A stretch of DNA of 64,000 bases from Streptomyces sp. NBC_00341 (GTDB lineage: Bacteria; Actinomycetota; Actinomycetes; Streptomycetales; Streptomycetaceae): NCBI RefSeq assembly GCF_041435055.1, contig NZ_CP108002.1, positions 7,874,001 through 7,938,000 on the forward strand. Direction: 5' to 3'. The notes beneath the pieces were generated by a model. The model did no database searches, had not been told where the DNA came from, and was given only the letters and a program-made list of their open reading frames with translations. The translations under genes were made by a program, and so were the position numbers. Shown here piece after piece: positions 1 through 64,000 of this stretch. How positions within the stretch are numbered: position 1 is the stretch's first letter; each line of letters begins with the position of its first letter.

Positions 1-487
1 CACGGTCACTCCTGGGGGCTCTGCCGCCGACGCGTGTCGCCGACGGGTCCACTCCCGTGACGATACGACATCGGATACACGGACAATCATCCCGGCGATG
101 CTCCCGTCCATCCCCCTCCGTGCTGCGCATTTGTGGCACGCCGCACCGTGCCTTTGCGGGACGCCCCGCGAATGACGGGCACGACATGTCCGCATTGAGG
201 CTTTTAGTCGAACATGCCCTGCTTATACGGGAGATGGTCACCCTCTCGTGAGCGGGATCATATCCGTGACGGTGTGTGGCGGCGCTCCGGTTGGGCAATC
301 CGTGCGCCAAGCGGAATGCCAAGATCCATAATCCACGGAGTGTGACCGGAATTCCGCGTCGAATTCCCGGTGCGGATTCCGGCGTGGAACCCGTGGCTTG
401 TTTCCGCCGTCCTGGCTCGCTTACGTTCCATGTCAATCCGGATGGAACGCCTAATCCTGCCGCCGTCCGGAATTCCGCACCCACTCA
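1..487. other. Gene-free region upstream of the riboswitch
   Basis: No reading frame here has Streptomyces-like codon use and a ribosome binding site. Base composition is more even than in the genes. The 10-bp palindrome CGGAATTCCG occurs at 347-356 and again at 468-477. The promoter for the 632 gene must lie in this stretch or just inside the leader, but I could not fix a -35/-10 pair. Confidence 0.6.
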
Positions 488-625
488 CCGTGTGGCAGGA
501 GCGGGGGACCCAGGTAAGCCGCCGACCGGAGTGATCCGGCCGGCTCGGGGTGAAGTCGCGCCAGGCGCGGCCGGGCATCTCCAGCCCGAACCCGACAGCT
601 CACCTCGTAGGCGCCGGAGAGGAAA
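488..625 (+). ncRNA. ydaO/yuaA-type c-di-AMP riboswitch leader
   Basis: The hallmark blocks of the ydaO aptamer appear in order: GGAGCGGGGGACCCA near 500-515, GGGGTGAAG near 547-556, and CCCGAACCCGACAGCT followed by CACCTCGTAGGCG near 585-614. The leader ends directly before the ribosome binding site of the LysM-M23 gene. In actinobacteria this class senses cyclic di-AMP and commonly controls cell-wall hydrolases, which fits the gene behind it. High c-di-AMP would be expected to lower expression; that direction is family knowledge, not visible here. Confidence 0.9.
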
Positions 626-631
626 TTCTTC

Positions 632-1585
632 ATGCCCATCCCGGGTAAGCACCGCCGTCCCAAGTCCAGCACCATCGCCCGCGGCGTCGTCGTCGCGAGC
701 GCCGGCGGAGCCGTCATCGCGCTTCCGCTGCTCGGCGCCACCGGTGCCAACGCCGCGGAGCAGGCCGCTCCCGCCACCGCGAAGTCGGCCGCCGCCACGC
801 ACTCCACCCCGGCCAAGCCGGTCGCGGACAAGCAGTCCGGCACCACGACGTACTCCGTGGTCTCCGGCGACTACCTGTCGAAGATCGCCGCCCAGCACAA
901 GGTCAAGGGCGGCTGGGAGAAGCTGTACCAGGACAACCGCAAGGTCGTCGGTGACGACCCGAGCCTGATCTTCCCGGGTATGAAGCTGACCCTCGGCGGC
1001 AAGGCCTGGGGCCACGCCCCGGCCACCGGCTCGCACACCGCCACGGGTGACACCACCCCGTCGAAGGCCCCCTCGAAGGCTCCGGCCAAGACCGAGTCGA
1101 AGGCGCCCGCGGCCTCCAACACCGCGTCCTCCTCCGACACCCAGGCGTCCGACACCGCTCCGGCCGAGCAGGGCACCGCCTCCGGCTACGTCCACCCGGT
1201 CCCCGGCAACCACACCACCGCCTACCGCGCCTCCGGCGCCAGCTGGTCCAGCGGCAGCCACACCGGCATCGACTTCCCCGTCTCCACCGGCACCAGCGTG
1301 AAGGCGATCACCTCCGGCACCGTCGTCACCGCGGGCTGGGGCGGCGCGTACGGCAACGAGGTCGTCATCAAGCACGCCGACGGCCACTACTCGCAGTACG
1401 GCCACATGTCCTCGCTCTCCGTCTCGGCGGGCCAGACCGTGACCGCGGGCCAGCAGGTCGGCCTCTCCGGCGCCACCGGCAACGCCACCGGCCCGCACCT
1501 CCACTTCGAGATCCGCACCGGCCCGGCGTACGGCTCGGACATCGACCCGATTGCCTACCTGGCGTCGCACGGGATCAACGTCTGA
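632..1585 (+). CDS. Secreted LysM-M23 family metallopeptidase
   Basis: A 317-residue secreted peptidoglycan hydrolase. Residues 1-41 form a signal peptide (basic start, hydrophobic core, cleavage near GANA-AEQ). A LysM wall-binding module covers about 72-121. An Ala/Ser/Thr/Pro-rich linker (about 128-182) leads to a C-terminal M23 (lysostaphin-like) domain. His210 and Asp214 (HxxxD) and His289/His291 (HLH) are the expected zinc and catalytic residues, with His258 also conserved. It should cut cross-bridge or stem peptides during growth, germination or division. The start follows GGAGAGG, 10 bases after the c-di-AMP leader, so expression is probably tied to c-di-AMP. A strong hairpin lies behind it. 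Confidence 0.93.
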   Translation: MPIPGKHRRPKSSTIARGVVVASAGGAVIALPLLGATGANAAEQAAPATAKSAAATHSTPAKPVADKQSGTTTYSVVSGDYLSKIAAQHKVKGGWEKLYQDNRKVVGDDPSLIFPGMKLTLGGKAWGHAPATGSHTATGDTTPSKAPSKAPAKTESKAPAASNTASSSDTQASDTAPAEQGTASGYVHPVPGNHTTAYRASGASWSSGSHTGIDFPVSTGTSVKAITSGTVVTAGWGGAYGNEVVIKHADGHYSQYGHMSSLSVSAGQTVTAGQQVGLSGATGNATGPHLHFEIRTGPAYGSDIDPIAYLASHGINV

Positions 1586-1630
1586 TCCAGGCAGCAGCGG
1601 TCCGGTGACCCGGACCCGCAAGCAATACAG

Positions 1631-1660
1631 AGGGACGGTGCGCGGCGGCGCGCCGTCCCT
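1631..1660 (+). terminator. Hairpin terminator after the M23 gene
   Basis: AGGGACGG at 1631-1638 pairs with CCGTCCCT at 1653-1660, and the inner bases extend the stem to about 13 bp with a four-base loop. It lies 46 bases after the stop codon and is followed by a weakly T-containing stretch, as is usual for Streptomyces terminators. Confidence 0.75.
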
Positions 1661-1784
1661 CTGCTTTGCGGTGACCGTCCTTATTCCCCCTTTACCAAAA
1701 ACTGACCGGGTGGTCTATCTCACCACCCGTCAACCCCATATTACGGTCGCGTAGGTCACAATCGACGGTGCAGGATATGCCCTT

Positions 1785-2630
1785 GTGGCAGACGATTCGA
1801 GAAACATCCGACAGGGCGTCATCAACCGACAGGGCGCCATCGAGTCGTACGCGGCGATTGGCGACAGTTTCACCGAAGGAGTCGGTGACCCGGGCCCGGA
1901 CGGGACATTCTTCGGCTGGGCCGACCGGCTCGCGGTAATTCTCGCGGACCAGCTCCCGCACCCGGAATCGGCGCAGGGCGGCACAGCCGCCGCGCACGGA
2001 CACTTCCGGTACGCCAATCTCGCCGTACGAGGACGCCTCCTCGACCAGATAGTCGAGGAGCAGGTACCGCGCGCCAAGCAACTCGCCCCCGACCTGGTGA
2101 GCTTCTGCGCGGGCGGCAACGACATCATCCGGCCGGGCACCGACCCCGACGACGTGGCCGAGCGCTTCGAGCGCGCGGTCGCCGAGCTGTCCCGGTCGGT
2201 CGGCACCGTCATGGTCACCACCGGCTTCGACACCCGAGGCGTTCCGGTGCTCCGCCACCTGCGCGGCAAGATCGCCACCTACACGGCCCATGTGCGGTCC
2301 ATCGCGGACCGCTACGACTGCCCGGTGCTCGACCTGTGGTCCCTGCGCTCCGTGCAGGACCGGCGCGCCTGGGACGGCGACCGGCTGCACCTGTCGCCAG
2401 AGGGGCACACCCGCGTCGCGCTGCGCGCCGCCCAGGTCCTGGGCCTCGACGTGCCGGCCGACCCCGACCAGGAGTGGCCGCCGCAGGCGCACCGGAGAGC
2501 GCTGGAGGTCCGGCGCGACGACATCCACTGGGCCCGCGAGTACCTTGTGCCGTGGATCGGGCGCAGGCTGCGCGGCGAGTCGTCGGGGGACCACGTGGAG
2601 GCGAAGCGGCCGGACCTGCTGCCGCTCTGA
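1785..2630 (+). CDS. SGNH/GDSL-family hydrolase
   Basis: A 281-residue SGNH-fold esterase or lipase with no signal peptide, so probably cytoplasmic. Block I is GDSFTEG with nucleophile Ser28. Block III is GGND at 111-113 region (Asn112). Block V is DRLH with Asp199 and His202, completing the triad. It would hydrolyse an ester or acyl group on an unknown substrate. The GTG start at 1785 is chosen because the family's short N-terminal lead before the GDS block fits; the ribosome binding site is weak. The gene is convergent with the STM4011-type radical SAM gene, with only 12 bases between stops. Confidence 0.85.
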   Translation: MADDSRNIRQGVINRQGAIESYAAIGDSFTEGVGDPGPDGTFFGWADRLAVILADQLPHPESAQGGTAAAHGHFRYANLAVRGRLLDQIVEEQVPRAKQLAPDLVSFCAGGNDIIRPGTDPDDVAERFERAVAELSRSVGTVMVTTGFDTRGVPVLRHLRGKIATYTAHVRSIADRYDCPVLDLWSLRSVQDRRAWDGDRLHLSPEGHTRVALRAAQVLGLDVPADPDQEWPPQAHRRALEVRRDDIHWAREYLVPWIGRRLRGESSGDHVEAKRPDLLPL

Positions 2631-2642
2631 GGGCCGGTCCGG

Positions 2643-3581
2643 TCAGAGTTCGCCGAACGGGCGCCGCTCGGCGAACTCCGGCGAGGGCATCCCCAGCAGC
2701 TGGGGGCCCGCCCGCCCGACGGAACGCGGCGGCCGGGCCGGTACGCGCTCCAGCACGCCGCCCGCGAACACGTCGTACAGCGGCAGCGTCTCCAGATGGA
2801 CGTAGCCGATATGGCAGTCGCACACCGCCAGCGGGCACGCCCGGGGGCCCAGCGCCCCGCGGTAGCTGCCGTCGTAGAGGTTGCCGAGTTCGGCCCGGAC
2901 GAAGTGGCAGCGGCGCACCGTGCCCTCCCCGTCCACCGAGATGACCGACTCACCGGTCCGGCACGGCAGCCCGGCCGAGCGGTGCGGATGGCGGCTGTAC
3001 GGGAACAGCGGGTCGATCTCCGTCCACCGGCCGGCCTCCGCGTCCGTGTAGGTGTGCCCCTCCGCGGCGTTGACCCAGAGGTACACCTCCTCCGGGAGCG
3101 CCGCCCGCAGCCGCCGGGCCTCGTCGAGGTGATCGTCCAGACCCACCACCCCGACGCTGTGCCGGATCCCCAGGGACGCCAGCTCCCCGCACCGGTCCAG
3201 GAAGCGCTCGTACGGCGTCTGGCCCGGGTGGTACGTGCACCAGAGCGCGATCTTGTCCCGCCCGGCCGCGCCCGCCTCGGCCAGCCACCGCGTACGTCCG
3301 CTCAGGTTCGTCTGGATCGCCACCCGGCGGATGTGCGGCAGCCCGGCCAGCTCGACCATCGCCCGCCGGTACCAGGAGCGGACCAGCCCCTCGCCCCACG
3401 GGGTGAACAGCACCGAGATCCGGTCGTCCCGCTGCGCCGCGGCCCACGCCGTGAACCGCTCCAGCGCGGCCCGGTCGGCCCGCAGCTGTTCCCCGCTGTC
3501 GCGCCGCTTGGCGAACGGGCAGTACGGGCAGTCGTAATCGCACGACGCGAGCGGGCCCCGGTAGAGAATCGTCAGGTCCAT
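2643..3581 (-). CDS. STM4011-family radical SAM protein
   Basis: A 312-residue radical SAM enzyme. The 4Fe-4S motif CX3CX2C is near the start (Cys14, Cys18, Cys21; CDYDCPYC). Further Cys-rich segments near the C-terminus (CRTGE, RRCHF, ACPLAVCDCHIG) suggest a second metal cluster, as in SPASM-like proteins. It matches the family named after Salmonella STM4011, whose reaction is unknown. It is the last gene of a six-gene minus-strand operon and starts 7 bases after the STM4012 stop. Two radical SAM proteins with an ATP-grasp-like protein suggest peptide or protein modification, which is inference. Confidence 0.85.
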   Translation of the reverse strand: MDLTILYRGPLASCDYDCPYCPFAKRRDSGEQLRADRAALERFTAWAAAQRDDRISVLFTPWGEGLVRSWYRRAMVELAGLPHIRRVAIQTNLSGRTRWLAEAGAAGRDKIALWCTYHPGQTPYERFLDRCGELASLGIRHSVGVVGLDDHLDEARRLRAALPEEVYLWVNAAEGHTYTDAEAGRWTEIDPLFPYSRHPHRSAGLPCRTGESVISVDGEGTVRRCHFVRAELGNLYDGSYRGALGPRACPLAVCDCHIGYVHLETLPLYDVFAGGVLERVPARPPRSVGRAGPQLLGMPSPEFAERRPFGEL

Positions 3582-3588
3582 GCGGGGC

Positions 3589-4950
3589 TCACTTCAGCTC
3601 GTACGAGGCCATCGCGGCCCGCACCGCGGGGGAGAAGAGCTCGGGTCCCAGCGCGTCGGAGTGCGCGAGCCCCTCGGGCGACAGACGCAGCAGCCCGGCG
3701 GCCGACGCGTCCGGATCGAGCCAGCCCCGCTCCTCGAACAGGGCCAGCTCCGCACCGAAGTCCTCCTCGGGCCGGCTGCCGAACCGCTCGCGGTACTCCG
3801 ACAGCCGCATGCCCCCGGCCTGGAGGACCGACTGCAGGAGATGGCGGCGGCGCGCCTCGTCGCCGTCGGTGTACCGGCCCACCTCGGCGTGCGAGAAGTC
3901 CTCGGTCTCCGTGTAGCCGTCGATGATCGTCCGCACCTGTCGCATCTCCACGGCGTAGTCGAACGAGTAGTGCAGCCGGGAGGTGTACGAGCGGGCGCCG
4001 CAGCCGAGGCCGACCATGCCGTCGGTCTGGCACGCGTAGTCGTCGGGGCCCTCGGCGGGCGGGGCGCCGGCGCGCCGGAACATCCGCATCGACACCTGCT
4101 CGTAGCCGTGCCCCAGGAGGTGATCGCGGCCCGCGCGGTAGAGCCGCAGCCGCTGCTCGTCCCAGGCCGGCTCCGCGTCCGCCGCGGCGGCGCCGGTCCG
4201 GCCGAGGCCGGTCAGCGGACGGACGTACAGCGGGTAGAGGTACAGCTCCTCCGGCCGCCACTGGAGCGCCGCGTCCAGTGAGGTGCGCCAGCTCGACTCG
4301 TCCTGCCCGTCGATGCCGTAGATCAGGTCGATGTTGAGGACCGGGATGCGGGCGTCCCTGATCAGCCCCAGGGCGGCCTCCACATCCGCCCGGCGCTGCG
4401 GACGGACCGCCGCCCGTGCCTCGGCCTCGACGAAGCTCTGCACACCGATGCTGATCCTGGTCGCCCCCCGCTCCGCCAGGACGGCCAGCCGGTCGGCGGT
4501 GGCGGTCGACGGTGACGTCTCGACCGACAGGGGCACCGAGCGGAGATCGGCGCCCATGCGCTTCTCCGCTATGTCGCACAGGCGCTCCAGCTCGCCCGCC
4601 GTCAGGAAGGTCGGGGTCCCGCCGCCGAAGGCCGCCGAGGCGAAACGCACCGGCTCCGTGTCGCCCAGGGCCTCCCGTACGGCTGTCGCCTGCCGGTCCA
4701 GCGCGTCGAGGTAGCGGCCGGTCAGCTCGTCGGGGGCGCCGACCCGGGTGAAGAGGTTGCAGAAGCCGCAGCGGACCTCGCAGAACGGTATGTGGAGATA
4801 GAGCGAGAGCGCGTCCTTGCCTTCCCCGGCCCACAGATCCCTCAGGGCCGGACGCCCGCCGGGCAGCCGGCCGAGCGGCTCGTACGCGGTCTTGTGCGGA
4901 TAGGCGTACACATAGCTCTGGTACGGGCGGACGGTGTGCGGACTGGTCAT
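3589..4950 (-). CDS. STM4012-family radical SAM protein (HemN-like)
   Basis: A 453-residue radical SAM protein of HemN/HemW-like architecture. The cluster motif is CEVRCGFC (Cys57, Cys61, Cys64) within LYLHIPFC, followed by a HemN-like stretch FGGGTPTFL and IGVQSF. The C-terminal half resembles the HemN C-terminal domain. The HemN resemblance does not imply haem synthesis: the family is defined by its neighbours STM4011 and STM4013-4015. The start ATG overlaps the STM4013 stop by four bases (ATGA), which points to translational coupling. Substrate unknown. Confidence 0.86.
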   Translation of the reverse strand: MTSPHTVRPYQSYVYAYPHKTAYEPLGRLPGGRPALRDLWAGEGKDALSLYLHIPFCEVRCGFCNLFTRVGAPDELTGRYLDALDRQATAVREALGDTEPVRFASAAFGGGTPTFLTAGELERLCDIAEKRMGADLRSVPLSVETSPSTATADRLAVLAERGATRISIGVQSFVEAEARAAVRPQRRADVEAALGLIRDARIPVLNIDLIYGIDGQDESSWRTSLDAALQWRPEELYLYPLYVRPLTGLGRTGAAAADAEPAWDEQRLRLYRAGRDHLLGHGYEQVSMRMFRRAGAPPAEGPDDYACQTDGMVGLGCGARSYTSRLHYSFDYAVEMRQVRTIIDGYTETEDFSHAEVGRYTDGDEARRRHLLQSVLQAGGMRLSEYRERFGSRPEEDFGAELALFEERGWLDPDASAAGLLRLSPEGLAHSDALGPELFSPAVRAAMASYELK

Positions 4951-5840
4951 CGTGCGGTCCCCGGTTCCAGGAAGAAGTGGGCGTACGGAACGGTCCAGAC
5001 GGACTCGTGCCCGAGCCGGTGGCCGGTGTAGCCGTCGTCGCCGTACGCCGTGCCGTGGTCGGAGCAGACGATGGCGAAGGCGCGGCGGCGGCTGCTCATG
5101 GCGGCGAAGAGCCGGCCGATATGGGCGTCGACGTACTCCAGCGCGGCGGCGTGCGTCGCGCGGCTGTCACCCGCGTCCCGGGTCGCGCCGGGCCGGTGGA
5201 ACCAGTTCGGCTGGTGCAGCGCGGAGACGTTGACGAAGAGGAACAGCCGCTGTCCGTGCGGCAGCCCGGCTACGACCTGCTCGGCACGGGCCACCTGCGC
5301 CTCGAACGAGGTGGGTGAGGCGACGCCGAACCCGGGTTCCCAGTGCGCCTCCTGGAACATGCCGGGAAGCACCGAGCCGAGCGGTGCCCGCTGGTTGAAG
5401 AACCCCACCCCGCCGATGCACACCGTGCGGTAGCCGGCCGCGGCCAGTCCCGAGACCAGGTCGGGGGTGTCGAAGACGAAGGTGCGCTCCTCGGTCGTCT
5501 CGCTGCCGGCGAACCGGGCGGCGAACAGCCGGGGATGCGGGCCGGGCGCGGCCGGCGTGGGCAGGAACCCCGCGAAGATGGCCTGGTGCGACGCGTAGGT
5601 GAAACTCCCCGGAGCGTGCCGCCGCTCCCAGCCCCCGGCCGGCAGATGCCGGGCCAGGTTCGGGATCCGGCCGGCGGCGGCCAGCTCCGCCGCGACGTCG
5701 TACCGCAGGGTGTCCAGGGTGACGAGCAGCAGATCGTCGTGGCCGACGACCTCGCTCATGTCCGGGTTCGGGGCGCCTATGACGCCGGAGGGAGGCCCGT
5801 CCATGGCGCCGGACGGGGGTTCAGGATGCTGCGTCGACAC
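4947..5840 (-). CDS. STM4013/SEN3800-family hydrolase (alkaline phosphatase/sulfatase fold)
   Basis: A 297-residue protein of the alkaline phosphatase/sulfatase superfamily. The N-terminal metal-binding segment is VTLDTLRYD (Asp43, Thr44). The C-terminal metal segment is SDHGTAYG (Asp261, His262), followed by GYTGH. This keeps the metal site but has no clear sulfatase formylglycine motif, so a phosphodiesterase or phosphatase role is as likely as sulfatase. The GTG start at 5840 has GGGA upstream and overlaps the STM4014 end by 20 bases; an internal ATG at 5759 (MSEVVGHDD) is an alternative. Fourth gene of the STM4011-4015 operon. Confidence 0.84.
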   Translation of the reverse strand: MSTQHPEPPSGAMDGPPSGVIGAPNPDMSEVVGHDDLLLVTLDTLRYDVAAELAAAGRIPNLARHLPAGGWERRHAPGSFTYASHQAIFAGFLPTPAAPGPHPRLFAARFAGSETTEERTFVFDTPDLVSGLAAAGYRTVCIGGVGFFNQRAPLGSVLPGMFQEAHWEPGFGVASPTSFEAQVARAEQVVAGLPHGQRLFLFVNVSALHQPNWFHRPGATRDAGDSRATHAAALEYVDAHIGRLFAAMSSRRRAFAIVCSDHGTAYGDDGYTGHRLGHESVWTVPYAHFFLEPGTAR

Positions 5841-6966
5841 GGTGGTTCCCTGCTCTGTTCAGTACGGCGGCGACCTGCGCCGCATAGGTGTCCAGTCCCT
5901 CGGCGCCGCTGCCGGGCAGACCGGTCAGGCGCGGCAGCAGATCGCCGAAGGCGTTGACCTCACCGACGGCGAACCGCCGCCAGCCGGTCGAGGGCAGCAG
6001 GTCGACGCCCACGCACAGCGTGTCCGGGAAGGCGTCGCCCGCCCGCTCGCACACCGACATGGCCGCCTGCCAGCTGCCGCCCGCCGCCGCGACGGCGGCC
6101 CGCGCCTCGTCCAGATCGCCGCGAGCCCCGCCGAGGTGCAGATTGGTCATGGGGGAGCGGCTGGTGCGCACGACGGCGTGGGTGGCGCGGCCGTCCACCA
6201 CCACGACCCGCAGATCCGCGGCCCGGCCGCGCTGGGAGGCCTTCGGCAGCCAGCGTTCGACGTGCAGACCGTCCGGTGCGAGCGCGTCGACGATCGTCGC
6301 GACCTCGCTCTCCGTCGTGAGCCGCCGTACCCGGAGCGAGTTGTGCAGCCGGCCGGCTCCGTCCCGCTCGACCGAGGTGGTCGCCCTCACCCGGCCCGGT
6401 CCGGCCGTCTCCACGGCCAGCACCCCGGAGGCCGAGGACCCGTGCGCGGGCTTCACGAACACCCTCGGCATCCCGCGCTCCGCCATCAGCCCGCGCACAT
6501 CCGCCCAGCCACGCACGGGCGGTGCGCCGGGGCCAGAGGTGGGTGAGGCGGGCACGGGCACGCCCGCAGCGGCCAGCACGCCGTGACACAGGCGCTTGTC
6601 GAACAGCACCGCGATGTCGTCGGGGTCGTCCAGCAGCACCGCACCCGCCCCGGCCACCGCCCGCGCCACCTCCCGTACGGCGGAGGTGAATTGCGCATAC
6701 CAGCGGGACGAACCCTCCACCCTGGTCGGATCCTCGACGCCCCGCAGCAGCCGCTCGACCTCGGCGTCCTCACCGGGGGAGTCGATGCGCACGGTCTCCC
6801 CGGGCAGGAAGACCGCGGCCCCGTTCAGTACGTCGAGCCAGGACACGACGCGGGCCGGGGACAGCCCGGCGGCACGCACGGCCTCCTGGAAGAGGCCGAC
6901 GCGGCGGTTGCCCGGATTGCCCACGACCGCGAAACGGGGCGGCGCGCTATTCACTGACCGCGACAT
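5821..6966 (-). CDS. STM4014-family protein, ATP-grasp-like
   Basis: About 381 residues. The N-terminus has a Rossmann-like segment (FAVVGNPGNRRVGLFQEA). A central region (LFDKRLCHGVLAAAGVPVP, then VFVKPAHGSSASGV) looks like the ATP-binding part of an ATP-grasp ligase such as RimK. Late segments ADLRVVVVDG and GVDLLP...VGEVNAFGD match the metal-binding end of that fold. ATP-grasp enzymes usually form amide bonds, so this is a candidate ligase of the operon. Start choice: ATG at 6966 overlaps the upstream STM4015 gene by 20 bases; GTG at 6954 is possible. Upstream in-frame codons to 7356 encode implausible Ser/Arg-rich sequence. Confidence 0.82.
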   Translation of the reverse strand: MSRSVNSAPPRFAVVGNPGNRRVGLFQEAVRAAGLSPARVVSWLDVLNGAAVFLPGETVRIDSPGEDAEVERLLRGVEDPTRVEGSSRWYAQFTSAVREVARAVAGAGAVLLDDPDDIAVLFDKRLCHGVLAAAGVPVPASPTSGPGAPPVRGWADVRGLMAERGMPRVFVKPAHGSSASGVLAVETAGPGRVRATTSVERDGAGRLHNSLRVRRLTTESEVATIVDALAPDGLHVERWLPKASQRGRAADLRVVVVDGRATHAVVRTSRSPMTNLHLGGARGDLDEARAAVAAAGGSWQAAMSVCERAGDAFPDTLCVGVDLLPSTGWRRFAVGEVNAFGDLLPRLTGLPGSGAEGLDTYAAQVAAVLNRAGNHRVDAAS

Positions 6967-7915
6967 AGCGGGGCTCTTCGCCCTCGGGGTCCCAGTAGTC
7001 CGCCTCGTCGAGATCGAGCCGGGTGCCCGCCCCGGCGCACAGCTCCCGGAAGCGGTCCATGAGCGGATCGCTGAGGTAGTGGTGACGCAGGTCGAGCGAG
7101 GTGAGGTGGGTGAGCGGCTGACCGTTGAGCAGGGCCGAGGCTCCCTCATCGGTGAGCGTTCCCATGGAGAGGGCGAGCGACTCCAGCCGGGCGACGACCG
7201 GGGCGTGCGAGACGGCCGCGGCGATCTCGTCCTGGATCTCACTGTTCTGCAGGCCGAGATGGCGAAGCCGGGGAAGGCCGGTACCCGCGAGGACCGGGCG
7301 CAGATCCTCCACCGTGGCGTCACCGCCGTACCAGCCGACGCCGAACCAGAGCTCAAGCCTTTCGAGCGCGGGCAGTTCGCAGGCCCCGACCGCTCGTACG
7401 ACGTGGCCGGGCAGGCCGCCGGACTCGAACCGCAGCGATTTCAGCGCCCCGTGCCGCACCGGACGCAGCTCCAGCGTCGCCTCCTCGGGGACGCTGTCCC
7501 CACCGCCGCGCACGGTCAGCTCCTCCAGGAGCGGGAACGCTTCGAGGACCGGTGTGATGTCGCACATCGCGAGCCACGACACCTCGCACTCCTCACCGAC
7601 CACATCGGCGAGGAACAGCGCGCGCAGATCCGTGAACCGGCCCGCCGCGGAGACGAGCAGCTCGACGACGGGGGCGAGAGCGGAGTAGTCGTCCTCCCAC
7701 CAGGGCCCGATCAGCAGGGCCCGGACCCCTGCCGGGTCGACCGTGTCGAGGAAGTGCTGCCAGAGCTCGGGGAACGGTACCTCCTCCTGCCTGCAGTCCA
7801 GCCGCCAGGCCACCGACTCCGCCGGAGGCAGCGCCGGCCCGCCGACATCGTCCGCGCACGGCAGCGTCAGCACGGGAAGACCGTGGAACATCTCGGGGTG
7901 TTCGATGCTGTTCAA
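6947..7915 (-). CDS. STM4015-family leucine-rich repeat protein, copy A
   Basis: 322 residues. The middle and C-terminal half hold ribonuclease-inhibitor-like leucine-rich repeats (LRHLGLQNSEI, LESLALSMGTLTDEG, LTSLDLRHHYLS). A TTG start at 7915 is chosen because the protein then aligns from its first residues with the neighbouring paralogue (NSIEHPEMFHGLPV against SDVDHLHELLGLPA) and GGAG lies ten bases upstream. The stop of the paralogue is seven bases away. The last residues RYVAVSE match the paralogue's RYTTVSE. Function unknown; possibly a protein partner or the substrate of the operon's enzymes. Confidence 0.85.
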   Translation of the reverse strand: MNSIEHPEMFHGLPVLTLPCADDVGGPALPPAESVAWRLDCRQEEVPFPELWQHFLDTVDPAGVRALLIGPWWEDDYSALAPVVELLVSAAGRFTDLRALFLADVVGEECEVSWLAMCDITPVLEAFPLLEELTVRGGGDSVPEEATLELRPVRHGALKSLRFESGGLPGHVVRAVGACELPALERLELWFGVGWYGGDATVEDLRPVLAGTGLPRLRHLGLQNSEIQDEIAAAVSHAPVVARLESLALSMGTLTDEGASALLNGQPLTHLTSLDLRHHYLSDPLMDRFRELCAGAGTRLDLDEADYWDPEGEEPRYVAVSE

Positions 7916-7922
7916 GGCCGTA

Positions 7923-8873
7923 TCACTCCGACACCGTGGTGTAGCGCCCTTCGGGCCCGCCGTCGTCCCACGGCTCGCAGCGGTCCGACAGATCGACCCG
8001 CACCCCGTGCGGTACCAGGGCGTCGGAGATCCTGCCCTCCATCCGCTCACTGAGGAAGTGGTGGTGCAGATCCAGCACATCGAGGTGGGTCAGCGGCTGG
8101 CCCTCCAGCAGCGCGGCCGCGCCCTCGTCCCCGAGGGTGCCGCACGACAGGTCGAGCGTGCGCAGCCGGGCCACCAGCGGGGCCGAGGCGACGGCCGCCG
8201 CGATCTCGTTCTCCACCTCGCTGTTGCGCAGACCGAGATGGTGCAGGGCCGGAAACCGGGTGCCGGACAGCAGCGGCGCCAGATCCGCCACATCCGCGTC
8301 GCCGCCGTAGGCGGACACACCCAGCCAGAGATCGAGCCGCTCCAGCGCGGGCAACTCGCTGTCCAGCACCCCGCGGACCACCTCGACCGGCAGCCCGCCC
8401 GTCTCGATGGTGAGCGAACGAAGGCGCTCGTGCCGGGTGGGCGGGAAGACGAGATCGGTTCCGCCGCGCACCCCGAACTCCACCAGCGCCGGATAGGCGG
8501 CGAGCAGGGCGGTCACATCGCTCTGCTGGATCCAGGAGATCTCCGACTCCTCCATCGTCAGATCCCCGACGAACACCGCCTCCAGCGACGTCAGCCGGTC
8601 GGCGGCGGCCGTCACCAGACCGATCGGATAGGACGAGTCCTCCTCGTACGACTCGCCCCACTGACCGATGATCAGCGCCCGCACCCCGGCCGGGTCGACG
8701 GCTGCCAGGAACGAGGCGAACTCCTGCTCCCAGGTGCGGTCGTCCTCGTACGGCTCGACGAAGACGCGCCAGGCCGCCGCACCCGCGGCCGGCCGGCTCC
8801 CGTCGCTCGCGTCGTGCTGGAAGTCGACGGCCGGAAGGCCGAGCAGCTCGTGCAGGTGGTCCACATCGGACAT
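7923..8873 (-). CDS. STM4015-family leucine-rich repeat protein, copy B
   Basis: 316 residues, first gene of the operon. It is a paralogue of the next gene: same N-terminal half with conserved DPAGVRALIIG, then leucine-rich repeats (LHHLGLRNSEVENEI, LRTLDLSCGTLGDEG, LDVLDLHHHFLSE) and the same C-terminal tail. AGGAG precedes the ATG with nine bases between. The tandem copies probably arose by duplication, since other clusters of this type are known with a single STM4015 gene. A DNA-damage-type promoter motif lies 43 bases upstream of the start. No signal peptide or membrane segment, so cytoplasmic. Confidence 0.85.
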   Translation of the reverse strand: MSDVDHLHELLGLPAVDFQHDASDGSRPAAGAAAWRVFVEPYEDDRTWEQEFASFLAAVDPAGVRALIIGQWGESYEEDSSYPIGLVTAAADRLTSLEAVFVGDLTMEESEISWIQQSDVTALLAAYPALVEFGVRGGTDLVFPPTRHERLRSLTIETGGLPVEVVRGVLDSELPALERLDLWLGVSAYGGDADVADLAPLLSGTRFPALHHLGLRNSEVENEIAAAVASAPLVARLRTLDLSCGTLGDEGAAALLEGQPLTHLDVLDLHHHFLSERMEGRISDALVPHGVRVDLSDRCEPWDDGGPEGRYTTVSE

Positions 8874-8915
8874 GGCCCTGGGCTCCTGGTGACGGTGACG
8901 GATTGATGTCCGCAA

Positions 8916-8938
8916 GGTCTATCAACAGCCACTGACAA
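8916..8938 (-). promoter_or_regulatory. PafBC/RecA_NDp-like promoter of the STM4015-4011 operon
   Basis: Read on the minus strand: TTGTCAGTG (8938-8930), eight bases, then TAGACC (8921-8916). This matches the LexA-independent DNA-damage promoter known from mycobacteria (tTGTCRGtg-N8-TAnnnT) except for the last -10 base. The predicted transcript start is about 35 bases before the ATG at 8873. Confidence 0.65.
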
Positions 8939-8977
8939 CGGGCGCACCGGCCCCGCCGCCCGGCCCTTCACCGTCGA

Positions 8978-9000
8978 TTGTCAGACCCCCGCCGTAGCGT
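8978..9000 (+). promoter_or_regulatory. PafBC/RecA_NDp-like promoter of the 9049 gene
   Basis: TTGTCAGAC at 8978-8986, eight bases, then TAGCGT at 8995-9000. The core TTGTCAG and the N8-TAnnnT part match the PafBC-dependent DNA-damage promoter class; only the last two bases of the first box differ (AC for TG). It points away from the similar motif at 8916-8938, forming a divergent pair 40 bp apart. Confidence 0.65.
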
Positions 9001-9048
9001 TTTCCACGTGGCCGGCACAGCGGGTGCCGGTCCGGAGGGGAGACGTCT

Positions 9049-9375
9049 GTGTACCGGCAGGGCGATGTGCTGATCATGGCGCTGGAGGAGTCCGAGGTAC
9101 CGCCGAACCTCCTGGACGCACCGGGCGAACTGCGTGACGGGCGGGGGCGGCTGGTGCTCGCGCTAGGTGAGGTCACCGGACACGCCCACGCGGTGCCGGG
9201 ACCCGGCCGGCTGATCCGGGAGGCCGGGGTGTTCGGCCCGATGCTGCTCCACCTGCCCGACGGGGGGCGGGTGGTGCACGAGGAGCACGCGGTGATCCCG
9301 CTGCCGAAGGGCTGGTTCCGCGTCGTGCGCCAGCGGGAGTACGCGCCGGGGTCGGTCCGCATCGTCGCGGACTGA
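9049..9375 (+). CDS. Small conserved protein with GEVTGHAH motif, function unknown
   Basis: 108 residues, starting at GTG with GGGGAG six bases upstream. The sequence opens with YRQGDVLIMAL and has a conserved-looking centre GEVTGHAHAV with two histidines two residues apart, then HEEHAVIPLP and a basic strand WFRVVRQREY. It looks like a small all-beta domain, and the His residues could bind metal; both are inference. I do not know a function. It is followed 114 bases later by a DUF6745-like gene, and the two probably form one transcript from the DNA-damage-like promoter at 8978-9000. Confidence 0.8.
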   Translation: MYRQGDVLIMALEESEVPPNLLDAPGELRDGRGRLVLALGEVTGHAHAVPGPGRLIREAGVFGPMLLHLPDGGRVVHEEHAVIPLPKGWFRVVRQREYAPGSVRIVAD

Positions 9376-9431
9376 GCCGCTCCACCGGCCGGGCCTGCGG
9401 GAGCCCGCGGTGAGGAGTGGCCGGAGAACGT

Positions 9432-9470
9432 CCGGAACAGGAAACCGGAACAGGAAACCGGAACAGGGAA
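9432..9470. repeat. Three 13-bp tandem repeats
   Basis: CCGGAACAGGAAA occurs at 9432-9444 and 9445-9457, and a one-base variant follows at 9458-9470. It lies in the gap between the 108-aa gene and the DUF6745-like gene. The copies are purine-rich and could vary by slippage. Confidence 0.85.
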
Positions 9471-9489
9471 GACAGGGGACGGGGAGAAC

Positions 9490-10491
9490 ATGCAGTACGT
9501 GGACTCATGGCGGGCCGTGGCGGCGGCGACGGGCGCGGCGGACCGGGCGGCGGCGGAGGACGGGGTGCGGCTCGCCTACCGCAGCGCGGGTCTCGCCGAG
9601 CCGGAGGAGTTCGTCTGGGCCGAATCGCCCAGGGAGGCCGTCGGGCTCGTGCGGAAGCTGGCCGACGCAGGCCGCTCGGTCCGCGAGGAGATAAGGACCC
9701 GGCCCTGGGCGGACGAACGACGCCGTTTGTACGACGAGTTGGGCCCGGCCGGCTGGTCCGCGCTCTGGTCCGCCACCGGCGCCCAGCTGTGGGAGACGAC
9801 GGCGGCGCTCGCCGACCGGATACGGGCCGCTGTCGTGTCCGAGGCGGCCGAGCGGCCGGAGGACGAGCCGGATGTGCGGCTGCTCCTCCTCGACGCGGTC
9901 CTGGGCCAGCACGACGCGGCCTGGCTCGCCGCGTTCGACGGCCGGGGCGACCGGCTCGACGGACTGGCGGCGGTGGCCAGGAACGCGGGCTGGTGGTGGC
10001 CCTACGAGCGCACGGTGGTGATCAGTGAGCGTCCCGAGGAGCTGTACCGCGACGAGGCGGGCAGGCTCGACCGCGGCGACGGCCCCGCGCTCTCCTACCG
10101 GGACGGCTTCGGGCTGTACGCCTGGCGCGGCATGCCGGTGCCCGCCGCCTTCCTGGCGGAGCTGACCGCGCTCACCCCCGAACGGATCCGGGCCGAGGAG
10201 AACGCGGAACTGCGGCGCGTGATGCTGGAGTTCTACGGATACGACCGCTACCTCACCGAATCGGGCGCCGAACCGCTCCACCGGGACGAGACGGGCATCC
10301 TCTGGCGGATCGCGCTGGACGGCGACGAGGACGTGGTCATGGTCGAGGTGGTCAACTCCACCCCGGAGCCGGACGGCACGCACCGCACCTACTGGCTGCG
10401 GGTGCCGCCCGCGGTCCGGACCGCGAAGGACGGCGTCGCCTGGACGTTCGGGCTGCCGGGCGAGTCCTACGCACCCGTGCGTCAGACGTGA
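9490..10491 (+). CDS. DUF6745-like protein, function unknown
   Basis: 333 residues with GGGGAG before the ATG. The N-terminal half is helical (EEFVWAESPREAVGLVRKL). The centre has an aromatic run NAGWWWPYERTVVISERP followed by ELYRDEAGRLDRGDGPALSYRDGFGLYAWRG split into a repeat-like fold; this block (D/NxDGPAxxYxDGxxxYxWxG) is what I recognise as DUF6745. The C-terminus has an LHRDETGILWRI strand repeat. No catalytic motif is evident. It is paired with the upstream 108-aa gene and divergent from the LRR/radical SAM operon, with both promoters of DNA-damage type. Confidence 0.75.
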   Translation: MQYVDSWRAVAAATGAADRAAAEDGVRLAYRSAGLAEPEEFVWAESPREAVGLVRKLADAGRSVREEIRTRPWADERRRLYDELGPAGWSALWSATGAQLWETTAALADRIRAAVVSEAAERPEDEPDVRLLLLDAVLGQHDAAWLAAFDGRGDRLDGLAAVARNAGWWWPYERTVVISERPEELYRDEAGRLDRGDGPALSYRDGFGLYAWRGMPVPAAFLAELTALTPERIRAEENAELRRVMLEFYGYDRYLTESGAEPLHRDETGILWRIALDGDEDVVMVEVVNSTPEPDGTHRTYWLRVPPAVRTAKDGVAWTFGLPGESYAPVRQT

Positions 10492-10524
10492 GGCCCCGCT
10501 GGAGAGGGCTGTCTGCTCCGGTAG

Positions 10525-11136
10525 TCAGGCGGTCAGTGTCTCGTGGTCTATGCCGAGTTCACGGGCCAGTGCCTGCTCGGTCCACTCCAGCATGGTGGCC
10601 CGGGAGAGCGGACCCGCGTACGAGGTCATCTGCACCGCCAGGCCGTCCAGCAGAGCGGTGAGCCGCCAGGCCACGGACATCGGGTCGTCGCAGTGGAACT
10701 CGCCCGCGGCCGCGCCTTCGTCGATGACCTCGGCCAGCTCCGCCTTCCACTGCTGGTCGAGGTCGCCCGCGACCGTGCGCAACGCGGGATCGCGGATCGA
10801 TGCCGCCCAGCCCTCGATCCACAGCCGCCAGCCCTTGGCCTGACCCGTCGGCGCGTACCAGCGGACGGCGGCGCGCAGCCTTCGCACCGCCGTGGTCCGA
10901 CGGGTCAACAGCTTGCGCAGATGCGCGAGATCGGCCTCGGCCGCGTGTGCGAAAGCGGCGGCGACCAGCTTCTCCTTGGTGGAGAAGTGGTAGAGCACGA
11001 GTGCGTTGCTCACGCCGAGGACGGAGGCCACATCGGCGATCCGTACCGCCGCGACACCTCGCACCTCGATCTGTTCCACGGCAGCGCGCAGCAGCTCCTC
11101 GCGTCGCTCCGCCACACCCAACCGCACTCTGCCCAC
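10525..11136 (-). CDS. TetR/AcrR-family transcriptional regulator
   Basis: 203 residues. The N-terminal helix-turn-helix is typical (VRIADVASVLGVSNALVLYHFSTKEKL, about residues 30-57). The C-terminal half is a ligand-binding helical bundle with WRLTALLDGLAVQM, close to BetI-like TetR regulators. It lies 102 bases downstream of the dehydrogenase gene on the same strand and may share its transcript. The palindrome at 12546-12563, upstream of that dehydrogenase, is a likely binding site. Ligand unknown; an amino acid or a derived amine or acid would fit the neighbour. Confidence 0.87.
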   Translation of the reverse strand: MGRVRLGVAERREELLRAAVEQIEVRGVAAVRIADVASVLGVSNALVLYHFSTKEKLVAAAFAHAAEADLAHLRKLLTRRTTAVRRLRAAVRWYAPTGQAKGWRLWIEGWAASIRDPALRTVAGDLDQQWKAELAEVIDEGAAAGEFHCDDPMSVAWRLTALLDGLAVQMTSYAGPLSRATMLEWTEQALARELGIDHETLTA

Positions 11137-11238
11137 GGCGCCACCCTAACAACGGCCCTGCCGGGGCAGGCCGGTACCGCGATCCGCGGCGGTCGCAGGG
11201 CCGTGCGGTGTCCGGCCGCTGACCGGGCGCGCGCCCGG

Positions 11239-12447
11239 TCAGCGGTACCAGCCGAAGCGTTCCGCCATCACCGGCAGCCGGTCCGCGACGACGGCGTGGG
11301 CCGCCGCCCGTGGGGTGCAGCCGTCCGCGGCGGCCCTGCTCATCACCAGCTCGACGAGCGCGCGCATCGAACTCCGGGTGTGCGCGAAGGCCTCGTCGGC
11401 ACCGGCGCCGATGTCACCGAACAGGGTCCACCACCACCAGGCGTTGGTGCCGGAGTTGACGACGACATCGGGCAGCACCGTGATCCCGCGATCGGCGAGC
11501 AGCGCCTCGGCCTCCGGCAGCACCGGCATATTGGCCGCCTCGACCACCCAACGGGCCCTGATCCCCGCCTGGTTCCCGGCGTCGATGGCGTAGGAGACGG
11601 CGGCGGGAACGAGTACCTCCACGTCCTGTTCCAGCCAGGCCCCGGCGGGCAGCTCGCGGTCGGCCCCGCGCAGCGCGCCGCGGTCGACGGTCCCGTGGGT
11701 GTCCCGGGCGGACAGCAGGGCCTCGATGTCGAGGCCGGCCGGGTTGGCGATGGTGCCCCTGACGTCGGCGACGGCGACCACCCGGAGCCCGGCCCGGGAC
11801 AGGAACCTGGCCGTCGCGCCGCCCATGGTGCCGAGCCCCTGCACGGCGACCCGCACCCCGTCGTACGCGACCCCGTCCCGGTCCAGCGCGGCCAGCGCGG
11901 ACTCCGCGACTCCGCAGCCGCCGACCAGCTCGTCGAGGCCGATGCCGTCCACCTCGACGGCGAAGGCGTCGGCCAGTCGCTGCCGGGCGGCCGCCTCGTC
12001 GTCGAGCAGCGGATAGACGGCCTCGATGGAGGAGACGAGTCCGGCCTCCGCGGCGGCCCGGTCGACCAGGTCCTGGCTGAGGCCCAGGTCCTCTCCGGTC
12101 GTCCAGATCGTCTCGACGTACGGGCGCACGGCGCGCAGGTAGCGGACCAGGACGCCGTAGGCGGCCGGATCACGGGGATCGCAGTCGATGCCGCCCTTGG
12201 CGCCGCCGAGGGGGACGTAGCGGGCGCCGGTGCGGTCCGCGTCGAAGTGGAGGGCTTCCTTCATCGTCATGCCGCGGGCCAGTCCCGCCACCTCTTCGAG
12301 CGTGCAGCCCGCGCGCATCCGCAGCCCGCCGCTGGACACCCCGCGCACCAGCCGGTCGACGACCAGGTGTCCCCGGTGGCCGGTGACGTGGTCCGTCCAG
12401 GTCAGCGAGATCAGCGGGGCGGGCGGGGACACCGCGGGCGTTGTCAT
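11239..12447 (-). CDS. Glu/Leu/Phe/Val dehydrogenase family protein
   Basis: 402 residues. Oxidative deamination of an amino acid to its 2-oxo acid with NAD(P)+. The catalytic region is GGAKGGIDCDP with the active Lys, preceded by the conserved substrate segment GMTMKEAL. TTGEDLGLS carries a family-conserved Asp. The C-terminal Rossmann domain has GLGTMGG and VVAVADVRG. Length and GGAKGG context fit this superfamily, but substrate cannot be fixed; Leu/Val/Phe-type is more likely than hexameric glutamate dehydrogenase. It is followed by a TetR regulator and has a TetR-like operator 99 bases upstream. Confidence 0.87.
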   Translation of the reverse strand: MTTPAVSPPAPLISLTWTDHVTGHRGHLVVDRLVRGVSSGGLRMRAGCTLEEVAGLARGMTMKEALHFDADRTGARYVPLGGAKGGIDCDPRDPAAYGVLVRYLRAVRPYVETIWTTGEDLGLSQDLVDRAAAEAGLVSSIEAVYPLLDDEAAARQRLADAFAVEVDGIGLDELVGGCGVAESALAALDRDGVAYDGVRVAVQGLGTMGGATARFLSRAGLRVVAVADVRGTIANPAGLDIEALLSARDTHGTVDRGALRGADRELPAGAWLEQDVEVLVPAAVSYAIDAGNQAGIRARWVVEAANMPVLPEAEALLADRGITVLPDVVVNSGTNAWWWWTLFGDIGAGADEAFAHTRSSMRALVELVMSRAAADGCTPRAAAHAVVADRLPVMAERFGWYR

Positions 12448-12545
12448 CGGAGTTCTCCTCGGTCACTGCGTTCGGGGGCGGGCCCGGGGACGGTGCGGTG
12501 GACCCGGGCCGCGCGGACCGGGTGGCCGTCCGGCCCGTGATCTTT

Positions 12546-13144
<599 letters not shown>

Positions 13145-13243
13145 GGCGGGCCCCGCGGGCCACCATCCTGTTGGGTGTTCTGCTCTCGCACTGTCGTACC
13201 CCCTGTCCATAATGAGATGACACCGACTCCCTCAGGAGATCTT

Positions 13244-14506
13244 GTGACCGGCGCTGACTCCACGTTCTCGCTCCGTACCCGGCTGCGTGCGCTGCGGCCC
13301 GCCGACTTCGGGGCCGACCCCGGCGGCCCCCGTATGGAGCGCATTCGTCGTTCCCCGAATTTCGTCGACGGGTCCTTCCAGAACCCGGTGGGGGCGCGGA
13401 TCAGGCCGTCGGGGTCCGCCCTGGAGTTCGCGAAGACGTACTTCCGCAAGGAGGAGCGGGTCCTGAGATCGCCGACCGGTGACGTACCGGTCCATGCCAC
13501 CACCCTGGCCGATCTCGCCACGCCTCCCGTCTCCGGGCTGCGGCTCACCTGGATGGGGCATTCCAGTGTGCTCGCGGAGATCGACGGCCGGCGGGTGCTG
13601 TTCGACCCGGTCTGGGGCGACCGCTGCTCGCCCTTCGCGTTCGCGGGCCCCAAGCGCCTGCATCCCGCACCGCTGCCGCTCGGCGTCCTCGGTCCGGTCG
13701 ATGTCGTGGTGATCTCCCACGACCACTACGACCACCTCGACCTGCCGACCATCCGGGCGCTGGCCCGTACGGACACGGCCTTCGCGGTGCCGCTGGGGGT
13801 CGGGGCCCATCTGGAGCGCTGGGGCGTGTCCCCCGACCGCATCCGCGAGCTCGACTGGAACGAGGACACGAACGTCGCCGGGATCAGCCTGACAGCCACC
13901 CCGGCCAGGCACTTCTGCGGCCGTGGCCTGCGTAACCAGCAGCACACCCTGTGGGCCTCGTGGGCCGTCGCGGGGCCCGAGCACCGGATCTACCACAGCG
14001 GCGACACCGGCTATTTCCCCGGCTTCAAGGAGATCGGCGCCGAACACGGGCCGTTCGACGCCACCATGATCCAGATCGGTGCGTACAGCCAGTACTGGCC
14101 CAAGGACCACACGGACGGCAAGCCGGAACCCGGTGCCTGGCCGGACATCCACATGAGCCCCGACGAGGGGGTCCAGGCCCATCTGGACCTCCAGGGCAAC
14201 GATCCGGCGGCGGGCGTCATGCTGCCGATCCACTGGGGGACGTTCAACCTCGCGCTGCATCCGTGGGCCGAGCCCGCCGAATGGTCGATGCGTGCCACCC
14301 AGGTCGCGGGAGTCACGATGGCGGCTCCGCACCCGGGCCGCCCGTTCGAGCCCGCCGATCCGCCGGCCGTCGAACCGTGGTGGCGCGGTGTGGCGGCGGA
14401 ACCCGTGGCGGGCTGGGGCAACTGGCCCCCGGTCCACGTACCGCTTCCCGGCGGAGCCGTGACGCCCGCCCCCGACCGTGACCGCGACCCGGCGGCCCAG
14501 GCCTGA
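13244..14506 (+). CDS. MBL-fold metallo-hydrolase (NAPE-PLD-like)
   Basis: 420 residues. The metal-binding motif is ISHDHYDHLD (HxHxDH), with LTWMGHSSV and LFDPVW before it and HSGDTGYF plus PIHWGTFNL after it, as in the NAPE-PLD/UlaG-like branch of metallo-beta-lactamase-fold enzymes. It would hydrolyse a phosphodiester or lactone, substrate unknown. The GTG start at 13244 is chosen because AGGAG stands five bases before it; earlier in-frame starts at 13175 and 13217 lack such a site. A strong hairpin lies behind it. No signal peptide. Confidence 0.85.
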   Translation: MTGADSTFSLRTRLRALRPADFGADPGGPRMERIRRSPNFVDGSFQNPVGARIRPSGSALEFAKTYFRKEERVLRSPTGDVPVHATTLADLATPPVSGLRLTWMGHSSVLAEIDGRRVLFDPVWGDRCSPFAFAGPKRLHPAPLPLGVLGPVDVVVISHDHYDHLDLPTIRALARTDTAFAVPLGVGAHLERWGVSPDRIRELDWNEDTNVAGISLTATPARHFCGRGLRNQQHTLWASWAVAGPEHRIYHSGDTGYFPGFKEIGAEHGPFDATMIQIGAYSQYWPKDHTDGKPEPGAWPDIHMSPDEGVQAHLDLQGNDPAAGVMLPIHWGTFNLALHPWAEPAEWSMRATQVAGVTMAAPHPGRPFEPADPPAVEPWWRGVAAEPVAGWGNWPPVHVPLPGGAVTPAPDRDRDPAAQA

Positions 14507-14511
14507 GCGGT

Positions 14512-14552
14512 GAGGTGTCCGCGGTGCGACGCGCACGTGCCGCGGACACCTC
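14512..14552. terminator. Bidirectional hairpin terminator
   Basis: GAGGTGTCCGCGG (14512-14524) pairs perfectly with CCGCGGACACCTC (14540-14552) around a 15-base loop. It lies six bases after the MBL stop and 41 bases from the stop of the convergent XRE-cupin gene, so it can serve both. Confidence 0.8.
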
Positions 14553-14593
14553 GACGTGCCGGGTGACCGGCCGAACCACCCCGGCGGCGGGGT

Positions 14594-15172
14594 TCACCCC
14601 GAGGGGTGGAGGTGTGTGCGCTGCCCGTCGTGGTCGAGGATGCACAGGATCTCGGCCGGCCCGCCGTGCGCCTTGAAGGCGTGCGGGATCATGGTGGAGA
14701 ACTCGGCGGCCTGGCCCGTTTCGACCCGGATGGCGCGCTCGCCGAGGATCAGCGTGACGGTCCCCGACAGGACCGTGAACCAGTCCTTGCCCGGATGCAC
14801 TCCCAGCTGATCGGCCCCGGGGCCCCTGGCCTCGTCGGTGATGCGCATCTTGGCGACGGTGGCACCGGCCGGTCCGGAGCCTCGGTTCAGCACCCAGGTG
14901 GTCAGCCCGCGCTGCTCGTCGCGCTGCGGCCTGATCACGACATCCTCGTCGTCGGCGCTCTCCACCAGCTGGTCGAGCGAGATTCCCAGGGCGCGGGCCA
15001 GCGCCGTGAGCTGGTCGAGGCCGATGCGCCGGTGGCCGGTCTCGATACGGCTCAGGGTGGAGGGGCTCAGGAAGGCGCGCTCCGCGAGGTTGTCGAGCGA
15101 CCAGCCGCGGGCCTGCCGCAGGCTCCTGATCCGCATGCGCACCGTGCTGTCCAGATCGCTCTCTTGCGTCAT
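14594..15172 (-). CDS. XRE-family regulator with C-terminal cupin
   Basis: About 192 residues. The HTH occupies residues 15-70 (LRQARGWSLDNLAERAFLSPSTLSRIETG). The C-terminal cupin (PGADQLGVHPGKDWFTVLSGTVTLILGE, split strands) would sense a small ligand. The protein is a probable local repressor of the divergent methyltransferase and of itself: two copies of a CTTGCGyATGACGC box cover its own start region. The ATG at 15172 is preferred; ATGs further upstream in frame fall inside the operator boxes. No clear ribosome binding site is seen, so the mRNA may be leaderless. Confidence 0.85.
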   Translation of the reverse strand: MTQESDLDSTVRMRIRSLRQARGWSLDNLAERAFLSPSTLSRIETGHRRIGLDQLTALARALGISLDQLVESADDEDVVIRPQRDEQRGLTTWVLNRGSGPAGATVAKMRITDEARGPGADQLGVHPGKDWFTVLSGTVTLILGERAIRVETGQAAEFSTMIPHAFKAHGGPAEILCILDHDGQRTHLHPSG

Positions 15173-15200
15173 ACGCAAGAGCATAAGCGTCATGCGCAAG
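15161..15200. promoter_or_regulatory. Twin operator boxes between XRE-cupin and methyltransferase genes
   Basis: CTCTTGCGT-CAT-ACGCAAGAG at 15161-15181 is a perfect 9-bp inverted repeat. A second copy of the core, GCGTCATGCGCAAG, follows at 15187-15200, repeating GCGTCATACGCAAG of the first. The boxes sit over the XRE start codon and in the divergent promoter gap, as expected for autoregulation. Confidence 0.7.
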
Positions 15201-15219
15201 GCGGAGTTATCGTCGGCAT

Positions 15220-16074
15220 ATGAACAACCCCGTCACGCCTTCAGCCCCCACACCGTCAGCCGGCACGAACACAGCCGCCACCGACGCCGCCGTCATGGCC
15301 GAGATCCTGGAGCTCGACGCAGAGGTCCTGGGGGCGTACTTGTCGGAGCTGACCACCTGGCTGGGTGAACTGTCCGACCGGGAACCGGTCCGCATCGTCG
15401 ATCTGGGCAGCGGAACCGGGACCGGTGCGATCGCCCTGGCGCGGCGCTTCCCCGGAGCCGAGGTCTCGGCGGTGGACGTCTCCCCGCAGATGCTCCACCG
15501 CCTGTCGGTGAAGGCGTCCGGGCTGGGACTCGCGGACCGGGTCCGCGGCGTACAGGCCGATCTGGACCAGGGCCGGCCGCCCCTCCCCACCAGCGACCTC
15601 GTCTGGGCCGCCGCCGCACTCCACCACCTGGCCGACCCGGACCGGGTGCTGTCCCACGTGTTCGACGCCCTGCGGCCGGGCGGCCTCCTGGCCATCACCG
15701 AGATGGACTTCTTCCCACGCTTCCTGCCCGAGGACATCGGGGTGGGCCGGCCGGGCCTGGAGGCCCGACTCCACGACGCCCTCAAGGGGGCGCCCGACGC
15801 CGGCTGGACGGACCACCTGGTCCGCGCCGGCTTCACGCCGGAGGCCGAACGCCCCTTCGTGATCGACCTTCCCGCCCCGCTGCCGGACGCCACCGCCCGC
15901 TACGCCCAGGCGTGCCTGCGGAAGCTGCGCTCCCACCTCGACGGGCAGCTCCCCGCAGAAGACCTCGCCGCCCTCGACGCCGTCACCGACGACGAGGGCC
16001 CGCACAGTGTCCTGCGCCGCGACGACCTCACGGTCCGGACCACCCGGACCACCTGGGTGGGCCGCCGCCCCTGA
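15220..16074 (+). CDS. Class I SAM-dependent methyltransferase
   Basis: 284 residues. SAM-binding motif I is VDLGSGTGTGAIAL, with the acidic end of strand 2 in VSAVDVSPQML, and motif ADLDQG/DLVWAAAALHHL in the position of motifs II-III (Methyltransf_11/25 type). The substrate is unknown. It is transcribed away from the XRE-cupin regulator across a 47-base gap that holds the operator boxes, so it is the regulator's likeliest target. Start at the ATG, with GGAG 13 bases upstream. Confidence 0.87.
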   Translation: MNNPVTPSAPTPSAGTNTAATDAAVMAEILELDAEVLGAYLSELTTWLGELSDREPVRIVDLGSGTGTGAIALARRFPGAEVSAVDVSPQMLHRLSVKASGLGLADRVRGVQADLDQGRPPLPTSDLVWAAAALHHLADPDRVLSHVFDALRPGGLLAITEMDFFPRFLPEDIGVGRPGLEARLHDALKGAPDAGWTDHLVRAGFTPEAERPFVIDLPAPLPDATARYAQACLRKLRSHLDGQLPAEDLAALDAVTDDEGPHSVLRRDDLTVRTTRTTWVGRRP

Positions 16075-16183
16075 CCGCCCGTCGAGCGGCGGCGAAGGTG
16101 GCCGGTCGCGGGTCGAACGGCGGTACGCTGCCGTCGGGAAGCGGGTACGGCGTCGGTGCGCCCGCACCTCCGAGGGAGCGGCC

Positions 16184-17176
16184 ATGCTGCGGGTGCACTT
16201 CACCCCCGAGGACCTGGGGCGGATCCGGGTGGCACCCGGGCCGGACTTCCTCTGGGAGATCAGCAACAGCGTGCAGACCCTGCAACGCCGCGACGGCGAA
16301 AGGGTGTTCGGCGCCTGGCGCCGCTGGGTCCGCCCACGGCTCTCCGCGAGCCCCCGGCTGCTCTCCCCGCTGCTGCCGCCGCGCGGGTACTCACCGGACT
16401 TCCTCACCCCCACCGCCGGCGACCGCGCGACCTTGCAGGCGGCCGTCGACACCCTGATGAGCACCCCGCGCCCACGACTGCGCACCGATCTGACGCACCT
16501 GGCGGCCACGCTCCAACTCCCGGGCTGGATCAGCTCCCTGGCAGGCGGGGACGCCGAGGCGCTCCGGCAGCTCGGTGAGGCGCTGCGCACCTACCAGCAG
16601 GAGGCGCTCGCCCCGTACTGGCAGCGCGTCCACGCGCACATAGACGCCGACCGCGCCCTTCGCCTGCGCAGCCTCCTCGACGGCGGCACCGAGGGTCTGC
16701 TGGCCGGGCTCGGGCCGCAGTTCCGCTGGCGCCCGCCCGTACTGGAGGCGGCGTACCCCGTCGACCAGCAACTGCGGTTACAGGGAAGGGGACTCGTGCT
16801 GCAGCCGTCGTTCTTCTGCTGGCCCACGCCGATCACCCTGGCCGACGGGGACCTGCCGCCCGTTCTCGTCTACCCCATCCACCACGCCGAGGACTGGGCC
16901 GGCCCCGCCCCCGCCCGCCCGGCCGGGGACGCCGGACCGCTGGGCCCCCTGCTCGGCCGCACCAGGGCCCGCCTCCTGCGCGCGACCCGGACCGGATGCT
17001 CCACCGTCGAGGCCGCCCGGCTCCTGGACGTGACCCACCCCGCCGTCAGCCAGCACCTCAACGTGCTGCGCGCGGCGGGTCTGGTCGCCACCGTGCGGGA
17101 GGCCGGCCGGTCCATCCATGTCGCGACGGCGGAAGGGCGAGCCCTGCTGGCCGCCGCCGGGCGGGCGAAGCGGTAG
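16184..17176 (+). CDS. ArsR-type regulator with DUF5937, contains a TTA codon
   Basis: 330 residues. The N-terminal two-thirds (MLRVHFTPEDLGRIRVAPG...) match the DUF5937 part of actinobacterial ArsR regulators. The C-terminal winged HTH covers about 260-325 (CSTVEAARLLDVTHPAVSQHLNVLRAAGLV). GGGAG precedes the ATG at 16184. Codon 199 (16778-16780, in LQGRG) is TTA, the rare leucine codon read only by the bldA tRNA, so translation is probably tied to development. No metal-binding cysteines of classical ArsR are seen, so the signal is unknown. Confidence 0.85.
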   Translation: MLRVHFTPEDLGRIRVAPGPDFLWEISNSVQTLQRRDGERVFGAWRRWVRPRLSASPRLLSPLLPPRGYSPDFLTPTAGDRATLQAAVDTLMSTPRPRLRTDLTHLAATLQLPGWISSLAGGDAEALRQLGEALRTYQQEALAPYWQRVHAHIDADRALRLRSLLDGGTEGLLAGLGPQFRWRPPVLEAAYPVDQQLRLQGRGLVLQPSFFCWPTPITLADGDLPPVLVYPIHHAEDWAGPAPARPAGDAGPLGPLLGRTRARLLRATRTGCSTVEAARLLDVTHPAVSQHLNVLRAAGLVATVREAGRSIHVATAEGRALLAAAGRAKR

Positions 17177-17384
17177 CCGGAGGGGGCAGGGACGGACCGT
17201 AAGCCGGAGGCGCAGGGACCGTAAGCCTGAACTTTCGTTCCTTGCACCGTCCGTCGGCCGGGTACGACGCTAACTCCTGCTGCCGGAACCGGCCGTGCCG
17301 CGCGGAGCCGTGGCGTTCACCGGTCGAGTGCCTTCCCGGCAGGCGTTCCTCCCACAAGGCCCGCCCCCACCCTCAGGAGCCTTT

Positions 17385-18098
17385 ATGCGCAGGAGACTCG
17401 TATCCTCCGCGATCGCCGTCGCCGCCGTCGGTGCTCTCCTCCACCCCGGCCTGGCCCAGGCATCGCCCGTAGCGCACACCCCGCCGGTATCCGTGCTCGC
17501 CCACGGGACGAAGGCCGGTACGGCCGTCGTCAGCGGGCACAACGAGCCCGGCACCCGGCTGAAGGTCGACGCCGGGCGTACCAGCAGCGGGCACTGGCTG
17601 GAGATCGACTACCAGGTCCAGGAGACCGGCTACTGGTGCGGTCCGGCCGCCACCCGCATCGCTCTCTCGGCCCGGACCGCCCCGCCCAGCCAGGGCGTCC
17701 TGGCCGGGCAGCTCGGCACGACCGAGGCCGGCACCGACCACATCGGCCAGGTCACCGGCGTACTCAACGCGAACCTCGGCGGCGGCTGGTACGAGACGAA
17801 GGAGATGCCGAACGACCCGCCCACCCAGGCCCAGCGGGACCTGCTGTGGAACGACATCGTCTTCGACATCGACCGCAACTACCCACTGGTGGCCAACATC
17901 GTGGCGCCGCCCGGCAACCAGCCGCCCGGCTACCCGTCGGACCAGACGATCTACCACTACTTCACCGTGTTCGGCTACGACGACGTGGACCGCACCGTCC
18001 TCATCGCCGATCCGGCCTCCTTCGGCGGCAACCAGATCTACTGGATCTCCTTCGATCAGCTCGCCACGCTGATCCCGCCGAAGGGCTACTCGGCGTGA
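17385..18098 (+). CDS. Secreted C39-like peptidase
   Basis: 237 residues. A signal peptide (about 1-26, MRRRLVSSAIAVAAVGALL, cleavage near AQA-SP) exports it. The papain-like domain shows Cys85 in QETGYWCGPAA and His191 in YHYFTVFGYDD, with ADPAS following, matching the C39/peptidase_C39_2 pattern. It could be an extracellular peptidase; no double-glycine substrate or ABC exporter is adjacent. AGGAG lies five bases before the ATG at 17385. The esterase gene follows after 28 bases and is probably cotranscribed. Confidence 0.85.
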   Translation: MRRRLVSSAIAVAAVGALLHPGLAQASPVAHTPPVSVLAHGTKAGTAVVSGHNEPGTRLKVDAGRTSSGHWLEIDYQVQETGYWCGPAATRIALSARTAPPSQGVLAGQLGTTEAGTDHIGQVTGVLNANLGGGWYETKEMPNDPPTQAQRDLLWNDIVFDIDRNYPLVANIVAPPGNQPPGYPSDQTIYHYFTVFGYDDVDRTVLIADPASFGGNQIYWISFDQLATLIPPKGYSA

Positions 18099-18126
18099 CC
18101 CGTTCCCTTCCCCGCAGGAGGCCGTG

Positions 18127-19116
18127 TTGAGCAGCTACCGTCCCACCCGCAGAAGCGTCATCAGGGCCGCCGGCGGGATCTCCGCCGCGATGGCGCTGGG
18201 CACCGGGGGCATCCTCGCGGCCGCGTCCCCGGCCGGTGCGGCGGGGGACGGCTTCGGACTGCGCGTCGTGGAGCGCAACGAAGCCGATCCACGCATGTGG
18301 TACTACCGGTTCGCGACCGACGCGATCGGCTGGAATCCGGGCGTCAACGTCCTGCTCCCCGACGACTACCACTCCGGCGCACGCACCTACCCGGTCCTCT
18401 ACCTCTTCCACGGGGGCGGTACGGACCAGGACTTCATCACCTTCGACCGCGCGGGCATCCGGGACTGGACGGCCGGGAAGCCCCTCATCGTCGTGATGCC
18501 CGACGGCGGGCACGCGGGCTGGTACTCCGACCCGGTCAGCTCCAACACCGGCCCGCGGAACTGGGAGACCTTCCACATCGGCCAGCTGCTGCCCTGGATC
18601 GACGCGAACTTCCGTACGTACGCCGAGTACGACGGCCGTGCCGTCGCCGGATTCTCGATGGGCGGCTTCGGAGCCCTGAAGTACGCGGCCAAGTACTACG
18701 GCCACTTCGCCTCGGTGAGCGCCCACTCGGGCCCGGCCAGCCTGCGCCGCGACGCCGGACTGGTCACCCACTGGGCCAACGCGTCCTCGGCCGCCCTGGA
18801 CCTGGGAGGCGGCACGGTCTACGGCATACCGCTGTGGGACGAGGCCAGGGTCAGCGCCGACAACCCGGTCGAGCGGATCGAGAGCTACCGGAACAAACGG
18901 GTCTTCCTGGTGGCCGGCACCAGCCCCGACCCGGTCAACTGGTTCGACACGGCCAACGAGACCCAGGTACTGGCCGGCCAGCGGGAGTTCCGGGCCCTCC
19001 TCGGCACCGCCGGCATCCCGCACGAATGGTACGAGGAGCCGGGCGGACACATGATCCGCGCCGCCATGGTCCGACGCGACCTCGACGGCATCGTCGCCCG
19101 GCTCCGCAAGGCCTGA
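18127..19116 (+). CDS. Secreted alpha/beta-hydrolase (esterase family)
   Basis: 329 residues. The N-terminus (RRSVIRAAGG, then a hydrophobic stretch ending SPAGA-AG) is a Tat-like signal. The catalytic domain resembles esterase D and mycolyltransferase-like proteins: LYLFHGGG oxyanion region, nucleophile Ser177 in GFSMGGFGA, and a C-terminal His in GGHMIR. The TTG start at 18127 is preferred because AGGAGG ends five bases before it; GTG at 18124 is only two bases away from that site. Substrate unknown, probably an extracellular ester. Confidence 0.85.
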   Translation: MSSYRPTRRSVIRAAGGISAAMALGTGGILAAASPAGAAGDGFGLRVVERNEADPRMWYYRFATDAIGWNPGVNVLLPDDYHSGARTYPVLYLFHGGGTDQDFITFDRAGIRDWTAGKPLIVVMPDGGHAGWYSDPVSSNTGPRNWETFHIGQLLPWIDANFRTYAEYDGRAVAGFSMGGFGALKYAAKYYGHFASVSAHSGPASLRRDAGLVTHWANASSAALDLGGGTVYGIPLWDEARVSADNPVERIESYRNKRVFLVAGTSPDPVNWFDTANETQVLAGQREFRALLGTAGIPHEWYEEPGGHMIRAAMVRRDLDGIVARLRKA

Positions 19117-19164
19117 GCGGGTCCGCAATGCCTGAGCGGATACGTAAGGCCTGAGCGGATACGT
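19108..19164. repeat. Three 19-bp tandem repeats duplicating the gene end
   Basis: Copies at 19108-19126, 19127-19145 and 19146-19164 share AAgGCCTGAGCGGaTaCGt. The first copy contains the last codons and stop of the esterase gene, so the 3' end of the gene has been copied twice downstream. Confidence 0.85.
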
Positions 19165-19167
19165 CAG

Positions 19168-19203
19168 GAAGCCCCCTCGTCCCCAAGCCGTCGAGGGGGC
19201 TTC
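19168..19203 (+). terminator. Strong hairpin terminator after the esterase
   Basis: GAAGCCCCCTCG (19168-19179) pairs perfectly over 12 bp with CGAGGGGGCTTC (19192-19203), loop of 12 bases. It closes the C39 peptidase-esterase unit. Confidence 0.88.
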
Positions 19204-19480
19204 TCGCGTGCGGTCGGGGGCATGGCCGGTAACAGCCGCATCGGCGGACGTACTTAATCGGTCGCTCGTGCGAGAGCTCATACCAGAGCGGGACGGATGG
19301 CGGGCAAGTTCCGCAACTGCCCGCCGCGGCCTCGTCAAGGGCGACTACCGTGTGTGTCCGGTGATCAACGGTGGGCTCATATCCCGGAGCCCGTCCGGCC
19401 GATGATCCAAGAACGACCGACCACCGTAGGTGCCACCACATGGATACCGATTCCTGGGGCCCCACGTACCGAGGACGCTG
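19204..19480. other. Intergenic region upstream of the conservon
   Basis: No gene is supported. The stretch separates the terminator from cvnA and should hold the conservon promoter. I could not assign a convincing -35/-10 pair. Confidence 0.5.
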
Positions 19481-21388
19481 ATGTCTCAACTTCGCGCACC
19501 CGACGCGCGACCGGAACGCCGAGAGGGCGGGCGGCACGGCCGACCGGGCGCTCGTTCCCACTCGGCCGCGGCCAGACCGCGCGCTGCCCAGCCGTCCCCC
19601 GAGGCGCGTATACGCCCCCAACTCCTGCGCACCGCCGTGCTGCCGGCCGTCGCCGTCATGCTGACCGGCGCCGCGGCCGTCATCCTCACGGTCCGCTCCA
19701 CCGGCGCCGCGCCGTCCACCGAGCTGTGGACCGCACTCGGCGCGGCCGCGACGCTGGCGGTCGCCGCCGTGGCGGCGGCCTTCCTCGCCGCCAACCGCGT
19801 CGCCACCACCGTCCTCGGGCGGTGCTTCGCTTTGCGCCGGGCCAGCGCGCAGGGCCAGGCCGAACTGCAGCAGGTGGTGGAACAGCTCCGCAACGGCGAA
19901 CCCGTACCCACCCGCCGGACCCCGCAGCCCACCGCCCCCGGCAGCGACGCCTTCGAACTATTGGCACAGGAGCTCGGCCGGCAGCAGGAGGCGGCCGTGG
20001 CCGCCGTCGTACAGGCCTCCCGGCTCTCGGAACACACCGGCGAGGACCAGAAGGTCGAGGTCTTCGTCAACCTCGCCCGCCGGCTCCAGTCACTCGTGCA
20101 CCGGGAGATCCAGCTGCTCGACGAGCTGGAGCACGAGGTCGAGGACCCCGATCTCCTCAAGGGCCTCTTCCAGGTCGACCACCTGGCCACCCGGATCCGC
20201 CGGCACGCCGAGAACCTCGCGGTCCTCGGCGGCGCCGTCTCCCGGCGGCAGTGGAGCAACCCGGTCACCATGACCGAGGTGCTGCGCTCCGCGATCGCCG
20301 AGGTCGAGCAGTATCCGCGGGTCAAGCTCGTGCCCCCGATCGACGGCACCCTGCGCGGACACGCCGTGGCCGACGTGATCCACCTCCTGGCCGAACTGGT
20401 CGAGAACGCCACGGTGTTCTCCGCCCCCCAGACCCAGGTGCTGCTGCGCGCCCAGCACGTCACGGCGGGTCTCGCCCTGGAGGTCGAGGACCGGGGGCTC
20501 GGCATGCCGGGCAACGAGCAGAAGCGGATGAACGCCCTGCTCGCCGACCCCGACCAGGTCAATGTCGCCCGACTGCTCCAGGACGGCCGGATCGGGCTGT
20601 TCGTGGTGGCCTCGCTGGCCCGCAGGCACGGCATCGCCGTGCGGCTGCAGAGCAACATCTACGGCGGGACGCAGGCCGTACTGGTGCTTCCGCAGTCCCT
20701 GCTCGGGGCAGAGGACGACACCGCGGTCGGCGCGGCACCGGCCCCGCCCCCCGGCCCCGTGCACCGCCCGCCGCCGCTGGACGAGGCCGCCGCCCCCCGC
20801 GACCTCGGCCCGGCCCCGACGTCCGCCCCCGAGCCGGAGCGTCGGCCCTACGTGCCGCAGCAGCAGCAACTGCGGATGCACCAGCCGCAGCAGACCGGGC
20901 GTCAGGGCGAGGGCCCGCCGCTCCCGCTGCGCGCCGAACGCCTCGACCGGCCCACGCCCGCCGAGGCCCGCCCCGGCATCCGGCCCGCCGACGACGCGGT
21001 CCCGGCGCTCCCTCCGGAGACCGGGGTCGTACGCGGCACGATGGACCGCCCGCAGCTTCCCCGGCGCGCGAACCAGGAACACCTGGTTCCCCAGCTCAGG
21101 GAAGCGCCGGTCCCGCGCACCGAGGAGGAGCCCACCCTGCACGACCCGGGCCTGGTGGCGGCCTTCCGGCGCGGCATCGACCTCGGTGAGGCCCGGGCGG
21201 AGACGGAGCCGGGGGCCGAGTCCGTACCGGAGTCCGGCTCCGGGACGACTCCGGCAGCGGTGCCGGCCGCCGGGACACCACTGGACCCGCTTCCGGTCCG
21301 GGGTGCCTCGACGCCGGGGCAGCTCCTGCGGACCGGCTCCTACCACAGCGATCAAGACCCACTCGACGCGAACACCTCCAAGGAGTAG
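19481..21388 (+). CDS. cvnA: CvnA-like conservon sensor protein (histidine kinase-like ATPase)
   Basis: 635 residues. Two membrane segments lie near 47-70 (LLRTAVLPAVAVMLTGAAA...) and 78-98. A coiled dimerisation region with ELDELEHEVEDPDLLKGLF follows. The HATPase_c domain has the N-box ELVENATVFS, G1 VEDRGLGMP and G2-like GLFVVASLA. No phospho-accepting His is evident in the usual H-box form, as is common in conservon A proteins. The last 240 residues are Pro-rich and disordered. GAGGA precedes the ATG at 19481. It starts the cvnA-B-C-D operon, a membrane complex likened to a G-protein-coupled system. Confidence 0.9.
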   Translation: MSQLRAPDARPERREGGRHGRPGARSHSAAARPRAAQPSPEARIRPQLLRTAVLPAVAVMLTGAAAVILTVRSTGAAPSTELWTALGAAATLAVAAVAAAFLAANRVATTVLGRCFALRRASAQGQAELQQVVEQLRNGEPVPTRRTPQPTAPGSDAFELLAQELGRQQEAAVAAVVQASRLSEHTGEDQKVEVFVNLARRLQSLVHREIQLLDELEHEVEDPDLLKGLFQVDHLATRIRRHAENLAVLGGAVSRRQWSNPVTMTEVLRSAIAEVEQYPRVKLVPPIDGTLRGHAVADVIHLLAELVENATVFSAPQTQVLLRAQHVTAGLALEVEDRGLGMPGNEQKRMNALLADPDQVNVARLLQDGRIGLFVVASLARRHGIAVRLQSNIYGGTQAVLVLPQSLLGAEDDTAVGAAPAPPPGPVHRPPPLDEAAAPRDLGPAPTSAPEPERRPYVPQQQQLRMHQPQQTGRQGEGPPLPLRAERLDRPTPAEARPGIRPADDAVPALPPETGVVRGTMDRPQLPRRANQEHLVPQLREAPVPRTEEEPTLHDPGLVAAFRRGIDLGEARAETEPGAESVPESGSGTTPAAVPAAGTPLDPLPVRGASTPGQLLRTGSYHSDQDPLDANTSKE

Positions 21389-21395
21389 ATGCACC

Positions 21396-21830
21396 ATGGC
21401 GACCGATATGTCGTCCGGTCAGGTCTCGGACCTCGACTGGCTGCTGAGCGGGCTGGTACAGCGCGTGCCGTACACCCGCAGCGCGGTCCTGCTCTCCGCC
21501 GACGGGCTGGTGAAATCCCTCCACGGCATGGACGCCGACAGCGCCGACCACATGGCGGCGCTGGCCGCCGGGCTGTACTCCCTCGGCCGCAGCGCCGGGG
21601 CGCGGTTCGGGGACAACGGGGAGGTGCGCCAGGTGGTGGTGGAGCTCGACTCGACCCTGCTCTTCGTCGCCACCGCCGGTTCCGGCACCTGTCTGGCCGT
21701 GCTCGCCGGGCGGAGCGCCGACGCCGCCGTGCTGGGCTACGAGATGGCCATGCTGGTCAAGAGCGTCCGGCCCTACCTGATGACCCCGACCAGACAAGCG
21801 GCCGGGGTGCCGGGCGCCACGGGGCTGTGA
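21396..21830 (+). CDS. cvnB: CvnB-like roadblock/LC7 domain protein
   Basis: 144 residues forming one roadblock/LC7 domain (LSGLVQRVPYTRSAVLLSADG to LAVLAGRSADAAVLGYEMA). Roadblock proteins serve as regulators of small Ras-like GTPases, here CvnD. AAGGAG stands ten bases before the ATG at 21396, seven bases after the cvnA stop. Second gene of the conservon. Confidence 0.92.
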   Translation: MATDMSSGQVSDLDWLLSGLVQRVPYTRSAVLLSADGLVKSLHGMDADSADHMAALAAGLYSLGRSAGARFGDNGEVRQVVVELDSTLLFVATAGSGTCLAVLAGRSADAAVLGYEMAMLVKSVRPYLMTPTRQAAGVPGATGL

Positions 21831-22204
21831 GCGTGTCGGCCACCCGGGACGCGCCGTTGCTCGACGATGCGGCGGGCCGCCTCATCCGCCCCTACACGGT
21901 GAGCGGCGGCCGCACCCGCCCCACCACCGTGCTCGACCTGCTCTCCCTGGTGATGGCCACCGGAACCGTTCCGCAGGTCCACCTCGGCCCCGAGCACTCG
22001 GTGGCGCTGGGACTGTGCGGCGGGCCCACCTCTGTGGCCGAGATCGCCGCGCACCTGCGGCTGCCCGCAGTCGTCACCAAGGTGCTCCTCTCCGACCTGG
22101 TCGACTGCGGAGCGGTCACCGCGCACCCGCCCGCCTTCCATGACATGCCCACCGACCGATCCCTGCTGGAGGCAGTGCTCGATGGCTTACGACGACAGCT
22201 CTGA
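21827..22204 (+). CDS. cvnC: CvnC-like DUF742 protein
   Basis: 125 residues of the DUF742 family: RLIRPYTVSGGRTRP, then a winged-helix-like C-terminal half (TSVAEIAAHLRLPAVVTKVLLSDLV). The GTG start overlaps the cvnB stop (GTGA); GTG at 21833 is an alternative. DUF742 proteins occur almost only in conservons, and their role in the complex is not settled. Confidence 0.92.
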   Translation: MSVSATRDAPLLDDAAGRLIRPYTVSGGRTRPTTVLDLLSLVMATGTVPQVHLGPEHSVALGLCGGPTSVAEIAAHLRLPAVVTKVLLSDLVDCGAVTAHPPAFHDMPTDRSLLEAVLDGLRRQL

Positions 22205-22877
22205 CGGTTTCGACGGCTCCGCCCCGTACCCGGGGACCGGGAGCCCCGGAAACGTCGGCTACGCGCAGGAGCCCAGCAGTCCGGAGGGCTTTCCCGTCGC
22301 GCTCAAGGTGCTGGTCGCGGGTGGTTTCGGGGTCGGCAAGACGACGTTCGTCGGCGCGGTCAGCGAAATCGCGCCGCTGAGCACGGAGGAACTGCTGACC
22401 CAGGTCAGCGCGGCGACCGACAGTCTCGAAGGCATCGAGTCGAAGACCTCGACCACGGTGGCCATGGACTTCGGCCGCATCACGCTGGACGAACAGCACG
22501 TGCTCTACCTGTTCGGCACACCCGGGCAGGAACGGTTCTGGTTCATGTGGGACGAGCTCTCGCAGGGCGCGCTCGGAGCCGTGGTCATCGCGGACACCCG
22601 CAGGCTGGAGGAGTGCTTCGCCGCCGTCGACTTCTTCGAGCGGCGCGGCATCGGGTTCATCGTCGCGGTCAACGAGTTCGACGGCGCCTTCCGGTACGGC
22701 CCCGAGGAGGTGCGGGCCGCGCTCGACCTGGCACCCGCGGTACCCGTCGTCCTCTGCGACGCCCGGATCGCCAGCTCGGGAACCGGCGCGCTGGTCACGC
22801 TCCTCCAGCACCTCATCAACGCCACCGCGGAGCCGGCCCCGCTCTCCGGCCACGGCAGTTTCGGAGTCCATACGTGA
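22182..22877 (+). CDS. cvnD: CvnD-like Ras/Rab-type GTP-binding protein
   Basis: 231 residues. The P-loop is GGFGVGKTTFVG (near residue 50), G3 is FGTPGQERF, and the position of NKxD carries NEFD, as in conservon GTPases. DFGRITLDEQHVLYLFG precedes G3. It should switch between GTP and GDP under control of CvnB and CvnA. GGAGG lies nine bases before the ATG at 22182; the frame overlaps cvnC by 23 bases. The N-terminal 35 residues are Gly/Ser/Pro-rich. Confidence 0.92.
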   Translation: MAYDDSSDGFDGSAPYPGTGSPGNVGYAQEPSSPEGFPVALKVLVAGGFGVGKTTFVGAVSEIAPLSTEELLTQVSAATDSLEGIESKTSTTVAMDFGRITLDEQHVLYLFGTPGQERFWFMWDELSQGALGAVVIADTRRLEECFAAVDFFERRGIGFIVAVNEFDGAFRYGPEEVRAALDLAPAVPVVLCDARIASSGTGALVTLLQHLINATAEPAPLSGHGSFGVHT

Positions 22878-23461
22878 TCCCGCACGCCATCGGACGGATG
22901 CTGCTGACCCCCGTCGACAGCGACGCGCCCGTCCGGACCCAGCGGCTGCGCAGCCTTGACCTGGGGGAGCGGAGCGACGCCTCGTTCGACAACTTCGACG
23001 CCTTCGCGGACCGGGTCGCCGAAGTGACCGAAGTGCCCTTCTCGATGGTCAACTTCATCGACGGCAACCGGCAGTTCTACGCCGGACTGCACACCCCCGC
23101 GGGCACCCGCAAGGGTGCGGACCTGGGCGCCACGGCGGCGGGCAGCGGCCGCAGCGGGCGCTATGTCGCCCTCGACCACGGCTACTGCCCGCACGTCGTG
23201 GTCCGGCGAAGAGCCCTGGTCCTGGAGGACGTCTGCGACTATCCGCGGTTCGCCGGGAACCCGGTCGTCGACGACATAGGCATCCGCTCCTACCTCGGGG
23301 CGCCGCTCATCGACCGCACGGGGATCGCCCTGGGCGCCGTCTGCGCGGTGGACACCGTGCCCCGCCCATGGGGGCGGGCCGGGCTCGACACGATCAAGTC
23401 CCTCGCGCAGGAGCTGATCGGGCACATCCACAGCCGGGAGGACAACAGCATCGGGATCTGA
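22874..23461 (+). CDS. GAF-domain protein attached to the conservon
   Basis: 195 residues, GTG start overlapping the cvnD stop (GTGA), so it belongs to the operon. A GAF sensor domain fills most of the length (FADRVAEVTEVPFSMVNFID...YLGAPLIDRTGIALGAVCAVD). In several studied conservons the fifth gene is a cytochrome P450; here the slot is taken by a GAF protein, which could bind a small ligand or sense redox via its Cys residues (HGYCPH, EDVCDY). No output domain is present. Confidence 0.88.
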   Translation: MIPHAIGRMLLTPVDSDAPVRTQRLRSLDLGERSDASFDNFDAFADRVAEVTEVPFSMVNFIDGNRQFYAGLHTPAGTRKGADLGATAAGSGRSGRYVALDHGYCPHVVVRRRALVLEDVCDYPRFAGNPVVDDIGIRSYLGAPLIDRTGIALGAVCAVDTVPRPWGRAGLDTIKSLAQELIGHIHSREDNSIGI

Positions 23462-23472
23462 CCCGCCCCCGT

Positions 23473-23491
23473 CGGCCGAGGGCCTCGGCCG
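23473..23491. terminator. Short GC-rich hairpin between convergent operons
   Basis: CGGCCGAG (23473-23480) pairs with CTCGGCCG (23484-23491) 12 bases after the GAF-gene stop. It can serve the conservon and, in the other direction, the DUF2264 gene. Confidence 0.5.
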
Positions 23492-23500
23492 GCCGGGGCC

Positions 23501-23563
23501 GGTCAGGCCTCGACCCCGCTCCCGTCAGGAAGGTCAGGCCTCGACCCGGCTCCCGTCCAGGAA
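23501..23563. repeat. Tandem 31/32-bp duplication of the DUF2264 gene end
   Basis: 23501-23531 repeats 23532-23563 with two differences (core GGTCAGGCCTCGACCC). The right copy contains the stop and last codons of the DUF2264 gene; the left copy lies outside it. Confidence 0.85.
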
Positions 23564-25474
23564 GGTCAGGACCACCGCGTCGCCGTCCACCCGCACCCGC
23601 ACCGCCGTCCGCAGCGCCTCCGGATGGACACTGTCGCGGGAGAGCACCACGAGCGACACCTGCACGCTCCGGCCGCCCGGAAGGGGCGCGCTGCGCAGAT
23701 ACGGGACCGCCGAGTGCGGTCCGTACGCGTTGGACTCGACATCGCGCGCCACCGCCGCCCCGTCGGCGCCGCCGTCCCACCCGTACAGCGCGACCACCGC
23801 ACTGGTCAGCCCGTCGGCCGTGCGGGCGAGCGCCCAGTCCGGACCGGAGGAGGCGAACGGGCTCGCCGGGCCGGCGACCGCGTAACCGCCCTCCCGGACC
23901 ATGGCGCCCTCGGGTGAATCGACCCGGTGCACCCGGATCTCCCACGGTCCGTGCAGCACACTCGTCGTCCCGATCCGGTACACGCGCTCGTCGCCCGGCA
24001 GCCGCGCCGCCGACCAGGAGGCGGCGACGCGGCCCTCGCAGCGCAGCGGATGGATCCGGCGGCGCCGGGACGGGGTGCCGTCCGGGGCGATCAGGGCCAG
24101 CTGGTTGTCGATGTTGCGGGCCAGGGCGTGCGGCGCGGACTCCGGCGCGGTCGCCGTCGAGTACGCGAGCTTCGCGTAGTGCGGGTCGTCCTCGCCCGCG
24201 CCCCGGTCCGGATCGGCTTCGGAGGAATCGGACGGATCGGCTTCGGGCGCGGGCGGGTTGTGGTCGCTGCCGTGGTTGACCAGCCGGACGATCCCGTCGT
24301 GCCGGGTGCCGTGCAGCAGCCAGCCCGGTGCGGGCAATGCGGTGTAGGTGTCGGACTCCTCGACGGGCAGCGGGAGTTCCCGCGCCGTCCACACCGCGTG
24401 GTCCGCCGGGAGCAGCAGCCCGAGGAAGCCCTTGCTCGCCCAGTACGGCGAGGCGGGACCCGAGTACGGCTGGGTGGACGGCAGGAAGGTGTCGTACCAG
24501 CCGAGCGTCAGCAGCCCCCGCTCGTCCGGCACCCCGCGCTCCGCGAAGTGCCGCAGAGTGCCGGAGGCGAGCCGGCGGGTGAGTCCGGGCGCCAGCGGCG
24601 TGCAGTCCGCGAGCGCGCCCATCCACACCGGGGCCAGTGAGGCGAAGCGGTACGCGAGCGAACGGCCCTGGTGGACCGGGGCGCCGTCGGCCCCGAAGAA
24701 GTGCGGGTAGTCCTCCAGGAACCGGCTGAGCCGCTCCCGGTACACCGCGGCCCGGCCGCCGTCGTCGTCCGGCCCGGCGATCCGCGCCCACAGCAGCGGG
24801 TACAGATGCATCGCCCAGCCGATGTAGTAGTCGAAATTGCGGCCGTCCCCGTCGGTGTACCAGCCGTCACCGACGTACCAGTCCTCGATCCTGTCGAGTC
24901 CGCCCTCGATGTCGGACCTGCTGTACGGGGCGCCGACCGAGGCGAGGAACTGCTCGGACACCACCTGGAACAGCCGCCAGTTGTTGTCCCAGGTGCGCCC
25001 GCCGACGAACCCGGAGAACCAGTCGACGACCCGTTCCTGTACCCCGGCGTCGAGCCGGTCCCAGATCCACGGCCGGGTCTCGTGCAGCGCGACCGCGATG
25101 GACGCCGCCTCCACCATCTGCTGCGAACAGTCCGTCAGTCGCGGCCAGGCCTCACCGCTGCCGGGATCGGTCCCGGCGGCGAGACCGGCCGCGTAGCGCT
25201 CGGTCAGCGAGGGGTCGACCGCCCCGCCCGCGCCCGCGATCCGGCAGGCGGCGAGCAGGAACGACCGGGCGAAGCCCTCAAGACCGTCCGAGACGACGCC
25301 CGACCAGCTACCGCGCCCCGGCAGCCGGTACTGCGCGAAGCCGGGTGTGGCGTACGGCGTCAGCGCGTCCAGCATCCGGTCGGCGGTCGCCTCCCAGTGC
25401 GCCCGGGTCCAGCCGGTACGTGACGACAGGACCCGGTCGGTCGGCGGCAGTTGCAGATGCGGGGCGACGGACAT
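23534..25474 (-). CDS. DUF2264 family protein
   Basis: 646 residues without signal peptide. The N-terminal 350 residues form a helical toroid-like domain (DGLEGFARSFLLAACRIAG, NNWRLFQVVSEQFLAS, FDYYIGWAMHLYPLLW), the C-terminal part is beta-rich (heparinase II/III-like layout). DUF2264 proteins often sit in polysaccharide-degradation loci and have an (alpha/alpha)6 barrel as in uronyl hydrolases, so a cytoplasmic role in breaking down oligosaccharides released by the PL8 lyase upstream is plausible but unproven. It lies 40 bases after the PL8 gene and ends the operon. Confidence 0.85.
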   Translation of the reverse strand: MSVAPHLQLPPTDRVLSSRTGWTRAHWEATADRMLDALTPYATPGFAQYRLPGRGSWSGVVSDGLEGFARSFLLAACRIAGAGGAVDPSLTERYAAGLAAGTDPGSGEAWPRLTDCSQQMVEAASIAVALHETRPWIWDRLDAGVQERVVDWFSGFVGGRTWDNNWRLFQVVSEQFLASVGAPYSRSDIEGGLDRIEDWYVGDGWYTDGDGRNFDYYIGWAMHLYPLLWARIAGPDDDGGRAAVYRERLSRFLEDYPHFFGADGAPVHQGRSLAYRFASLAPVWMGALADCTPLAPGLTRRLASGTLRHFAERGVPDERGLLTLGWYDTFLPSTQPYSGPASPYWASKGFLGLLLPADHAVWTARELPLPVEESDTYTALPAPGWLLHGTRHDGIVRLVNHGSDHNPPAPEADPSDSSEADPDRGAGEDDPHYAKLAYSTATAPESAPHALARNIDNQLALIAPDGTPSRRRRIHPLRCEGRVAASWSAARLPGDERVYRIGTTSVLHGPWEIRVHRVDSPEGAMVREGGYAVAGPASPFASSGPDWALARTADGLTSAVVALYGWDGGADGAAVARDVESNAYGPHSAVPYLRSAPLPGGRSVQVSLVVLSRDSVHPEALRTAVRVRVDGDAVVLTFLDGSRVEA

Positions 25475-25514
25475 GGTGGCGCTGCTCCTCGGGGCGATGT
25501 TCGGAAGGGGTGGG

Positions 25515-27938
25515 TTACAGGACGAGTTCGGCGCGGTGGGTGTGGCCGCGCGAACCGCCGGCCGCGACGGTGAGGACGGTCCTGCGGCCGGGGGCGACGC
25601 TCACGGTGGCATCGGCTCGCGCCACCGACCGCACCCGGAAGGGGAGTTCGACCGTGAGCGACGCCTGGGTCCGGCCCGGGTCCGCCACCGCGACCGACAC
25701 GTGCGCGCCCCTTCGCCGCACGAGCACGGAGGCCGGCCCCGACGCGGTGATCCCGGCCGCGGACCCGGCGTCCCAGAAGTGCGCGGCGGTCAGTCCGGCC
25801 CGGCGGTCCTCCACGGCCTGGGCGGTGGCGTCGTTGGCGACGATCCGGACCGGCCGGGAGTGCGACCAGACCGCGGTGGCGGCGGCCGAGGCGCCGGGCA
25901 GCAGTACGTAGGCGTAGCCGGCGTCGTCGGGCGAGATGCCGTGGTCCACCCGGAGCGTGAGGTAGCGGCGGGTGACGGGGTCGGTGCTGCCTCCGGTGTC
26001 GGCGCCCGTGTTGACGGCCCGCCACGTCCCGGTGCGTTCCTCGCGCAGGGTGCGCAGCGCGGCCCCTTCGGGGAAGACGTAGCCGCCGGTGCCGTCGAGA
26101 TGCGCCCACCGGGCCCGGCGGAACTCGTCGGACCGGCCCTGCTCCACGGGGAGCGGGAGCCCGTCGACCAGGAGCCGGTTGCGGCCCCGCGCGCCGAGGT
26201 TGCGGTTCTCCACGATCGTCTCGACCGCCCGGCCGTCGCTCGCGGTGATGCCCGCGCCGAGCGCGACCACCGCGTTGTCCAGCAGGAACCAAGCCTTTCT
26301 GGTCCGCAGCGTGCTGCCGGCGGCGCCGGTCACCTCCATCGCGGCCACCGTGTACCGGTCGTCCAGCACGGTCCCGCCCGCGACGCTGTTCGACGGCAGG
26401 TAGGTGGAGGTGCCCGCGCCGGTGCCGAGGTCGTCGCGGTGGCGGGTGTCGACCGTGGTTCCGGGGAGCCGGTACGGATCGACGGTCGGCCAGAAGCCGT
26501 CGTTGTACTGCCCGAGGTCGTCGCCGTCGTACAGATACGTCATGCCGTCGCCGGTGTACCAGCCGTGCAGGTTCTCGCCGTTGCCCGCCTCGTACGCGGA
26601 GATCCGCTTCGACGACAGCGACAGGGCGCAGGCCCAGCCGGGGCGGCGGTGCACCACCCGGTCCATGTCCGCGAGGACGAAGCTGCCGGTCGTGCGTGCC
26701 CCGGCGCGGATGGAGCGGTCTTCGAGCACGGCCTTGGCCAGGGCCAGTTGGGGGAGGGTGGCGAGGGCCGCGAACGGGGTGGTGCGATTGCGGGTCAGCC
26801 AGCCCTTGGCCAGCGACCGCCAGCTGTCCGCGTAGGAGGCGGGTGCGCCGGACGCGAGGAGGAGGATCGCCGCGACGGCCGCGGCGCCGTCACGGTGGTC
26901 GCCCGCGCGCTCCCGCGAGACGGCCCGCCCGCGCACCGAGTCCATCATCAGCCCGTCGAAGACCACCGGAGCGAAGCTCCGCTCCACGGCCTCGTACATC
27001 ACGGAGACCTCCGGGTCCGCGACCGCCCACGGTGAGCCCGCGAGGAGGGCGATCAGCCAGGCCGCGCCGCCGAGCAGTACGGTGCCGTACGAGCCGGTGT
27101 ACGCGACCACGTCGTGCTGGACGAACGAACCGTCCTCGTAGAAGCCGTCACCCGAACTCGCGTACCGGAAGAGGCTGTTGCGGCCGGAGTCGCGCACGTC
27201 GGAGAGGGCGTCCCGAGCCGATGCCAGTTTGTCCGCGTCCTTGCCGAGCAGCCCGCGCAGCGCCACGGTCACCGCCTTGTCGGTGCGGTTGGCTCCGGTC
27301 TCGGACAGCGTGGGGGAGTTGGTCCGGCGGTCCGCGTCGGGGCAGAACCGGTCGACGACGGCCAGATAGTCCGTCAGGTCACCGTCGGTCAGCCGGCCGC
27401 GCAGCAGGACGCAGCAGTCCATCAGCGCGCGGGGTGCGCCGATCTCCCAGAACCACCAGTTGCCGCTCTCCTTCGCCTGCGGGTGGTAGGCGGTGTCGTA
27501 CGTGAAGCGCAGCGCGCCGAGCAGGGCCTCCGCGGTCGCCGCGTCGCCGGACAGAGCGGCGCCGGGCGTGGCCCACGCGGTGGCGAGGGTGCGCAGCCGG
27601 GTGTAGCTCTGCCCGAAGTTGCCCGGCTCCGTGACGGGGGAGAGGTCGGCCCACAGCGCGGTCCGTCCGGCGTCGCGGTCCAGGGTGTCCCACAGTTCCT
27701 TCGCCGTGCTGTCCAGGGCCGCGAGGGCGGCGGCGAAGTCGGGGTCCGCCGGCTCTGACCCGCCTCCGGTGATCAGGGTCTGGGCCCGCTGGAGGAGCCC
27801 GTCGAAGTCCTGGTCCGCGCCGGTAACGTTCTCCGGCGTGCTGTCCGCGGCCTGCGCGGTACCTGCCGCCGGGGCGAGCGTCGCGCCGACGGCCGCGGCG
27901 CCGCTCGCGGCGAGAAGGGTCCTTCTGCTCAGTTGCAC
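25515..27938 (-). CDS. Secreted polysaccharide lyase family 8 (hyaluronate/chondroitin/xanthan lyase type)
   Basis: 807 residues. The N-terminus (QLSRRTLLAASGAAAVG) is a Tat signal. The alpha-toroid carries the PL8 catalytic set: Asn160 in GNWWFWEIGAPR, His275 and Tyr284 in FVQHDVVAYTGSYG, and an Arg in SVRGRAVSRER. A beta-sandwich follows. PL8 enzymes eliminate across uronic-acid linkages of hyaluronan, chondroitin or xanthan. Which polymer cannot be read from sequence, but the M60 peptidase next to it favours animal-type glycans. Middle gene of the M60-PL8-DUF2264 operon. Confidence 0.92.
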   Translation of the reverse strand: MQLSRRTLLAASGAAAVGATLAPAAGTAQAADSTPENVTGADQDFDGLLQRAQTLITGGGSEPADPDFAAALAALDSTAKELWDTLDRDAGRTALWADLSPVTEPGNFGQSYTRLRTLATAWATPGAALSGDAATAEALLGALRFTYDTAYHPQAKESGNWWFWEIGAPRALMDCCVLLRGRLTDGDLTDYLAVVDRFCPDADRRTNSPTLSETGANRTDKAVTVALRGLLGKDADKLASARDALSDVRDSGRNSLFRYASSGDGFYEDGSFVQHDVVAYTGSYGTVLLGGAAWLIALLAGSPWAVADPEVSVMYEAVERSFAPVVFDGLMMDSVRGRAVSRERAGDHRDGAAAVAAILLLASGAPASYADSWRSLAKGWLTRNRTTPFAALATLPQLALAKAVLEDRSIRAGARTTGSFVLADMDRVVHRRPGWACALSLSSKRISAYEAGNGENLHGWYTGDGMTYLYDGDDLGQYNDGFWPTVDPYRLPGTTVDTRHRDDLGTGAGTSTYLPSNSVAGGTVLDDRYTVAAMEVTGAAGSTLRTRKAWFLLDNAVVALGAGITASDGRAVETIVENRNLGARGRNRLLVDGLPLPVEQGRSDEFRRARWAHLDGTGGYVFPEGAALRTLREERTGTWRAVNTGADTGGSTDPVTRRYLTLRVDHGISPDDAGYAYVLLPGASAAATAVWSHSRPVRIVANDATAQAVEDRRAGLTAAHFWDAGSAAGITASGPASVLVRRRGAHVSVAVADPGRTQASLTVELPFRVRSVARADATVSVAPGRRTVLTVAAGGSRGHTHRAELVL

Positions 27939-27985
27939 GGTGACTCCCTGTCCTGTGCGGTTGCGTCGTCCATGTCCCTCGCCGC

Positions 27986-29350
27986 TCAGTCGGAGAGCGT
28001 GCTCGGGTCGACGTCCGGCCGGGGCAGGTTCAGGGCGGCGAGTTCCGCCCTGCCGACGGCGTCGATGGGGAAGGCCCAGGTGTTGACGTAGAAGTCGGTG
28101 AGGTCGCGGCCCGCGACGCGGCTGGAGTAGGTGGCCAGTGCCCGGTAGCGCTTGTCGTTCTCCGTGGAGTCGGACTGCGGGTTCTCCTCGCGCACCAGCT
28201 TGTGCAGCCGGGGCCAGAAGTCGTCCCCGAAGGCCAGCTCCAGCTGACGCAGCGGCACGAGCTTCTCGTAGGCGCCGAACGACTTCTCGTAACTCAGCCC
28301 GTCGGTGCCGAACTTCGCCCGTGCGGTCTGGAAGGCGGTCAGCCCGGTCGCCGGATCGACCGTGAGCAGGTTGGACGGCTGGTCCAGGGTGCGCTGTGCG
28401 GCCAGCGAGTAGATGTTCACCGTCACCTCGGTGAGGCCGCCCGGCTTGTAGGCCATCTGCTGATGCAGGTGGCCCAGTTCGTGGTAGAGGCCCCAGCCGC
28501 GAGTCCGCAGCCCCTCGACGGTGGTGGCCCTGTCGAGATAGGCGCGCGGGAAGCCGTTGTAGCCGTGCGTGGCGTACGCGCCGACACCGGTCGGCACCTT
28601 GCTGACCTCGGTGAAGTGATACGGGCCCGCCTTGCGCCGGTGCACCGGGCGCGAACCGTCCAGGCCGCTGATCCGGGCGTGCGAGTCGATGATCGTCCCG
28701 ACCAGCCGGAGCAGTGCGGCGTGGTCCTCGTCCCGGTACTGCAGCGCGCCGTCCCGGGTCAGCGTCATGATCGTGTCCGGCCCGTGGAGTTCGACCCAGG
28801 GCGACTCTGTGAGGGTGTCCAGCTGTCGCTGGTAGCCGGCCTCCGTGGTGCGGCCCAGCGTGAAGACCGGCATGGGGGCGGCTCCGGAGCGGATGAGCAC
28901 AGAAGCCCGTTCGCCGTGTCCGGTGAGCGTCAGGTAGACCGGGCCGCCGTGCGGGTCCGTCACGGTGTTGTCGCCGGAGGTCAGCGGATAGGAGCGCGGT
29001 TCGGTGATCTCGCCGTAGTAGTCCCAGGCGCCGATCCAGAGCGTGGGCAGCAGGCCGTCGTGCGGCCGGACGGTCAGCGAGAGCGGGGTGCCGGCGGGAA
29101 CGTACAGGCCGGTCGGCTGGAACTCCGAGCCGCGCAATGCCTGTGCGAGCCGCAGCCGTTCGGCCTCCGCGCCGGGGCGGGCGGTGACGGTCAGGGCGAC
29201 GGGGCGGGCGGCCGGCCGGCGGGGGGCGGCCTGCGCGGCGGGAGCGGCGACGCCGAGTGCGGCCACCGCCCCGGCGCCGGCCGCGGCGGCGAGTACGGAG
29301 CGGCGGCCGACCGGAGTGGCGGACGGGACTGAGGGGGTGTGCTGACGCAT
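27986..29350 (-). CDS. Secreted M60-family (enhancin/mucinase-type) metallopeptidase
   Basis: 454 residues. A signal sequence with twin arginine (GRRSVLAAAAGAGAVA) is followed by an N-terminal beta domain (TGLYVPAGTPLSLTV, typical of M60). The zinc motif is HELGH at 290-294 with Glu308 fourteen residues on, fitting the M60 pattern HExxHx(8,28)E. M60 peptidases cut O-glycosylated mucin-like proteins. GGGAG stands before the ATG at 29350. First gene of an operon with the PL8 lyase; its promoter carries the LacI-type box at 29422-29431. Confidence 0.92.
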   Translation of the reverse strand: MRQHTPSVPSATPVGRRSVLAAAAGAGAVAALGVAAPAAQAAPRRPAARPVALTVTARPGAEAERLRLAQALRGSEFQPTGLYVPAGTPLSLTVRPHDGLLPTLWIGAWDYYGEITEPRSYPLTSGDNTVTDPHGGPVYLTLTGHGERASVLIRSGAAPMPVFTLGRTTEAGYQRQLDTLTESPWVELHGPDTIMTLTRDGALQYRDEDHAALLRLVGTIIDSHARISGLDGSRPVHRRKAGPYHFTEVSKVPTGVGAYATHGYNGFPRAYLDRATTVEGLRTRGWGLYHELGHLHQQMAYKPGGLTEVTVNIYSLAAQRTLDQPSNLLTVDPATGLTAFQTARAKFGTDGLSYEKSFGAYEKLVPLRQLELAFGDDFWPRLHKLVREENPQSDSTENDKRYRALATYSSRVAGRDLTDFYVNTWAFPIDAVGRAELAALNLPRPDVDPSTLSD

Positions 29351-29421
29351 GCGGAACTCTCCCTGCAGAAACGAACGAGGGGCGGAAGCGTGCGGAACGG
29401 GGTGGGACCTGCCGTCAGCAT

Positions 29422-29431
29422 GTAAGCGGTT
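29422..29431. promoter_or_regulatory. LacI-type box at the M60-PL8 promoter
   Basis: GTAAGCGGTT, read as AACCGCTTAC on the minus strand, overlaps the -10 (TACATG, 29424-29419) of a likely promoter with -35 TTGCGG (29446-29441) and a 16-base spacer. The same ten bases occur at 31927-31936. Confidence 0.65.
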
Positions 29432-29508
29432 GCTGTCGAGCCGCAAGGGGAGTCGGAAAGTTACTGTCATTTTCTATGGCCAACTGCGGACAGGCAGGAG
29501 GTAACCGG

Positions 29509-30669
29509 TCAACCTCGCGCGGGCCTGCCGGCTCGGGGGCCGACGGAATCGCGTACCACGATGTGGGTGCCGAGCCGCAGCGCGCCCGTGGTCGGCTCCC
29601 GCCAGTCGTCCTCGTCGCCCCCGGAGACGGCCAGCCGCACCGCCTGGCGCCCCATCTCCTCCAGCGGCACATGGACCGTGGTCAGCCGGGGGCGCAGCTC
29701 CTGGGCGACCGGGATGTCGTCGTAGCCCACCAGCGAGATGTCCTTCGGCACCCGCAGCCCGGCCTCTTCGAGTGCCTGTGCCGCGCCGGCGGCGACCACG
29801 TCGTTCGCCGCGAAGACGGCCGTGAACTCCAGCCCGTCCCGGATCAGTTCGGTCATCCGCCGGTAGCCGAAGTTGCGGCTGAAGGCGCCCGACTGGACCA
29901 GTTCGGGATCGGCCGGCAGCCCGCGCAGCTCCAGGGCCCGCCGGTGCCCGGCCAGCCGGTCGCGGGTGGTGGAGAGCTTGGGCGGGCCGCCGAGGTAGAG
30001 GATGCGCTCGTGGCCCTGCATCAGCAGGTGGTCGGTGATCGCGAAGGCGCCGCCCTCGTTGTCGTACTCGACGGAGGCGGTCGGCGCCGCCTCGCCCAGC
30101 GGCGGCCGGCCGCACAGCACCAGCTTGGAGCCGCCCGCGTCCAGCTCGCGGGCGCGGCGGGCCAGCTCGGAGGTGTAGCCGCGATCGGCGATGGAGCCGC
30201 CGACCACCACCACCGCGTCGGCCCTGCGCTCGTGCATCAGGTCGATGAAGGCCAGCTCGCGCTGCGGGTCGCCCTGGGTGCAGCACACCAGGCAGAGCCG
30301 GCCGCCGAGCGCGGCCTCGCGCTCCACGCCCCGCGCGATGTAGGCGTAGAAGGGGTCGATGACCTCGTTGACGATGATGCCGACGGTGCGGTTGGAGACC
30401 CCGGCCAGTGCGCGGGCGTGCGCGTTGACCACGTAACCGAGCTCGCGCATGGCCGACTCGACGCGCTCCCGGGTCGCCTCCGCGACGGGGTAGTTGCGGT
30501 TCAGGACGCGTGAGACGGTGGCCGTCGAGACCCCTGCGCGCCGTGCGACGTCGGTGACCGTCGCCCGCCGCTGTCCGTCCGCGGCCGTGCTCTGCCGGCG
30601 CATCCGGCTCACCCCCTGGTGGCTGTTGTGTGACGCCGAGCCTAGAGCCTGTGGCGGGACGGGGTTCAT
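29509..30669 (-). CDS. LacI-family transcriptional regulator
   Basis: About 386 residues. The HTH is ATVTDVARRAGVSTATVSRVLN, the hinge AMRELGYVVNAHARAL, and the C-terminal domain is a periplasmic-binding-like sugar sensor ending GYDDIPVAQELRPRLTTVHVP. It starts at ATG 30669, overlapping the stop of the dehydrogenase gene (ATGA) with GGGAGG five bases upstream; ATG 30603, with GGGGTGAG before it, would remove 22 residues ahead of the HTH and is also possible. It probably represses both the M60-PL8 and the ABC-importer promoters through the shared GTAAGCGGTT box. Confidence 0.88.
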   Translation of the reverse strand: MNPVPPQALGSASHNSHQGVSRMRRQSTAADGQRRATVTDVARRAGVSTATVSRVLNRNYPVAEATRERVESAMRELGYVVNAHARALAGVSNRTVGIIVNEVIDPFYAYIARGVEREAALGGRLCLVCCTQGDPQRELAFIDLMHERRADAVVVVGGSIADRGYTSELARRARELDAGGSKLVLCGRPPLGEAAPTASVEYDNEGGAFAITDHLLMQGHERILYLGGPPKLSTTRDRLAGHRRALELRGLPADPELVQSGAFSRNFGYRRMTELIRDGLEFTAVFAANDVVAAGAAQALEEAGLRVPKDISLVGYDDIPVAQELRPRLTTVHVPLEEMGRQAVRLAVSGGDEDDWREPTTGALRLGTHIVVRDSVGPRAGRPARG

Positions 30670-31736
30670 GCGATCCTCCCGAGGTCGGCCCGGTGCACCG
30701 GGTGTCCGAAGGGCTCGCCCCGCGCGTAGCGGGCCAGCTCGTCGACGGCGAGCGCGCCGAGGCGGCCCACCTCGTTGCCCTGGGCGCCCGCGAGGTGCGG
30801 GGTCAGGAAGACGTTGGGCAGGTCCCACAGCGGGTGGCCGGCCGGCAGTGGCTCGGGCGAGGTCACGTCCAGAACCGCGTCCAGCCGCCCGCTGACCAGG
30901 TGCCCGGTCAGCGCCTCGGTGTCCACCAGCGGGCCCCGGGCGGTGTTGACGAGCAGGGTGCCGGGGCGCATCAGGCCGATCCGGCGGGCGTCGATGATCC
31001 CCCGGGTCTCGGGCGTGTCAGGGGCGTGCACGGTCACCACGTCGCTGGTCGCGACCAGGGTGTCCAGATCGGTCGGGGTGACACCGAGGAGTGCGGCCTC
31101 CGCGGCGCTCACGTACGGGTCGTACAGCAGCACCTCCGCGTCCAGGACCCGCAGCAGCTCGATGACCCGGCGGCCGATCCTGGAGGCGCCGACCACGCCG
31201 ACCCTGAGCCCGTGCGTGCCGAGCCAGTGCTGCCGGTCGAGGTCGGCGCCGGTGCGGTGGGTGCGGCGCTCCCGGTAGAGCCCCGCCAGCGGGAACACCC
31301 GTTTCGCGCCCATGATGATCGCGGCCAGGGTGAACTCCGCCACCGGCACGGCGTTGGCGGAGGCGGCCGAGGAGACGGCGATCCCGCGGTCGAAGGCCTC
31401 CGGGGCCAGAAACGTCTTCACCGTGCCGGCCGCGTGGATCACGGCCCGCAGCGCGGGCGCCCTCTCCAGCAGCGCGGCGTCCACGGGCGGGCAGCCCCAG
31501 CCGGTCAGCAGCACCTCGGCGGCGGACAGCGCCGCGGTGGCGGCGGGGGAGTCGAACTCGCTGATCACGGACGGGTCGAGGAGGTCCGCCGTCTCCTCCA
31601 GCCGGGCCCGGACGGGAGGCGGGAAGACCTCGTCCAGCAGTCCGGGGCTCATGACCAGAACCGTGCGCGGCCGCCTTCCGGGCGGGGTCGCGGCATCGGT
31701 ACCGGATCGAGCCGGTGCCTCTTCGGTGGTTCGCAC
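30666..31736 (-). CDS. D-isomer-specific 2-hydroxyacid dehydrogenase
   Basis: 356 residues. The NAD-binding Rossmann domain has GVVGASRIGRRV, and the catalytic Arg, Glu and His are seen in NTARGPLVD, TSPEPLPAGHP and FLTPHLAGAQ. It would reduce or oxidise a 2-hydroxy or 2-oxo acid, for example one derived from unsaturated uronates, though the substrate is not known. GTG at 31736 has GGAGG four bases upstream; the ATG at 31652 is an alternative shorter start. It is the first gene of a two-gene operon with the LacI regulator. Confidence 0.87.
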   Translation of the reverse strand: MRTTEEAPARSGTDAATPPGRRPRTVLVMSPGLLDEVFPPPVRARLEETADLLDPSVISEFDSPAATAALSAAEVLLTGWGCPPVDAALLERAPALRAVIHAAGTVKTFLAPEAFDRGIAVSSAASANAVPVAEFTLAAIIMGAKRVFPLAGLYRERRTHRTGADLDRQHWLGTHGLRVGVVGASRIGRRVIELLRVLDAEVLLYDPYVSAAEAALLGVTPTDLDTLVATSDVVTVHAPDTPETRGIIDARRIGLMRPGTLLVNTARGPLVDTEALTGHLVSGRLDAVLDVTSPEPLPAGHPLWDLPNVFLTPHLAGAQGNEVGRLGALAVDELARYARGEPFGHPVHRADLGRIA

Positions 31737-31776
31737 CCTGCCTCCGGACAGTAATCGCGTTCTATGGAATGACCGG

Positions 31777-31807
31777 CACGCTAGGGAGCGTGACGGCCGA
31801 CCGTCAA
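31777..31807 (-). promoter_or_regulatory. Promoter of the dehydrogenase-lacI operon with two inverted repeats
   Basis: On the minus strand TTGACG (31807-31802) and TAGCGT (31783-31778) are 18 bases apart. CACGCT-AGGG-AGCGTG (31777-31792) covers the -10 and TGACGG-CCGA-CCGTCA (31791-31806) covers the -35. Both are perfect 6-4-6 inverted repeats. Confidence 0.6.
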
Positions 31808-31912
31808 GCTCCTTCCGCCGGTAACTGACCTTATTCGGGCGGTATGCGGCGATTTTCTGGCTCGGATTTCCTCCGGAGAGGACTGCGAAACAAAGACGTT
31901 CGCTCGGATCTC

Positions 31913-31941
31913 TTGACGCTGGGGTTAACCGCTTACTAACT
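31913..31941 (+). promoter_or_regulatory. Promoter of the ABC-importer operon with LacI-type box
   Basis: TTGACG (31913-31918) and TACTAA (31934-31939, spacer 15; CTAACT with spacer 17 is the alternative) form a promoter. AACCGCTTAC at 31927-31936 is the same ten-base box as at 29422-29431 and overlaps the -10. Confidence 0.65.
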
Positions 31942-31991
31942 TGCCGCCGCAGAAGGCTCACCACGCGCCACCCGGCCGAACAGGACGCACC

Positions 31992-33005
31992 ATGGCTGAC
32001 ACAGCACCCCCGCTGCCGCGGGAAAAACGGCGGCAGCGGGCCGATGAACCCGCCCCGCCCGAAGCCCGGACGGCTGCCGCGCCACACCGGCTGACGCTCG
32101 GGCAGCGGATCAAGCGGGACCGGGTGATGCTGCTGCTCACCCTGCCCGGACTGCTCTACTTCGTCGTCTTCCACTACGTGCCGCTGCTCGGGTACGTGGT
32201 GGCGTTCCAGGACTACCAGCCGTACCTCGGCTACATGCACAGCGTCTGGGTCGGCTTCGCCAACTTCTCCTCTGCGTTCGGTGAACCCGCCTTCTGGAGC
32301 GCGACGTTCAACACCCTGGAGATCGCCCTCATCCAGCTGGTGTTCTTCTTCCCGATCCCGGTCGCCCTGGCCCTGCTGCTCAACAGCATCGCGAGCGACC
32401 GCATCAGGCGGTTCGTGCAGAGCGTCGTCTATCTGCCGCACTTCATCGGCTGGGTCATCATCGTCTCGATCTTCCAGCAGATCCTGGGCGGCGCCGGGCT
32501 GTTGCCCGATGTGCTGGGCGGTCTGGGGCTGCCCCGCTACGACATGATGAGCGACCCCGACGCCTTCCCCTGGCTGCTGACCCTCCAGGTGGCCTGGAAG
32601 GACGCCGGCTGGGGCACGATCATCATCCTGGCCGCGCTCCTGAACATCGACCGGCAGAGCTACGAGGCCGCCGCGATCGACGGCGCGGGCCCCCGGCGCC
32701 GGCTCTGGCACGTGACCCTGCCGGGCATCGCCCCCGTGCTCATCCTGCTGCTGATCCTCAACCTCGGGCAGATCCTCTCCGTCGGCTTCGAGCAGATCCT
32801 GCTCCAGCGCGACGCGGTCGGCCCGGACGCCGGTGAGGTCCTCGACACCTACGTCTACTACCACGGCATCAAGGACAACGACTGGGGCGTCGCCGCCGCC
32901 GTCGGACTCGTCAAGGCCGTCATCGGCACCGTCCTCGTGCTGGGCGCGAACAAGTTCGCCCACCGACTCGGCCACGAAGGGGTGTACCGCGGTGCTGACC
33001 GCTGA
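31992..33005 (+). CDS. ABC transporter permease (LplB-like)
   Basis: 337 residues with six predicted membrane segments. The cytoplasmic EAA loop is EAAAIDGAGPRRRLWHVTLPGI, where the ATPase docks. The sequence follows the LplB/YtePQ type that imports oligosaccharides from polysaccharide breakdown (PLLGYVVAFQDYQPYLG). Start ATG 31992 with AGGA upstream. No ATPase gene is present nearby, so a shared MsiK-type ATPase is likely, as in other Streptomyces sugar importers (inference). Confidence 0.9.
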   Translation: MADTAPPLPREKRRQRADEPAPPEARTAAAPHRLTLGQRIKRDRVMLLLTLPGLLYFVVFHYVPLLGYVVAFQDYQPYLGYMHSVWVGFANFSSAFGEPAFWSATFNTLEIALIQLVFFFPIPVALALLLNSIASDRIRRFVQSVVYLPHFIGWVIIVSIFQQILGGAGLLPDVLGGLGLPRYDMMSDPDAFPWLLTLQVAWKDAGWGTIIILAALLNIDRQSYEAAAIDGAGPRRRLWHVTLPGIAPVLILLLILNLGQILSVGFEQILLQRDAVGPDAGEVLDTYVYYHGIKDNDWGVAAAVGLVKAVIGTVLVLGANKFAHRLGHEGVYRGADR

Positions 33006-33948
33006 GAAGACCCGCGCCACGTCCGCGACCACGGCGCCCGCGCCCCGGCCGGCCCGCAAGCCCAGGACCGACGGCAGACCGCCGTGGATGGAACGCCCGA
33101 CCCGGGTGGGACAGACCGCCAAGGCGGTGGCCGTCGTCGTGGTCGTCCTCGCCGTCGCCTACCCGCTGGTCGGCGTCATCGGAACGAGCTTCGCCTCGCA
33201 GACCGACATCATCAAGGCCTCCGGCCTCGTCCTGTGGCCCGACCACCCCAACCTGGACGCCTACCGCACGATCTTCACGGGCGGCGTCGTCACCCGGGCG
33301 CTGCTCGTCTCCGTGGGCATCACCGTGTTCGGCACCCTGGCCAGCCTGCTCGTCACGGTCGGCATGGCGTACGGACTCTCCCGCCGCGAGGTCACCGGCT
33401 CCCGCCCCATCCTGATGATCGCCCTGTTCACCATGCTGTTCAACGCGGGCATCATCCCGAACTTCCTGCTGGTCAAGGGGCTCGGGCTGTACGACACCTA
33501 CGCGGCGCTCGTCATGCCCACCCTGGTCAGCGCCTTCAACCTGGTCGTCCTGCGGTCCTTCTTCATGAGCCTGCCGGACGAGCTGTACGACGCGGCGAAG
33601 GTCGACGGCGCCGGCGACATCCGCATCCTGGTGCGCATCGTCCTCCCGCTCTCCAAAGCGGTCCTCGCCGTGATCAGCCTCTTCTACGCGGTGACGTACT
33701 GGAACGCCTTCTTCAACTCGCTCCTGTACCTCAACGACTCCGACAAATGGCCGCTGCCCATGGTGCTGCGGACCTACGTCCTCCAGGGCCAGAGCCTCAA
33801 CTCGGCCTCGGCCGGCGAGGTGCTCGCCCCGCAGCAGGCCGTACAGATGGCGGTCCTGGTGATCGCCGTCGTACCGATCCTCTGCGTCTACCCGTTCCTC
33901 CAGCGCTACTTCACCAAGGGCGTGCTCACGGGCGCCGTCAAGGGCTGA
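32992..33948 (+). CDS. Carbohydrate ABC transporter permease (LplC/YtcP-like)
   Basis: 318 residues, six membrane segments, EAA-loop variant ELYDAAKVDGAGDIRILVRIVLP. The GTG start at 32992 overlaps the first permease gene by 14 bases, with AAGGGG upstream. It pairs with the upstream permease to form the membrane channel and precedes the binding-protein gene. The LplC/YtcP type fits uptake of unsaturated or uronate-containing oligosaccharides. Confidence 0.9.
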   Translation: MLTAEKTRATSATTAPAPRPARKPRTDGRPPWMERPTRVGQTAKAVAVVVVVLAVAYPLVGVIGTSFASQTDIIKASGLVLWPDHPNLDAYRTIFTGGVVTRALLVSVGITVFGTLASLLVTVGMAYGLSRREVTGSRPILMIALFTMLFNAGIIPNFLLVKGLGLYDTYAALVMPTLVSAFNLVVLRSFFMSLPDELYDAAKVDGAGDIRILVRIVLPLSKAVLAVISLFYAVTYWNAFFNSLLYLNDSDKWPLPMVLRTYVLQGQSLNSASAGEVLAPQQAVQMAVLVIAVVPILCVYPFLQRYFTKGVLTGAVKG

Positions 33949-33999
33949 GCGCAGCCCCCGCCCCCCACTCCTTCCTTCCCCTCTCCCAAGGAGACTCAG

Positions 34000-35673
34000 G
34001 TGCCGAGCTCAACCCCCGTCAACCGCAGAGCGCTGTTCCGCATGGGTGCGGGCATCGGTCTGGGACTGGCCGCCGCCCCGCTGCTCGCCGCCTGCGGCGA
34101 CGGCGGCACGACCGCCAAGGCCGAGGCCAAGAGCGCCTCGCTGCTCCCCGACACCGCGATCCGCAACATCGGTGTCAAGCCCGATCTGGCCGGCACCGCC
34201 GCCGGCGTCCCGCAGGGCTTCTTCAGCTACCCGGCCAAGCCGCTGCGGGCCACCAAGGGCACCCCGCTCAAGGGGGCGAAGCCGATCAGCGCGACGATGG
34301 AGACGTTCTCACCGCCGCCGCCCTCGCGCGGCCGGAACGCCGCCTGGCAGGAGATCGAGAAGCTGCTCGGCGGGCAGGTGAACGTCACCGCCGTCCCCGC
34401 CGACGACTACGGCACCAAGTTCTCCACCATGGTCGCCAGCGACAGCCTGCCGGACCTCTTCATGTACCCGGAGACCGGCGGCGTCGACAACAAGGCGGCC
34501 TTCCTCCAGGCCAAGTGCGCCGACCTGACCCCGTACCTCGCCGGGGACAAGGTCAAGGACTACCCCAACCTGGCCGCGATCCCGAAGGGTGCCTGGCAGT
34601 CCGCCATCTTCGGCGGGAAGCTCTACGGCATCCCGATCGCGCGCACCGGTACGGGTGGCGCCGGTGTCTACCGCCACGACCTCTTCGAGGAGGCCGGCGT
34701 CACGAGTCTCGACCAGATCACCGACCTCGACCGCTTCGTCGAGATCTGCAAGGAGCTCACCCGCCCCAAGAAGGACCAGTACGCGATCATCGCGGGTGCC
34801 ACCAGCATGCTCGCCATGTCCGCGGGTGCGCCGTACTACTGGCGGCTGGACGAGAAGACCGGCAAGTTCACCACCGATCTGGAGACTCCGGAGTTCCGCA
34901 AGGCGGTGGAGACCGCCCGGCTGCTGTACAAGGCGGGCTGCTTCTACCCGGGCACGCTCCAGATGTCCGGGGCGCAGAAGGCCCAGTACACGGACATGTT
35001 CAAGAACGGCAAGGGCGCCTACGTCTACGACGGGATGCCCACCTACCTGGCGCCCGGTGTCGGCTACGTCGCGGCGATGAAGGCGGTCGACAAGAAGTAC
35101 GACCCGCGCCCGTTCGTACCGGTGGGGAAGGACGCCATCGCGTGGATGGACAACGTGGAGCTCCAGAACACCCACGTCAAGCAGGCGTCCGGTGACCGCG
35201 TCAAGGAGATCCTGGCCTTCGCGGACTTCGCGGCCTCGCCGTTCGGCAGCCTGGAGTACACCCTCATCAACTACGGGGTCGAGGGCAAGGACTTCACCCG
35301 TGACGCGCAGGGCAACCCGGCGCTGACCAAGCAGGGCACCCAGGACGTCACCGTGCCCTGGAAGTTCGTGGCCTCCGCCGTCCCCGCGATCTTCAGCGCC
35401 GACTCGGAGCCGGGCGTACGCCACGTCCACGACACGTTCACCAAGATGATCCCGGTCATGGAACAGGATCCGACGCTCCAGTACTCCTCGCCCACCTGGG
35501 ACTCCAAGGGCTCCGGCAGTCTCAACACGCTGAAGGGCGATGCCCTCAAGGACATCATCTCCGGGCGCAAGCCGATGTCCGCCTACGACCAGCTGGTCAA
35601 GGACTACCTGGCCAAGGGCGGCGAGCAGGCCCGGGGAGAGTTCGAGGACGCCTTCCAGAAGGGCAAGAAGTGA
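34000..35673 (+). CDS. Extracellular solute-binding lipoprotein (LplA-like)
   Basis: 557 residues. A lipoprotein signal with lipobox LLAAC (Cys near 31) anchors it to the outer face of the membrane. The family-1-like binding protein has the long LplA architecture (ETFSPPPPSRGRNAAWQEI, DSLPDLFMYPETGG). GTG start with AAGGAG six bases before. It delivers the substrate to the two permeases upstream and overlaps the next gene by four bases. Ligand probably an oligosaccharide or glycopeptide fragment. Confidence 0.92.
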   Translation: MPSSTPVNRRALFRMGAGIGLGLAAAPLLAACGDGGTTAKAEAKSASLLPDTAIRNIGVKPDLAGTAAGVPQGFFSYPAKPLRATKGTPLKGAKPISATMETFSPPPPSRGRNAAWQEIEKLLGGQVNVTAVPADDYGTKFSTMVASDSLPDLFMYPETGGVDNKAAFLQAKCADLTPYLAGDKVKDYPNLAAIPKGAWQSAIFGGKLYGIPIARTGTGGAGVYRHDLFEEAGVTSLDQITDLDRFVEICKELTRPKKDQYAIIAGATSMLAMSAGAPYYWRLDEKTGKFTTDLETPEFRKAVETARLLYKAGCFYPGTLQMSGAQKAQYTDMFKNGKGAYVYDGMPTYLAPGVGYVAAMKAVDKKYDPRPFVPVGKDAIAWMDNVELQNTHVKQASGDRVKEILAFADFAASPFGSLEYTLINYGVEGKDFTRDAQGNPALTKQGTQDVTVPWKFVASAVPAIFSADSEPGVRHVHDTFTKMIPVMEQDPTLQYSSPTWDSKGSGSLNTLKGDALKDIISGRKPMSAYDQLVKDYLAKGGEQARGEFEDAFQKGKK

Positions 35674-37148
35674 TGACCGCTCCCACCAGCAGGCGTACGG
35701 CCCTGAGAATCGGCGGCGCGGCGGTTGCCGCTGCCGCCGCGATCCCCGCCCTCGGCTCGCCCGCCGCGGCGCGACCGCACCGCTTCGACCCGAAGCCCGG
35801 CGCGAACGGGGTCGGCGACCCGCTCTTCCCGACCCTCGGCAACGGCGGCTACCAGGTCCTTCACTACGACCTGACCTTCGACTTCACCCCGGTCACGTAC
35901 GACTTCTCCGGCACGGTGAGGATCAACGCCAGGGCCACCCAGGACCTCTCCGCGTTCAACCTCGACACCGACGGCCACACCATCGACACGGTGACCGTCT
36001 CCGGCCGTCCCGCCCGCTGGGAGCTCACGCCGGGCCAGAGCGGACAGGAGCTCACTGTCACCCCGGCGCGCCCGCTCCACGACGGACAGGCGTTCACCGT
36101 CGAGATCGGCTACCGGGGCAACGGCAAGGCGCCCCGGCTCGGCCTCACCGGCTGGAACTTCGGCACCGACGGCGGATTCGCCTCGGCCGCCCAGTCCTCG
36201 CGCGCCGACACCTTCCTGCCGTGCAACGACACCCCGTCCGACAAGGCGACGTGGACCTTCCACATCAGCGCGCCCAAGGGCTTCGTCGCCACCGCCAACG
36301 GTGAACTCACCCACCGGACCCGGCGCGCCGACGGCTCCTGCGTCTGGCACTTCGCCCTGCGCGAGCGGATGGCGACCGAACTCATCGGCATCGCCGTCGT
36401 CAAGGGCACCTACCTGTACGGCACCAGCCACCGGGGCCTGCCGCTGAGGCACATCGTGCCCCAGGGACAGGAGGAGAAGTACGGCCCGATCGTGGCCCGC
36501 ACCCCGGACCATCTCGCCTGGCTGGAGGCGAAGTTCGGCCGCTACCCGTTCTCCGTCTACGGCCTCCACATCTACGACGGCTACACCGACGCCCTGGAGA
36601 ACCAGACCCTGTCGCTGTTCTCCACCAACTGGTTCAAGCCCAACGCCGACGGACAGCCCGGCTACGAGACCACCATGGTCCACGAGCTCGTCCACCAGTG
36701 GTTCGGCGACTCCGTCACCCCGGACGACTGGCAGCAGGCCTGGCTCAACGAGGGCCCCGCCGTGTACTACGCCGGTCTGTACGGCGAGGAGCGCGGCTGG
36801 TCCGTCTTCGAGGACAAGATGAGGACGACGTACGAGAAGCTCGACGTCGTCCGCGCGGCCGACGGCCCGCCCGGACTGCCGAGGGCGCTCGGCGGCACCA
36901 ACATCTACGACGGCGGCGCACTCGTCCTGTACGCCCTGAGCCTGCGGGCCGGCCGGCGGAGGTTCGACACGGTGATGCGCGAGTGGGTCAAGCGTTTCAA
37001 GGACTCCACGTACACCACAGAGCAGTTCATCCGGCACACCGTCGACGTCACCGGTGACCGGAGCCTGGACCCGTTCCTGCGCGACTGGCTCTTCGGGGCC
37101 GTCAACCCGCCCATGCCCGGCCACCCCGACTGGAAGGCCACCGCGTGA
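35670..37148 (+). CDS. Secreted M1-family metallopeptidase
   Basis: 492 residues. A Tat-like signal (SRRTALRIGGAAVAAAAAI) exports it. The zinc site is HELVHQWFG (His338, His342) with Glu361 eighteen residues on, and ALENQTLSLF stands in for GAMEN. It would remove N-terminal residues from peptides outside the cell, here probably those freed by the M60 peptidase. ATG overlaps the binding-protein stop (ATGA), so it is translated with the importer operon. M1 peptidases of about 490 residues lack the long C-terminal helical domain of PepN. Confidence 0.9.
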   Translation: MMTAPTSRRTALRIGGAAVAAAAAIPALGSPAAARPHRFDPKPGANGVGDPLFPTLGNGGYQVLHYDLTFDFTPVTYDFSGTVRINARATQDLSAFNLDTDGHTIDTVTVSGRPARWELTPGQSGQELTVTPARPLHDGQAFTVEIGYRGNGKAPRLGLTGWNFGTDGGFASAAQSSRADTFLPCNDTPSDKATWTFHISAPKGFVATANGELTHRTRRADGSCVWHFALRERMATELIGIAVVKGTYLYGTSHRGLPLRHIVPQGQEEKYGPIVARTPDHLAWLEAKFGRYPFSVYGLHIYDGYTDALENQTLSLFSTNWFKPNADGQPGYETTMVHELVHQWFGDSVTPDDWQQAWLNEGPAVYYAGLYGEERGWSVFEDKMRTTYEKLDVVRAADGPPGLPRALGGTNIYDGGALVLYALSLRAGRRRFDTVMREWVKRFKDSTYTTEQFIRHTVDVTGDRSLDPFLRDWLFGAVNPPMPGHPDWKATA

Positions 37149-39343
37149 ACCGCACCGTGAACACCGTACGAGGAACCGCCGCTGCCGCCACCGCCGCATT
37201 CCTGGCCGCGCTGCTCACCGCCCCGGCCGCCCAGGCCGCGCCCGGCGCCCGCACCCTGTACGCGGCCCCCGACGGCCGCGGCACCTCCTGCACCGTCAGC
37301 CGCCCCTGTACCCCGGAGGGTGCCCGCGACCGGGCCCGCACCGAGAAGGGGCGCGACGTCCGCGTCCTCCTCAAGGACGGCACGTACCGGCTCGACGCGC
37401 CCCTGAGGCTCGGCCCGGACGACTCCGGCACCACCTGGGCCGCCGCCCCCGGCGCCCGCCCCGTCCTCTCCGGCGGACAGGACATCACCGGCTGGCACCG
37501 CAACGCCGACGGCACCTGGAGCGCCGCCGTCCCCGCCGGGGTCACCCCGCGCCAGCTCTTCGTCGACGGCGAGCGCGCCACCCGCGCCCGCGGCGAGGCC
37601 TGCGCGGCGAGCACCTGCGACGCCTCCGCCACCGGCATGACCGGCGCCACCGCGACCGGGATCGACCACTGGCAGCGCCCCACCGACGCCGAAGCGGTCA
37701 TCCGGGTCCGCTGGCGGAACTACCACTGCCGGATCGCCGGCGTCAGCGGCGACACCATGACGTTCGTCCAGCCCTGCTGGACCAACTCGGCGAGCGGCAC
37801 GGACCGCACCGGCCCCGCCTGGGACTCCACCGCCGTCGACTCCACCCGCTACAGCGGTGTCGCCTTCTTCGAGAACGCCCCCGAACTCCTCGACCAGCCG
37901 GGCGAGTTCGTATGGGACTCGAAGGGCCGCACCGTCACCTACCTGCCGCGCAAGGGCGAGGACATGCGCCGCGCGCGGACCGTCACCCCGCACACCGAAC
38001 AGCTGCTCGTCGTCGATGGCGCCCATGACGTCACCGTCAGCGGGATCGGCTTCGCGTATGCGGCCTACCGGCAGCCCGGCACCGATGAGGGCTACGCGGG
38101 AATGCAGGCCGGTCTCACCCTGACCGGCGCCACCGGCCCCGTCGACCACGCGGGCCGCTACTACACCAAGCCGTCCGCCGCGGTCACCGTCCGCGGCGGC
38201 CGGCGGGTGCACGTCGACAGCAGCCGGTTCAGCCATCTCGGCGGCGCCGGAGCGATCCTGGAGGCCGGCACCAAGGACAGCTCGCTGACCCGTTCGTCCT
38301 TCACCGACCTGTCCTCGGGCGCCGTCTACGTCGGAGACACCGAACCGATGCCGGAGGCGTCACTGACGGGGGAGCGGAACACCGTCGCGTACAACACCAT
38401 CAGCCGCTCCGGCGTCGAGTACACCGACTCGGTGGGCATCTGGGCCGGTTACGAGGCAGGCCTGAGCGTCGACCACAACAGCCTGGACCACCTCCCGTAC
38501 TCCGCGATCTCGGTCGGCTGGGGCTGGAACCAGCCCGAGGCCCGGAAGTCCGTACTGCGTGACAACAAGGTGACGGGCAACCGCATCACCGACGTCATGG
38601 AGGTCGCACAGCAGCAGCACGACGGCGGCGCGATCTACACCCAGGGCGCGCAGCCCGGCACCGTCCTCAGCGGCAACTACATCAACCGCTCCGCGTACGG
38701 CAACACCGAACGCGACGGGAACGGCATCTACCTCGACGAGCAGTCCTCGCACATCACCGTCGAGCGCAACGTCATCACCCGCATCGGCTACAAGTGGGTC
38801 TCGAACTGGGCGGACTACGGAATCCGGAACACCGCGCGCGGCAACTGGACCGACACCGCCGCCCCCGCCCTCGGCGGAACCGGCTCGGTCATGACGGACA
38901 ACCTGACCGGCCTCGACCGGCTGCCCGCTCAGGCGCTCGCCGTCGCCGCACGGGCGGGCGCCCACGGCGGACCGGTCGAGCAGCTCCGCACCGACCTGGC
39001 CCGCACCGGCACCGCGACCCAGTCCTCGACCGACGGCACGGCGACGGCGGCACTCGCCCTGGACGCCGACACCAACACCGACACCCGCACCCTCTCGGAG
39101 GCGGGCGCCTGGTGGCAGGCGGACCTCGGCGCCGTCCGGCACGTCCGACAGGTCGAGATCTGGAACGACGCCGCCACCACGACGGCCGACTTCGACGTCG
39201 TCACCGACGACGGCACGGTGCACGTCAGCGGGAAGGCGCTGCGTCCCACGCTGGTGAACCTGGACAGCCGGACCCGCACGGTGAGGATCGTGACGTCCGG
39301 CACGGGCCGGGTGGCCCTGGCCCAGGTGCTCATCCACCCCTGA
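37145..39343 (+). CDS. Secreted right-handed beta-helix protein with discoidin-like C-terminal domain
   Basis: 732 residues. Signal peptide 1-32 (cleavage near AQA-AP). Residues about 90-570 show right-handed beta-helix repeats as in pectate-lyase-like or GH-type enzymes (NTVAYNTISRSGVEY, GNYINRSAYGNTERDGNGIYLDEQ in pieces). The last 120 residues resemble an F5/8 type C/CBM32 domain (ATQSSTDGTA, WWQADLGAVRHVRQVEIW), which binds glycans. The GTG start overlaps the M1 stop. It likely acts on the glycan portion of the same substrate. Catalytic residues not assigned. Confidence 0.88.
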   Translation: MNRTVNTVRGTAAAATAAFLAALLTAPAAQAAPGARTLYAAPDGRGTSCTVSRPCTPEGARDRARTEKGRDVRVLLKDGTYRLDAPLRLGPDDSGTTWAAAPGARPVLSGGQDITGWHRNADGTWSAAVPAGVTPRQLFVDGERATRARGEACAASTCDASATGMTGATATGIDHWQRPTDAEAVIRVRWRNYHCRIAGVSGDTMTFVQPCWTNSASGTDRTGPAWDSTAVDSTRYSGVAFFENAPELLDQPGEFVWDSKGRTVTYLPRKGEDMRRARTVTPHTEQLLVVDGAHDVTVSGIGFAYAAYRQPGTDEGYAGMQAGLTLTGATGPVDHAGRYYTKPSAAVTVRGGRRVHVDSSRFSHLGGAGAILEAGTKDSSLTRSSFTDLSSGAVYVGDTEPMPEASLTGERNTVAYNTISRSGVEYTDSVGIWAGYEAGLSVDHNSLDHLPYSAISVGWGWNQPEARKSVLRDNKVTGNRITDVMEVAQQQHDGGAIYTQGAQPGTVLSGNYINRSAYGNTERDGNGIYLDEQSSHITVERNVITRIGYKWVSNWADYGIRNTARGNWTDTAAPALGGTGSVMTDNLTGLDRLPAQALAVAARAGAHGGPVEQLRTDLARTGTATQSSTDGTATAALALDADTNTDTRTLSEAGAWWQADLGAVRHVRQVEIWNDAATTTADFDVVTDDGTVHVSGKALRPTLVNLDSRTRTVRIVTSGTGRVALAQVLIHP

Positions 39344-39366
39344 CACCCCCCACCACCGCGCACACC

Positions 39367-39402
39367 GATCGCCGGACCGGCCCCTGGGCCCGTCCGGCGA
39401 TC
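39367..39402. terminator. Hairpin terminator between importer operon and TetR gene
   Basis: GATCGCCGGAC (39367-39377) pairs perfectly with GTCCGGCGATC (39392-39402). It lies 24 bases after the beta-helix stop and 30 bases from the convergent TetR stop. Confidence 0.8.
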
Positions 39403-39431
39403 CGCGTCGTACGCCCCGGGGCCCCGGGTGC

Positions 39432-40154
39432 TCACTCCAGCCCGAAGGTGTCCGCCAGCATTGCGACCTGCGCGTCCAGCAGGGTGCCCCCGCTGTGTCC
39501 CATCCCCTCGAACTGGCCCGCTGCCTCCAGGCCCACGGAGCCGTGCAGCTGCGCCCAGGCGAGGAGCGCGCCGGCCAGAGCTCCGGCAGCGCCCGCCGGG
39601 CCGGCGGCGTCCGCCGCGTACTCGGCCACCCAGCCGCCCACAGCCGGATCCCCGTCCAGCCAGGCCGCCATCTGTGCCACCACCGGCGCCACACCCGCCC
39701 CTGGCGTCCCGCCCGCGAATACCGGAAGGAACGGCCCGAGCACCGCGCGCGCCCGGTCCAGCGTGTCGGCGGGCGCGACATACCCCGGCACCGGGGCGCC
39801 CTGGATCAGGAGATACCGGTGCGGCTCCCGGACCGCCCAGGCCCGGTACGCCACCGCCAGCGCGTGCAGCCGCTCGCGCGGGCTCTGCGCGGCGGCCACC
39901 GAACGGGCGCCCGCCGCGCCGATGGCCGAGGCGGCATCGTCGTACGCGTCCCTGATCAGCGCATGCAGCAGGTCGTCGCGGCTGCCGAAGTAGCGGTAGA
40001 GCGCGGGCCCGGACAGGCCCATGTCCTTGGCGATCCGGGTGAGCGCGAGCGCCGCCACACCCCCTTCGGCCAGCTGTCGCAGGGCCGCTTCCTTGATCTC
40101 CGCCCGGGTCTGCTCCCGGTAGCGGGCCCGCGGCCCCTGCTGCGCCTCGGCCAT
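39432..40154 (-). CDS. TetR/AcrR-family regulator (WHG-type C-terminal domain)
   Basis: 240 residues. HTH at about 30-60 (LALTRIAKDMGLSGPALYRYFGSRDDLL). The C-terminal half resembles TetR_C WHG regulators (RAWAVREPHRYLLIQGAPVPGY). It is divergent from an NAD-dependent epimerase/dehydratase-like gene and probably represses it and itself through the GTTAC-N5-sTAAC boxes at 40188-40246. Ligand unknown. Confidence 0.88.
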   Translation of the reverse strand: MAEAQQGPRARYREQTRAEIKEAALRQLAEGGVAALALTRIAKDMGLSGPALYRYFGSRDDLLHALIRDAYDDAASAIGAAGARSVAAAQSPRERLHALAVAYRAWAVREPHRYLLIQGAPVPGYVAPADTLDRARAVLGPFLPVFAGGTPGAGVAPVVAQMAAWLDGDPAVGGWVAEYAADAAGPAGAAGALAGALLAWAQLHGSVGLEAAGQFEGMGHSGGTLLDAQVAMLADTFGLE

Positions 40155-40187
40155 CCCCGGCCCCTTCCGCTAGGCAAGCTCACTTCA

Positions 40188-40246
40188 GTTACGGATTGTA
40201 ACAGTCAGCCTTGCAAGGCAGCATCGCAAGAGTTACTGTCTCTAAC
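40188..40246. promoter_or_regulatory. Paired TetR operators and central palindrome in the divergent gap
   Basis: GTTAC-GGATT-GTAAC at 40188-40202 is a perfect 5-5-5 inverted repeat. GTTAC-TGTCT-CTAAC at 40232-40246 is a near copy, centres 44 bp apart. Between them lies the perfect 12-bp palindrome GCCTTGCAAGGC (40208-40219). Confidence 0.6.
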
Positions 40247-40320
40247 AGAAGCGACAAGCCGTAGCGCTCGGGGTGTGTGGAAGCGACCCGGGTGACCGTC
40301 CGCATCACAGGGAGTACGTC

Positions 40321-41268
40321 ATGACCGCAGCACGTGATCTTCAGGTAGTCCTCGGCGCGGGCCCCGCCGGTACCGCGCTCGCCGTCGAACTCGTCCGCCG
40401 GGGCCACCCGGTCCGGCTCGTCGACCGGGCGGCCGCCGGCCCGGCGCTCGAAGGCGTCGACCGGTTCGCCGCCGATGTCGCCACCCCGGAGGGCGCCCGT
40501 GCGGCGGTCGGGGGCGCCGCCGTCGTCTACCACTGCGTCAACGTGGCGTACCACCTCCAGGTCGAGGCCATGCCGCGCATCCAGAGGGCCGTACTCGCGG
40601 CGGTCGAGGCCGAGGGCGCTCGCCTCGTGGTGCTCGACACGCTCTACCCGTACGGCGAGACGCACGGTGCGGTCATGACGGAGGACACCCCGTGGAACGC
40701 CACGACCGACAAGGGCGTGATGCGCGCCGAGCTCGACGCCCGCTACCTCGCCGCGCACACCGAGGGCCGGCTGCGGGTGGTACTGGGCCGGTCCGCCGAC
40801 TTCGTGGGGCCCGGTGTCCTCAACTCCACGTTGGGCGGCGCGGTGTTCCCCGCCGCGCTGACCGGGGGAGAGGTCCCGGCGTTCGGTGACATCGACCTGC
40901 CGCACAGCTACACGTACATCGGTGATGTCGCCGCGGGCCTCGCGACGCTGGGTGAGAACCCGGACGGCGACGGCAGGGTCTGGCACCTGCCCACCGCCCC
41001 GGCGCTCACCACGCGCCGGATCCTGGAGATGATCGAGGAGCGCGTCGGCCGTCCGCTGACCCTGACCGTCGTCGCGGAACCCCGGCCCTTCGGACCGTTC
41101 GACGAGCAGTTCATGACGGCGTACGCCGAGATGTTCTACCAGCACACGGAGGCCCAGATCGTCGACTCCTCCGCCATCGAGAAGGCGTTCGGCCTGGTGC
41201 CGAACCCCCTCTCCGCCACCGTCGACGCCACGCTCGCGTGGTACGGGGAGCTCCTGGCGGCGCACTGA
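40321..41268 (+). CDS. NAD-dependent epimerase/dehydratase family protein
   Basis: 315 residues, an extended short-chain dehydrogenase-like protein. The Rossmann motif is VVLGAGPAGTALAVEL (variant of GxxGxxG). TLYPYGE may be a degenerate YxxxK site, since the Lys is not at the expected place, so catalysis is uncertain and an NmrA- or isomerase-like role is possible. GGGAG precedes the ATG at 40321. It is the apparent target of the divergent TetR regulator. Confidence 0.82.
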   Translation: MTAARDLQVVLGAGPAGTALAVELVRRGHPVRLVDRAAAGPALEGVDRFAADVATPEGARAAVGGAAVVYHCVNVAYHLQVEAMPRIQRAVLAAVEAEGARLVVLDTLYPYGETHGAVMTEDTPWNATTDKGVMRAELDARYLAAHTEGRLRVVLGRSADFVGPGVLNSTLGGAVFPAALTGGEVPAFGDIDLPHSYTYIGDVAAGLATLGENPDGDGRVWHLPTAPALTTRRILEMIEERVGRPLTLTVVAEPRPFGPFDEQFMTAYAEMFYQHTEAQIVDSSAIEKAFGLVPNPLSATVDATLAWYGELLAAH

Positions 41269-41294
41269 GTGCGCCGGGGCGCCCCCCCGTCCGC

Positions 41295-42197
41295 TCACCG
41301 GCCCAGGAACCCGCCGATCCGCTGCCGCAGGCCCCGCGGGTCCAGGCCGTGAGCGGCGAGGTGCTCGTCCATCTGCCCGTACCGGCGCAGTTCCTGGCGG
41401 GCGACGCCCAGGCCCAGGATCCGGTGCGGGAGGGCGGCGAGCGCGTCGTTGGCCGCCGCCGTGGACGTGCCCGCGAGGTACGGCTCGACGATGACCACGT
41501 CGGCGGCCGGCCGGTCGCCGACCGCCCCGCGCAGGCCGTCCCCGTCGAACGGCCGCACCGTCGTCGCGTACAGCACGCTCACGTCGAGCCCCTCGGTGGC
41601 CGCGAGGACGTTGTCGAGCATCGGGCCGACGGCGATCACCACGCCGCCCGTCCCCTCGCGCACCGTGGTGAACCCGCCCGCCCCGCCGACCGGACGGGCC
41701 CGCTCGTTGGACTGCATGGAGAGCCGCACATAGACCCGGTCGTCCCCGGTGACGGCGTCCCGCAGCAGCGTCTCGGCCTCGTCGGGGTGCCCCGGAACGT
41801 GCACCGTCCAGCCGTCGAGGGTGTCCAGGAGCGCGACGTCGCCGGGTGCCATATGGGTGAAACCGCCGGCCGGCCAGTCGTAGGAGGCTCCGGCGCTGAC
41901 CAGTACCCCGCCCACGCCCTGGTGGCCGAAGTCCAGCTTCACCTGTTCGAAGGGGCGCTCCACCAGGAAGCTGGCGAAGGTGTGCACGATCGGCCGCATT
42001 CCGGTGAGCGCCATTCCGGCCCCGGCGCCGATGAGCAGCTGTTCCCGGATGCCGACGTTGACGACGCGGTGCGGATGGGCGCGCTCGGCCCGGCTGAAGC
42101 CGTCCCGGCTGATCTCGGCCAGCACGAGCGCCAGCCGCGGGTCCTCGTCGAGCAGGTGTGAGGTGGTCGAGATGAAACGGTCCCGCATCGTGTCCAT
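41295..42197 (-). CDS. Transketolase C-terminal half (PYR and C-domain subunit)
   Basis: 300 residues. Pyrimidine-binding domain VVNVGIREQLLIGAGAGMALTG, with the conserved Glu, followed by the transketolase C-domain (VIAVGPMLDNVLAATEG). Together with the 42254 gene it forms a split transketolase-like enzyme using thiamine diphosphate. GAGGAAG precedes the ATG at 42197. Its likely job is C2-unit transfer in a pathway other than the main pentose-phosphate route, which has a full-length enzyme in streptomycetes (family knowledge). Confidence 0.87.
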   Translation of the reverse strand: MDTMRDRFISTTSHLLDEDPRLALVLAEISRDGFSRAERAHPHRVVNVGIREQLLIGAGAGMALTGMRPIVHTFASFLVERPFEQVKLDFGHQGVGGVLVSAGASYDWPAGGFTHMAPGDVALLDTLDGWTVHVPGHPDEAETLLRDAVTGDDRVYVRLSMQSNERARPVGGAGGFTTVREGTGGVVIAVGPMLDNVLAATEGLDVSVLYATTVRPFDGDGLRGAVGDRPAADVVIVEPYLAGTSTAAANDALAALPHRILGLGVARQELRRYGQMDEHLAAHGLDPRGLRQRIGGFLGR

Positions 42198-42253
42198 GGG
42201 AGGTCTTCCTCTTCTTTTCTGTCCGTCGGTCCGGTGGATGGCTGACGCGGGGC

Positions 42254-42955
42254 TCAGCGCTTGGGGGCGACCCGGGCGACCACGGCACGCGGCTGTCCGG
42301 GGTGCGGCGCGGTGAAGGCGGCGTACAGCTCCTCGTGGTCCCGTCCGTCCACGGAGGCCACCGACCAGCCCGCGGTCGCGAACCGGCCGGCGATGCCGCC
42401 GGGGCGGCCGTACGTCGCCGAGGCGTTGTCGATGACCACGGTGTGCAGCTGGTCGAGGCCCGCCGGGGCCGCGTAGGCGATCGCCTCGTGGTTGCTGCCC
42501 TCGTCCAGTTCGGCGTCCCCGGTCAGCACCCATACGCGAGGGCCGGTCAGCCCCTGGGCCCGCAGCCCCAGCGCGGTGCCCACGGCCAGCGGCAGCCCGT
42601 GCCCCAGCGAACCGCTGCCGATCTCGGCTCCGGGCACCAGCAGCCGGTCCGGATGGTGGCCGAGCGGCGAGTCGTACGAGCCGAAGCCCGCCAGCAGCTC
42701 CTCGCCGAAGAACCCGTGCGCGGCGAGGACGGCGTAGTACGCCATCGGCCCGTGCCCCTTGGACAGCAGGAAGCGGTCGCGGTCGGGGGAGTCCGCGGTT
42801 TCCGGTGACACCCGCAGCACCCGGTCGTAGAGCACCCACAGGGTGTCGAGCGTCGAGGTGGCGGCGGTGTCGTGCTTCTCGTCGCCGGTCATCAGGCTCA
42901 TCAGCCGGTGCAGATCGCGGTAGGCGGGGGCGTGAGCGGTAGTCGTGTGCGTCAT
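42254..42955 (-). CDS. Transketolase N-terminal half (PP domain subunit)
   Basis: 233 residues. Thiamine-diphosphate domain: SKGHGPMAYYAVLA, GSLGHGLPLAVG, and the diphosphate/Mg motif GDAELDEGSNHEA-x-DNAS where the third position of the usual GDG is Ala. Start ATG 42955 has no ribosome binding site and the promoter motif upstream implies a leaderless mRNA. 56 bases separate it from the C-terminal half. Confidence 0.87.
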   Translation of the reverse strand: MTHTTTAHAPAYRDLHRLMSLMTGDEKHDTAATSTLDTLWVLYDRVLRVSPETADSPDRDRFLLSKGHGPMAYYAVLAAHGFFGEELLAGFGSYDSPLGHHPDRLLVPGAEIGSGSLGHGLPLAVGTALGLRAQGLTGPRVWVLTGDAELDEGSNHEAIAYAAPAGLDQLHTVVIDNASATYGRPGGIAGRFATAGWSVASVDGRDHEELYAAFTAPHPGQPRAVVARVAPKR

Positions 42956-42962
42956 GTGCCAC

Positions 42963-42993
42963 AGCGTTCAACATCAAGCATGGTTGAGGTCAA
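42963..42993 (-). promoter_or_regulatory. MerR-like promoter of the split transketolase
   Basis: On the minus strand TTGACC (42993-42988) is followed after 19 bases by AACGCT (42968-42963). The long spacer contains the dyad CCTCAA-N6-TTGATG (42989-42972). A 19-bp spacer with such a dyad is the form bound by MerR-family activators. Transcription would start close to the ATG at 42955. Confidence 0.45.
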
Positions 42994-43083
42994 GAGCCCA
43001 AAGGTGTTCGTAACCACCCGTTGAAGTGCGGTATTGTTCTCATGCACGTTCGGCCACGGGGAAACCCCAGGTCAGACGGGTAT

Positions 43084-43157
<74 letters not shown>

Positions 43158-43175
43158 CTGGAGACAGTCGCAGAT

Positions 43176-43211
43176 CAGGGCCGGTTTCGGAGCAATCCGA
43201 AACCGGCCCTG
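43176..43211 (+). terminator. Terminator of the tRNA-Pro gene
   Basis: CAGGGCCGGTTTCGGA (43176-43191) pairs perfectly over 16 bp with TCCGAAACCGGCCCTG (43196-43211), four-base loop. It begins 18 bases after the tRNA. Confidence 0.92.
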
Positions 43212-43286
43212 ACCCGTTTCCGGAGACGCTCGGGACCCGGCCCGGCCCGGCAGGATCGGCGACGGGCCGGCCGGGCTCGCGACGGG

Positions 43287-44702
43287 TCAGCGGCCCTTGC
43301 GCACCTGGGACGCCCTGCGGGCCTCCGCCTCCTGACGGGACTGGGCGGCGCGGCGGCTCTCCTTGGGGGCCTGGGTCCCCATCCCTCGGAACGGCCGCCT
43401 GCCCGTCTGTGCGGGTTTGGTCGTCGGCGGCCGCTTGGCGCCGGTGATGCGCGTCAACTCGGCCTCGCCGGAGCGCACCTGAGTGACCGTCGGCCGGATC
43501 CCGGCCTCGGACATCAGCTTGCTCACGTCCCGCCGCTGGCCCGGTGTGACCAGGGTGACGGCCTTGCCCGACTGGCCGGCCCGCGCGGTGCGGCCGCTGC
43601 GGTGCAGGTAGTCCTTGGCGTCCGTGGGCGCGTCCACGTTCACCACCAGGTCCAGCTCGTCGATGTGGATGCCGCGGGCCGCCACGTTCGTGGCCACCAG
43701 CGCGGTGACGGCGCCGCTCCTGAACTGGTCCAGCGTGTGCGTGCGCTGCGGCTGCGACTTGCCGCTGTGCAGGGCGGCCGCCGGGATTCCGCTGCTCTTC
43801 AGGTGGCGGGTGAAGGCGTCCACGCCCGCCTTGGTGTCCAGGAACATCAGCACCCGCCCCTCGCGGGCGGCGATCTCGGTCGCCGCCGCGTACTTGTCGG
43901 CGGCGTGCACGTTGAGGACGTGGTGCTCCATCGTGGTGACCGAGGCGCGGGCCGGGTCGACCGAGACGAGGACCGGGTCGTTGAGGTAGCGCTCCACCAA
44001 CTGGTCGACGTTCCGGTCGAGCGTGGCCGAGAAGAGCAGTCGCTGGCCGTCGGGGCGCACCTGGTCCAGGATCTCCGAGACCTGCGGCAGGAAGCCCATG
44101 TCGCACATCTGGTCCGCCTCGTCGAGCACGGCGATCCCCACCCGGTCCAGATGGAGGTGGCGTCGTGAGATCAGGTCGCAGAGCCGTCCCGGGGTCGCGA
44201 CGACCACCTCGGTACCCGCCTTCAGCGCGGCCGCCTGCCGGTTCATCGACAGTCCGCCGACCACCGTCGTCATTCCCAGTCCGAGCACGCGCGCGTACGG
44301 CTCCAGGGCGTCACCCACCTGCTGGGCGAGCTCCCGGGTCGGGACGAGCACCAGGGCGAGGGGGCGCTTCGCCTCCGCGCGCCGCCCGGCGGTACGGACC
44401 AGCAGGGCCAGCCCGAAGGCCAGCGTCTTGCCGGAACCCGTCCGCGCCCGCCCCAGCACGTCCCGGCCGGCCAGCGCGTCGGGCAGGGTCGCCGCCTGGA
44501 TGGGGAAGGGCTCGGTGACGTCGAGACCGGTCATCGCCGTCAGCAGCGCGTCGGGCAGTCCCAGCTCCGCGAAGGACCCGGCGGGCGCCATTCCCGGGCT
44601 CGCGCCCGCCGCCGAGGGCGTGCCGAGCGCGCCCCGGGCCGGTTCGGCCCGCCGGTCGGTGCGGTCACCGGGGCGTCCGGAGGCGGGCGGCTTCGCGTTC
44701 AT
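43287..44702 (-). CDS. DEAD-box RNA helicase
   Basis: 471 residues. All core motifs are present: Q-motif FAELGLPDALL...PFPIQ, motif I ARTGSGKT, Ia PTRELA, motif II LDEAD, motif III SAT, motif V ATNVAARGIHI, motif VI HRSGRTARAG. The C-terminal 60 residues are basic and low complexity. It unwinds RNA duplexes with ATP, with likely roles in ribosome assembly or cold growth. GAGGAAGG precedes the ATG at 44702. The leader holds a perfect hairpin. Confidence 0.93.
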   Translation of the reverse strand: MNAKPPASGRPGDRTDRRAEPARGALGTPSAAGASPGMAPAGSFAELGLPDALLTAMTGLDVTEPFPIQAATLPDALAGRDVLGRARTGSGKTLAFGLALLVRTAGRRAEAKRPLALVLVPTRELAQQVGDALEPYARVLGLGMTTVVGGLSMNRQAAALKAGTEVVVATPGRLCDLISRRHLHLDRVGIAVLDEADQMCDMGFLPQVSEILDQVRPDGQRLLFSATLDRNVDQLVERYLNDPVLVSVDPARASVTTMEHHVLNVHAADKYAAATEIAAREGRVLMFLDTKAGVDAFTRHLKSSGIPAAALHSGKSQPQRTHTLDQFRSGAVTALVATNVAARGIHIDELDLVVNVDAPTDAKDYLHRSGRTARAGQSGKAVTLVTPGQRRDVSKLMSEAGIRPTVTQVRSGEAELTRITGAKRPPTTKPAQTGRRPFRGMGTQAPKESRRAAQSRQEAEARRASQVRKGR

Positions 44703-44737
44703 GGGGGAACCTTCCTCAGGTGGGGGCCTCCGTAACG

Positions 44738-44773
44738 CGCCGGGGCCCGTGCTCCTCGGCACGGGCCCCGGCG
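44738..44773 (-). promoter_or_regulatory. Stable hairpin in the helicase mRNA leader
   Basis: CGCCGGGGCCCGTGC and its exact complement form a 15-bp stem with a six-base loop, 36 bases before the helicase start and downstream of a possible -10 (TAAAAT near 44793-44798). It is not followed by T residues, so it may be an mRNA control or stability element, not a terminator. Confidence 0.55.
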
Positions 44774-44933
44774 ATGTCGCAAGCGTCGGCCCATTTTACC
44801 AGCGGGCGCCGGAACCCGGCGCCGGACAGTGCGACGGGGGCGGTCCCGCGGTCCGTCATGAAGCCGCGACGAGGTTCGGGATGATCGCGGGACCGAGGGG
44901 TGGGAAACTTTTTCTGGCCGATGACGCCGATGA
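44774..44933. other. Divergent promoter region of helicase and DGPF genes
   Basis: No gene is supported. The interval holds the presumed helicase promoter and precedes the ECF42-type promoter at 44934. Confidence 0.5.
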
Positions 44934-44960
44934 TGTCGAGAACCCGGAACCGGCTCCGTC
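44934..44960 (+). promoter_or_regulatory. ECF42-type promoter
   Basis: TGTCGA at 44934-44939, 17 bases, then CGTC at 44957-44960. This fits the -35 TGTCGA and -10 CG(A/T)C described for ECF42 sigma factors. It is 52 bases before the DGPF gene. Confidence 0.7.
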
Positions 44961-45011
44961 CCCGTAGTGAACGCGACCACAACGGCTCGCACCAGCGTCG
45001 AGGAGAACACC

Positions 45012-45419
45012 ATGGCGAAGTACCTGCTTCTGAAGCACTACCGAGGCGCCCCGGCCGCCGTCAACGATGTCTGCATGGACCAGTGGACGCCGGAGGAGAT
45101 CTCGGCCCACATGAAGTACATGCACGACTTCGCGGCCCGGCTGGAGGGGACCGGTGAGTTCGTCGACGGCCAGGCGCTCGCCCCGGAGGGGACCTTCGTC
45201 CGGTACGACGGCGAGGGCCGCCCGCCGATCACCGACGGCCCGTTCGCGGAGACCAAGGACCTCATCGCCGGCTGGATGGTGATCGACGTCGACAGCTACG
45301 AGCGCGCCGTCGAGCTGGCCGGGGAACTGTCGGCCGCGCCCGGGGCGGGCGGCAACCCGATCCACGAGTGGCTGGAGCTGCGCCCCTTCCTGACCGAGCC
45401 GCCCACCATCACGGAGTGA
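45012..45419 (+). CDS. YCII/DGPF-domain protein
   Basis: 135 residues with an alpha/beta ferredoxin-like YCII domain and the signature DGPFAETKDLIAG. Such small proteins are the regular neighbours and targets of ECF42 sigma factors. The role is unknown; a link to oxidative or lipid stress has been suggested in the family. GGAG precedes the ATG at 45012. The sigma factor follows directly. Confidence 0.92.
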   Translation: MAKYLLLKHYRGAPAAVNDVCMDQWTPEEISAHMKYMHDFAARLEGTGEFVDGQALAPEGTFVRYDGEGRPPITDGPFAETKDLIAGWMVIDVDSYERAVELAGELSAAPGAGGNPIHEWLELRPFLTEPPTITE

Positions 45420-45427
45420 CCTCGTCG

Positions 45428-46573
45428 ATGGATGACGTCATGCTCCGGAGCCTCACGCCGGGCGTGCTCGGGATCCTCGTCCGCCGCGGAGCCGACTTCG
45501 CGGCGGCCGAGGACGCCGTCCAGGACGCGCTGGCAGAGGCGGTCCGGGTCTGGCCGGCCGACCGGCCGCGGGATCCGAAGGGCTGGCTGGTCACCGTCGC
45601 CTGGCGGCGGTTCCTCGACGCCACCCGGGCGGACGCGGCCCGCCGGCGGCGCGAGGACCTCGTCGAGGAGCAGCCGGCCCCCGGACCCGCGACCGCGGTG
45701 GACGACACGCTCCAGCTCTACTTCCTGTGCGCCCACCCGTCTCTGACGCCCTCGTCCGCCGTCGCGCTCACACTGCGCGCCGTCGGAGGGCTGACCACCC
45801 GCCAGATCGCCCAGGCCTACCTGGTGCCGGAGGCGACCATGGCCCAGCGCATCAGCCGGGCCAAACGCACCGTCTCCGGCGCGAGGTTCGACCGGCCGGG
45901 CGACGTCGCCACCGTGCTGCGCGTGCTCTACCTGGTCTTCAACGAGGGGTACTCCGGCGATGTGGACCTGGCCGCCGAGGCCATCCGGCTCACCCGGCAG
46001 CTCGCGGCCGGGATCGACCACCCCGAGGTGGCGGGGCTGCTCGCCCTGATGCTGCTCCACCATGCCCGGCGCGCCGCCCGGACCGCGTCCGACGGCAGCC
46101 TGGTGCCGCTGGCCGAGCAGGACCGCGGCCTCTGGGACACCGCGTCGATCGCCGAAGGGGTCGGGATCCTGCAGACGGCCCTGGCCCGTGACCGGCTGGG
46201 CGAGTTCCAGGCCCAGGCCGCCGTCGCGGCGCTGCACGCCGACGCGCCCACCGCCGAGGAGACCGACTGGGTGCAGATCGTCGAGTGGTACGACGAGCTC
46301 GCGCGCCTGACCGACAGCCCGGTTGTCCGGCTCAACCGTGCGGTGGCGGTGGGCCAGGCCGACGGGCCGAGGGCCGGACTGGCGGCGCTCGCGAAGCTGG
46401 ACGAATCGCTGCCCCGGTACACAGCGGCGGCCGCCTACCTCCACGAGCGTGACGGCGACCTCGCGAGGGCGGCACGGCTGTACGCGGAGGCGGCCCTGAA
46501 GGCGCCCGACCTGGCCGAGCGCGACCACCTGACGCGCCAGGCCGCCCGGCTCAACTCCCGGCGCTCGGGCTGA
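45428..46573 (+). CDS. ECF42-group RNA polymerase sigma factor
   Basis: 381 residues, much longer than classical ECF factors. Region 2 is AAAEDAVQDALAEAVRVWP...GWLVTVAWRRFLD, region 4 is LTTRQIAQAYLVPEATMAQRISRAKR. The C-terminal 200 residues form a helical, TPR-like extension (LRVLYLVFNEGYSG, LLALMLLHHARRAAR, VRLNRAVAV) that defines ECF42 and takes the place of an anti-sigma factor. ATG 45428 with GGAG upstream; GTG 45416, overlapping the DGPF stop, is an alternative. It probably transcribes its own operon from 44934-44960. Confidence 0.92.
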   Translation: MDDVMLRSLTPGVLGILVRRGADFAAAEDAVQDALAEAVRVWPADRPRDPKGWLVTVAWRRFLDATRADAARRRREDLVEEQPAPGPATAVDDTLQLYFLCAHPSLTPSSAVALTLRAVGGLTTRQIAQAYLVPEATMAQRISRAKRTVSGARFDRPGDVATVLRVLYLVFNEGYSGDVDLAAEAIRLTRQLAAGIDHPEVAGLLALMLLHHARRAARTASDGSLVPLAEQDRGLWDTASIAEGVGILQTALARDRLGEFQAQAAVAALHADAPTAEETDWVQIVEWYDELARLTDSPVVRLNRAVAVGQADGPRAGLAALAKLDESLPRYTAAAAYLHERDGDLARAARLYAEAALKAPDLAERDHLTRQAARLNSRRSG

Positions 46574-46594
46574 TACCGGTCACCGGGGCGCGGT

Positions 46595-47338
46595 TCACTG
46601 TGCGGTCAGGGTCATCTCGAACGAGTACCGGGACGCCCGGTACAGGTGCGAGCCGAACTCCACCGGGCGCCCGGCGTCCCCGAGGACCGTGCGCTCCATG
46701 GTGAGCAGGGTGCCGCCGCGGGGTTCGCCCAGCAGTCGGGCCTCCGGCGCGGTGGCCCGGCGCGCGCCGATGGTCTGCTCCGCGGTGCGCAGCGCGATGC
46801 CCGCCCGCCTGAGCAGCTCGTAGAGGCCGTGTCCGGTGAGCTCCTCTTCGGTCAGGCCCAGGAGGTCCGCCGGCAGGTGGTTCTCCATGACCGCTATGGG
46901 CTCGTCGTCCGCGTACCGCAGTCGGCGCAGGGCCACGGTGGCGGCGCCGGGTTCGACCTTGAGGGCGGCGGCGATCCGGTCGGAGGCGGGCACGGTGAGC
47001 ATGGACAGCAGCTCGGTGCGCGGCCGTCGGCCGTCACGTTTGAGGTCCTCGAACAGACTGGTGAGCTCGATCTGCCTGCGTACCCGGTTGTTGACGACCT
47101 GGGTGCCGACCCCCCGTTTGCGGGCGAGCAGTCCCTTGTCCACCAGATGCTGCATGGCCTGGCGCATGGTCGGCCGGGAGAGCCCGAACTGGTCGGCCAG
47201 GGCGATCTCGTTCTCCAGCCGCGTCCCCGGTGCCAACGTGCCTGACTCGATGAGCTGTTGAAGCTGCTGTGCGACCTGGAAGTACAGCGGCACCGGGCTG
47301 CTCCGGTCGATGGTGATCAGCCTGGTGATCGACTCCAT
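46595..47338 (-). CDS. GntR/HutC-family transcriptional regulator
   Basis: 247 residues. Winged HTH at about 30-85 (LENEIALADQFGLSRPTMRQAMQHLVDKGLL) and a C-terminal UTRA ligand domain (DEPIAVMENHLPADL, VEFGSHLYRASRYSFEM). Such regulators sense sugar phosphates or similar metabolites. GAGGAG stands before the ATG at 47338. The promoter region (about 47400-47445) is unusually AT-rich, with TTTGTTCTGACATATATACG read on the minus strand. Targets unknown. Confidence 0.9.
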   Translation of the reverse strand: MESITRLITIDRSSPVPLYFQVAQQLQQLIESGTLAPGTRLENEIALADQFGLSRPTMRQAMQHLVDKGLLARKRGVGTQVVNNRVRRQIELTSLFEDLKRDGRRPRTELLSMLTVPASDRIAAALKVEPGAATVALRRLRYADDEPIAVMENHLPADLLGLTEEELTGHGLYELLRRAGIALRTAEQTIGARRATAPEARLLGEPRGGTLLTMERTVLGDAGRPVEFGSHLYRASRYSFEMTLTAQ

Positions 47339-47552
47339 GTCGGGCTCCTCAAGACGTTGTGCCACGAGGTTCAGTATGCCGCACGTTCGACTCAAGCTCT
47401 GTACGTATATATGTCAGAACAAATACTGCCCTGAACATACGGTCCGGCCCCTGCCGCCCGCCCCCGTACCGGTGCCGACGGTGGTGCGGGGGAGAGGGGA
47501 GGGGCCGCACGCGGAGTGCCGTGGCACAGGATCCCTGTGTGGTGCGGGCGGC

Positions 47553-48476
47553 TCAGCCGGCCAGCTCTCCCAGCAGCGCCCACGTCCGCTGCCGGTCGGC
47601 CTCTCCGGCCAGGTCCGTACCCGAGAACACCACCTCGGTGGCCCCGGCGTCCCGGTAGCGCCGGACCTCGGCGGCGACCGTCCGCTCGTCGCCGATCACG
47701 GCCACGTCGGCGGCCCGTTTCCCGCCGGACAGTTCGACGGCCCGTGCGTAGGAGGGAATCTGCTCGTAGAAGGCCAGCTGCTCGGTGGCCGCCGCGCGCG
47801 CCGCGTCGGGGTCGCTCGTGACCACACCGTGCACGAGCGCCACGATCCGGGGCGCGGGACGGCCCGCGTTCCGCGCCGCCTCGGTGACGGCCGGCACGAT
47901 GTGCTCGGCCAGGGCCCGGGGGCCGGCGAGATAGGGCAGGATCCCGTCCGCCAGCTCGCCGCTGACGCGGAGCGCCTGCGGGCCCATCGCGGCGACGAGC
48001 AGCGGCACGCCCGCCTCCGCCCCGGGCACGTGCGCGGGGACCGGAGTGCTCGCGGTGAGCAGTTCGCCGTGGAAGTCGGCGGTGCCCGTCTCGGTGAGCT
48101 GGCGCAGCGCGGTCAGGAATTCCCGCAGACGGGCGATGGGCCGCTCGTACGGGATGCCGAAGCCCCCCTCGGTCAGCAGTCTGGTGCCGAGCGCCAGCCC
48201 CAGGTGGTAGCGGCCGTGCGTGGCCGCCTGTGCGGTCAGGGCCTGGCTGGAAACGATCAGCGGGTGGCGGCCGAAGACGGGGATCGCAGATGTGCCCACG
48301 TCGATGCCGGGCACCTCCCGTCCGACGATCGCCGCGAGCTGGGGCGAGTCGGCCCCGAAGGTCTGCCCGAACCAGGCGGACCGCAGCCCCGCGGCCGCGG
48401 CCTGGGCGGCAAGGCGCACGCTGGCATCGATCTGGTTGCCGGTGCCGGTCGCACCGATGGCTACTCCAACAGTCAT
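47553..48476 (-). CDS. LLM-class F420-dependent oxidoreductase
   Basis: 307 residues, a luciferase-like TIM-barrel protein. The start VGVAIGATGTGNQIDA, the middle HGRYHLGLALG and LVAAMGPQALRVSGELADGI are characteristic of actinobacterial F420-dependent oxidoreductases of this class. It transfers hydride from reduced F420 to an unknown substrate. No membrane or signal segment. It is divergent from the GAPDH gene. Confidence 0.88.
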   Translation of the reverse strand: MTVGVAIGATGTGNQIDASVRLAAQAAAAGLRSAWFGQTFGADSPQLAAIVGREVPGIDVGTSAIPVFGRHPLIVSSQALTAQAATHGRYHLGLALGTRLLTEGGFGIPYERPIARLREFLTALRQLTETGTADFHGELLTASTPVPAHVPGAEAGVPLLVAAMGPQALRVSGELADGILPYLAGPRALAEHIVPAVTEAARNAGRPAPRIVALVHGVVTSDPDAARAAATEQLAFYEQIPSYARAVELSGGKRAADVAVIGDERTVAAEVRRYRDAGATEVVFSGTDLAGEADRQRTWALLGELAG

Positions 48477-48647
48477 GTCAGTTCAGAACCGGGGGAGTTG
48501 GACACGCATTCCGCTCCGGTCATGACGACTTCGTGTCCGCCGTGTGTACGCGGACGAGGTCGGGAGGCGTCCGAGGGGGAACCGTCTGGATGATCAGAAC
48601 AACAGCGGGTTACCATATGAGCGCCTCCTAGCTCGAAAGATAAACCT

Positions 48648-50093
48648 GTGACTGTCAATGACGACTCGTTCACCAACTGGAAGAACCGCGAGGAGATCGC
48701 GGAGTCGATGATCCCGATCATCGGGAAGCTGCACCGGGAGCGGGACGTCACCGTCCTGCTGCACAGCCGCTCCCTGGTGAACAAGTCGGTGGTCAGCATC
48801 CTCAAGACCCACCGGTTCGCCCGGCAGATCGCCGGTGAGGAGCTCTCGGTCACCGAGACCCTGCCGTTCCTGAAGGCGCTCACCACCCTCGATCTCGGCC
48901 CTTCCCAGATCGACATCGGCATGCTCGCCGCGACGTACCGGACCGACGGCCGAGGCCTCTCCGAGGCGGAGTTCACCGCCGGGGCCGTCGCCGGCGCCAC
49001 CGGGGCCGACAAGATCGAGCGCCGTGAGCCGCGCGATGTCGTCCTCTACGGATTCGGCCGCATCGGCCGCCTCCTCGCCCGGCTGCTCATCGAGAAGGCG
49101 GGTTCCGGCAACGGTCTCCGGCTGCGTGCCGTCGTCGTCCGCAAGGCCGCCGGCCAGGACATCGTCAAGCGCGCCTCGCTGCTGCGCCGCGACTCGATCC
49201 ACGGCCAGTTCCAGGGCACGATCACCGTCGACGAGGCGAACAACAAGATCATCGCCAACGGCAACGAGATCAGGGTCATCTACTCCGACGACCCGACGAC
49301 GGTGGACTACACGGCGTACGGCATCAAGGACGCCGTTCTCATCGACAACACCGGCAGGTGGCGTGACCGCGAGGGGCTGTCCCAGCACCTGCGCCCCGGT
49401 ATCGCCAAGGTCGTGCTCACCGCACCCGGCAAGGGCGATGTCCCCAATGTCGTCCATGGCGTCAACCACGACATGATCAAGCCGGACGAGCAGATCATCT
49501 CCTGCGCCTCCTGCACCACCAACGCGATCGTCCCGCCGCTGAAGGCGATGGCGGACGAGTACGGCGTCCTGCGCGGGCACGTGGAGACGATCCACTCGTT
49601 CACCAACGACCAGAACCTGCTGGACAACTACCACAGTTCCGACCGCCGCGGCCGCTCGGCGCCGCTCAACATGGTCATCACCGAGACCGGTGCGGCGTCC
49701 GCCGTGGCCAAGGCGCTGCCGGACCTCGACGCCACGATCACCGGAAGCTCGATCCGGGTCCCGGTGCCGGACGTCTCGATCGCGATCCTCAGCCTGAAGC
49801 TCGGCCGTGACACCACCCGCGCGGAGGTGCTCGACCACCTCCGCGAGGTGTCGCTGACCTCGCCGCTCAAGCGCCAGATCGACTTCACCACAGCCCCGGA
49901 CGCGGTCTCCAGCGACTTCATCGGCTCGCGCCACGCCTCCATCGTGGACGCGGGGCCCACCCAGGTCGACGGCGACAACGCGATCCTCTACCTCTGGTAC
50001 GACAACGAGTTCGGCTACTCCTGCCAGGTCGTCCGGGTCGTCCAGCACGTCTCCGGGGTGGAGTACCCGACCTTCCCCGTCCCCGTGCTCTGA
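48648..50093 (+). CDS. gap: Glyceraldehyde-3-phosphate dehydrogenase, long form
   Basis: 481 residues, with a helical N-terminal extension of about 125 residues before the Rossmann domain (VVLYGFGRIGRLLARLL). The catalytic Cys289 is in SCASCTTN and the substrate part includes HSFTNDQNLLD, WYDNEFGYS. It converts glyceraldehyde 3-phosphate to 1,3-bisphosphoglycerate with NAD(P). The long form is distinct from the 330-residue glycolytic enzyme and may favour another direction or cofactor. GTG start with a weak ribosome binding site. The dhaK gene follows after 152 bases, so a triose-linked role is possible. Confidence 0.9.
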   Translation: MTVNDDSFTNWKNREEIAESMIPIIGKLHRERDVTVLLHSRSLVNKSVVSILKTHRFARQIAGEELSVTETLPFLKALTTLDLGPSQIDIGMLAATYRTDGRGLSEAEFTAGAVAGATGADKIERREPRDVVLYGFGRIGRLLARLLIEKAGSGNGLRLRAVVVRKAAGQDIVKRASLLRRDSIHGQFQGTITVDEANNKIIANGNEIRVIYSDDPTTVDYTAYGIKDAVLIDNTGRWRDREGLSQHLRPGIAKVVLTAPGKGDVPNVVHGVNHDMIKPDEQIISCASCTTNAIVPPLKAMADEYGVLRGHVETIHSFTNDQNLLDNYHSSDRRGRSAPLNMVITETGAASAVAKALPDLDATITGSSIRVPVPDVSIAILSLKLGRDTTRAEVLDHLREVSLTSPLKRQIDFTTAPDAVSSDFIGSRHASIVDAGPTQVDGDNAILYLWYDNEFGYSCQVVRVVQHVSGVEYPTFPVPVL

Positions 50094-50245
50094 CCCCGGC
50101 CGTAGCGATCACGCGAGGCGCATACGAATGAATGACCGATTGTCCTACGAATTGCCCTGTGGGGGCCTGGGACGCAACATGTAAATCACCTCGGCGGGAG
50201 GGGCCCGGCCCAGCCGCTCGCGGCCCTCGACGACGGAGGACCTGG

Positions 50246-51244
50246 ATGGCATCGTATTTCGAGAACGGTGACGACACCCTGGTGCCGGACGCCCTGCGGG
50301 GCTTCGCCCGTGCCCACGCGGATCTGCTCACGCTCGACCCCGGCCACAGCTTCCTCCTGGCCCGCGACCCGGCACCCACGCGGAGGGTCGGCCTCCTCTC
50401 GGGTGGAGGGTCGGGGCACGAACCCCTGCATGCCGGATACGTCGGACGAGGCATGTTGGACGTCGCCTGCCCGGGGCTCGTCTTCGCCTCACCGCACAAC
50501 CGGCAGGTGTACGAAGGATCCCTCGCCGCCGCCCGGTCCGAGGGCGTGCTGCACATCGTGAAGAACTACACCGGCGACCGGATCAACTTCGGCATCGCCG
50601 CCGAACGGCTCGCCCACCGCGGCGTGCCCTGCGCCCGCGTCCTGGTCGACGACGACCTCGCCACCGACTCCGAGGACATCGCCGCAGGCCGCCGGGGCAC
50701 GGGCGGCACCGTCCTGATCGAGAAGATACTCGGGGCGGCGGCCGACACCGGCCTCGGCCTCCACGAACTCCAGGAGCTCGGCACCCGCCTCGCCGCGAGC
50801 TGTCGCACCCTGGCCGTTGCCTCAGCCGCCCACACCGCGCCCACGACCGGCAGGCCCGCCTTCCTCCTCGACCCGGAGGAACTGGAGTACGGCGTCGGCA
50901 TCCACGGCGAGCGCGCCCCGAAGACCATCCCCCGCGGGCCCCTCGGCCCTCTCGTCGAGCGCATGGTCCTGGCGCTCCTGGACGCGCTCTCCCCGGCCCG
51001 GGATTCCTCCGTCATCGCCCTGGTCAACGGCCTCGGGGCGGTCACCCCGCTGGAGCTGTACGCGGTCCACGCCGAGCTCGGCGGCCTGCTCGACGACCGG
51101 GGTATCGAACTCGCCCGTTCCCTCGTCGGCGAGTACATCACCTCCCTGGACATGCGCGGCTTCTCCATCACCCTGCTCGCCGCCGACCACCAGATCCTGC
51201 GCCTGTACGACGCGCCCGTGATGACCGCCGCCCTGCACTGGTGA
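50246..51244 (+). CDS. dhaK: Dihydroxyacetone kinase subunit DhaK
   Basis: 332 residues. DhaK fold with GLLSGGGSGHEPLHAGY, FGIAAERL and the covalent-substrate His220 in YGVGIHGERAP (His218 of the E. coli protein). It binds dihydroxyacetone as a hemiaminal on His220 for phosphorylation. CGGAGGA precedes the ATG at 50246. The dhaL subunit follows 59 bases later. Confidence 0.94.
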   Translation: MASYFENGDDTLVPDALRGFARAHADLLTLDPGHSFLLARDPAPTRRVGLLSGGGSGHEPLHAGYVGRGMLDVACPGLVFASPHNRQVYEGSLAAARSEGVLHIVKNYTGDRINFGIAAERLAHRGVPCARVLVDDDLATDSEDIAAGRRGTGGTVLIEKILGAAADTGLGLHELQELGTRLAASCRTLAVASAAHTAPTTGRPAFLLDPEELEYGVGIHGERAPKTIPRGPLGPLVERMVLALLDALSPARDSSVIALVNGLGAVTPLELYAVHAELGGLLDDRGIELARSLVGEYITSLDMRGFSITLLAADHQILRLYDAPVMTAALHW

Positions 51245-51303
51245 AGGAGGCGGCGGCACACGGCCGTCCCCGACAGAGTTCCCCCGAGCACGGGAGGCAC
51301 CCC

Positions 51304-51969
51304 ATGACGACCAGCACGTCCCCCGACGCGTTCTCCACCGACGCCTGGATGCGCCGGTTCGTGCAGTCCGCCCGGACCGCGAAGGACCGCCTCACCTCAT
51401 TGGACCAAGAGGTGGGCGACGGCGACTTCGGCGTCAACCTCAGCACCGGAGCACTCTCGACTCTTCGGCATCTCGACGCGAACCCCGCGTCCGGCAGCGA
51501 CCCCGCCGCACCTCTCCAGGCCGCGGCCACCGCCTTCCTGGACGAGGTCGGCGGCACCAGCGGGCCGTTGTTCGGCTTGCTGTTCCAGGCACTGGCCGTC
51601 GCCGTGGCCGACGCAGAGGCCGCCACCACACCGGCTCTCGCAGCCGGAGCGGCGGAGGGACTGGCGGCCATCCGTCGAGTGGGGGACGCGGCGCCCGGCG
51701 ACAAGACCCTCGTCGACGCACTGGGCCCGGCGGCCCAGGCCCTGCGGACCGCCCCGGCGGACACCCCGCCGGCGGAAGCCCTGGCCCGGGCCGCCGACGC
51801 CGCCTGGGCCGGTGTGTCCGAGACCGCGCGCCTGCGCGCCCGGATGGGACGCTCCAGCTACCTCGGCGAGCGCGCCGAAGGCGTTCCCGATCCGGGCGCG
51901 GTGGGGATCGGGCTGCTCTTCGCCTCCGCCCGAGCGGTCGTGGAAGACCTCAGCACGCGGCTGGACTGA
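51304..51969 (+). CDS. dhaL: Dihydroxyacetone kinase subunit DhaL
   Basis: 221 residues of the nucleotide-binding subunit: EVGDGDFGVNLSTG with the Mg-binding Asp residues, GGTSGPLFG and GDKTLVDALGPA. It supplies the phosphoryl group to dihydroxyacetone held by DhaK. In the PTS type a third subunit, DhaM, recharges bound ADP; none is encoded in the window. GGGAGG precedes the ATG at 51304. Confidence 0.94.
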   Translation: MTTSTSPDAFSTDAWMRRFVQSARTAKDRLTSLDQEVGDGDFGVNLSTGALSTLRHLDANPASGSDPAAPLQAAATAFLDEVGGTSGPLFGLLFQALAVAVADAEAATTPALAAGAAEGLAAIRRVGDAAPGDKTLVDALGPAAQALRTAPADTPPAEALARAADAAWAGVSETARLRARMGRSSYLGERAEGVPDPGAVGIGLLFASARAVVEDLSTRLD

Positions 51970-51982
51970 GGGGGCTTCCTGA

Positions 51983-52708
51983 CTACTCCCGCGCCCCGTG
52001 AGCCGGCCAGGACTCCACCCAGGCCGACAGATCCGGAGCGTTCAGGACCGGCACCCACAGGTCGGCCCGGGCCGCGTCCTCGGGACGCGGGCGCGGGCCC
52101 ACCCCGACCACGCGCAGCCCGGCCCGCAGGGCCGACTCGATGCCCGTCATCGAGTCCTCGACGGCGAGGGCCCGTTGCGGTGCGGCACCGCAGAGGCGGG
52201 CGGCCGTCGCGTAGACGTCCGGCCAGGGCTTCGGGCGTACGGGCTCGCCGTTCCCGCCTCCGGGGTTCTCTTCGCTCGGGACCACAACGTGCTCGAAGTG
52301 GCCGAGCAGGCCGGCCCGGTCGAGGCTCGACTCCACGACCTGCAAAGGGCAGTTGCTCGCCACGGCGAGTGGCAGGCGGCCGGAGAGCCGGCGTACGAAG
52401 TCGGCGGCCCCGGGCATCGTGACCGGGTCCTTGGCGACCTGAACCATGAAGTGGCGCAGCAGCGAGCCGGTCATTTCCGCTGCCAGTTTGGGTTTGTCCG
52501 CCTCCTGGGCCATGAGCCGACCGCAGTCGATGTAATGGACGCCCTTGGCCCGCTCGGCGAAGCCCGGCGCGGGATGGATACCGAAGTCCCGGAAGACCTG
52601 GTTGCGTGCGTCCTGCCAATGGCTTTCTGTGTCCATCAAGGTCCCGTCGCAGTCGAAGACGACGGCCTCGGGAGACCAGCCGGTAAGGGCGTTGGTTGTG
52701 TCGGTCAT
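51983..52708 (-). CDS. HAD-superfamily phosphatase
   Basis: 241 residues. Motif I VVFDCDGTLMDTE (nucleophile Asp), motif II ASNC, motif III Lys in RPKPWPD, motif IV EDSMTGIESA. The cap is small and helical, as in beta-phosphoglucomutase/phosphatase-like members. It would remove phosphate from a small sugar phosphate such as glycerol phosphate. It is convergent with dhaL, with 13 bases between, so a link to triose metabolism is suggested only by position. Confidence 0.9.
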   Translation of the reverse strand: MTDTTNALTGWSPEAVVFDCDGTLMDTESHWQDARNQVFRDFGIHPAPGFAERAKGVHYIDCGRLMAQEADKPKLAAEMTGSLLRHFMVQVAKDPVTMPGAADFVRRLSGRLPLAVASNCPLQVVESSLDRAGLLGHFEHVVVPSEENPGGGNGEPVRPKPWPDVYATAARLCGAAPQRALAVEDSMTGIESALRAGLRVVGVGPRPRPEDAARADLWVPVLNAPDLSAWVESWPAHGARE

Positions 52709-53022
52709 GGTGTGCCGCTCCTGAAGGAGGGAGGCGGTCAGGCTCGTGGCGGGACCGCGGATTCGTGGTTGTGCGTTTCCCCGAGACAGCTCGGATGGCT
52801 TGCTGCGTCCGTCGGCCCCGTCGATTTCCGGGGGTGCGCAGGCGCATTTCCGTCCGAATCGTGAAACGTCACCGCGGCCACGCTATGGAGGTGTTGTTGT
52901 GTGGTGCAATCACTGCTTTGCGTGCTCGACCGCGCTGGATCCGAGGTGTAAGGACCCACCCGAATGTCTTTCGCGAAACGCGCCGATTTTCACGTCAATG
53001 CCGCACGGCAGAAGGTGAGTTG
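52709..53022. other. Intergenic region upstream of HAD gene
   Basis: No gene is supported. GC falls noticeably to the right of about 52840. Confidence 0.5.
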
Positions 53023-53145
53023 ATGAATGAGCGCACGGGGGCCATCGCCCGGGATCCGGTGTGGATTGATTCACCCGAATGGCAAGCCGACCGTCAAAAA
53101 TTCGGGCAACTTCACTCTTGGGCGTGCACGCTCGAAAGTACATAA
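53023..53145 (+). CDS. Possible 40-residue small protein
   Basis: A short frame beginning ATG 53023 after AGGTGAG, encoding 40 residues (start MNERTGAIARDPVWIDSPEW, C-terminal SWACTLEST, one Cys). GC is lower than in neighbouring genes. No relatives are recognised and no maturase is nearby. It may be a chance frame in GC-poor DNA. Confidence 0.3.
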   Translation: MNERTGAIARDPVWIDSPEWQADRQKFGQLHSWACTLEST

Positions 53146-53464
53146 CAATACGGCGAAAGAAGCCGGTTATTTGCTACCGGCGTACGCGGGCTCACGAAAT
53201 TCTCGCATCAAACGCGAAATGAGCGGTCGCAGTGAGCTGGTGTGTCGCGTTCGGCGGGTGGTGCGGGCCCCGGGACGGAAGCGTGCCGCGCTCGACGGGG
53301 GCGCCGCTCCGCCCCCGGATCTTGCGCGCCGAGCCCGAACGCGCGACCTGATAAACGCAGTTCGAGGCAGCATCCGCGGCCTGTGCCGACTGGCCTCCGA
53401 CCGGTAGCCGTCGAGTGGGCGCGGGCCGTCGCGTGCGAGTCCGGGCCGACTGCCCGGTCCTTCA
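53146..53464. other. GC-poorer region without a supported gene
   Basis: The left part (to about 53240) has visibly more A/T than the rest of the window and contains a GCCGG...CCGGC inverted repeat near 53162-53181. No frame shows Streptomyces-like third-position bias. Confidence 0.4.
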
Positions 53465-53701
53465 TCAGGCCGATTCGCCGCCCCAGGACCTCGGAGGGAG
53501 GCCGCGGGCCGCGAGCAGGCCCCGGGCGGCAGCCAGGGCTTTCGACTCGTCGCGAATGCCGGTAAGCACGCAGAGCGTGTAGAGCGTGCCCTCGGTCCCG
53601 GGCCTGACCGTGCAGTCCCACTGGGATGCGTCGAGACTCTGCAGCTCGTCGTAGCGGTTGACCAGCTCGCGCAGGATTTCGGGATCGGCTTGCAGCACCA
53701 T
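53465..53701 (-). CDS. DUF5133 domain-containing protein
   Basis: 78 residues. The sequence VLQADPEILRELVNRYDEL...EGTLYTLCVLTGIRDESKALAAARGLL is the characteristic DUF5133 pattern, found in many copies in Streptomyces genomes. Function unknown. GAGGAAGG precedes the ATG at 53701 by three bases. Confidence 0.85.
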   Translation of the reverse strand: MVLQADPEILRELVNRYDELQSLDASQWDCTVRPGTEGTLYTLCVLTGIRDESKALAAARGLLAARGLPPRSWGGESA

Positions 53702-53852
53702 AGGCCTTCCTCGGGTCGGGTCACCTCTGGTTTCTCTACGATGGTGCGGTGCGCGACACGGCGCCGCCACTGCGGCCCGCCAGTCGAGAATCGACCGCCA
53801 CTATCCCCATGGTTCACTTGCTCATGTACCTACGCTGTCAGGGAATTCCGCC

Positions 53853-54026
53853 GTGACCGTCGTCCGCGACGAGGACGTCGCGCACAAGGCGTCGCACTGT
53901 CCCGTGTGCGGGTCGGCGCAGAAGTCGCGATCAGGCGGCGAGCAGGGAACGCGGCCGATGCCGAGCTGCTTTATTGCCTCGCTCGTTCGAGAAAAGCGTG
54001 GAATGAGCGCGCGGGCAGATCCGTGA
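53853..54026 (+). CDS. Possible 57-residue small protein with CPVC motif
   Basis: GTG at 53853 follows GGGA nine bases upstream. The frame encodes 57 residues with HCPVCGSAQ, which could be half a zinc ribbon. Codon bias is weak and no family is recognised. Confidence 0.25.
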   Translation: MTVVRDEDVAHKASHCPVCGSAQKSRSGGEQGTRPMPSCFIASLVREKRGMSARADP

Positions 54027-54091
54027 GACGCCGGACGGTGCCGGTGGCGACGGCCGCTTCCCACCTGGCCCCCGAGGCCCGGGACGGACGC

Positions 54092-55333
54092 TCAGGCGGC
54101 GTCGGCGTAGGCGGGAAGCTGCCAGTCGCCGCCGCGGTCCTCCTTGGACAGCCGCGCGACCAGGTCGGGGATGCGCAGGAAGCAGGCCAGCGCGGTGGCG
54201 TTCTGGAAGGCGCTGATGGCGTGCTTGGTCAGGGGCATGCCCACGCGCAGGATGCGCGGATTGACCTCGCCCTGGATCTCGTCGACGAAGGGCCGCAGGA
54301 CGCGCTCGTAGTTCGCCAGCGCGGCCGGCAGGTCGTCCGGAGCCCGGTTGATCTCACCGGCCAGGACGTAGGCGCCGACCAGGCCGCCGGAGATCCCCAT
54401 GCCGCTGTAGGGGGAGGCGCAGTGCGCGGCGTCACCGGCCAGCACCACCCGGCCCTTGGACCAGCTGTCGCTCCGCACCTGGACGACCTCCTGGGAGTAG
54501 AAGAACGGGCTGTCCTTCATGCCCTCGATGAACCGTTCCGTCTGCCAGCCGGCATCCCTGAACCGCGCGGCCCAGAACTTCTGCTGCTCCCCGACGGGAG
54601 CCCGGTGGATCGCGGAGGCTTCCGCGGACTCCTCGCGCACCACGAAGTACGCCTGGGTCTCGGTCGCGTTGTGGCTGCGCCGCATGATCTGCCTACCGCC
54701 CGGAACCATGTAGGTGTCACGGATGTTGGTGTCGGAGGCGATGCGCGGGACGAACCAGTAGGCCATGTGGATGCCTACACGCCAGTACGGGTCGAAGCCC
54801 TCCGGCAGCAGCGCCCGCCGGGTACGTGAGCCCTGCCCGTCGGCGCCGATCAGCAGATCGAAGTCGCCCGACGTTCCGTCCGAGAAGTGCGCGGTGACCC
54901 GGTCGGCGTCCTGGTCGAAGCCGTCGACGCTCTTGCCGAAGACGTACTCGGCGTCGCCCTTCGTCGCCTCGTGCAGGATGCGCACGAGGTCGCCGCGCAT
55001 GATCTCGTACTCCGAGGTCAGCGTCTGCCGGCCCTTGCCGGAGGTGTTCGCCATGATCGTCGCCTTCGGCTTCCCGCGGGAGTCGACGAAGGCCACGCCC
55101 GCCTCGTCCACCAGCTGACCGCGCACCTCCTCCAGCAGCCCCATCCGCGCCACCGCGTCGATGCCCTGCCCGCGTAGATCCACCTGCGCCCCCGAGGCAC
55201 GCAGTGCCGGGAACCGCTCGACGACGGTCACCTCGTGACCACCGCGCGTGAGCCAGAAAGCCAGCGCCTGCCCCGCGACACCGCCGCCGGCCACCAGGAT
55301 CCGCAGGGAACGCTTCGCGATCTTGTTCGTCAT
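54092..55333 (-). CDS. FAD-dependent monooxygenase, TetX-like
   Basis: 413 residues of the class A flavoprotein monooxygenase type. GGGVAGQALAFWLTRGGHEVTVVER binds FAD, split by a few residues from the start; LIGADGQGSRTR is the DG motif and VVLAGDAAHCASPYSGMGI the GD motif. The region SGAQVDLRGQGIDAVARMGL resembles TetX. TetX inactivates tetracyclines by hydroxylation, so this is a candidate tetracycline destructase or a natural-product hydroxylase. The divergent TetR and two tetO-like sites support the former, without proving it. ATG 55333 follows GAG. Confidence 0.87.
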   Translation of the reverse strand: MTNKIAKRSLRILVAGGGVAGQALAFWLTRGGHEVTVVERFPALRASGAQVDLRGQGIDAVARMGLLEEVRGQLVDEAGVAFVDSRGKPKATIMANTSGKGRQTLTSEYEIMRGDLVRILHEATKGDAEYVFGKSVDGFDQDADRVTAHFSDGTSGDFDLLIGADGQGSRTRRALLPEGFDPYWRVGIHMAYWFVPRIASDTNIRDTYMVPGGRQIMRRSHNATETQAYFVVREESAEASAIHRAPVGEQQKFWAARFRDAGWQTERFIEGMKDSPFFYSQEVVQVRSDSWSKGRVVLAGDAAHCASPYSGMGISGGLVGAYVLAGEINRAPDDLPAALANYERVLRPFVDEIQGEVNPRILRVGMPLTKHAISAFQNATALACFLRIPDLVARLSKEDRGGDWQLPAYADAA

Positions 55334-55346
55334 GGCCACTCTAAAA

Positions 55347-55392
55347 TCTATCGGTGATTGATTTCTTTCCAGATTCTTCTATCGGCGATAGA
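55347..55392. promoter_or_regulatory. Two tetO-like operators
   Basis: TCTATCGGTGATTGA (55347-55361) and the perfect palindrome TCTATCGGCGATAGA (55378-55392), centres 31 bp apart, lie in the monooxygenase/TetR gap. The classical tet operators have the form CTATCnnTGATAG and also come as a pair about 30 bp apart. Confidence 0.8.
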
Positions 55393-55400
55393 TTGTCAAC

Positions 55401-55982
55401 GTGACCAAGATGAACCGTGCGACCGTCGTCACCGAGGCACTGGACCTGCTGGACGACGTGGGCCTGGAAAATGTCAGCACCCGGCGGCTGGCCAAGCGCC
55501 TGGGCGTGGAGCAGCCGTCGCTCTACTACCACTTCAAGACCAAGAAGGACCTGCTGGCCGCGATGGCGGAGGCGGCCATGGCTCCGCACGCCCACGCCCC
55601 CCTGCCGGAGCCCGAGGACGACTGGCGGGGCTGGTTCCTGGACAACTCCCGCAGTTTCCGCCGCACTCTGCTCATGCGCCGCGACGGCGCCCGCCTGCAC
55701 GCCGGCAGCACCCCGACCGGCGACCTGGACCGGATCCGCCGCAAGATGGCCTTCCTGGTCGCCTCCGGCGTGCCCGAGCGGCAGGCGCGGATGGCCATGC
55801 TGGCCGTCGGCCGCTTCACCGTCGGCTGCGTACTGGAGGAGCAGGCGGACGTGGACGCGCCGGACGCCGGGGACCTGCCGGACGACGTTCCCGCGCTCGA
55901 TCACGAAGCGGCGTTCGAGGCGGGCCTCGCGCTCATCCTCGGCGGACTCGAACAGCACACCGCCGCCCCCGACGGCCGCTGA
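55401..55982 (+). CDS. TetR-family regulator of the tetracycline-repressor type
   Basis: 193 residues. The HTH VSTRRLAKRLGVEQPSLYYHFKTKKDLL is very close to classical TetR. The C-terminal half (MRRDGARLHAGSTPTGD, AVGRFTVGCVLEEQA) fits TetR_C, where the His in RDGARLHAGS and others bind the drug-Mg complex. It is divergent from the TetX-like gene and starts eight bases after the second operator, so autoregulation is expected. Confidence 0.9.
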   Translation: MTKMNRATVVTEALDLLDDVGLENVSTRRLAKRLGVEQPSLYYHFKTKKDLLAAMAEAAMAPHAHAPLPEPEDDWRGWFLDNSRSFRRTLLMRRDGARLHAGSTPTGDLDRIRRKMAFLVASGVPERQARMAMLAVGRFTVGCVLEEQADVDAPDAGDLPDDVPALDHEAAFEAGLALILGGLEQHTAAPDGR

Positions 55983-56027
55983 CCGCCGGCGGGCAAGGCC
56001 AGGACAGGGCGCCAGGGGCCCGAGTCG

Positions 56028-56073
56028 TGGCGGGTGAGGCGTCCCGGATATCCGGACCGCCTCACCCGCCACA
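56028..56073. terminator. Hairpin with nested palindrome after the TetR gene
   Basis: GTGGCGGGTGAGGCG (56028-56042) pairs perfectly with CGCCTCACCCGCCAC (56059-56073). The loop contains another palindrome, CCGGATATCCGG (56045-56056). Confidence 0.75.
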
Positions 56074-56158
56074 AGGCCGGCGGAGCTGTACCGACCACGG
56101 CGATCGATCGCCCCGGCGAGGACCACCCAGCGAAACGCGCAACCGACGGGCCGGCCTC

Positions 56159-56193
56159 CCTCCCCGTGCGCGGACTGCCCGCACACGGGGAGG
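56159..56193 (-). terminator. Terminator of the EF-G-like gene
   Basis: CCTCCCCGTG-type arm at 56159-56168 pairs with CACGGGGAGG at 56184-56193. It lies just after the stop of the minus-strand gene. Confidence 0.7.
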
Positions 56194-56202
56194 TTCCGGT
56201 CA

Positions 56203-58290
56203 CTACCGGCCCGGCACCGTGCTCGGCGCCGGGGCGTAGCCCGTGGCCCGGGTGGTGAACGTCCCCCTGCCCTGGGTCCGGCTGCGCAACCGGGTCGCGT
56301 AGCCGAACAGTTCGGCCAGCGGCACGGTCGCCGTGACCACCGCCGTACCGGGCCGCGCGGTCGAGCCGGACACCTGGCCACGCCGCGCCGCGAGGTCGCC
56401 GAGCACCCCGCCGACGGCGTCGTCGGGCACGGTGACCGTCACCTCGGCCACCGGCTCCAGCAGCACCATCGCGCAGGCGCGCAGCGCCTCCCGGAGCGCG
56501 AACCGCCCGGCCGTGCGGAACGCCATCTCCGAGGAGTCCTTGGAATGCGTGGCGCCATCGGTCAGCGTCACCCGCAGCCCGGTCACCGGATGCCCGCCGA
56601 GCGGCCCCTCGGCCAGGGCGTCCCGGCAGCCGGCCGCCACCGCCCGGACGTACTCCTGCGGAACCCGGCCGCCGACGACGGACGAGTGGAACTCGAACTC
56701 CGCACCGCCCTCGCCGTCCTGGCCGTCGGCGCCCCCCAACGGTTCGACGGTGAGCACGACATGGGCGAACTGCCCGGCCCCGCCGTCCTGCTTGACGTGC
56801 CGGTACACCAGACCCGCCACCCCGCGCACGACCGTCTCCCGGAGGGCGACCTGCGGCCGGCCGACCCGGACCTCGAGGCCATGGGCCCGGCGGATCTTCT
56901 CGGCCGCCACCTCCAGATGGAGTTCGCCCATGCCCGAGAGCACCGTCTGACCCGTCTCCGGGTCCGTCCGCACCGCCAGTGAGGGGTCCTCCTCCGCCAG
57001 CCGCGCCAGCGCCGACATCAGCCGCTCCGTATCGGTGTTCCGGCCCGCCTCGACCGCCACCGAGACGACCGGATCGGCCACGGTGGGCGGTTCGAGGACC
57101 AGCGGGGCACCCGGCGCGCACAGGGTGGCACCGGCACGCGCGGCCTTGAGGCCGATCACCGCGACGATGTCCCCGGCCACCGCCTCGTCCACATCGACAT
57201 GGCGGTCCGCCTGCACCCGCAGGATCCGGCCGACCCGCTCGCTGCGCCGCGCACCCGCGTCCAGCACCGTGTCCCCCTTCCTGAGCGTGCCCGAGTACAG
57301 CCGCAGATACGTCAGCCGGCCCGTCGGGGTCGCGGTCACCTTGAACGCCAGCGCGGCGAGCGGAGCCGCCGGGTCCGCGGCCCGTTCCTCCACCTCGCCG
57401 CCGAGCGTGCCGCGCACGGGCGGCACGTCCAACGGAGAGGGCAGATAGGCCACGACGGCCTCCAGCAGCGGCTCGACACCTCGGTTGCGGTACGCCGAAC
57501 CGCACAGGACCACGACGCCCTCACCGGTACGGGTCAGATCGCGCAACGCCACGGCCAGTGTCTGTGCGGAGAGCGTGGACCGCGCGCAGAACTCCTCCAG
57601 CGCGACCGGGTGGAGCTCCGCCACCGCCTCCTCCAGCAGCCGCCGGCGCCGCGACGCTTCCTCCAGCAGCTCATCGGGCACCTCCCCCTCCTCGTACGTG
57701 TCGGAGCCGTCGGCCCAGACCAGTGCCCGCATGCGCAGCAGATCCACCACTCCGGTGAACCGCTCCTCGTCCCCGATCGGCAGCTGAACCACCAGGGGGA
57801 CCGTGTGCAGCCGCTCCCGGATCGACGCCACGGCGGAGTCGAGGCGGGCGCCGACCCGGTCGAGCTTGTTGACGAAGGCGATGCGCGGCACACCGTGCCG
57901 GTCGGCCTGCCGCCACACCGACTCGCTCTGCGGCTCCACACCCGCGACCGCGTCGAACACCGCGATCGCGCCGTCGAGCACCCGCAGCGAACGCTCGACC
58001 TCGTCGGCGAAGTCGACGTGCCCCGGGGTGTCGATCAGGTTGATCCGGTGGTCCGCCCACGTACAGCTCACCGCGGCGGCGAAGATGGTGATGCCGCGGT
58101 CGCGTTCCTGCGGGTCGAAGTCGGTGATGGTCGTGCCGTCATGGACCTCGCCGCGTTTGTGGGTGGTGCCGGTGGCGTAGAGGATCCGTTCGGTGACGGT
58201 GGTCTTGCCGGCATCGACGTGGGCGAGGATGCCCAGATTGCGAACGCCGTTGAGTGTGCTGGTGAGTCGGCGGTTCAGTTCGGTACGCAC
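56203..58290 (-). CDS. Elongation factor G paralogue
   Basis: 695 residues, all five EF-G domains. G1 AHVDAGKTT, G2 GTTITDFDPQERDRGITI (in parts), G3 DTPGHVDF, G4 NKLDR, G5 CGSAYRN. Domain IV has HSSVVGGRVPQEYVRAV. It differs from the main EF-G by short insertions and replaced residues, so it is a second translocase-like GTPase, as seen in streptomycetes that carry fusB besides fusA. A role in antibiotic tolerance or ribosome recycling is possible. ATG 58290 follows no strong ribosome binding site. Confidence 0.9.
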   Translation of the reverse strand: MRTELNRRLTSTLNGVRNLGILAHVDAGKTTVTERILYATGTTHKRGEVHDGTTITDFDPQERDRGITIFAAAVSCTWADHRINLIDTPGHVDFADEVERSLRVLDGAIAVFDAVAGVEPQSESVWRQADRHGVPRIAFVNKLDRVGARLDSAVASIRERLHTVPLVVQLPIGDEERFTGVVDLLRMRALVWADGSDTYEEGEVPDELLEEASRRRRLLEEAVAELHPVALEEFCARSTLSAQTLAVALRDLTRTGEGVVVLCGSAYRNRGVEPLLEAVVAYLPSPLDVPPVRGTLGGEVEERAADPAAPLAALAFKVTATPTGRLTYLRLYSGTLRKGDTVLDAGARRSERVGRILRVQADRHVDVDEAVAGDIVAVIGLKAARAGATLCAPGAPLVLEPPTVADPVVSVAVEAGRNTDTERLMSALARLAEEDPSLAVRTDPETGQTVLSGMGELHLEVAAEKIRRAHGLEVRVGRPQVALRETVVRGVAGLVYRHVKQDGGAGQFAHVVLTVEPLGGADGQDGEGGAEFEFHSSVVGGRVPQEYVRAVAAGCRDALAEGPLGGHPVTGLRVTLTDGATHSKDSSEMAFRTAGRFALREALRACAMVLLEPVAEVTVTVPDDAVGGVLGDLAARRGQVSGSTARPGTAVVTATVPLAELFGYATRLRSRTQGRGTFTTRATGYAPAPSTVPGR

Positions 58291-58435
58291 GGTCCGTGGC
58301 CCTTCGGGGTGATCCGGAAGAAGACGGCGCGATCCCCGGACGAGGAGGCCTGTGATCAGGCCCGCGGAACCCCTGGCCGCGGCGCGTCGAGCAGCGCGCG
58401 ACCACGATGACGGTCCGTCAATGAGGGTGCGGGGT

Positions 58436-58552
58436 TCAGGCGTTCGTCGCGGGTGTCCGGGGCCGGCCGCGCAGCCGGCGCCGGGCGGAGGTAGACACCA
58501 GGATCACCTCGTACCGCGACAGGGGAACGACGACAGCGGTGCGGTAGCGCAC
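58436..58552 (-). CDS. Possible 38-residue small protein
   Basis: GTG at 58552 follows GGGGAG with seven bases between. The frame encodes 38 residues (RYRTAVVVPLSRYEVILVSTS then Arg/Pro-rich) and stops at 58436, 145 bases before the EF-G paralogue. The valine-rich start suggests a short strand. It could be a leader peptide for the EF-G gene. Codon use is like that of real genes. Confidence 0.4.
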   Translation of the reverse strand: MRYRTAVVVPLSRYEVILVSTSARRRLRGRPRTPATNA

Positions 58553-58722
58553 GGCAGGTCTCCCCTCACTGGTCACGGTGCGCGCCCCGACGTGAGCGCG
58601 GCGCGTGATTTCGTCGTGAGTCTAGGCAGTTGGGCGCGGCGGGGGAACCGGTTTTCCGGCTCACTCCGCGCTGTTGCCGGGCCGTAGCCGTCCGGGGACG
58701 GGACCGTGTCACAGGGGCCGTG

Positions 58723-59001
58723 TCACATCGGAAGGGAACCGCGCCCGGCGAACCGGACGCGGGGCCGGCATGCCCTGCGGCACCGCCGCACCGCCCTGCG
58801 GCCGCAGCCGCGCCATTCGGCGGGGGACACGCCCGCTCCCCGGCCGCCCCGGGTGATCAGCGCGTTCACCGGACTGTGCGGGTCCAGGGCCATCGTCCGG
58901 GCCAGTAGGACGCCGATCACCAGCGGGGCCAGGGTGACGGCCAGCGTGGTGCCGGCACTGGTGACGTGCTTGATGCGGGGGCGCGGTGCGTCGGGAGCCA
59001 T
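58723..59001 (-). CDS. Hypothetical small membrane protein
   Basis: 92 residues with one predicted membrane helix near 18-37 (LAVTLAPLVIGVLLARTMAL) and a basic, Cys-containing C-terminal tail. GGGA lies close to the ATG at 59001. Codon use fits Streptomyces. No family recognised. Confidence 0.5.
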   Translation of the reverse strand: MAPDAPRPRIKHVTSAGTTLAVTLAPLVIGVLLARTMALDPHSPVNALITRGGRGAGVSPAEWRGCGRRAVRRCRRACRPRVRFAGRGSLPM

Positions 59002-59104
59002 GGTCCCATTCGAGCAGCGGAGGCCCGGTGCGGGATCGGGTGCCGTACTCAGTCCGGGCGGCTCGGGTACTCACCCGCGCCGCCCGGCTCCACTCGGGGA
59101 GTGG

Positions 59105-60037
59105 CTACGCCGTGGTGCCGGGGCCGGAACCCGCGCCCGCACCCGAGGCGGCCTTGATGCCCTTCGTGATGTCCTCCAGGACGGACAGGGCGGGCGCCTT
59201 GCTGTTGATGTCGAAGCCCGAACGGACGACGATCAGCATGTTCTTGGCCCGGGGGGCGGGGAAGGCCAGCGACTCGACGTACCCGTCGTCGCCGTTCTTC
59301 GTCACGACCTTCCAGCGCACCCGGTAGCCCTGCTGACCGGCCACCGTGACCGCCTCGGACTTCAGCTCCTGGTGCGAGGTGATGCCGCCGTAGATCTTCT
59401 CGCCGTACGATTCCTTCGCGTTGGCGGCGATGTCCTTCTCGGCGGTGGCCTTCGCGGTCTTGGTGCTCAGCTTCAGCGCCTCTGCCGGTACGGAGAACAC
59501 TCCGCCGCGCACGCACTTCTCCTTGGGCGCCCCGGGGCAGGCGTACGAACCCGTGGTCACCCCAGCCCCCATGCCCGACTCGCCCTTCCAGCCGTCCGGG
59601 ACCGGGATGCTGATTCCGCTCGCCAGGTCCGTCGCGTAGCCGTCCTCGGTCTGCGGCAGCTGCTGCTCCGGGTCCTGCTCCCCGCCACCGCTGTTTCCGC
59701 CACCGCCGTCGCTGCCACCGCTGCCGCCCGGGGCGCCGGGCTGACGGCTGGGCGCGTGGGAGGGCGGGCTGGACGGTGCGGTGGCCGCGTTCTCCGACTT
59801 CTTGCCGGAGTCATCGGTCAGCAGGTACACGCCACCGCCGATGGCGGCGAGCACCACCACACCGGCGGTTATGCCGGCGCCGATGCGTATCCGGCGGCTG
59901 CGGGCGGCCGCCGGTGGCACGCGGAGGTGATCGGTCCACTGGCTGCCGTCCCACCAGCGTTCCTGGATGGGGCCAAATCCTGTGTACCCGGGGTCTGGAT
60001 GCCAGCCGGGCGGGCTCGTCTGCGTCACGGCAGCCAC
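59105..60037 (-). CDS. DUF2510 membrane-anchored protein
   Basis: About 310 residues. The N-terminal DUF2510 module is GWHPDPG...ERWWDGSQWTDHL. A membrane segment follows at about 52-73 (AGITAGVVVLAAIGGGVYLL), then a Gly/Ser/Pro linker and a C-terminal extracellular domain of 170 residues (ASGISIPVPDGWKGE) with two Cys near YACPG and KCVRG. GTG 60037 or GTG 60028 may be the start. Function unknown. Confidence 0.85.
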   Translation of the reverse strand: MAAVTQTSPPGWHPDPGYTGFGPIQERWWDGSQWTDHLRVPPAAARSRRIRIGAGITAGVVVLAAIGGGVYLLTDDSGKKSENAATAPSSPPSHAPSRQPGAPGGSGGSDGGGGNSGGGEQDPEQQLPQTEDGYATDLASGISIPVPDGWKGESGMGAGVTTGSYACPGAPKEKCVRGGVFSVPAEALKLSTKTAKATAEKDIAANAKESYGEKIYGGITSHQELKSEAVTVAGQQGYRVRWKVVTKNGDDGYVESLAFPAPRAKNMLIVVRSGFDINSKAPALSVLEDITKGIKAASGAGAGSGPGTTA

Positions 60038-60238
60038 CGTAGCCGGGTTGCGTGAGAATCCTATGAATCAGGTGAACCAGATGAATTGGGCGATCGGTCC
60101 CGGTCCGGCTCGGCCCGTCCGGAAGCTGATTATGGTCTAGACAATTGGTGAGCCCGCTCGCTAGCATCCGCGACGGAGCGCGACGGCCCGGCGGCAGCGG
60201 TTCGCCCGGTCCGTCCGCCACGGCAGGGGAGAGGGCAC

Positions 60239-60979
60239 ATGGAAGCGACCGCTCCGGACCGTCGGTTCGCAGAGGACTACCGGATCGCCCGGGAGATTCC
60301 GCGCGACGGGCTCACCGCCTGGCGCGCGGCCGTCGCAGCCGAGGTGCCGTTGGAGCCGGGGGCGGTCGTGCTGGACGTCGGCGCCGGGACCGGGGCCTTC
60401 GCGGCCGCGTTCGCGGACTGGTTCGGGGCGCGGGTGCTGGCGGTGGAGCCGGCTGCCGCCATGCGCGCGCTGATCCCTCGGACCGCGGACATCGAGGTGC
60501 TGGACGGCCGGGCCGAGGCGCTGCCGGTGCCGGACGGGTGCGCGGACGCGGCCTGGCTCGGCTCGGTCGTCCACCACATCGAGGATCTGCCCGCCGCGGC
60601 ACGGGAGATCCGCAGGGCGCTGAAGCCGGGAGCGCCGGTGCTGATCCGTAACTCCTTCCCCGGCCGGTGCACGCGTGACCTGAGGGTGCGGTTCTTCCCC
60701 GGGACCGCGCGCATCGTCGACTCGTACCCGACCGTCGAACAGACCTGTACGGCGTTCGCCGCCGCCGGCTTCGCCCGGGTCGCGCTGCACGCCGTGCCGC
60801 AGGAGAGCGCGCCGAGCCTGTCCGGCTTCGCCGACCGGATCCGGCGGGACACCGACGCGAAGCTCCGGGCCCTCACGGACGAGGAGTTCGCGTGCGGGAT
60901 GCGGCGGTTGCGGCGGGCCGCGGCGCAGGAGCCGGACCGGCCGGCCGTCAGCTGGATGGATCTGCTGGTCCTCGCCTGA
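60239..60979 (+). CDS. Class I SAM-dependent methyltransferase
   Basis: 246 residues. Motif I VVLDVGAGTGAFAAAFA, acidic end LAVEPA, motif II region PDGCADAAWLGSVVHHI, motif III LKPGAPVLIRN, as in UbiE/Methyltransf_11 enzymes. GGGGAGAG precedes the ATG. Substrate unknown. Not clearly in an operon. Confidence 0.87.
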   Translation: MEATAPDRRFAEDYRIAREIPRDGLTAWRAAVAAEVPLEPGAVVLDVGAGTGAFAAAFADWFGARVLAVEPAAAMRALIPRTADIEVLDGRAEALPVPDGCADAAWLGSVVHHIEDLPAAAREIRRALKPGAPVLIRNSFPGRCTRDLRVRFFPGTARIVDSYPTVEQTCTAFAAAGFARVALHAVPQESAPSLSGFADRIRRDTDAKLRALTDEEFACGMRRLRRAAAQEPDRPAVSWMDLLVLA

Positions 60980-61043
60980 CCGCGCGCACCGGACCCCGCT
61001 CCTGATCCGGCCTGATCCGAACGGCAGCCCTTAGGCTGCGCGC

Positions 61044-61421
61044 ATGAGCGGAATCGATGAGGAGGAGCGGTCCGTGCGGGCCGCTGTCGAGGGCGAGCTG
61101 CGGCTGCTGGACCCTGCGGTCCGGGCCCTGCCCGATGCGGTGACCGAACTCCTCGACCCGGAGTTCACCGAGTTCGGCGCGTCCGGGAGGCGGTACGACA
61201 GGACCTCGATCCTCGTCGTCACCTCCGCCGACGCCGAGGGGACGCCCGTCGCGGCCACCGTCACGGGCATGTCCGGCAGGCTGCTGGCCCCGGGCCTCGT
61301 CCACCTGACGTTCATGACGGAGCGGGACGGGCGCCAGGTGCGGCGCAATTCGATCTGGCGCCGCACGGAGTCGCGCTGGCGGCTGTACTTCCACCAGGGC
61401 ACACCGGTCAACGCCTCCTGA
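61044..61421 (+). CDS. DUF4440/NTF2-like protein
   Basis: 125 residues with a cone-shaped NTF2-like fold (VEGELRLLDPAVRALPDAVTELLDPEFTEFG; C-terminal SIWRRTESRWRLYFHQGTPV). Such proteins bind or isomerise small molecules; no function can be given. GGCTGC context upstream lacks a strong ribosome binding site. The S66 peptidase follows after 52 bases. Confidence 0.85.
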   Translation: MSGIDEEERSVRAAVEGELRLLDPAVRALPDAVTELLDPEFTEFGASGRRYDRTSILVVTSADAEGTPVAATVTGMSGRLLAPGLVHLTFMTERDGRQVRRNSIWRRTESRWRLYFHQGTPVNAS

Positions 61422-61473
61422 GCCGAACGGAATTCGGTGGGACGGTGAGCCCCGTGCCTTCTAGGCTCCTGGA

Positions 61474-62517
61474 ATGACGAACGCCAGCTATCCCGCCAAG
61501 CCCCGGCCCGGTGACCGCGTCGCCGTGGTGTCCCCCGCGTCCGGGCTTCCCGGCATTCTCCCGCTCCCGTACGAGCTGGGACTGCGCAGGCTCCGTGAGG
61601 AGTTCGGGCTGGAGCCCGTGGAGTACCCGAGCACCCGGAAGATGGGTTCGACGCCCCAGGAGCGGGCCGCCGACCTCCACGCGGCCTTCTGTGACCCCAC
61701 GGTCAAGGCCGTCATCGCCAGCATCGGCGGGGACGACCAGATCACCGTGCTGCCGCATCTGGACCGGGAACTGCTGCGGGCCAACCCCAAGCCGTTCTTC
61801 GGCTACAGCGACAACACCAACCTCCTGGTGTTCCTCGAACACCTGGGCATCGTCGGTTACCACGGTGGATCGGTGATGGTCGAGCTGGGACGCCCGGGGG
61901 CGATGCACCCGCTGACCGCCGAATCGTTGCGGGCGGCGCTGTTCACCCGCGATGCCCATGAGATCGTCCCGGCGAAGGAGAGCGGCCGCGTGAACGCCCG
62001 CTGGGAGGATCCGCGGACCTTCGACGACGAACCCGCCATGCTGCCCGTCGACGGCTGGACCTGGCACAACGCCGGCCGGGTGGTCGAGGGCGCGAGCTGG
62101 GGCGGTGAGCTGGAGATCCTGTCCTGGCTGCTGATGGCGGACCGGGGGATACGGCCGGTGGCCGAGTACGCGGGCCGGGTGCTGTTCCTCGAGACGTCCG
62201 AGGAGATGCCCGGCGCCGGGCAGGTGTACCGGATCCTGCGGAACATGGGGGAGCGCGGACTCCTGCGCCGGTTCCCCGCGCTGCTGATGGGGCGCGCCAA
62301 GCACTGGTCCTTCGAGCAGCCCCTCGAACCCGAGGCCGGACAGCGGTACCGCGACCGGCAGCGCGAGGCGGTGCTGCGCGCCCTGAGCGAGTACGCCCCC
62401 GACACCATGGCCGTCTTCGACGTCGACCTCGGCCACACGGACCCGCAGGTGATCATCCCGTACGGCGGTCAGGTGCGGGTGGACGGAGTGGCCCGGCGCA
62501 TCGTGGTGACGTACTGA
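61474..62517 (+). CDS. S66-family peptidase (MccF/LD-carboxypeptidase-like)
   Basis: 347 residues. The catalytic Ser112 is in GYSDNTN, Glu in FLETSEE and His in DLGHTDPQ, the S66 triad. N-terminal RPGDRVAVVSPASG is typical of the LdcA/MccF family. Members cut peptidoglycan tetrapeptides or, as MccF, detoxify microcin C-like peptidyl-nucleotides. No signal peptide, so cytoplasmic; MccF-like self-immunity is possible but no biosynthesis genes are near. Confidence 0.9.
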   Translation: MTNASYPAKPRPGDRVAVVSPASGLPGILPLPYELGLRRLREEFGLEPVEYPSTRKMGSTPQERAADLHAAFCDPTVKAVIASIGGDDQITVLPHLDRELLRANPKPFFGYSDNTNLLVFLEHLGIVGYHGGSVMVELGRPGAMHPLTAESLRAALFTRDAHEIVPAKESGRVNARWEDPRTFDDEPAMLPVDGWTWHNAGRVVEGASWGGELEILSWLLMADRGIRPVAEYAGRVLFLETSEEMPGAGQVYRILRNMGERGLLRRFPALLMGRAKHWSFEQPLEPEAGQRYRDRQREAVLRALSEYAPDTMAVFDVDLGHTDPQVIIPYGGQVRVDGVARRIVVTY

Positions 62518-62616
62518 GCCGTATCCGTCAGGAAGCCGGACGGCACGGCCTCGGCGGGCGGGGCGTGTCCGATCCGTTCAAGAAGACGGTGACGCCGGTC
62601 CTCTACCGTCACTGCC

Positions 62617-63027
62617 ATGAACAGCACCGACAGGGAATCACGCCACCTCGGCATCCACATCGACCGCACGGCCGACGACGTCTACGCCTACGCCTCCGAC
62701 CCGGTGAACCTGCCCGCGTGGGCCCGTGGACTGGGAGGCTCGATCAAGAGGACCGACGGCCGGTGGGTCGCGGAATCCTCCCCCATGGGAAGGGTCGTGG
62801 TGACCTTCGTGGCACGCAACGGCCTGGGCGTGCTCGACCACCACGTCACGCTGCCCTCGGGCGAAACCGTCTACAACCCGGTCCGGGTGATCAGCGACGG
62901 CACGGGAAGCGAGGTCGTCTTCACCCTGCGACGGCAGCCTCACCTGAGCGACGCGGAGTTCGAGCGCGACGCCGGCATGGTGGCCGCCGACCTGAACCGG
63001 CTCCGGGAGCTGATGGAGTCCGCGTAG
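62617..63027 (+). CDS. SRPBCC-family protein
   Basis: 136 residues with a START/Bet v1-like helix-grip fold (HLGIHIDRTADDVYAYASDPVNLPAW). It should bind a hydrophobic ligand or act on a polyketide-like molecule. No catalytic motif is clear. It lies alone, followed by the FadR-type regulator. Confidence 0.85.
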   Translation: MNSTDRESRHLGIHIDRTADDVYAYASDPVNLPAWARGLGGSIKRTDGRWVAESSPMGRVVVTFVARNGLGVLDHHVTLPSGETVYNPVRVISDGTGSEVVFTLRRQPHLSDAEFERDAGMVAADLNRLRELMESA

Positions 63028-63072
63028 CCGCACCGGAGGTGCCGCCGGGTCGGGGCGCGGGGCGGGTCAGTT

Positions 63073-63084
63073 ATGGTCCGACCA
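63073..63084. promoter_or_regulatory. FadR-type operator upstream of the regulator
   Basis: ATGGTCCGACCA contains TGGT-CCG-ACCA, the FadR/GntR half-site form TGGTnnnACCA. It lies 82 bases before the regulator start. Confidence 0.65.
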
Positions 63085-63165
63085 CATGTGGTGTGTGACA
63101 TAGTGGGAGATCCGGACCGGACCGGTCGGCAGCGGAACGGCTCCGGCCGGGGCAGGGAGTGGCGG

Positions 63166-63897
63166 ATGCCCGTCGAATGGCAGCCCGTACGGCAGTCGCG
63201 CACCCATGAGCTGGTGCTCCAGAGCATCGAGCAACGGGTGTTCGCCGGTGAGCTCAAGGCCGGCGACCGGCTGCCGCCCGAACGGGAACTGGCCCCGGTC
63301 CTCGGAGTCAGCCGGTCCGCTCTGCGCGAGGCCCTGCGGGTGCTGGAGACCATCGGCGTCCTGGTGGCCCAGCCGGGCCGGGGGCCGGACGCCGGGGCGC
63401 GGATCGTGCGCCACCCCGACGACGCGCTCGGGCGCCTGCTCCGGCTCCACTTCGCCCTCGGCAGCTACAGCCTGGAGGACGTGCTGGAGGCGCGTGTCGT
63501 GCTGGAGCGGTCCAGCTTCGAGGCCGCAGCGCACCATGCCTCCGCCGAGGATCTGGACGAGGCCGGTGCGCTGCTCGTACGGATGGGGGCGCCGGATGTC
63601 GGAGTGCCCGAGTTCAACGACCTGGACACCAGGTTCCACGTACAGATCGCGCGCAGTTCCGGCAACGAACTGACCTCCACGCTCACCTCCGCCGTCCGGG
63701 AGTCCGTCCGGCCGCTCATCCTGCGCGCCCTGGAGACCGCGGCGGACTGGCGGGCCACCGCCGCCGCGCTCAACGCCGACCACACCGAACTGCTGCGGCT
63801 GGTGCGCGCGGGCGAAGGGGCGCGGGCCGCCGATCTGGTGGAGGCGCACATCCGGGGGCTGCACGGAACGCTCGTCGACGAGAAGCCGGCGCCCTGA
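63166..63897 (+). CDS. FadR/GntR-family transcriptional regulator
   Basis: 243 residues. Winged HTH LKAGDRLPPERELAPVLGVSRSALREALRVLETIGVL near 35-70 and a C-terminal FCD-type helical domain with metal-ligand-like Asp and His (DLDTRFHVQIARSSGN, HIRGLHG). Such regulators sense carboxylic acids such as lactate, gluconate or glycolate. GGGAG precedes the ATG at 63166. Its operator form occurs in front of it and again at 63966-63980. Confidence 0.9.
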   Translation: MPVEWQPVRQSRTHELVLQSIEQRVFAGELKAGDRLPPERELAPVLGVSRSALREALRVLETIGVLVAQPGRGPDAGARIVRHPDDALGRLLRLHFALGSYSLEDVLEARVVLERSSFEAAAHHASAEDLDEAGALLVRMGAPDVGVPEFNDLDTRFHVQIARSSGNELTSTLTSAVRESVRPLILRALETAADWRATAAALNADHTELLRLVRAGEGARAADLVEAHIRGLHGTLVDEKPAP

Positions 63898-63965
63898 ACG
63901 GGGCTGCCCTCACCGGGGACTGATCGGGCGTGCCCCGCGCCCTTCCGTCGGCCGAGCGCGCGTAC

Positions 63966-63980
63966 TATGGTCCGACCATA
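63966..63980. promoter_or_regulatory. Perfect FadR-type operator at the window end
   Basis: TATGGTCCGACCATA is a 15-bp palindrome that contains the same core as 63073-63084. It presumably controls the gene that begins just beyond position 64000. Confidence 0.75.
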
Positions 63981-64000
63981 CAATGGTTCATGATTCTGTT

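Follow-up and report, generated by a model that had tools for sequence, protein, structure and literature searches.

RimK is an ATP-grasp ligase that acts on the C-terminal glutamate of ribosomal protein S6. In the LysW/LysX and ArgW/ArgX systems, as described in PMC10433800, an ATP-grasp ligase of the RimK/LysX kind adds an amine, the amino acid being borne by the conserved C-terminal glutamate of LysW, which ends in EDWGE, and the E54A change in ArgW abolishes growth without arginine. An amino-group carrier protein is also mentioned in natural-product biosynthesis in PMC9570651. In the PEARL (pearlin) pathways (PMC9303977), tRNA-dependent loading attaches a unit to the C-terminus of a ribosomally made carrier peptide, where it is modified, in one case by a radical SAM enzyme, and proteolysis frees the product.

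STM4011 to STM4015 are five named protein families without a function. Our literature search, whose reach excluded most subscription papers, found no functional study of the STM4011-4015 locus, and STM4013 and STM4015 were present as table rows only. A Clostridium locus that pairs a leucine-rich repeat (LRR) protein with a radical SAM gene (PMC2879425), not shown to belong to the STM family, was dropped as a parallel. Here we analyse such a locus in a window of 64,000 nucleotides from Streptomyces sp. NBC_00341 and describe a new observation, the conserved terminal glutamate of STM4015. We regard it as moderately probable that this C-terminus is where the products of the operon modify the LRR protein encoded with them.

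The region 2643-8873 holds six closely packed minus-strand genes, assigned by ORF coordinates and NCBIfam to STM4011, STM4012, STM4013, STM4014 and two copies of STM4015 (Table 1). Neighbouring genes overlap by 8, 20 or 4 bases or are separated by gaps of 7 bases (two cases), and all six proteins pass the curated cut-off of their NCBIfam family. Coordinates and families thus agree with the earlier sequence-only reading, which had described two LRR proteins, an ATP-grasp-like protein, a hydrolase and two radical SAM proteins with CX3CX2C motifs. The motif is found in both radical SAM proteins and is retained in 86 of 87 STM4011 and 84 of 84 STM4012 relatives (distinct sequences scoring more than three quarters of the best, leaving out the frameshifted locus L083 and the proteins of the window). 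The locus extends past the six genes, as two divergent genes at 9049-10491, overlooked in that reading, are also members.

Table 1. Genes of the STM4011-4015 locus and its divergent partners, with positions in the window.
Gene	Position	Strand	Description
STM4015A	7923..8873	-	ATG start, 316 aa, LRR protein, C-terminus RYTTVSE; NF038076 385 bits (cut-off 275)
STM4015B	6947..7915	-	TTG start (alternative ATG 7891), 322 aa, second LRR protein, C-terminus RYVAVSE; NF038076 370 bits (cut-off 275)
STM4014	5821..6954	-	GTG start, 377 aa, RimK/LysX-like ATP-grasp; NF038074 467 bits (cut-off 175)
STM4013	4947..5840	-	GTG start, 297 aa, alkaline-phosphatase/sulfatase-fold hydrolase; NF038075 423 bits (cut-off 250)
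STM4012	3589..4950	-	453 aa, HemN-like radical SAM; NF006067 628 bits (cut-off 380)
STM4011	2643..3581	-	312 aa, radical SAM with C-terminal auxiliary-cluster-like Cys; NF038073 408 bits (cut-off 200)
108-aa protein gene	9049..9375	+	divergent partner; GHxH and HxEH motifs, C-terminal Asp
DUF6745 gene	9490..10491	+	divergent partner, 333 aa; PF20530 3e-114

About half of the Streptomyces genomes sampled (115 of 246) have an STM4015 match. The possibility, raised earlier, that the STM4011-4015 families never co-occur fails, since STM4015 and STM4011 are both over their cut-offs in 108 of 246 genomes of the genus, with three genomes having one alone and three the other. Matches to both STM4011 and STM4012 were found in 89 of 90 typed loci, one STM4012 match being only a 28-bit piece. 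The five families also occur in Salmonella and in E. coli, where 154 of the 5426 complete genomes have them. Tandem duplication of STM4015, which had been called unusual, turns out to be common, with two or more matches in 53 of the 115 matching genomes when fragments are scored as matches; tandem pairs also occur in two Deinococcus loci, one Streptomyces locus and one Nonomuraea locus of a plasmid collection. STM4015B is an old paralogue of STM4015A, and the tree joins single copies to first copies and places most second copies apart.

In STM4015 proteins the LRR body leads into a variable stretch, acidic in many cases, and then into a short motif, mostly [RM][YF]xx[VLIF][STAG]E, that closes with glutamate. 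Glutamate ends all 355 distinct tails (four non-Glu sequences were set aside beforehand). It is the last residue in 121 of 121 proteins comprising the 120 close relatives listed and the second copy of the window, and in 120 of 120 distant relatives among those listed, with 32-99% identity to the Salmonella protein. The residue spans Salmonella, Bacteroides, Nostoc and Streptomyces, and the Nostocales proteins retain it. Among distinct locus sequences 159 of 163 end in glutamate, and the four that do not are a frameshifted fragment and three copies that stand alone; among distinct copies beside STM4014 the count is 161 of 162, and the sole exception should be the same fragment. In alignment A8 Glu316 (STM4015A numbering) is invariant, yet columns 285-315 are above average in variability (entropy 2.20 versus 1.84), and the distance to the C-terminal end ranges between 39 and 54 residues. 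STM4015 is not alone in having a fixed last residue: in the mostly Streptomyces loci, neighbouring proteins have one as well, namely Lys in STM4012 (78 of 91), Asp in the 108-aa protein (72 of 73) and Thr in DUF6745 (69 of 74).

Three genomes (G320, G361 and G385) carry STM4015 with no STM4011, STM4012 or STM4014 over the cut-off, and all three have lost the terminal glutamate; G361 has a lone STM4013 elsewhere in the genome and G385 a short STM4011-like piece containing a stop. Stand-alone copies in enzyme-bearing genomes, where stand-alone denotes no STM4014 match in the flanking DNA examined (often only ~1.5 kb per side), keep the glutamate in 14 of 15 cases; one such copy (L100) lies on the opposite strand a few kb from its own operon. 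The contrast between enzyme-less genomes and these copies has a Fisher p of 0.005 with relatedness ignored. The tree requires two losses, and four of the five tail-less copies form one clade; therefore the contrast rests on two events. It omits G589 (tail lost), G602 (glutamate kept though only a degraded STM4014 lies within 19 kb), a second, frameshifted locus in G626, and L165, which has STM4011 next to it. Weak STM4015 matches in G344, G427 and G524 were likewise set aside, as was a broken locus in G360. Exact tracking of enzyme loss by tail loss is ruled out by G612, where the enzymes are present, yet one stand-alone copy is tail-less, and it is the weaker contrast that stands.

Pfam finds only LRR domains in STM4015A, and its AF2 model is LRR-like. 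A disordered tail had been predicted and is contradicted by the model, in which the tail has a pLDDT of 88-90. One comparison is 2RA8, the solved structure of the B. fragilis homologue (Q64V53), from a structural-genomics entry that assigns no function. It is an STM4015-like LRR protein whose sequence matches to a terminal glutamate; unlike STM4015 it has an N-terminal WGR domain (end-to-end alignment with P0131). Its sequence matches through ...MITE, residue 354 of 362, the residues past 354 being taken to be a tag, and alignment of the model to the structure reaches residue 316 of the model, opposite residue 357 of the chain. From the pLDDT and this alignment the tail seems to be ordered in the 2RA8 crystal too and, in its unmodified form at least, not to swing freely as an arm. 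These two observations, together with 14 further invariant columns in the body of the protein (A8), are what one would expect if the tail were a built-in part of the LRR groove whose terminal glutamate fills or completes a binding site, with the enzymes acting on some other LRR-bound molecule. We consider this unlikely, as by itself it would account neither for a glutamate that is strictly last despite the varying tail length nor for its loss in the three genomes without STM4011, STM4012 and STM4014.

If the C-terminal glutamate is instead the site of modification, STM4014 would be the candidate ligase. Among 51 STM4014 relatives the RimK family is matched in 41, MptN in 27 and LysX in 16, and CofF is also matched. 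The protein of the window matches rimK_fam at 8e-8, under the cut-off of that family, and its scores place it far outside RimK and LysX membership (TIGR00768, 31.9 bits with a cut-off of 143.4; TIGR02144, 19.2 bits with a cut-off of 275.6). K120, K168, D318 and N334 are conserved in 79 of 79 sequences and E332 in 78 of 79; we take the two lysines to be the ATP-grasp lysines and the other three to be the metal-binding Asp/Glu/Asn, all presumably catalytic. The RimK matches, and an acceptor that closes with glutamate, would also suit a scheme in which the LRR tail is extended by STM4014 with one glutamate or more as a regulatory modification, as RimK does on S6, with the radical SAM enzymes making an unrelated small molecule. 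Such a scheme is quite improbable in our judgement: STM4011 and STM4012, together in nearly every typed locus, exceed the needs of pure glutamylation. The RimK/S6 system differs from the STM locus in having no radical SAM partners and a substrate unrelated to STM4015.

The C-terminal part of STM4011 matches the SkfB maturase (6efn) at 4.8e-4, and C207, C225, C249, C254 and C256 are conserved in 87 of 87 sequences. The SPASM family PF13186 is found weakly in five of nine relatives (E up to 0.05, best 0.0018), and Pfam gives no PF13186 match in the STM4011 of the window. STM4011 thus shares C-terminal auxiliary-cluster-like cysteines with the SkfB-type SPASM/twitch maturases, but the similarity is weak, and the protein next to STM4011 is a folded LRR protein instead of a short precursor. 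STM4012 has HemN (1olt, 4.5e-52) and NocN (3e-32) as its nearest solved chains and matches the HutW, HemW and HemN models, each under the cut-off. These matches could point to a tetrapyrrole locus in which the LRR protein is only a scaffold. However, NocN is a methyltransferase, and no other haem gene recurs in the annotated neighbourhoods (a hemN lies ~7 kb from the E. coli locus), which makes this very improbable. STM4013 matches Pfam Sulfatase at 5e-9, its best PDB matches are nucleotide pyrophosphatase/phosphodiesterases followed by sulfatases, and the candidate nucleophile Thr81 and candidate metal ligands are conserved in 84 of 84 sequences.

Of 80 loci from the genome scan, 67 have the DUF6745 gene next to the operon, and the 108-aa gene is there in most loci. 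The 108-aa protein has invariant positions across the 12 rows of alignment A9 (its GHxH and HxEH motifs), no Pfam, NCBIfam or PDB match, and a match to the phage family phrog_27831, of unassigned function, at 1e-10; for the two proteins together, PF20530 and PHROGs without function are the only annotated families. A pair of a 108-aa-like protein and DUF6745 also occurs in Microcystis phages and in another phage record, and since these phage copies show independence from STM4011-4015 we treat the pair as accessory. A phage-defence or conflict system, with the LRR proteins as sensors and this pair as a mobile partner, would fit the phage copies and the patchy distribution, but it is very unlikely given that the core has no recognised effector-like gene and that PADLOC returned one match among the eight proteins, a weak one for STM4012 (candidate PDC-M51A, 1.6e-5).

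The proposed modification of the STM4015 C-terminus would bring the locus closest to the carrier systems described at the outset, with clear differences. LysW is a small zinc protein, whereas STM4015 is an LRR protein of ~300 residues without EDWGE or a small zinc body, and in place of the Lys/Arg enzymes of the LysW/ArgW systems the STM locus has radical SAM enzymes. Relative to PEARL pathways, an ATP-grasp protein would stand in for tRNA-dependent loading, and no PEARL (LanB-type) enzyme family is matched among the six core proteins and two partners. As regards the cleavage and export of a precursor that mark a RiPP pathway, neither a peptidase nor a transporter gene sits within the conserved set in the loci compared, which are annotated plasmid loci plus a single one from E. 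coli. Upstream of the locus, genes for MFS transporters do occur in Salmonella, E. coli and Paenibacillus, and the Bacteroides locus has a gene for a peptidase nearby.

What follows about the chemistry, the amine involved, the sequence of steps and the purpose of the product is inferred. STM4015 would be the acceptor protein, with Glu316 as the proposed acceptor residue in STM4015A. STM4014 would activate a carboxylate of this last glutamate and join to it an amine (an amino acid or small amine). STM4011 (SPASM/twitch-like) and STM4012 (HemN-like) would then use radical chemistry to alter this unit or the tail. The terminal glutamate, the ligase likeness and the loss of the glutamate suggest such loading, followed by radical SAM work on the tail, in the way that LysX loads LysW. 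STM4013 may strip off a phosphate or a phosphodiester as assembly proceeds or once it is complete, and one enzyme set could serve several LRR proteins, whether their genes stand in tandem or at other places in the genome. Because the conserved gene set in the loci compared has no peptidase or exporter, the product may be the modified STM4015 itself, bearing a group that stays on the protein. Against this model stand the ordered tail, the tail-less copy of G612, the small number of losses (two events), the glutamate kept in G602, the fixed last residues of neighbouring proteins and the low RimK and LysX scores of STM4014. The sequence-only reading had proposed protein or peptide modification around the LRR proteins. 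From that proposal the LRR protein survives as the probable target, now narrowed to its C-terminal glutamate by the near-invariant last residue, the RimK/LysX-like STM4014, the SPASM-like end of STM4011 and the glutamate loss in three enzyme-less genomes; the supposed rarity of the tandem pair does not.

More tentatively, and as a proposal that we hold somewhat short of probable, the C-terminal-Glu carrier could here be a folded LRR protein in place of the usual small carrier domain or peptide. A RimK-like ligase and two radical SAM enzymes would assemble a new protein-borne group or metabolite on it, by a pathway conserved across Salmonella, E. coli, Bacteroides, Deinococcus and Streptomyces. 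Such a load, if one is found, would represent a new kind of protein-tethered biosynthesis or protein-derived group, with two new radical SAM reactions.

The six-gene STM4011-STM4015 locus with two STM4015 genes, proposed by the sequence-only reading, is real, all of its proteins scoring above the NCBIfam cut-offs, and it is widespread. The nearest proteins come from Streptomyces, and in the 9.06-Mb source genome STM4015 was found at the window locus only. STM4015 was found in 6 of 296 genomes sampled across the phylum and was matched in 115 of 246 genomes of the same genus, taken to be Streptomyces, with 111 of the matches above the cut-off; a larger draw overlapping this sample gave 173 of 353. 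Above the cut-off, STM4011 is present in 111 and STM4014 in 108 of the 246 genomes. With the lists matched by hand, STM4015 and STM4011 occur together in 108, STM4015 without STM4011 in three (G320, G361 and G385) and STM4011 without STM4015 in three (G310, G391 and G531). The order STM4015-4014-4013-4012-4011 recurs outside Actinomycetes in Salmonella, Paenibacillus, Deinococcus, Methylobacterium and E. coli, the last with a match in 154 of 5426 genomes. A Bacteroides plasmid retains STM4015, STM4014 and STM4011, with STM4013 and STM4012 matched by short pieces only. In the loci examined from Salmonella and E. coli, STM4011 is followed by a HAD hydrolase gene, which in Bacteroides is fused to it.

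Features of the window and of loci (L) and genomes (G) from the survey
Feature	Location	Strand	Remarks
Operon STM4015A, STM4015B, STM4014, STM4013, STM4012, STM4011	window 2643-8873	-	transcription order
108-aa gene	window 9049-9375	+	upstream of operon, divergent; conserved GHxH and HxEH motifs
DUF6745 gene	window 9490-10491	+	upstream of operon, divergent; PF20530
c-di-AMP riboswitch RF00379	window 468-628	+	60 bits vs gathering 38; directly 5' of next entry
LysM/M23-like cell-wall protein gene	window 632-1585	+	judged by eye
Elongation-factor-G-like GTPase, 695 aa	window 56203-58290	-	judged from N-terminus; possibly second copy
STM4011, STM4012, STM4013, DUF6745, small gene	L151 (G531) 4438-8943		STM4015 and STM4014 not seen
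108-aa-like and DUF6745 genes, phage Ma-LMM01	L131 5021-6552		gp175-gp174
108-aa-like and DUF6745 genes, second phage record	L132 near 6001-7040
DUF6745 proteins, Deinococcus/Methylobacterium	L045 12869-13870; L046 5746-6768		LRR-like repeats ahead of domain; LRR models matched weakly in L045

Ninety loci (the window, nine plasmid loci and the best 80 of 534 genome-scan relatives, nearly all of these 80 from Streptomyces) were typed with profiles built from the window and plasmid proteins. All seven families are present in 72 of the 90, and 37 of these 72 have two STM4015 genes. DUF6745 occurs in 67 of the best 80 genome-scan loci, and six of the 13 without it end, by our reading, at a contig edge; profile typing did not find it in the Salmonella, Paenibacillus and Bacteroides loci. 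Because the 108-aa-like and DUF6745 genes adjoin in two phage records, where STM4011-4015 are not among the neighbours shown, the pair is an independent module. Judged by its sequence, the 108-aa protein is perhaps a metal-binding barrel.

Two or more STM4015 matches were counted in 53 of the 115 matching same-genus genomes. In a tree computed without the C-terminal tail, single copies cluster with first copies and 39 of 42 second copies fall into two separate groups, which indicates that the pair is old rather than a fresh duplication. The Deinococcus copies lie apart from those of Streptomyces, with Methylobacterium (support 0.70).

Among the matches listed, the last residue of STM4015 is Glu in 121/121 close and 120/120 distant relatives, the latter covering proteins of Salmonella and E. 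coli as well as WGR-LRR and HEAT-LRR forms, and it is Glu in 159 of 163 distinct locus proteins; the four others are three stand-alone copies (no STM4014 match in the flanking DNA examined, often only ~1.5 kb a side) and one frameshifted fragment. With these four set aside first, 355 distinct tails have Glu at -1 in every case, Ser, Ala, Gly or Thr at -2 in 352, and Val, Leu, Phe, Ile, Ala or Tyr at -3 in all 355. The columns just ahead of the Glu are more variable than the STM4015 average, and the distance to the C-terminal end differs by up to 15 residues. In the sequence of 2RA8, the crystal structure of a B. fragilis STM4015-like LRR protein, the match extends to Glu at 354 of 362. The neighbouring proteins were compared at the typed loci, mostly from Streptomyces. 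There the commonest last residues are Ala for STM4014 (27/89), Arg for STM4013 (42/89), and Arg and Pro for STM4011 (19/89 each), while STM4012 ends in Lys in 78/91, DUF6745 in Thr in 69/74 and the 108-aa protein in Asp in 72/73 (the one other copy is apparently cut by the contig end). Since these last three ends are also fixed, a fixed end by itself does not set STM4015 apart; its distinction is that the end persists across phyla and variable tails. STM4015-like LRR modules are also joined to HEAT-like repeats in some Nostocales proteins (P0148, P0240, P0221) and to WGR domains in others (P0131, P0169, P0238), and all six proteins end in Glu.

Loss of the Glu was compared with loss of the enzymes. 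G320, G361 and G385 have STM4015 and no match above the cut-off for STM4011, STM4012 or STM4014 (G385 has a short STM4011-like piece containing a stop); STM4013 is missing from G320 and G385 and is a lone copy in G361. Their STM4015 proteins end in ...SVGPLTY, ...RYVSIAV and ...ICVEGLP. Of 15 stand-alone copies in enzyme-bearing genomes, 14 retain the Glu (G161, G419, two in G397, G537, two in G612, G621, L100, S. cadmiisoli, three in Embleya sp. NBC_00888, and NBC_00896), the single miss being the third such copy of G612. The contrast, from which G589 (Glu lost, enzymes outside the search) and G602 (Glu kept, degraded STM4014 adjacent) were set aside, gives a Fisher p of 0.005 with kinship ignored. 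Because the tree contains only two losses, one in a clade of four (G385, G320, G612, G589) and one in G361, with the Glu retained in its sister G397, this contrast is suggestive and not proof.

RimK, LysX, MptN and CofF are ligases that couple an amino acid to a carboxylate of the glutamate type, and among 51 STM4014 relatives they are matched by 41, 16, 27 and 8, respectively; the window STM4014 falls well short of the cut-offs for RimK and LysX. Against structures, STM4014 profiles match biotin carboxylase, LysX, RimK, cyanophycin synthase and D-Ala ligase, all weakly, and the presumed ATP and metal residues are conserved. STM4011 has CX3CX2C in 86 and five C-terminal cysteines in all of 87 relatives, and matches the auxiliary-cluster region of SkfB. 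STM4012 is HemN-like, with the methyltransferase NocN also close, and STM4013 has a sulfatase/phosphodiesterase fold in which Thr presumably occupies the nucleophile place.

A serious rival is that the Glu tail may have a groove-bound structural or ligand role, since the tail is ordered in the predicted STM4015A model (mean pLDDT 95.3) and the alignment of this model to 2RA8 extends through it. We propose instead that the Glu is modified: STM4014 would load it, STM4011 and STM4012 would act on the loaded unit or on the tail, and STM4013 would hydrolyse an intermediate. In PMC10433800, the C-terminal Glu of LysW bears the amino acid, with LysX as ligase, and replacement of this Glu by Ala in ArgW yields an arginine auxotroph. 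The proposed load on a carrier's C-terminal Glu resembles these systems; STM4014/STM4015 is not a member of the LysX/LysW system, from which it differs in body, size and ligase scores. The earlier suggestion of protein modification is supported in part and gains a specific site, and we lean modestly towards the view that the C-terminal Glu of STM4015 is modified by this operon.
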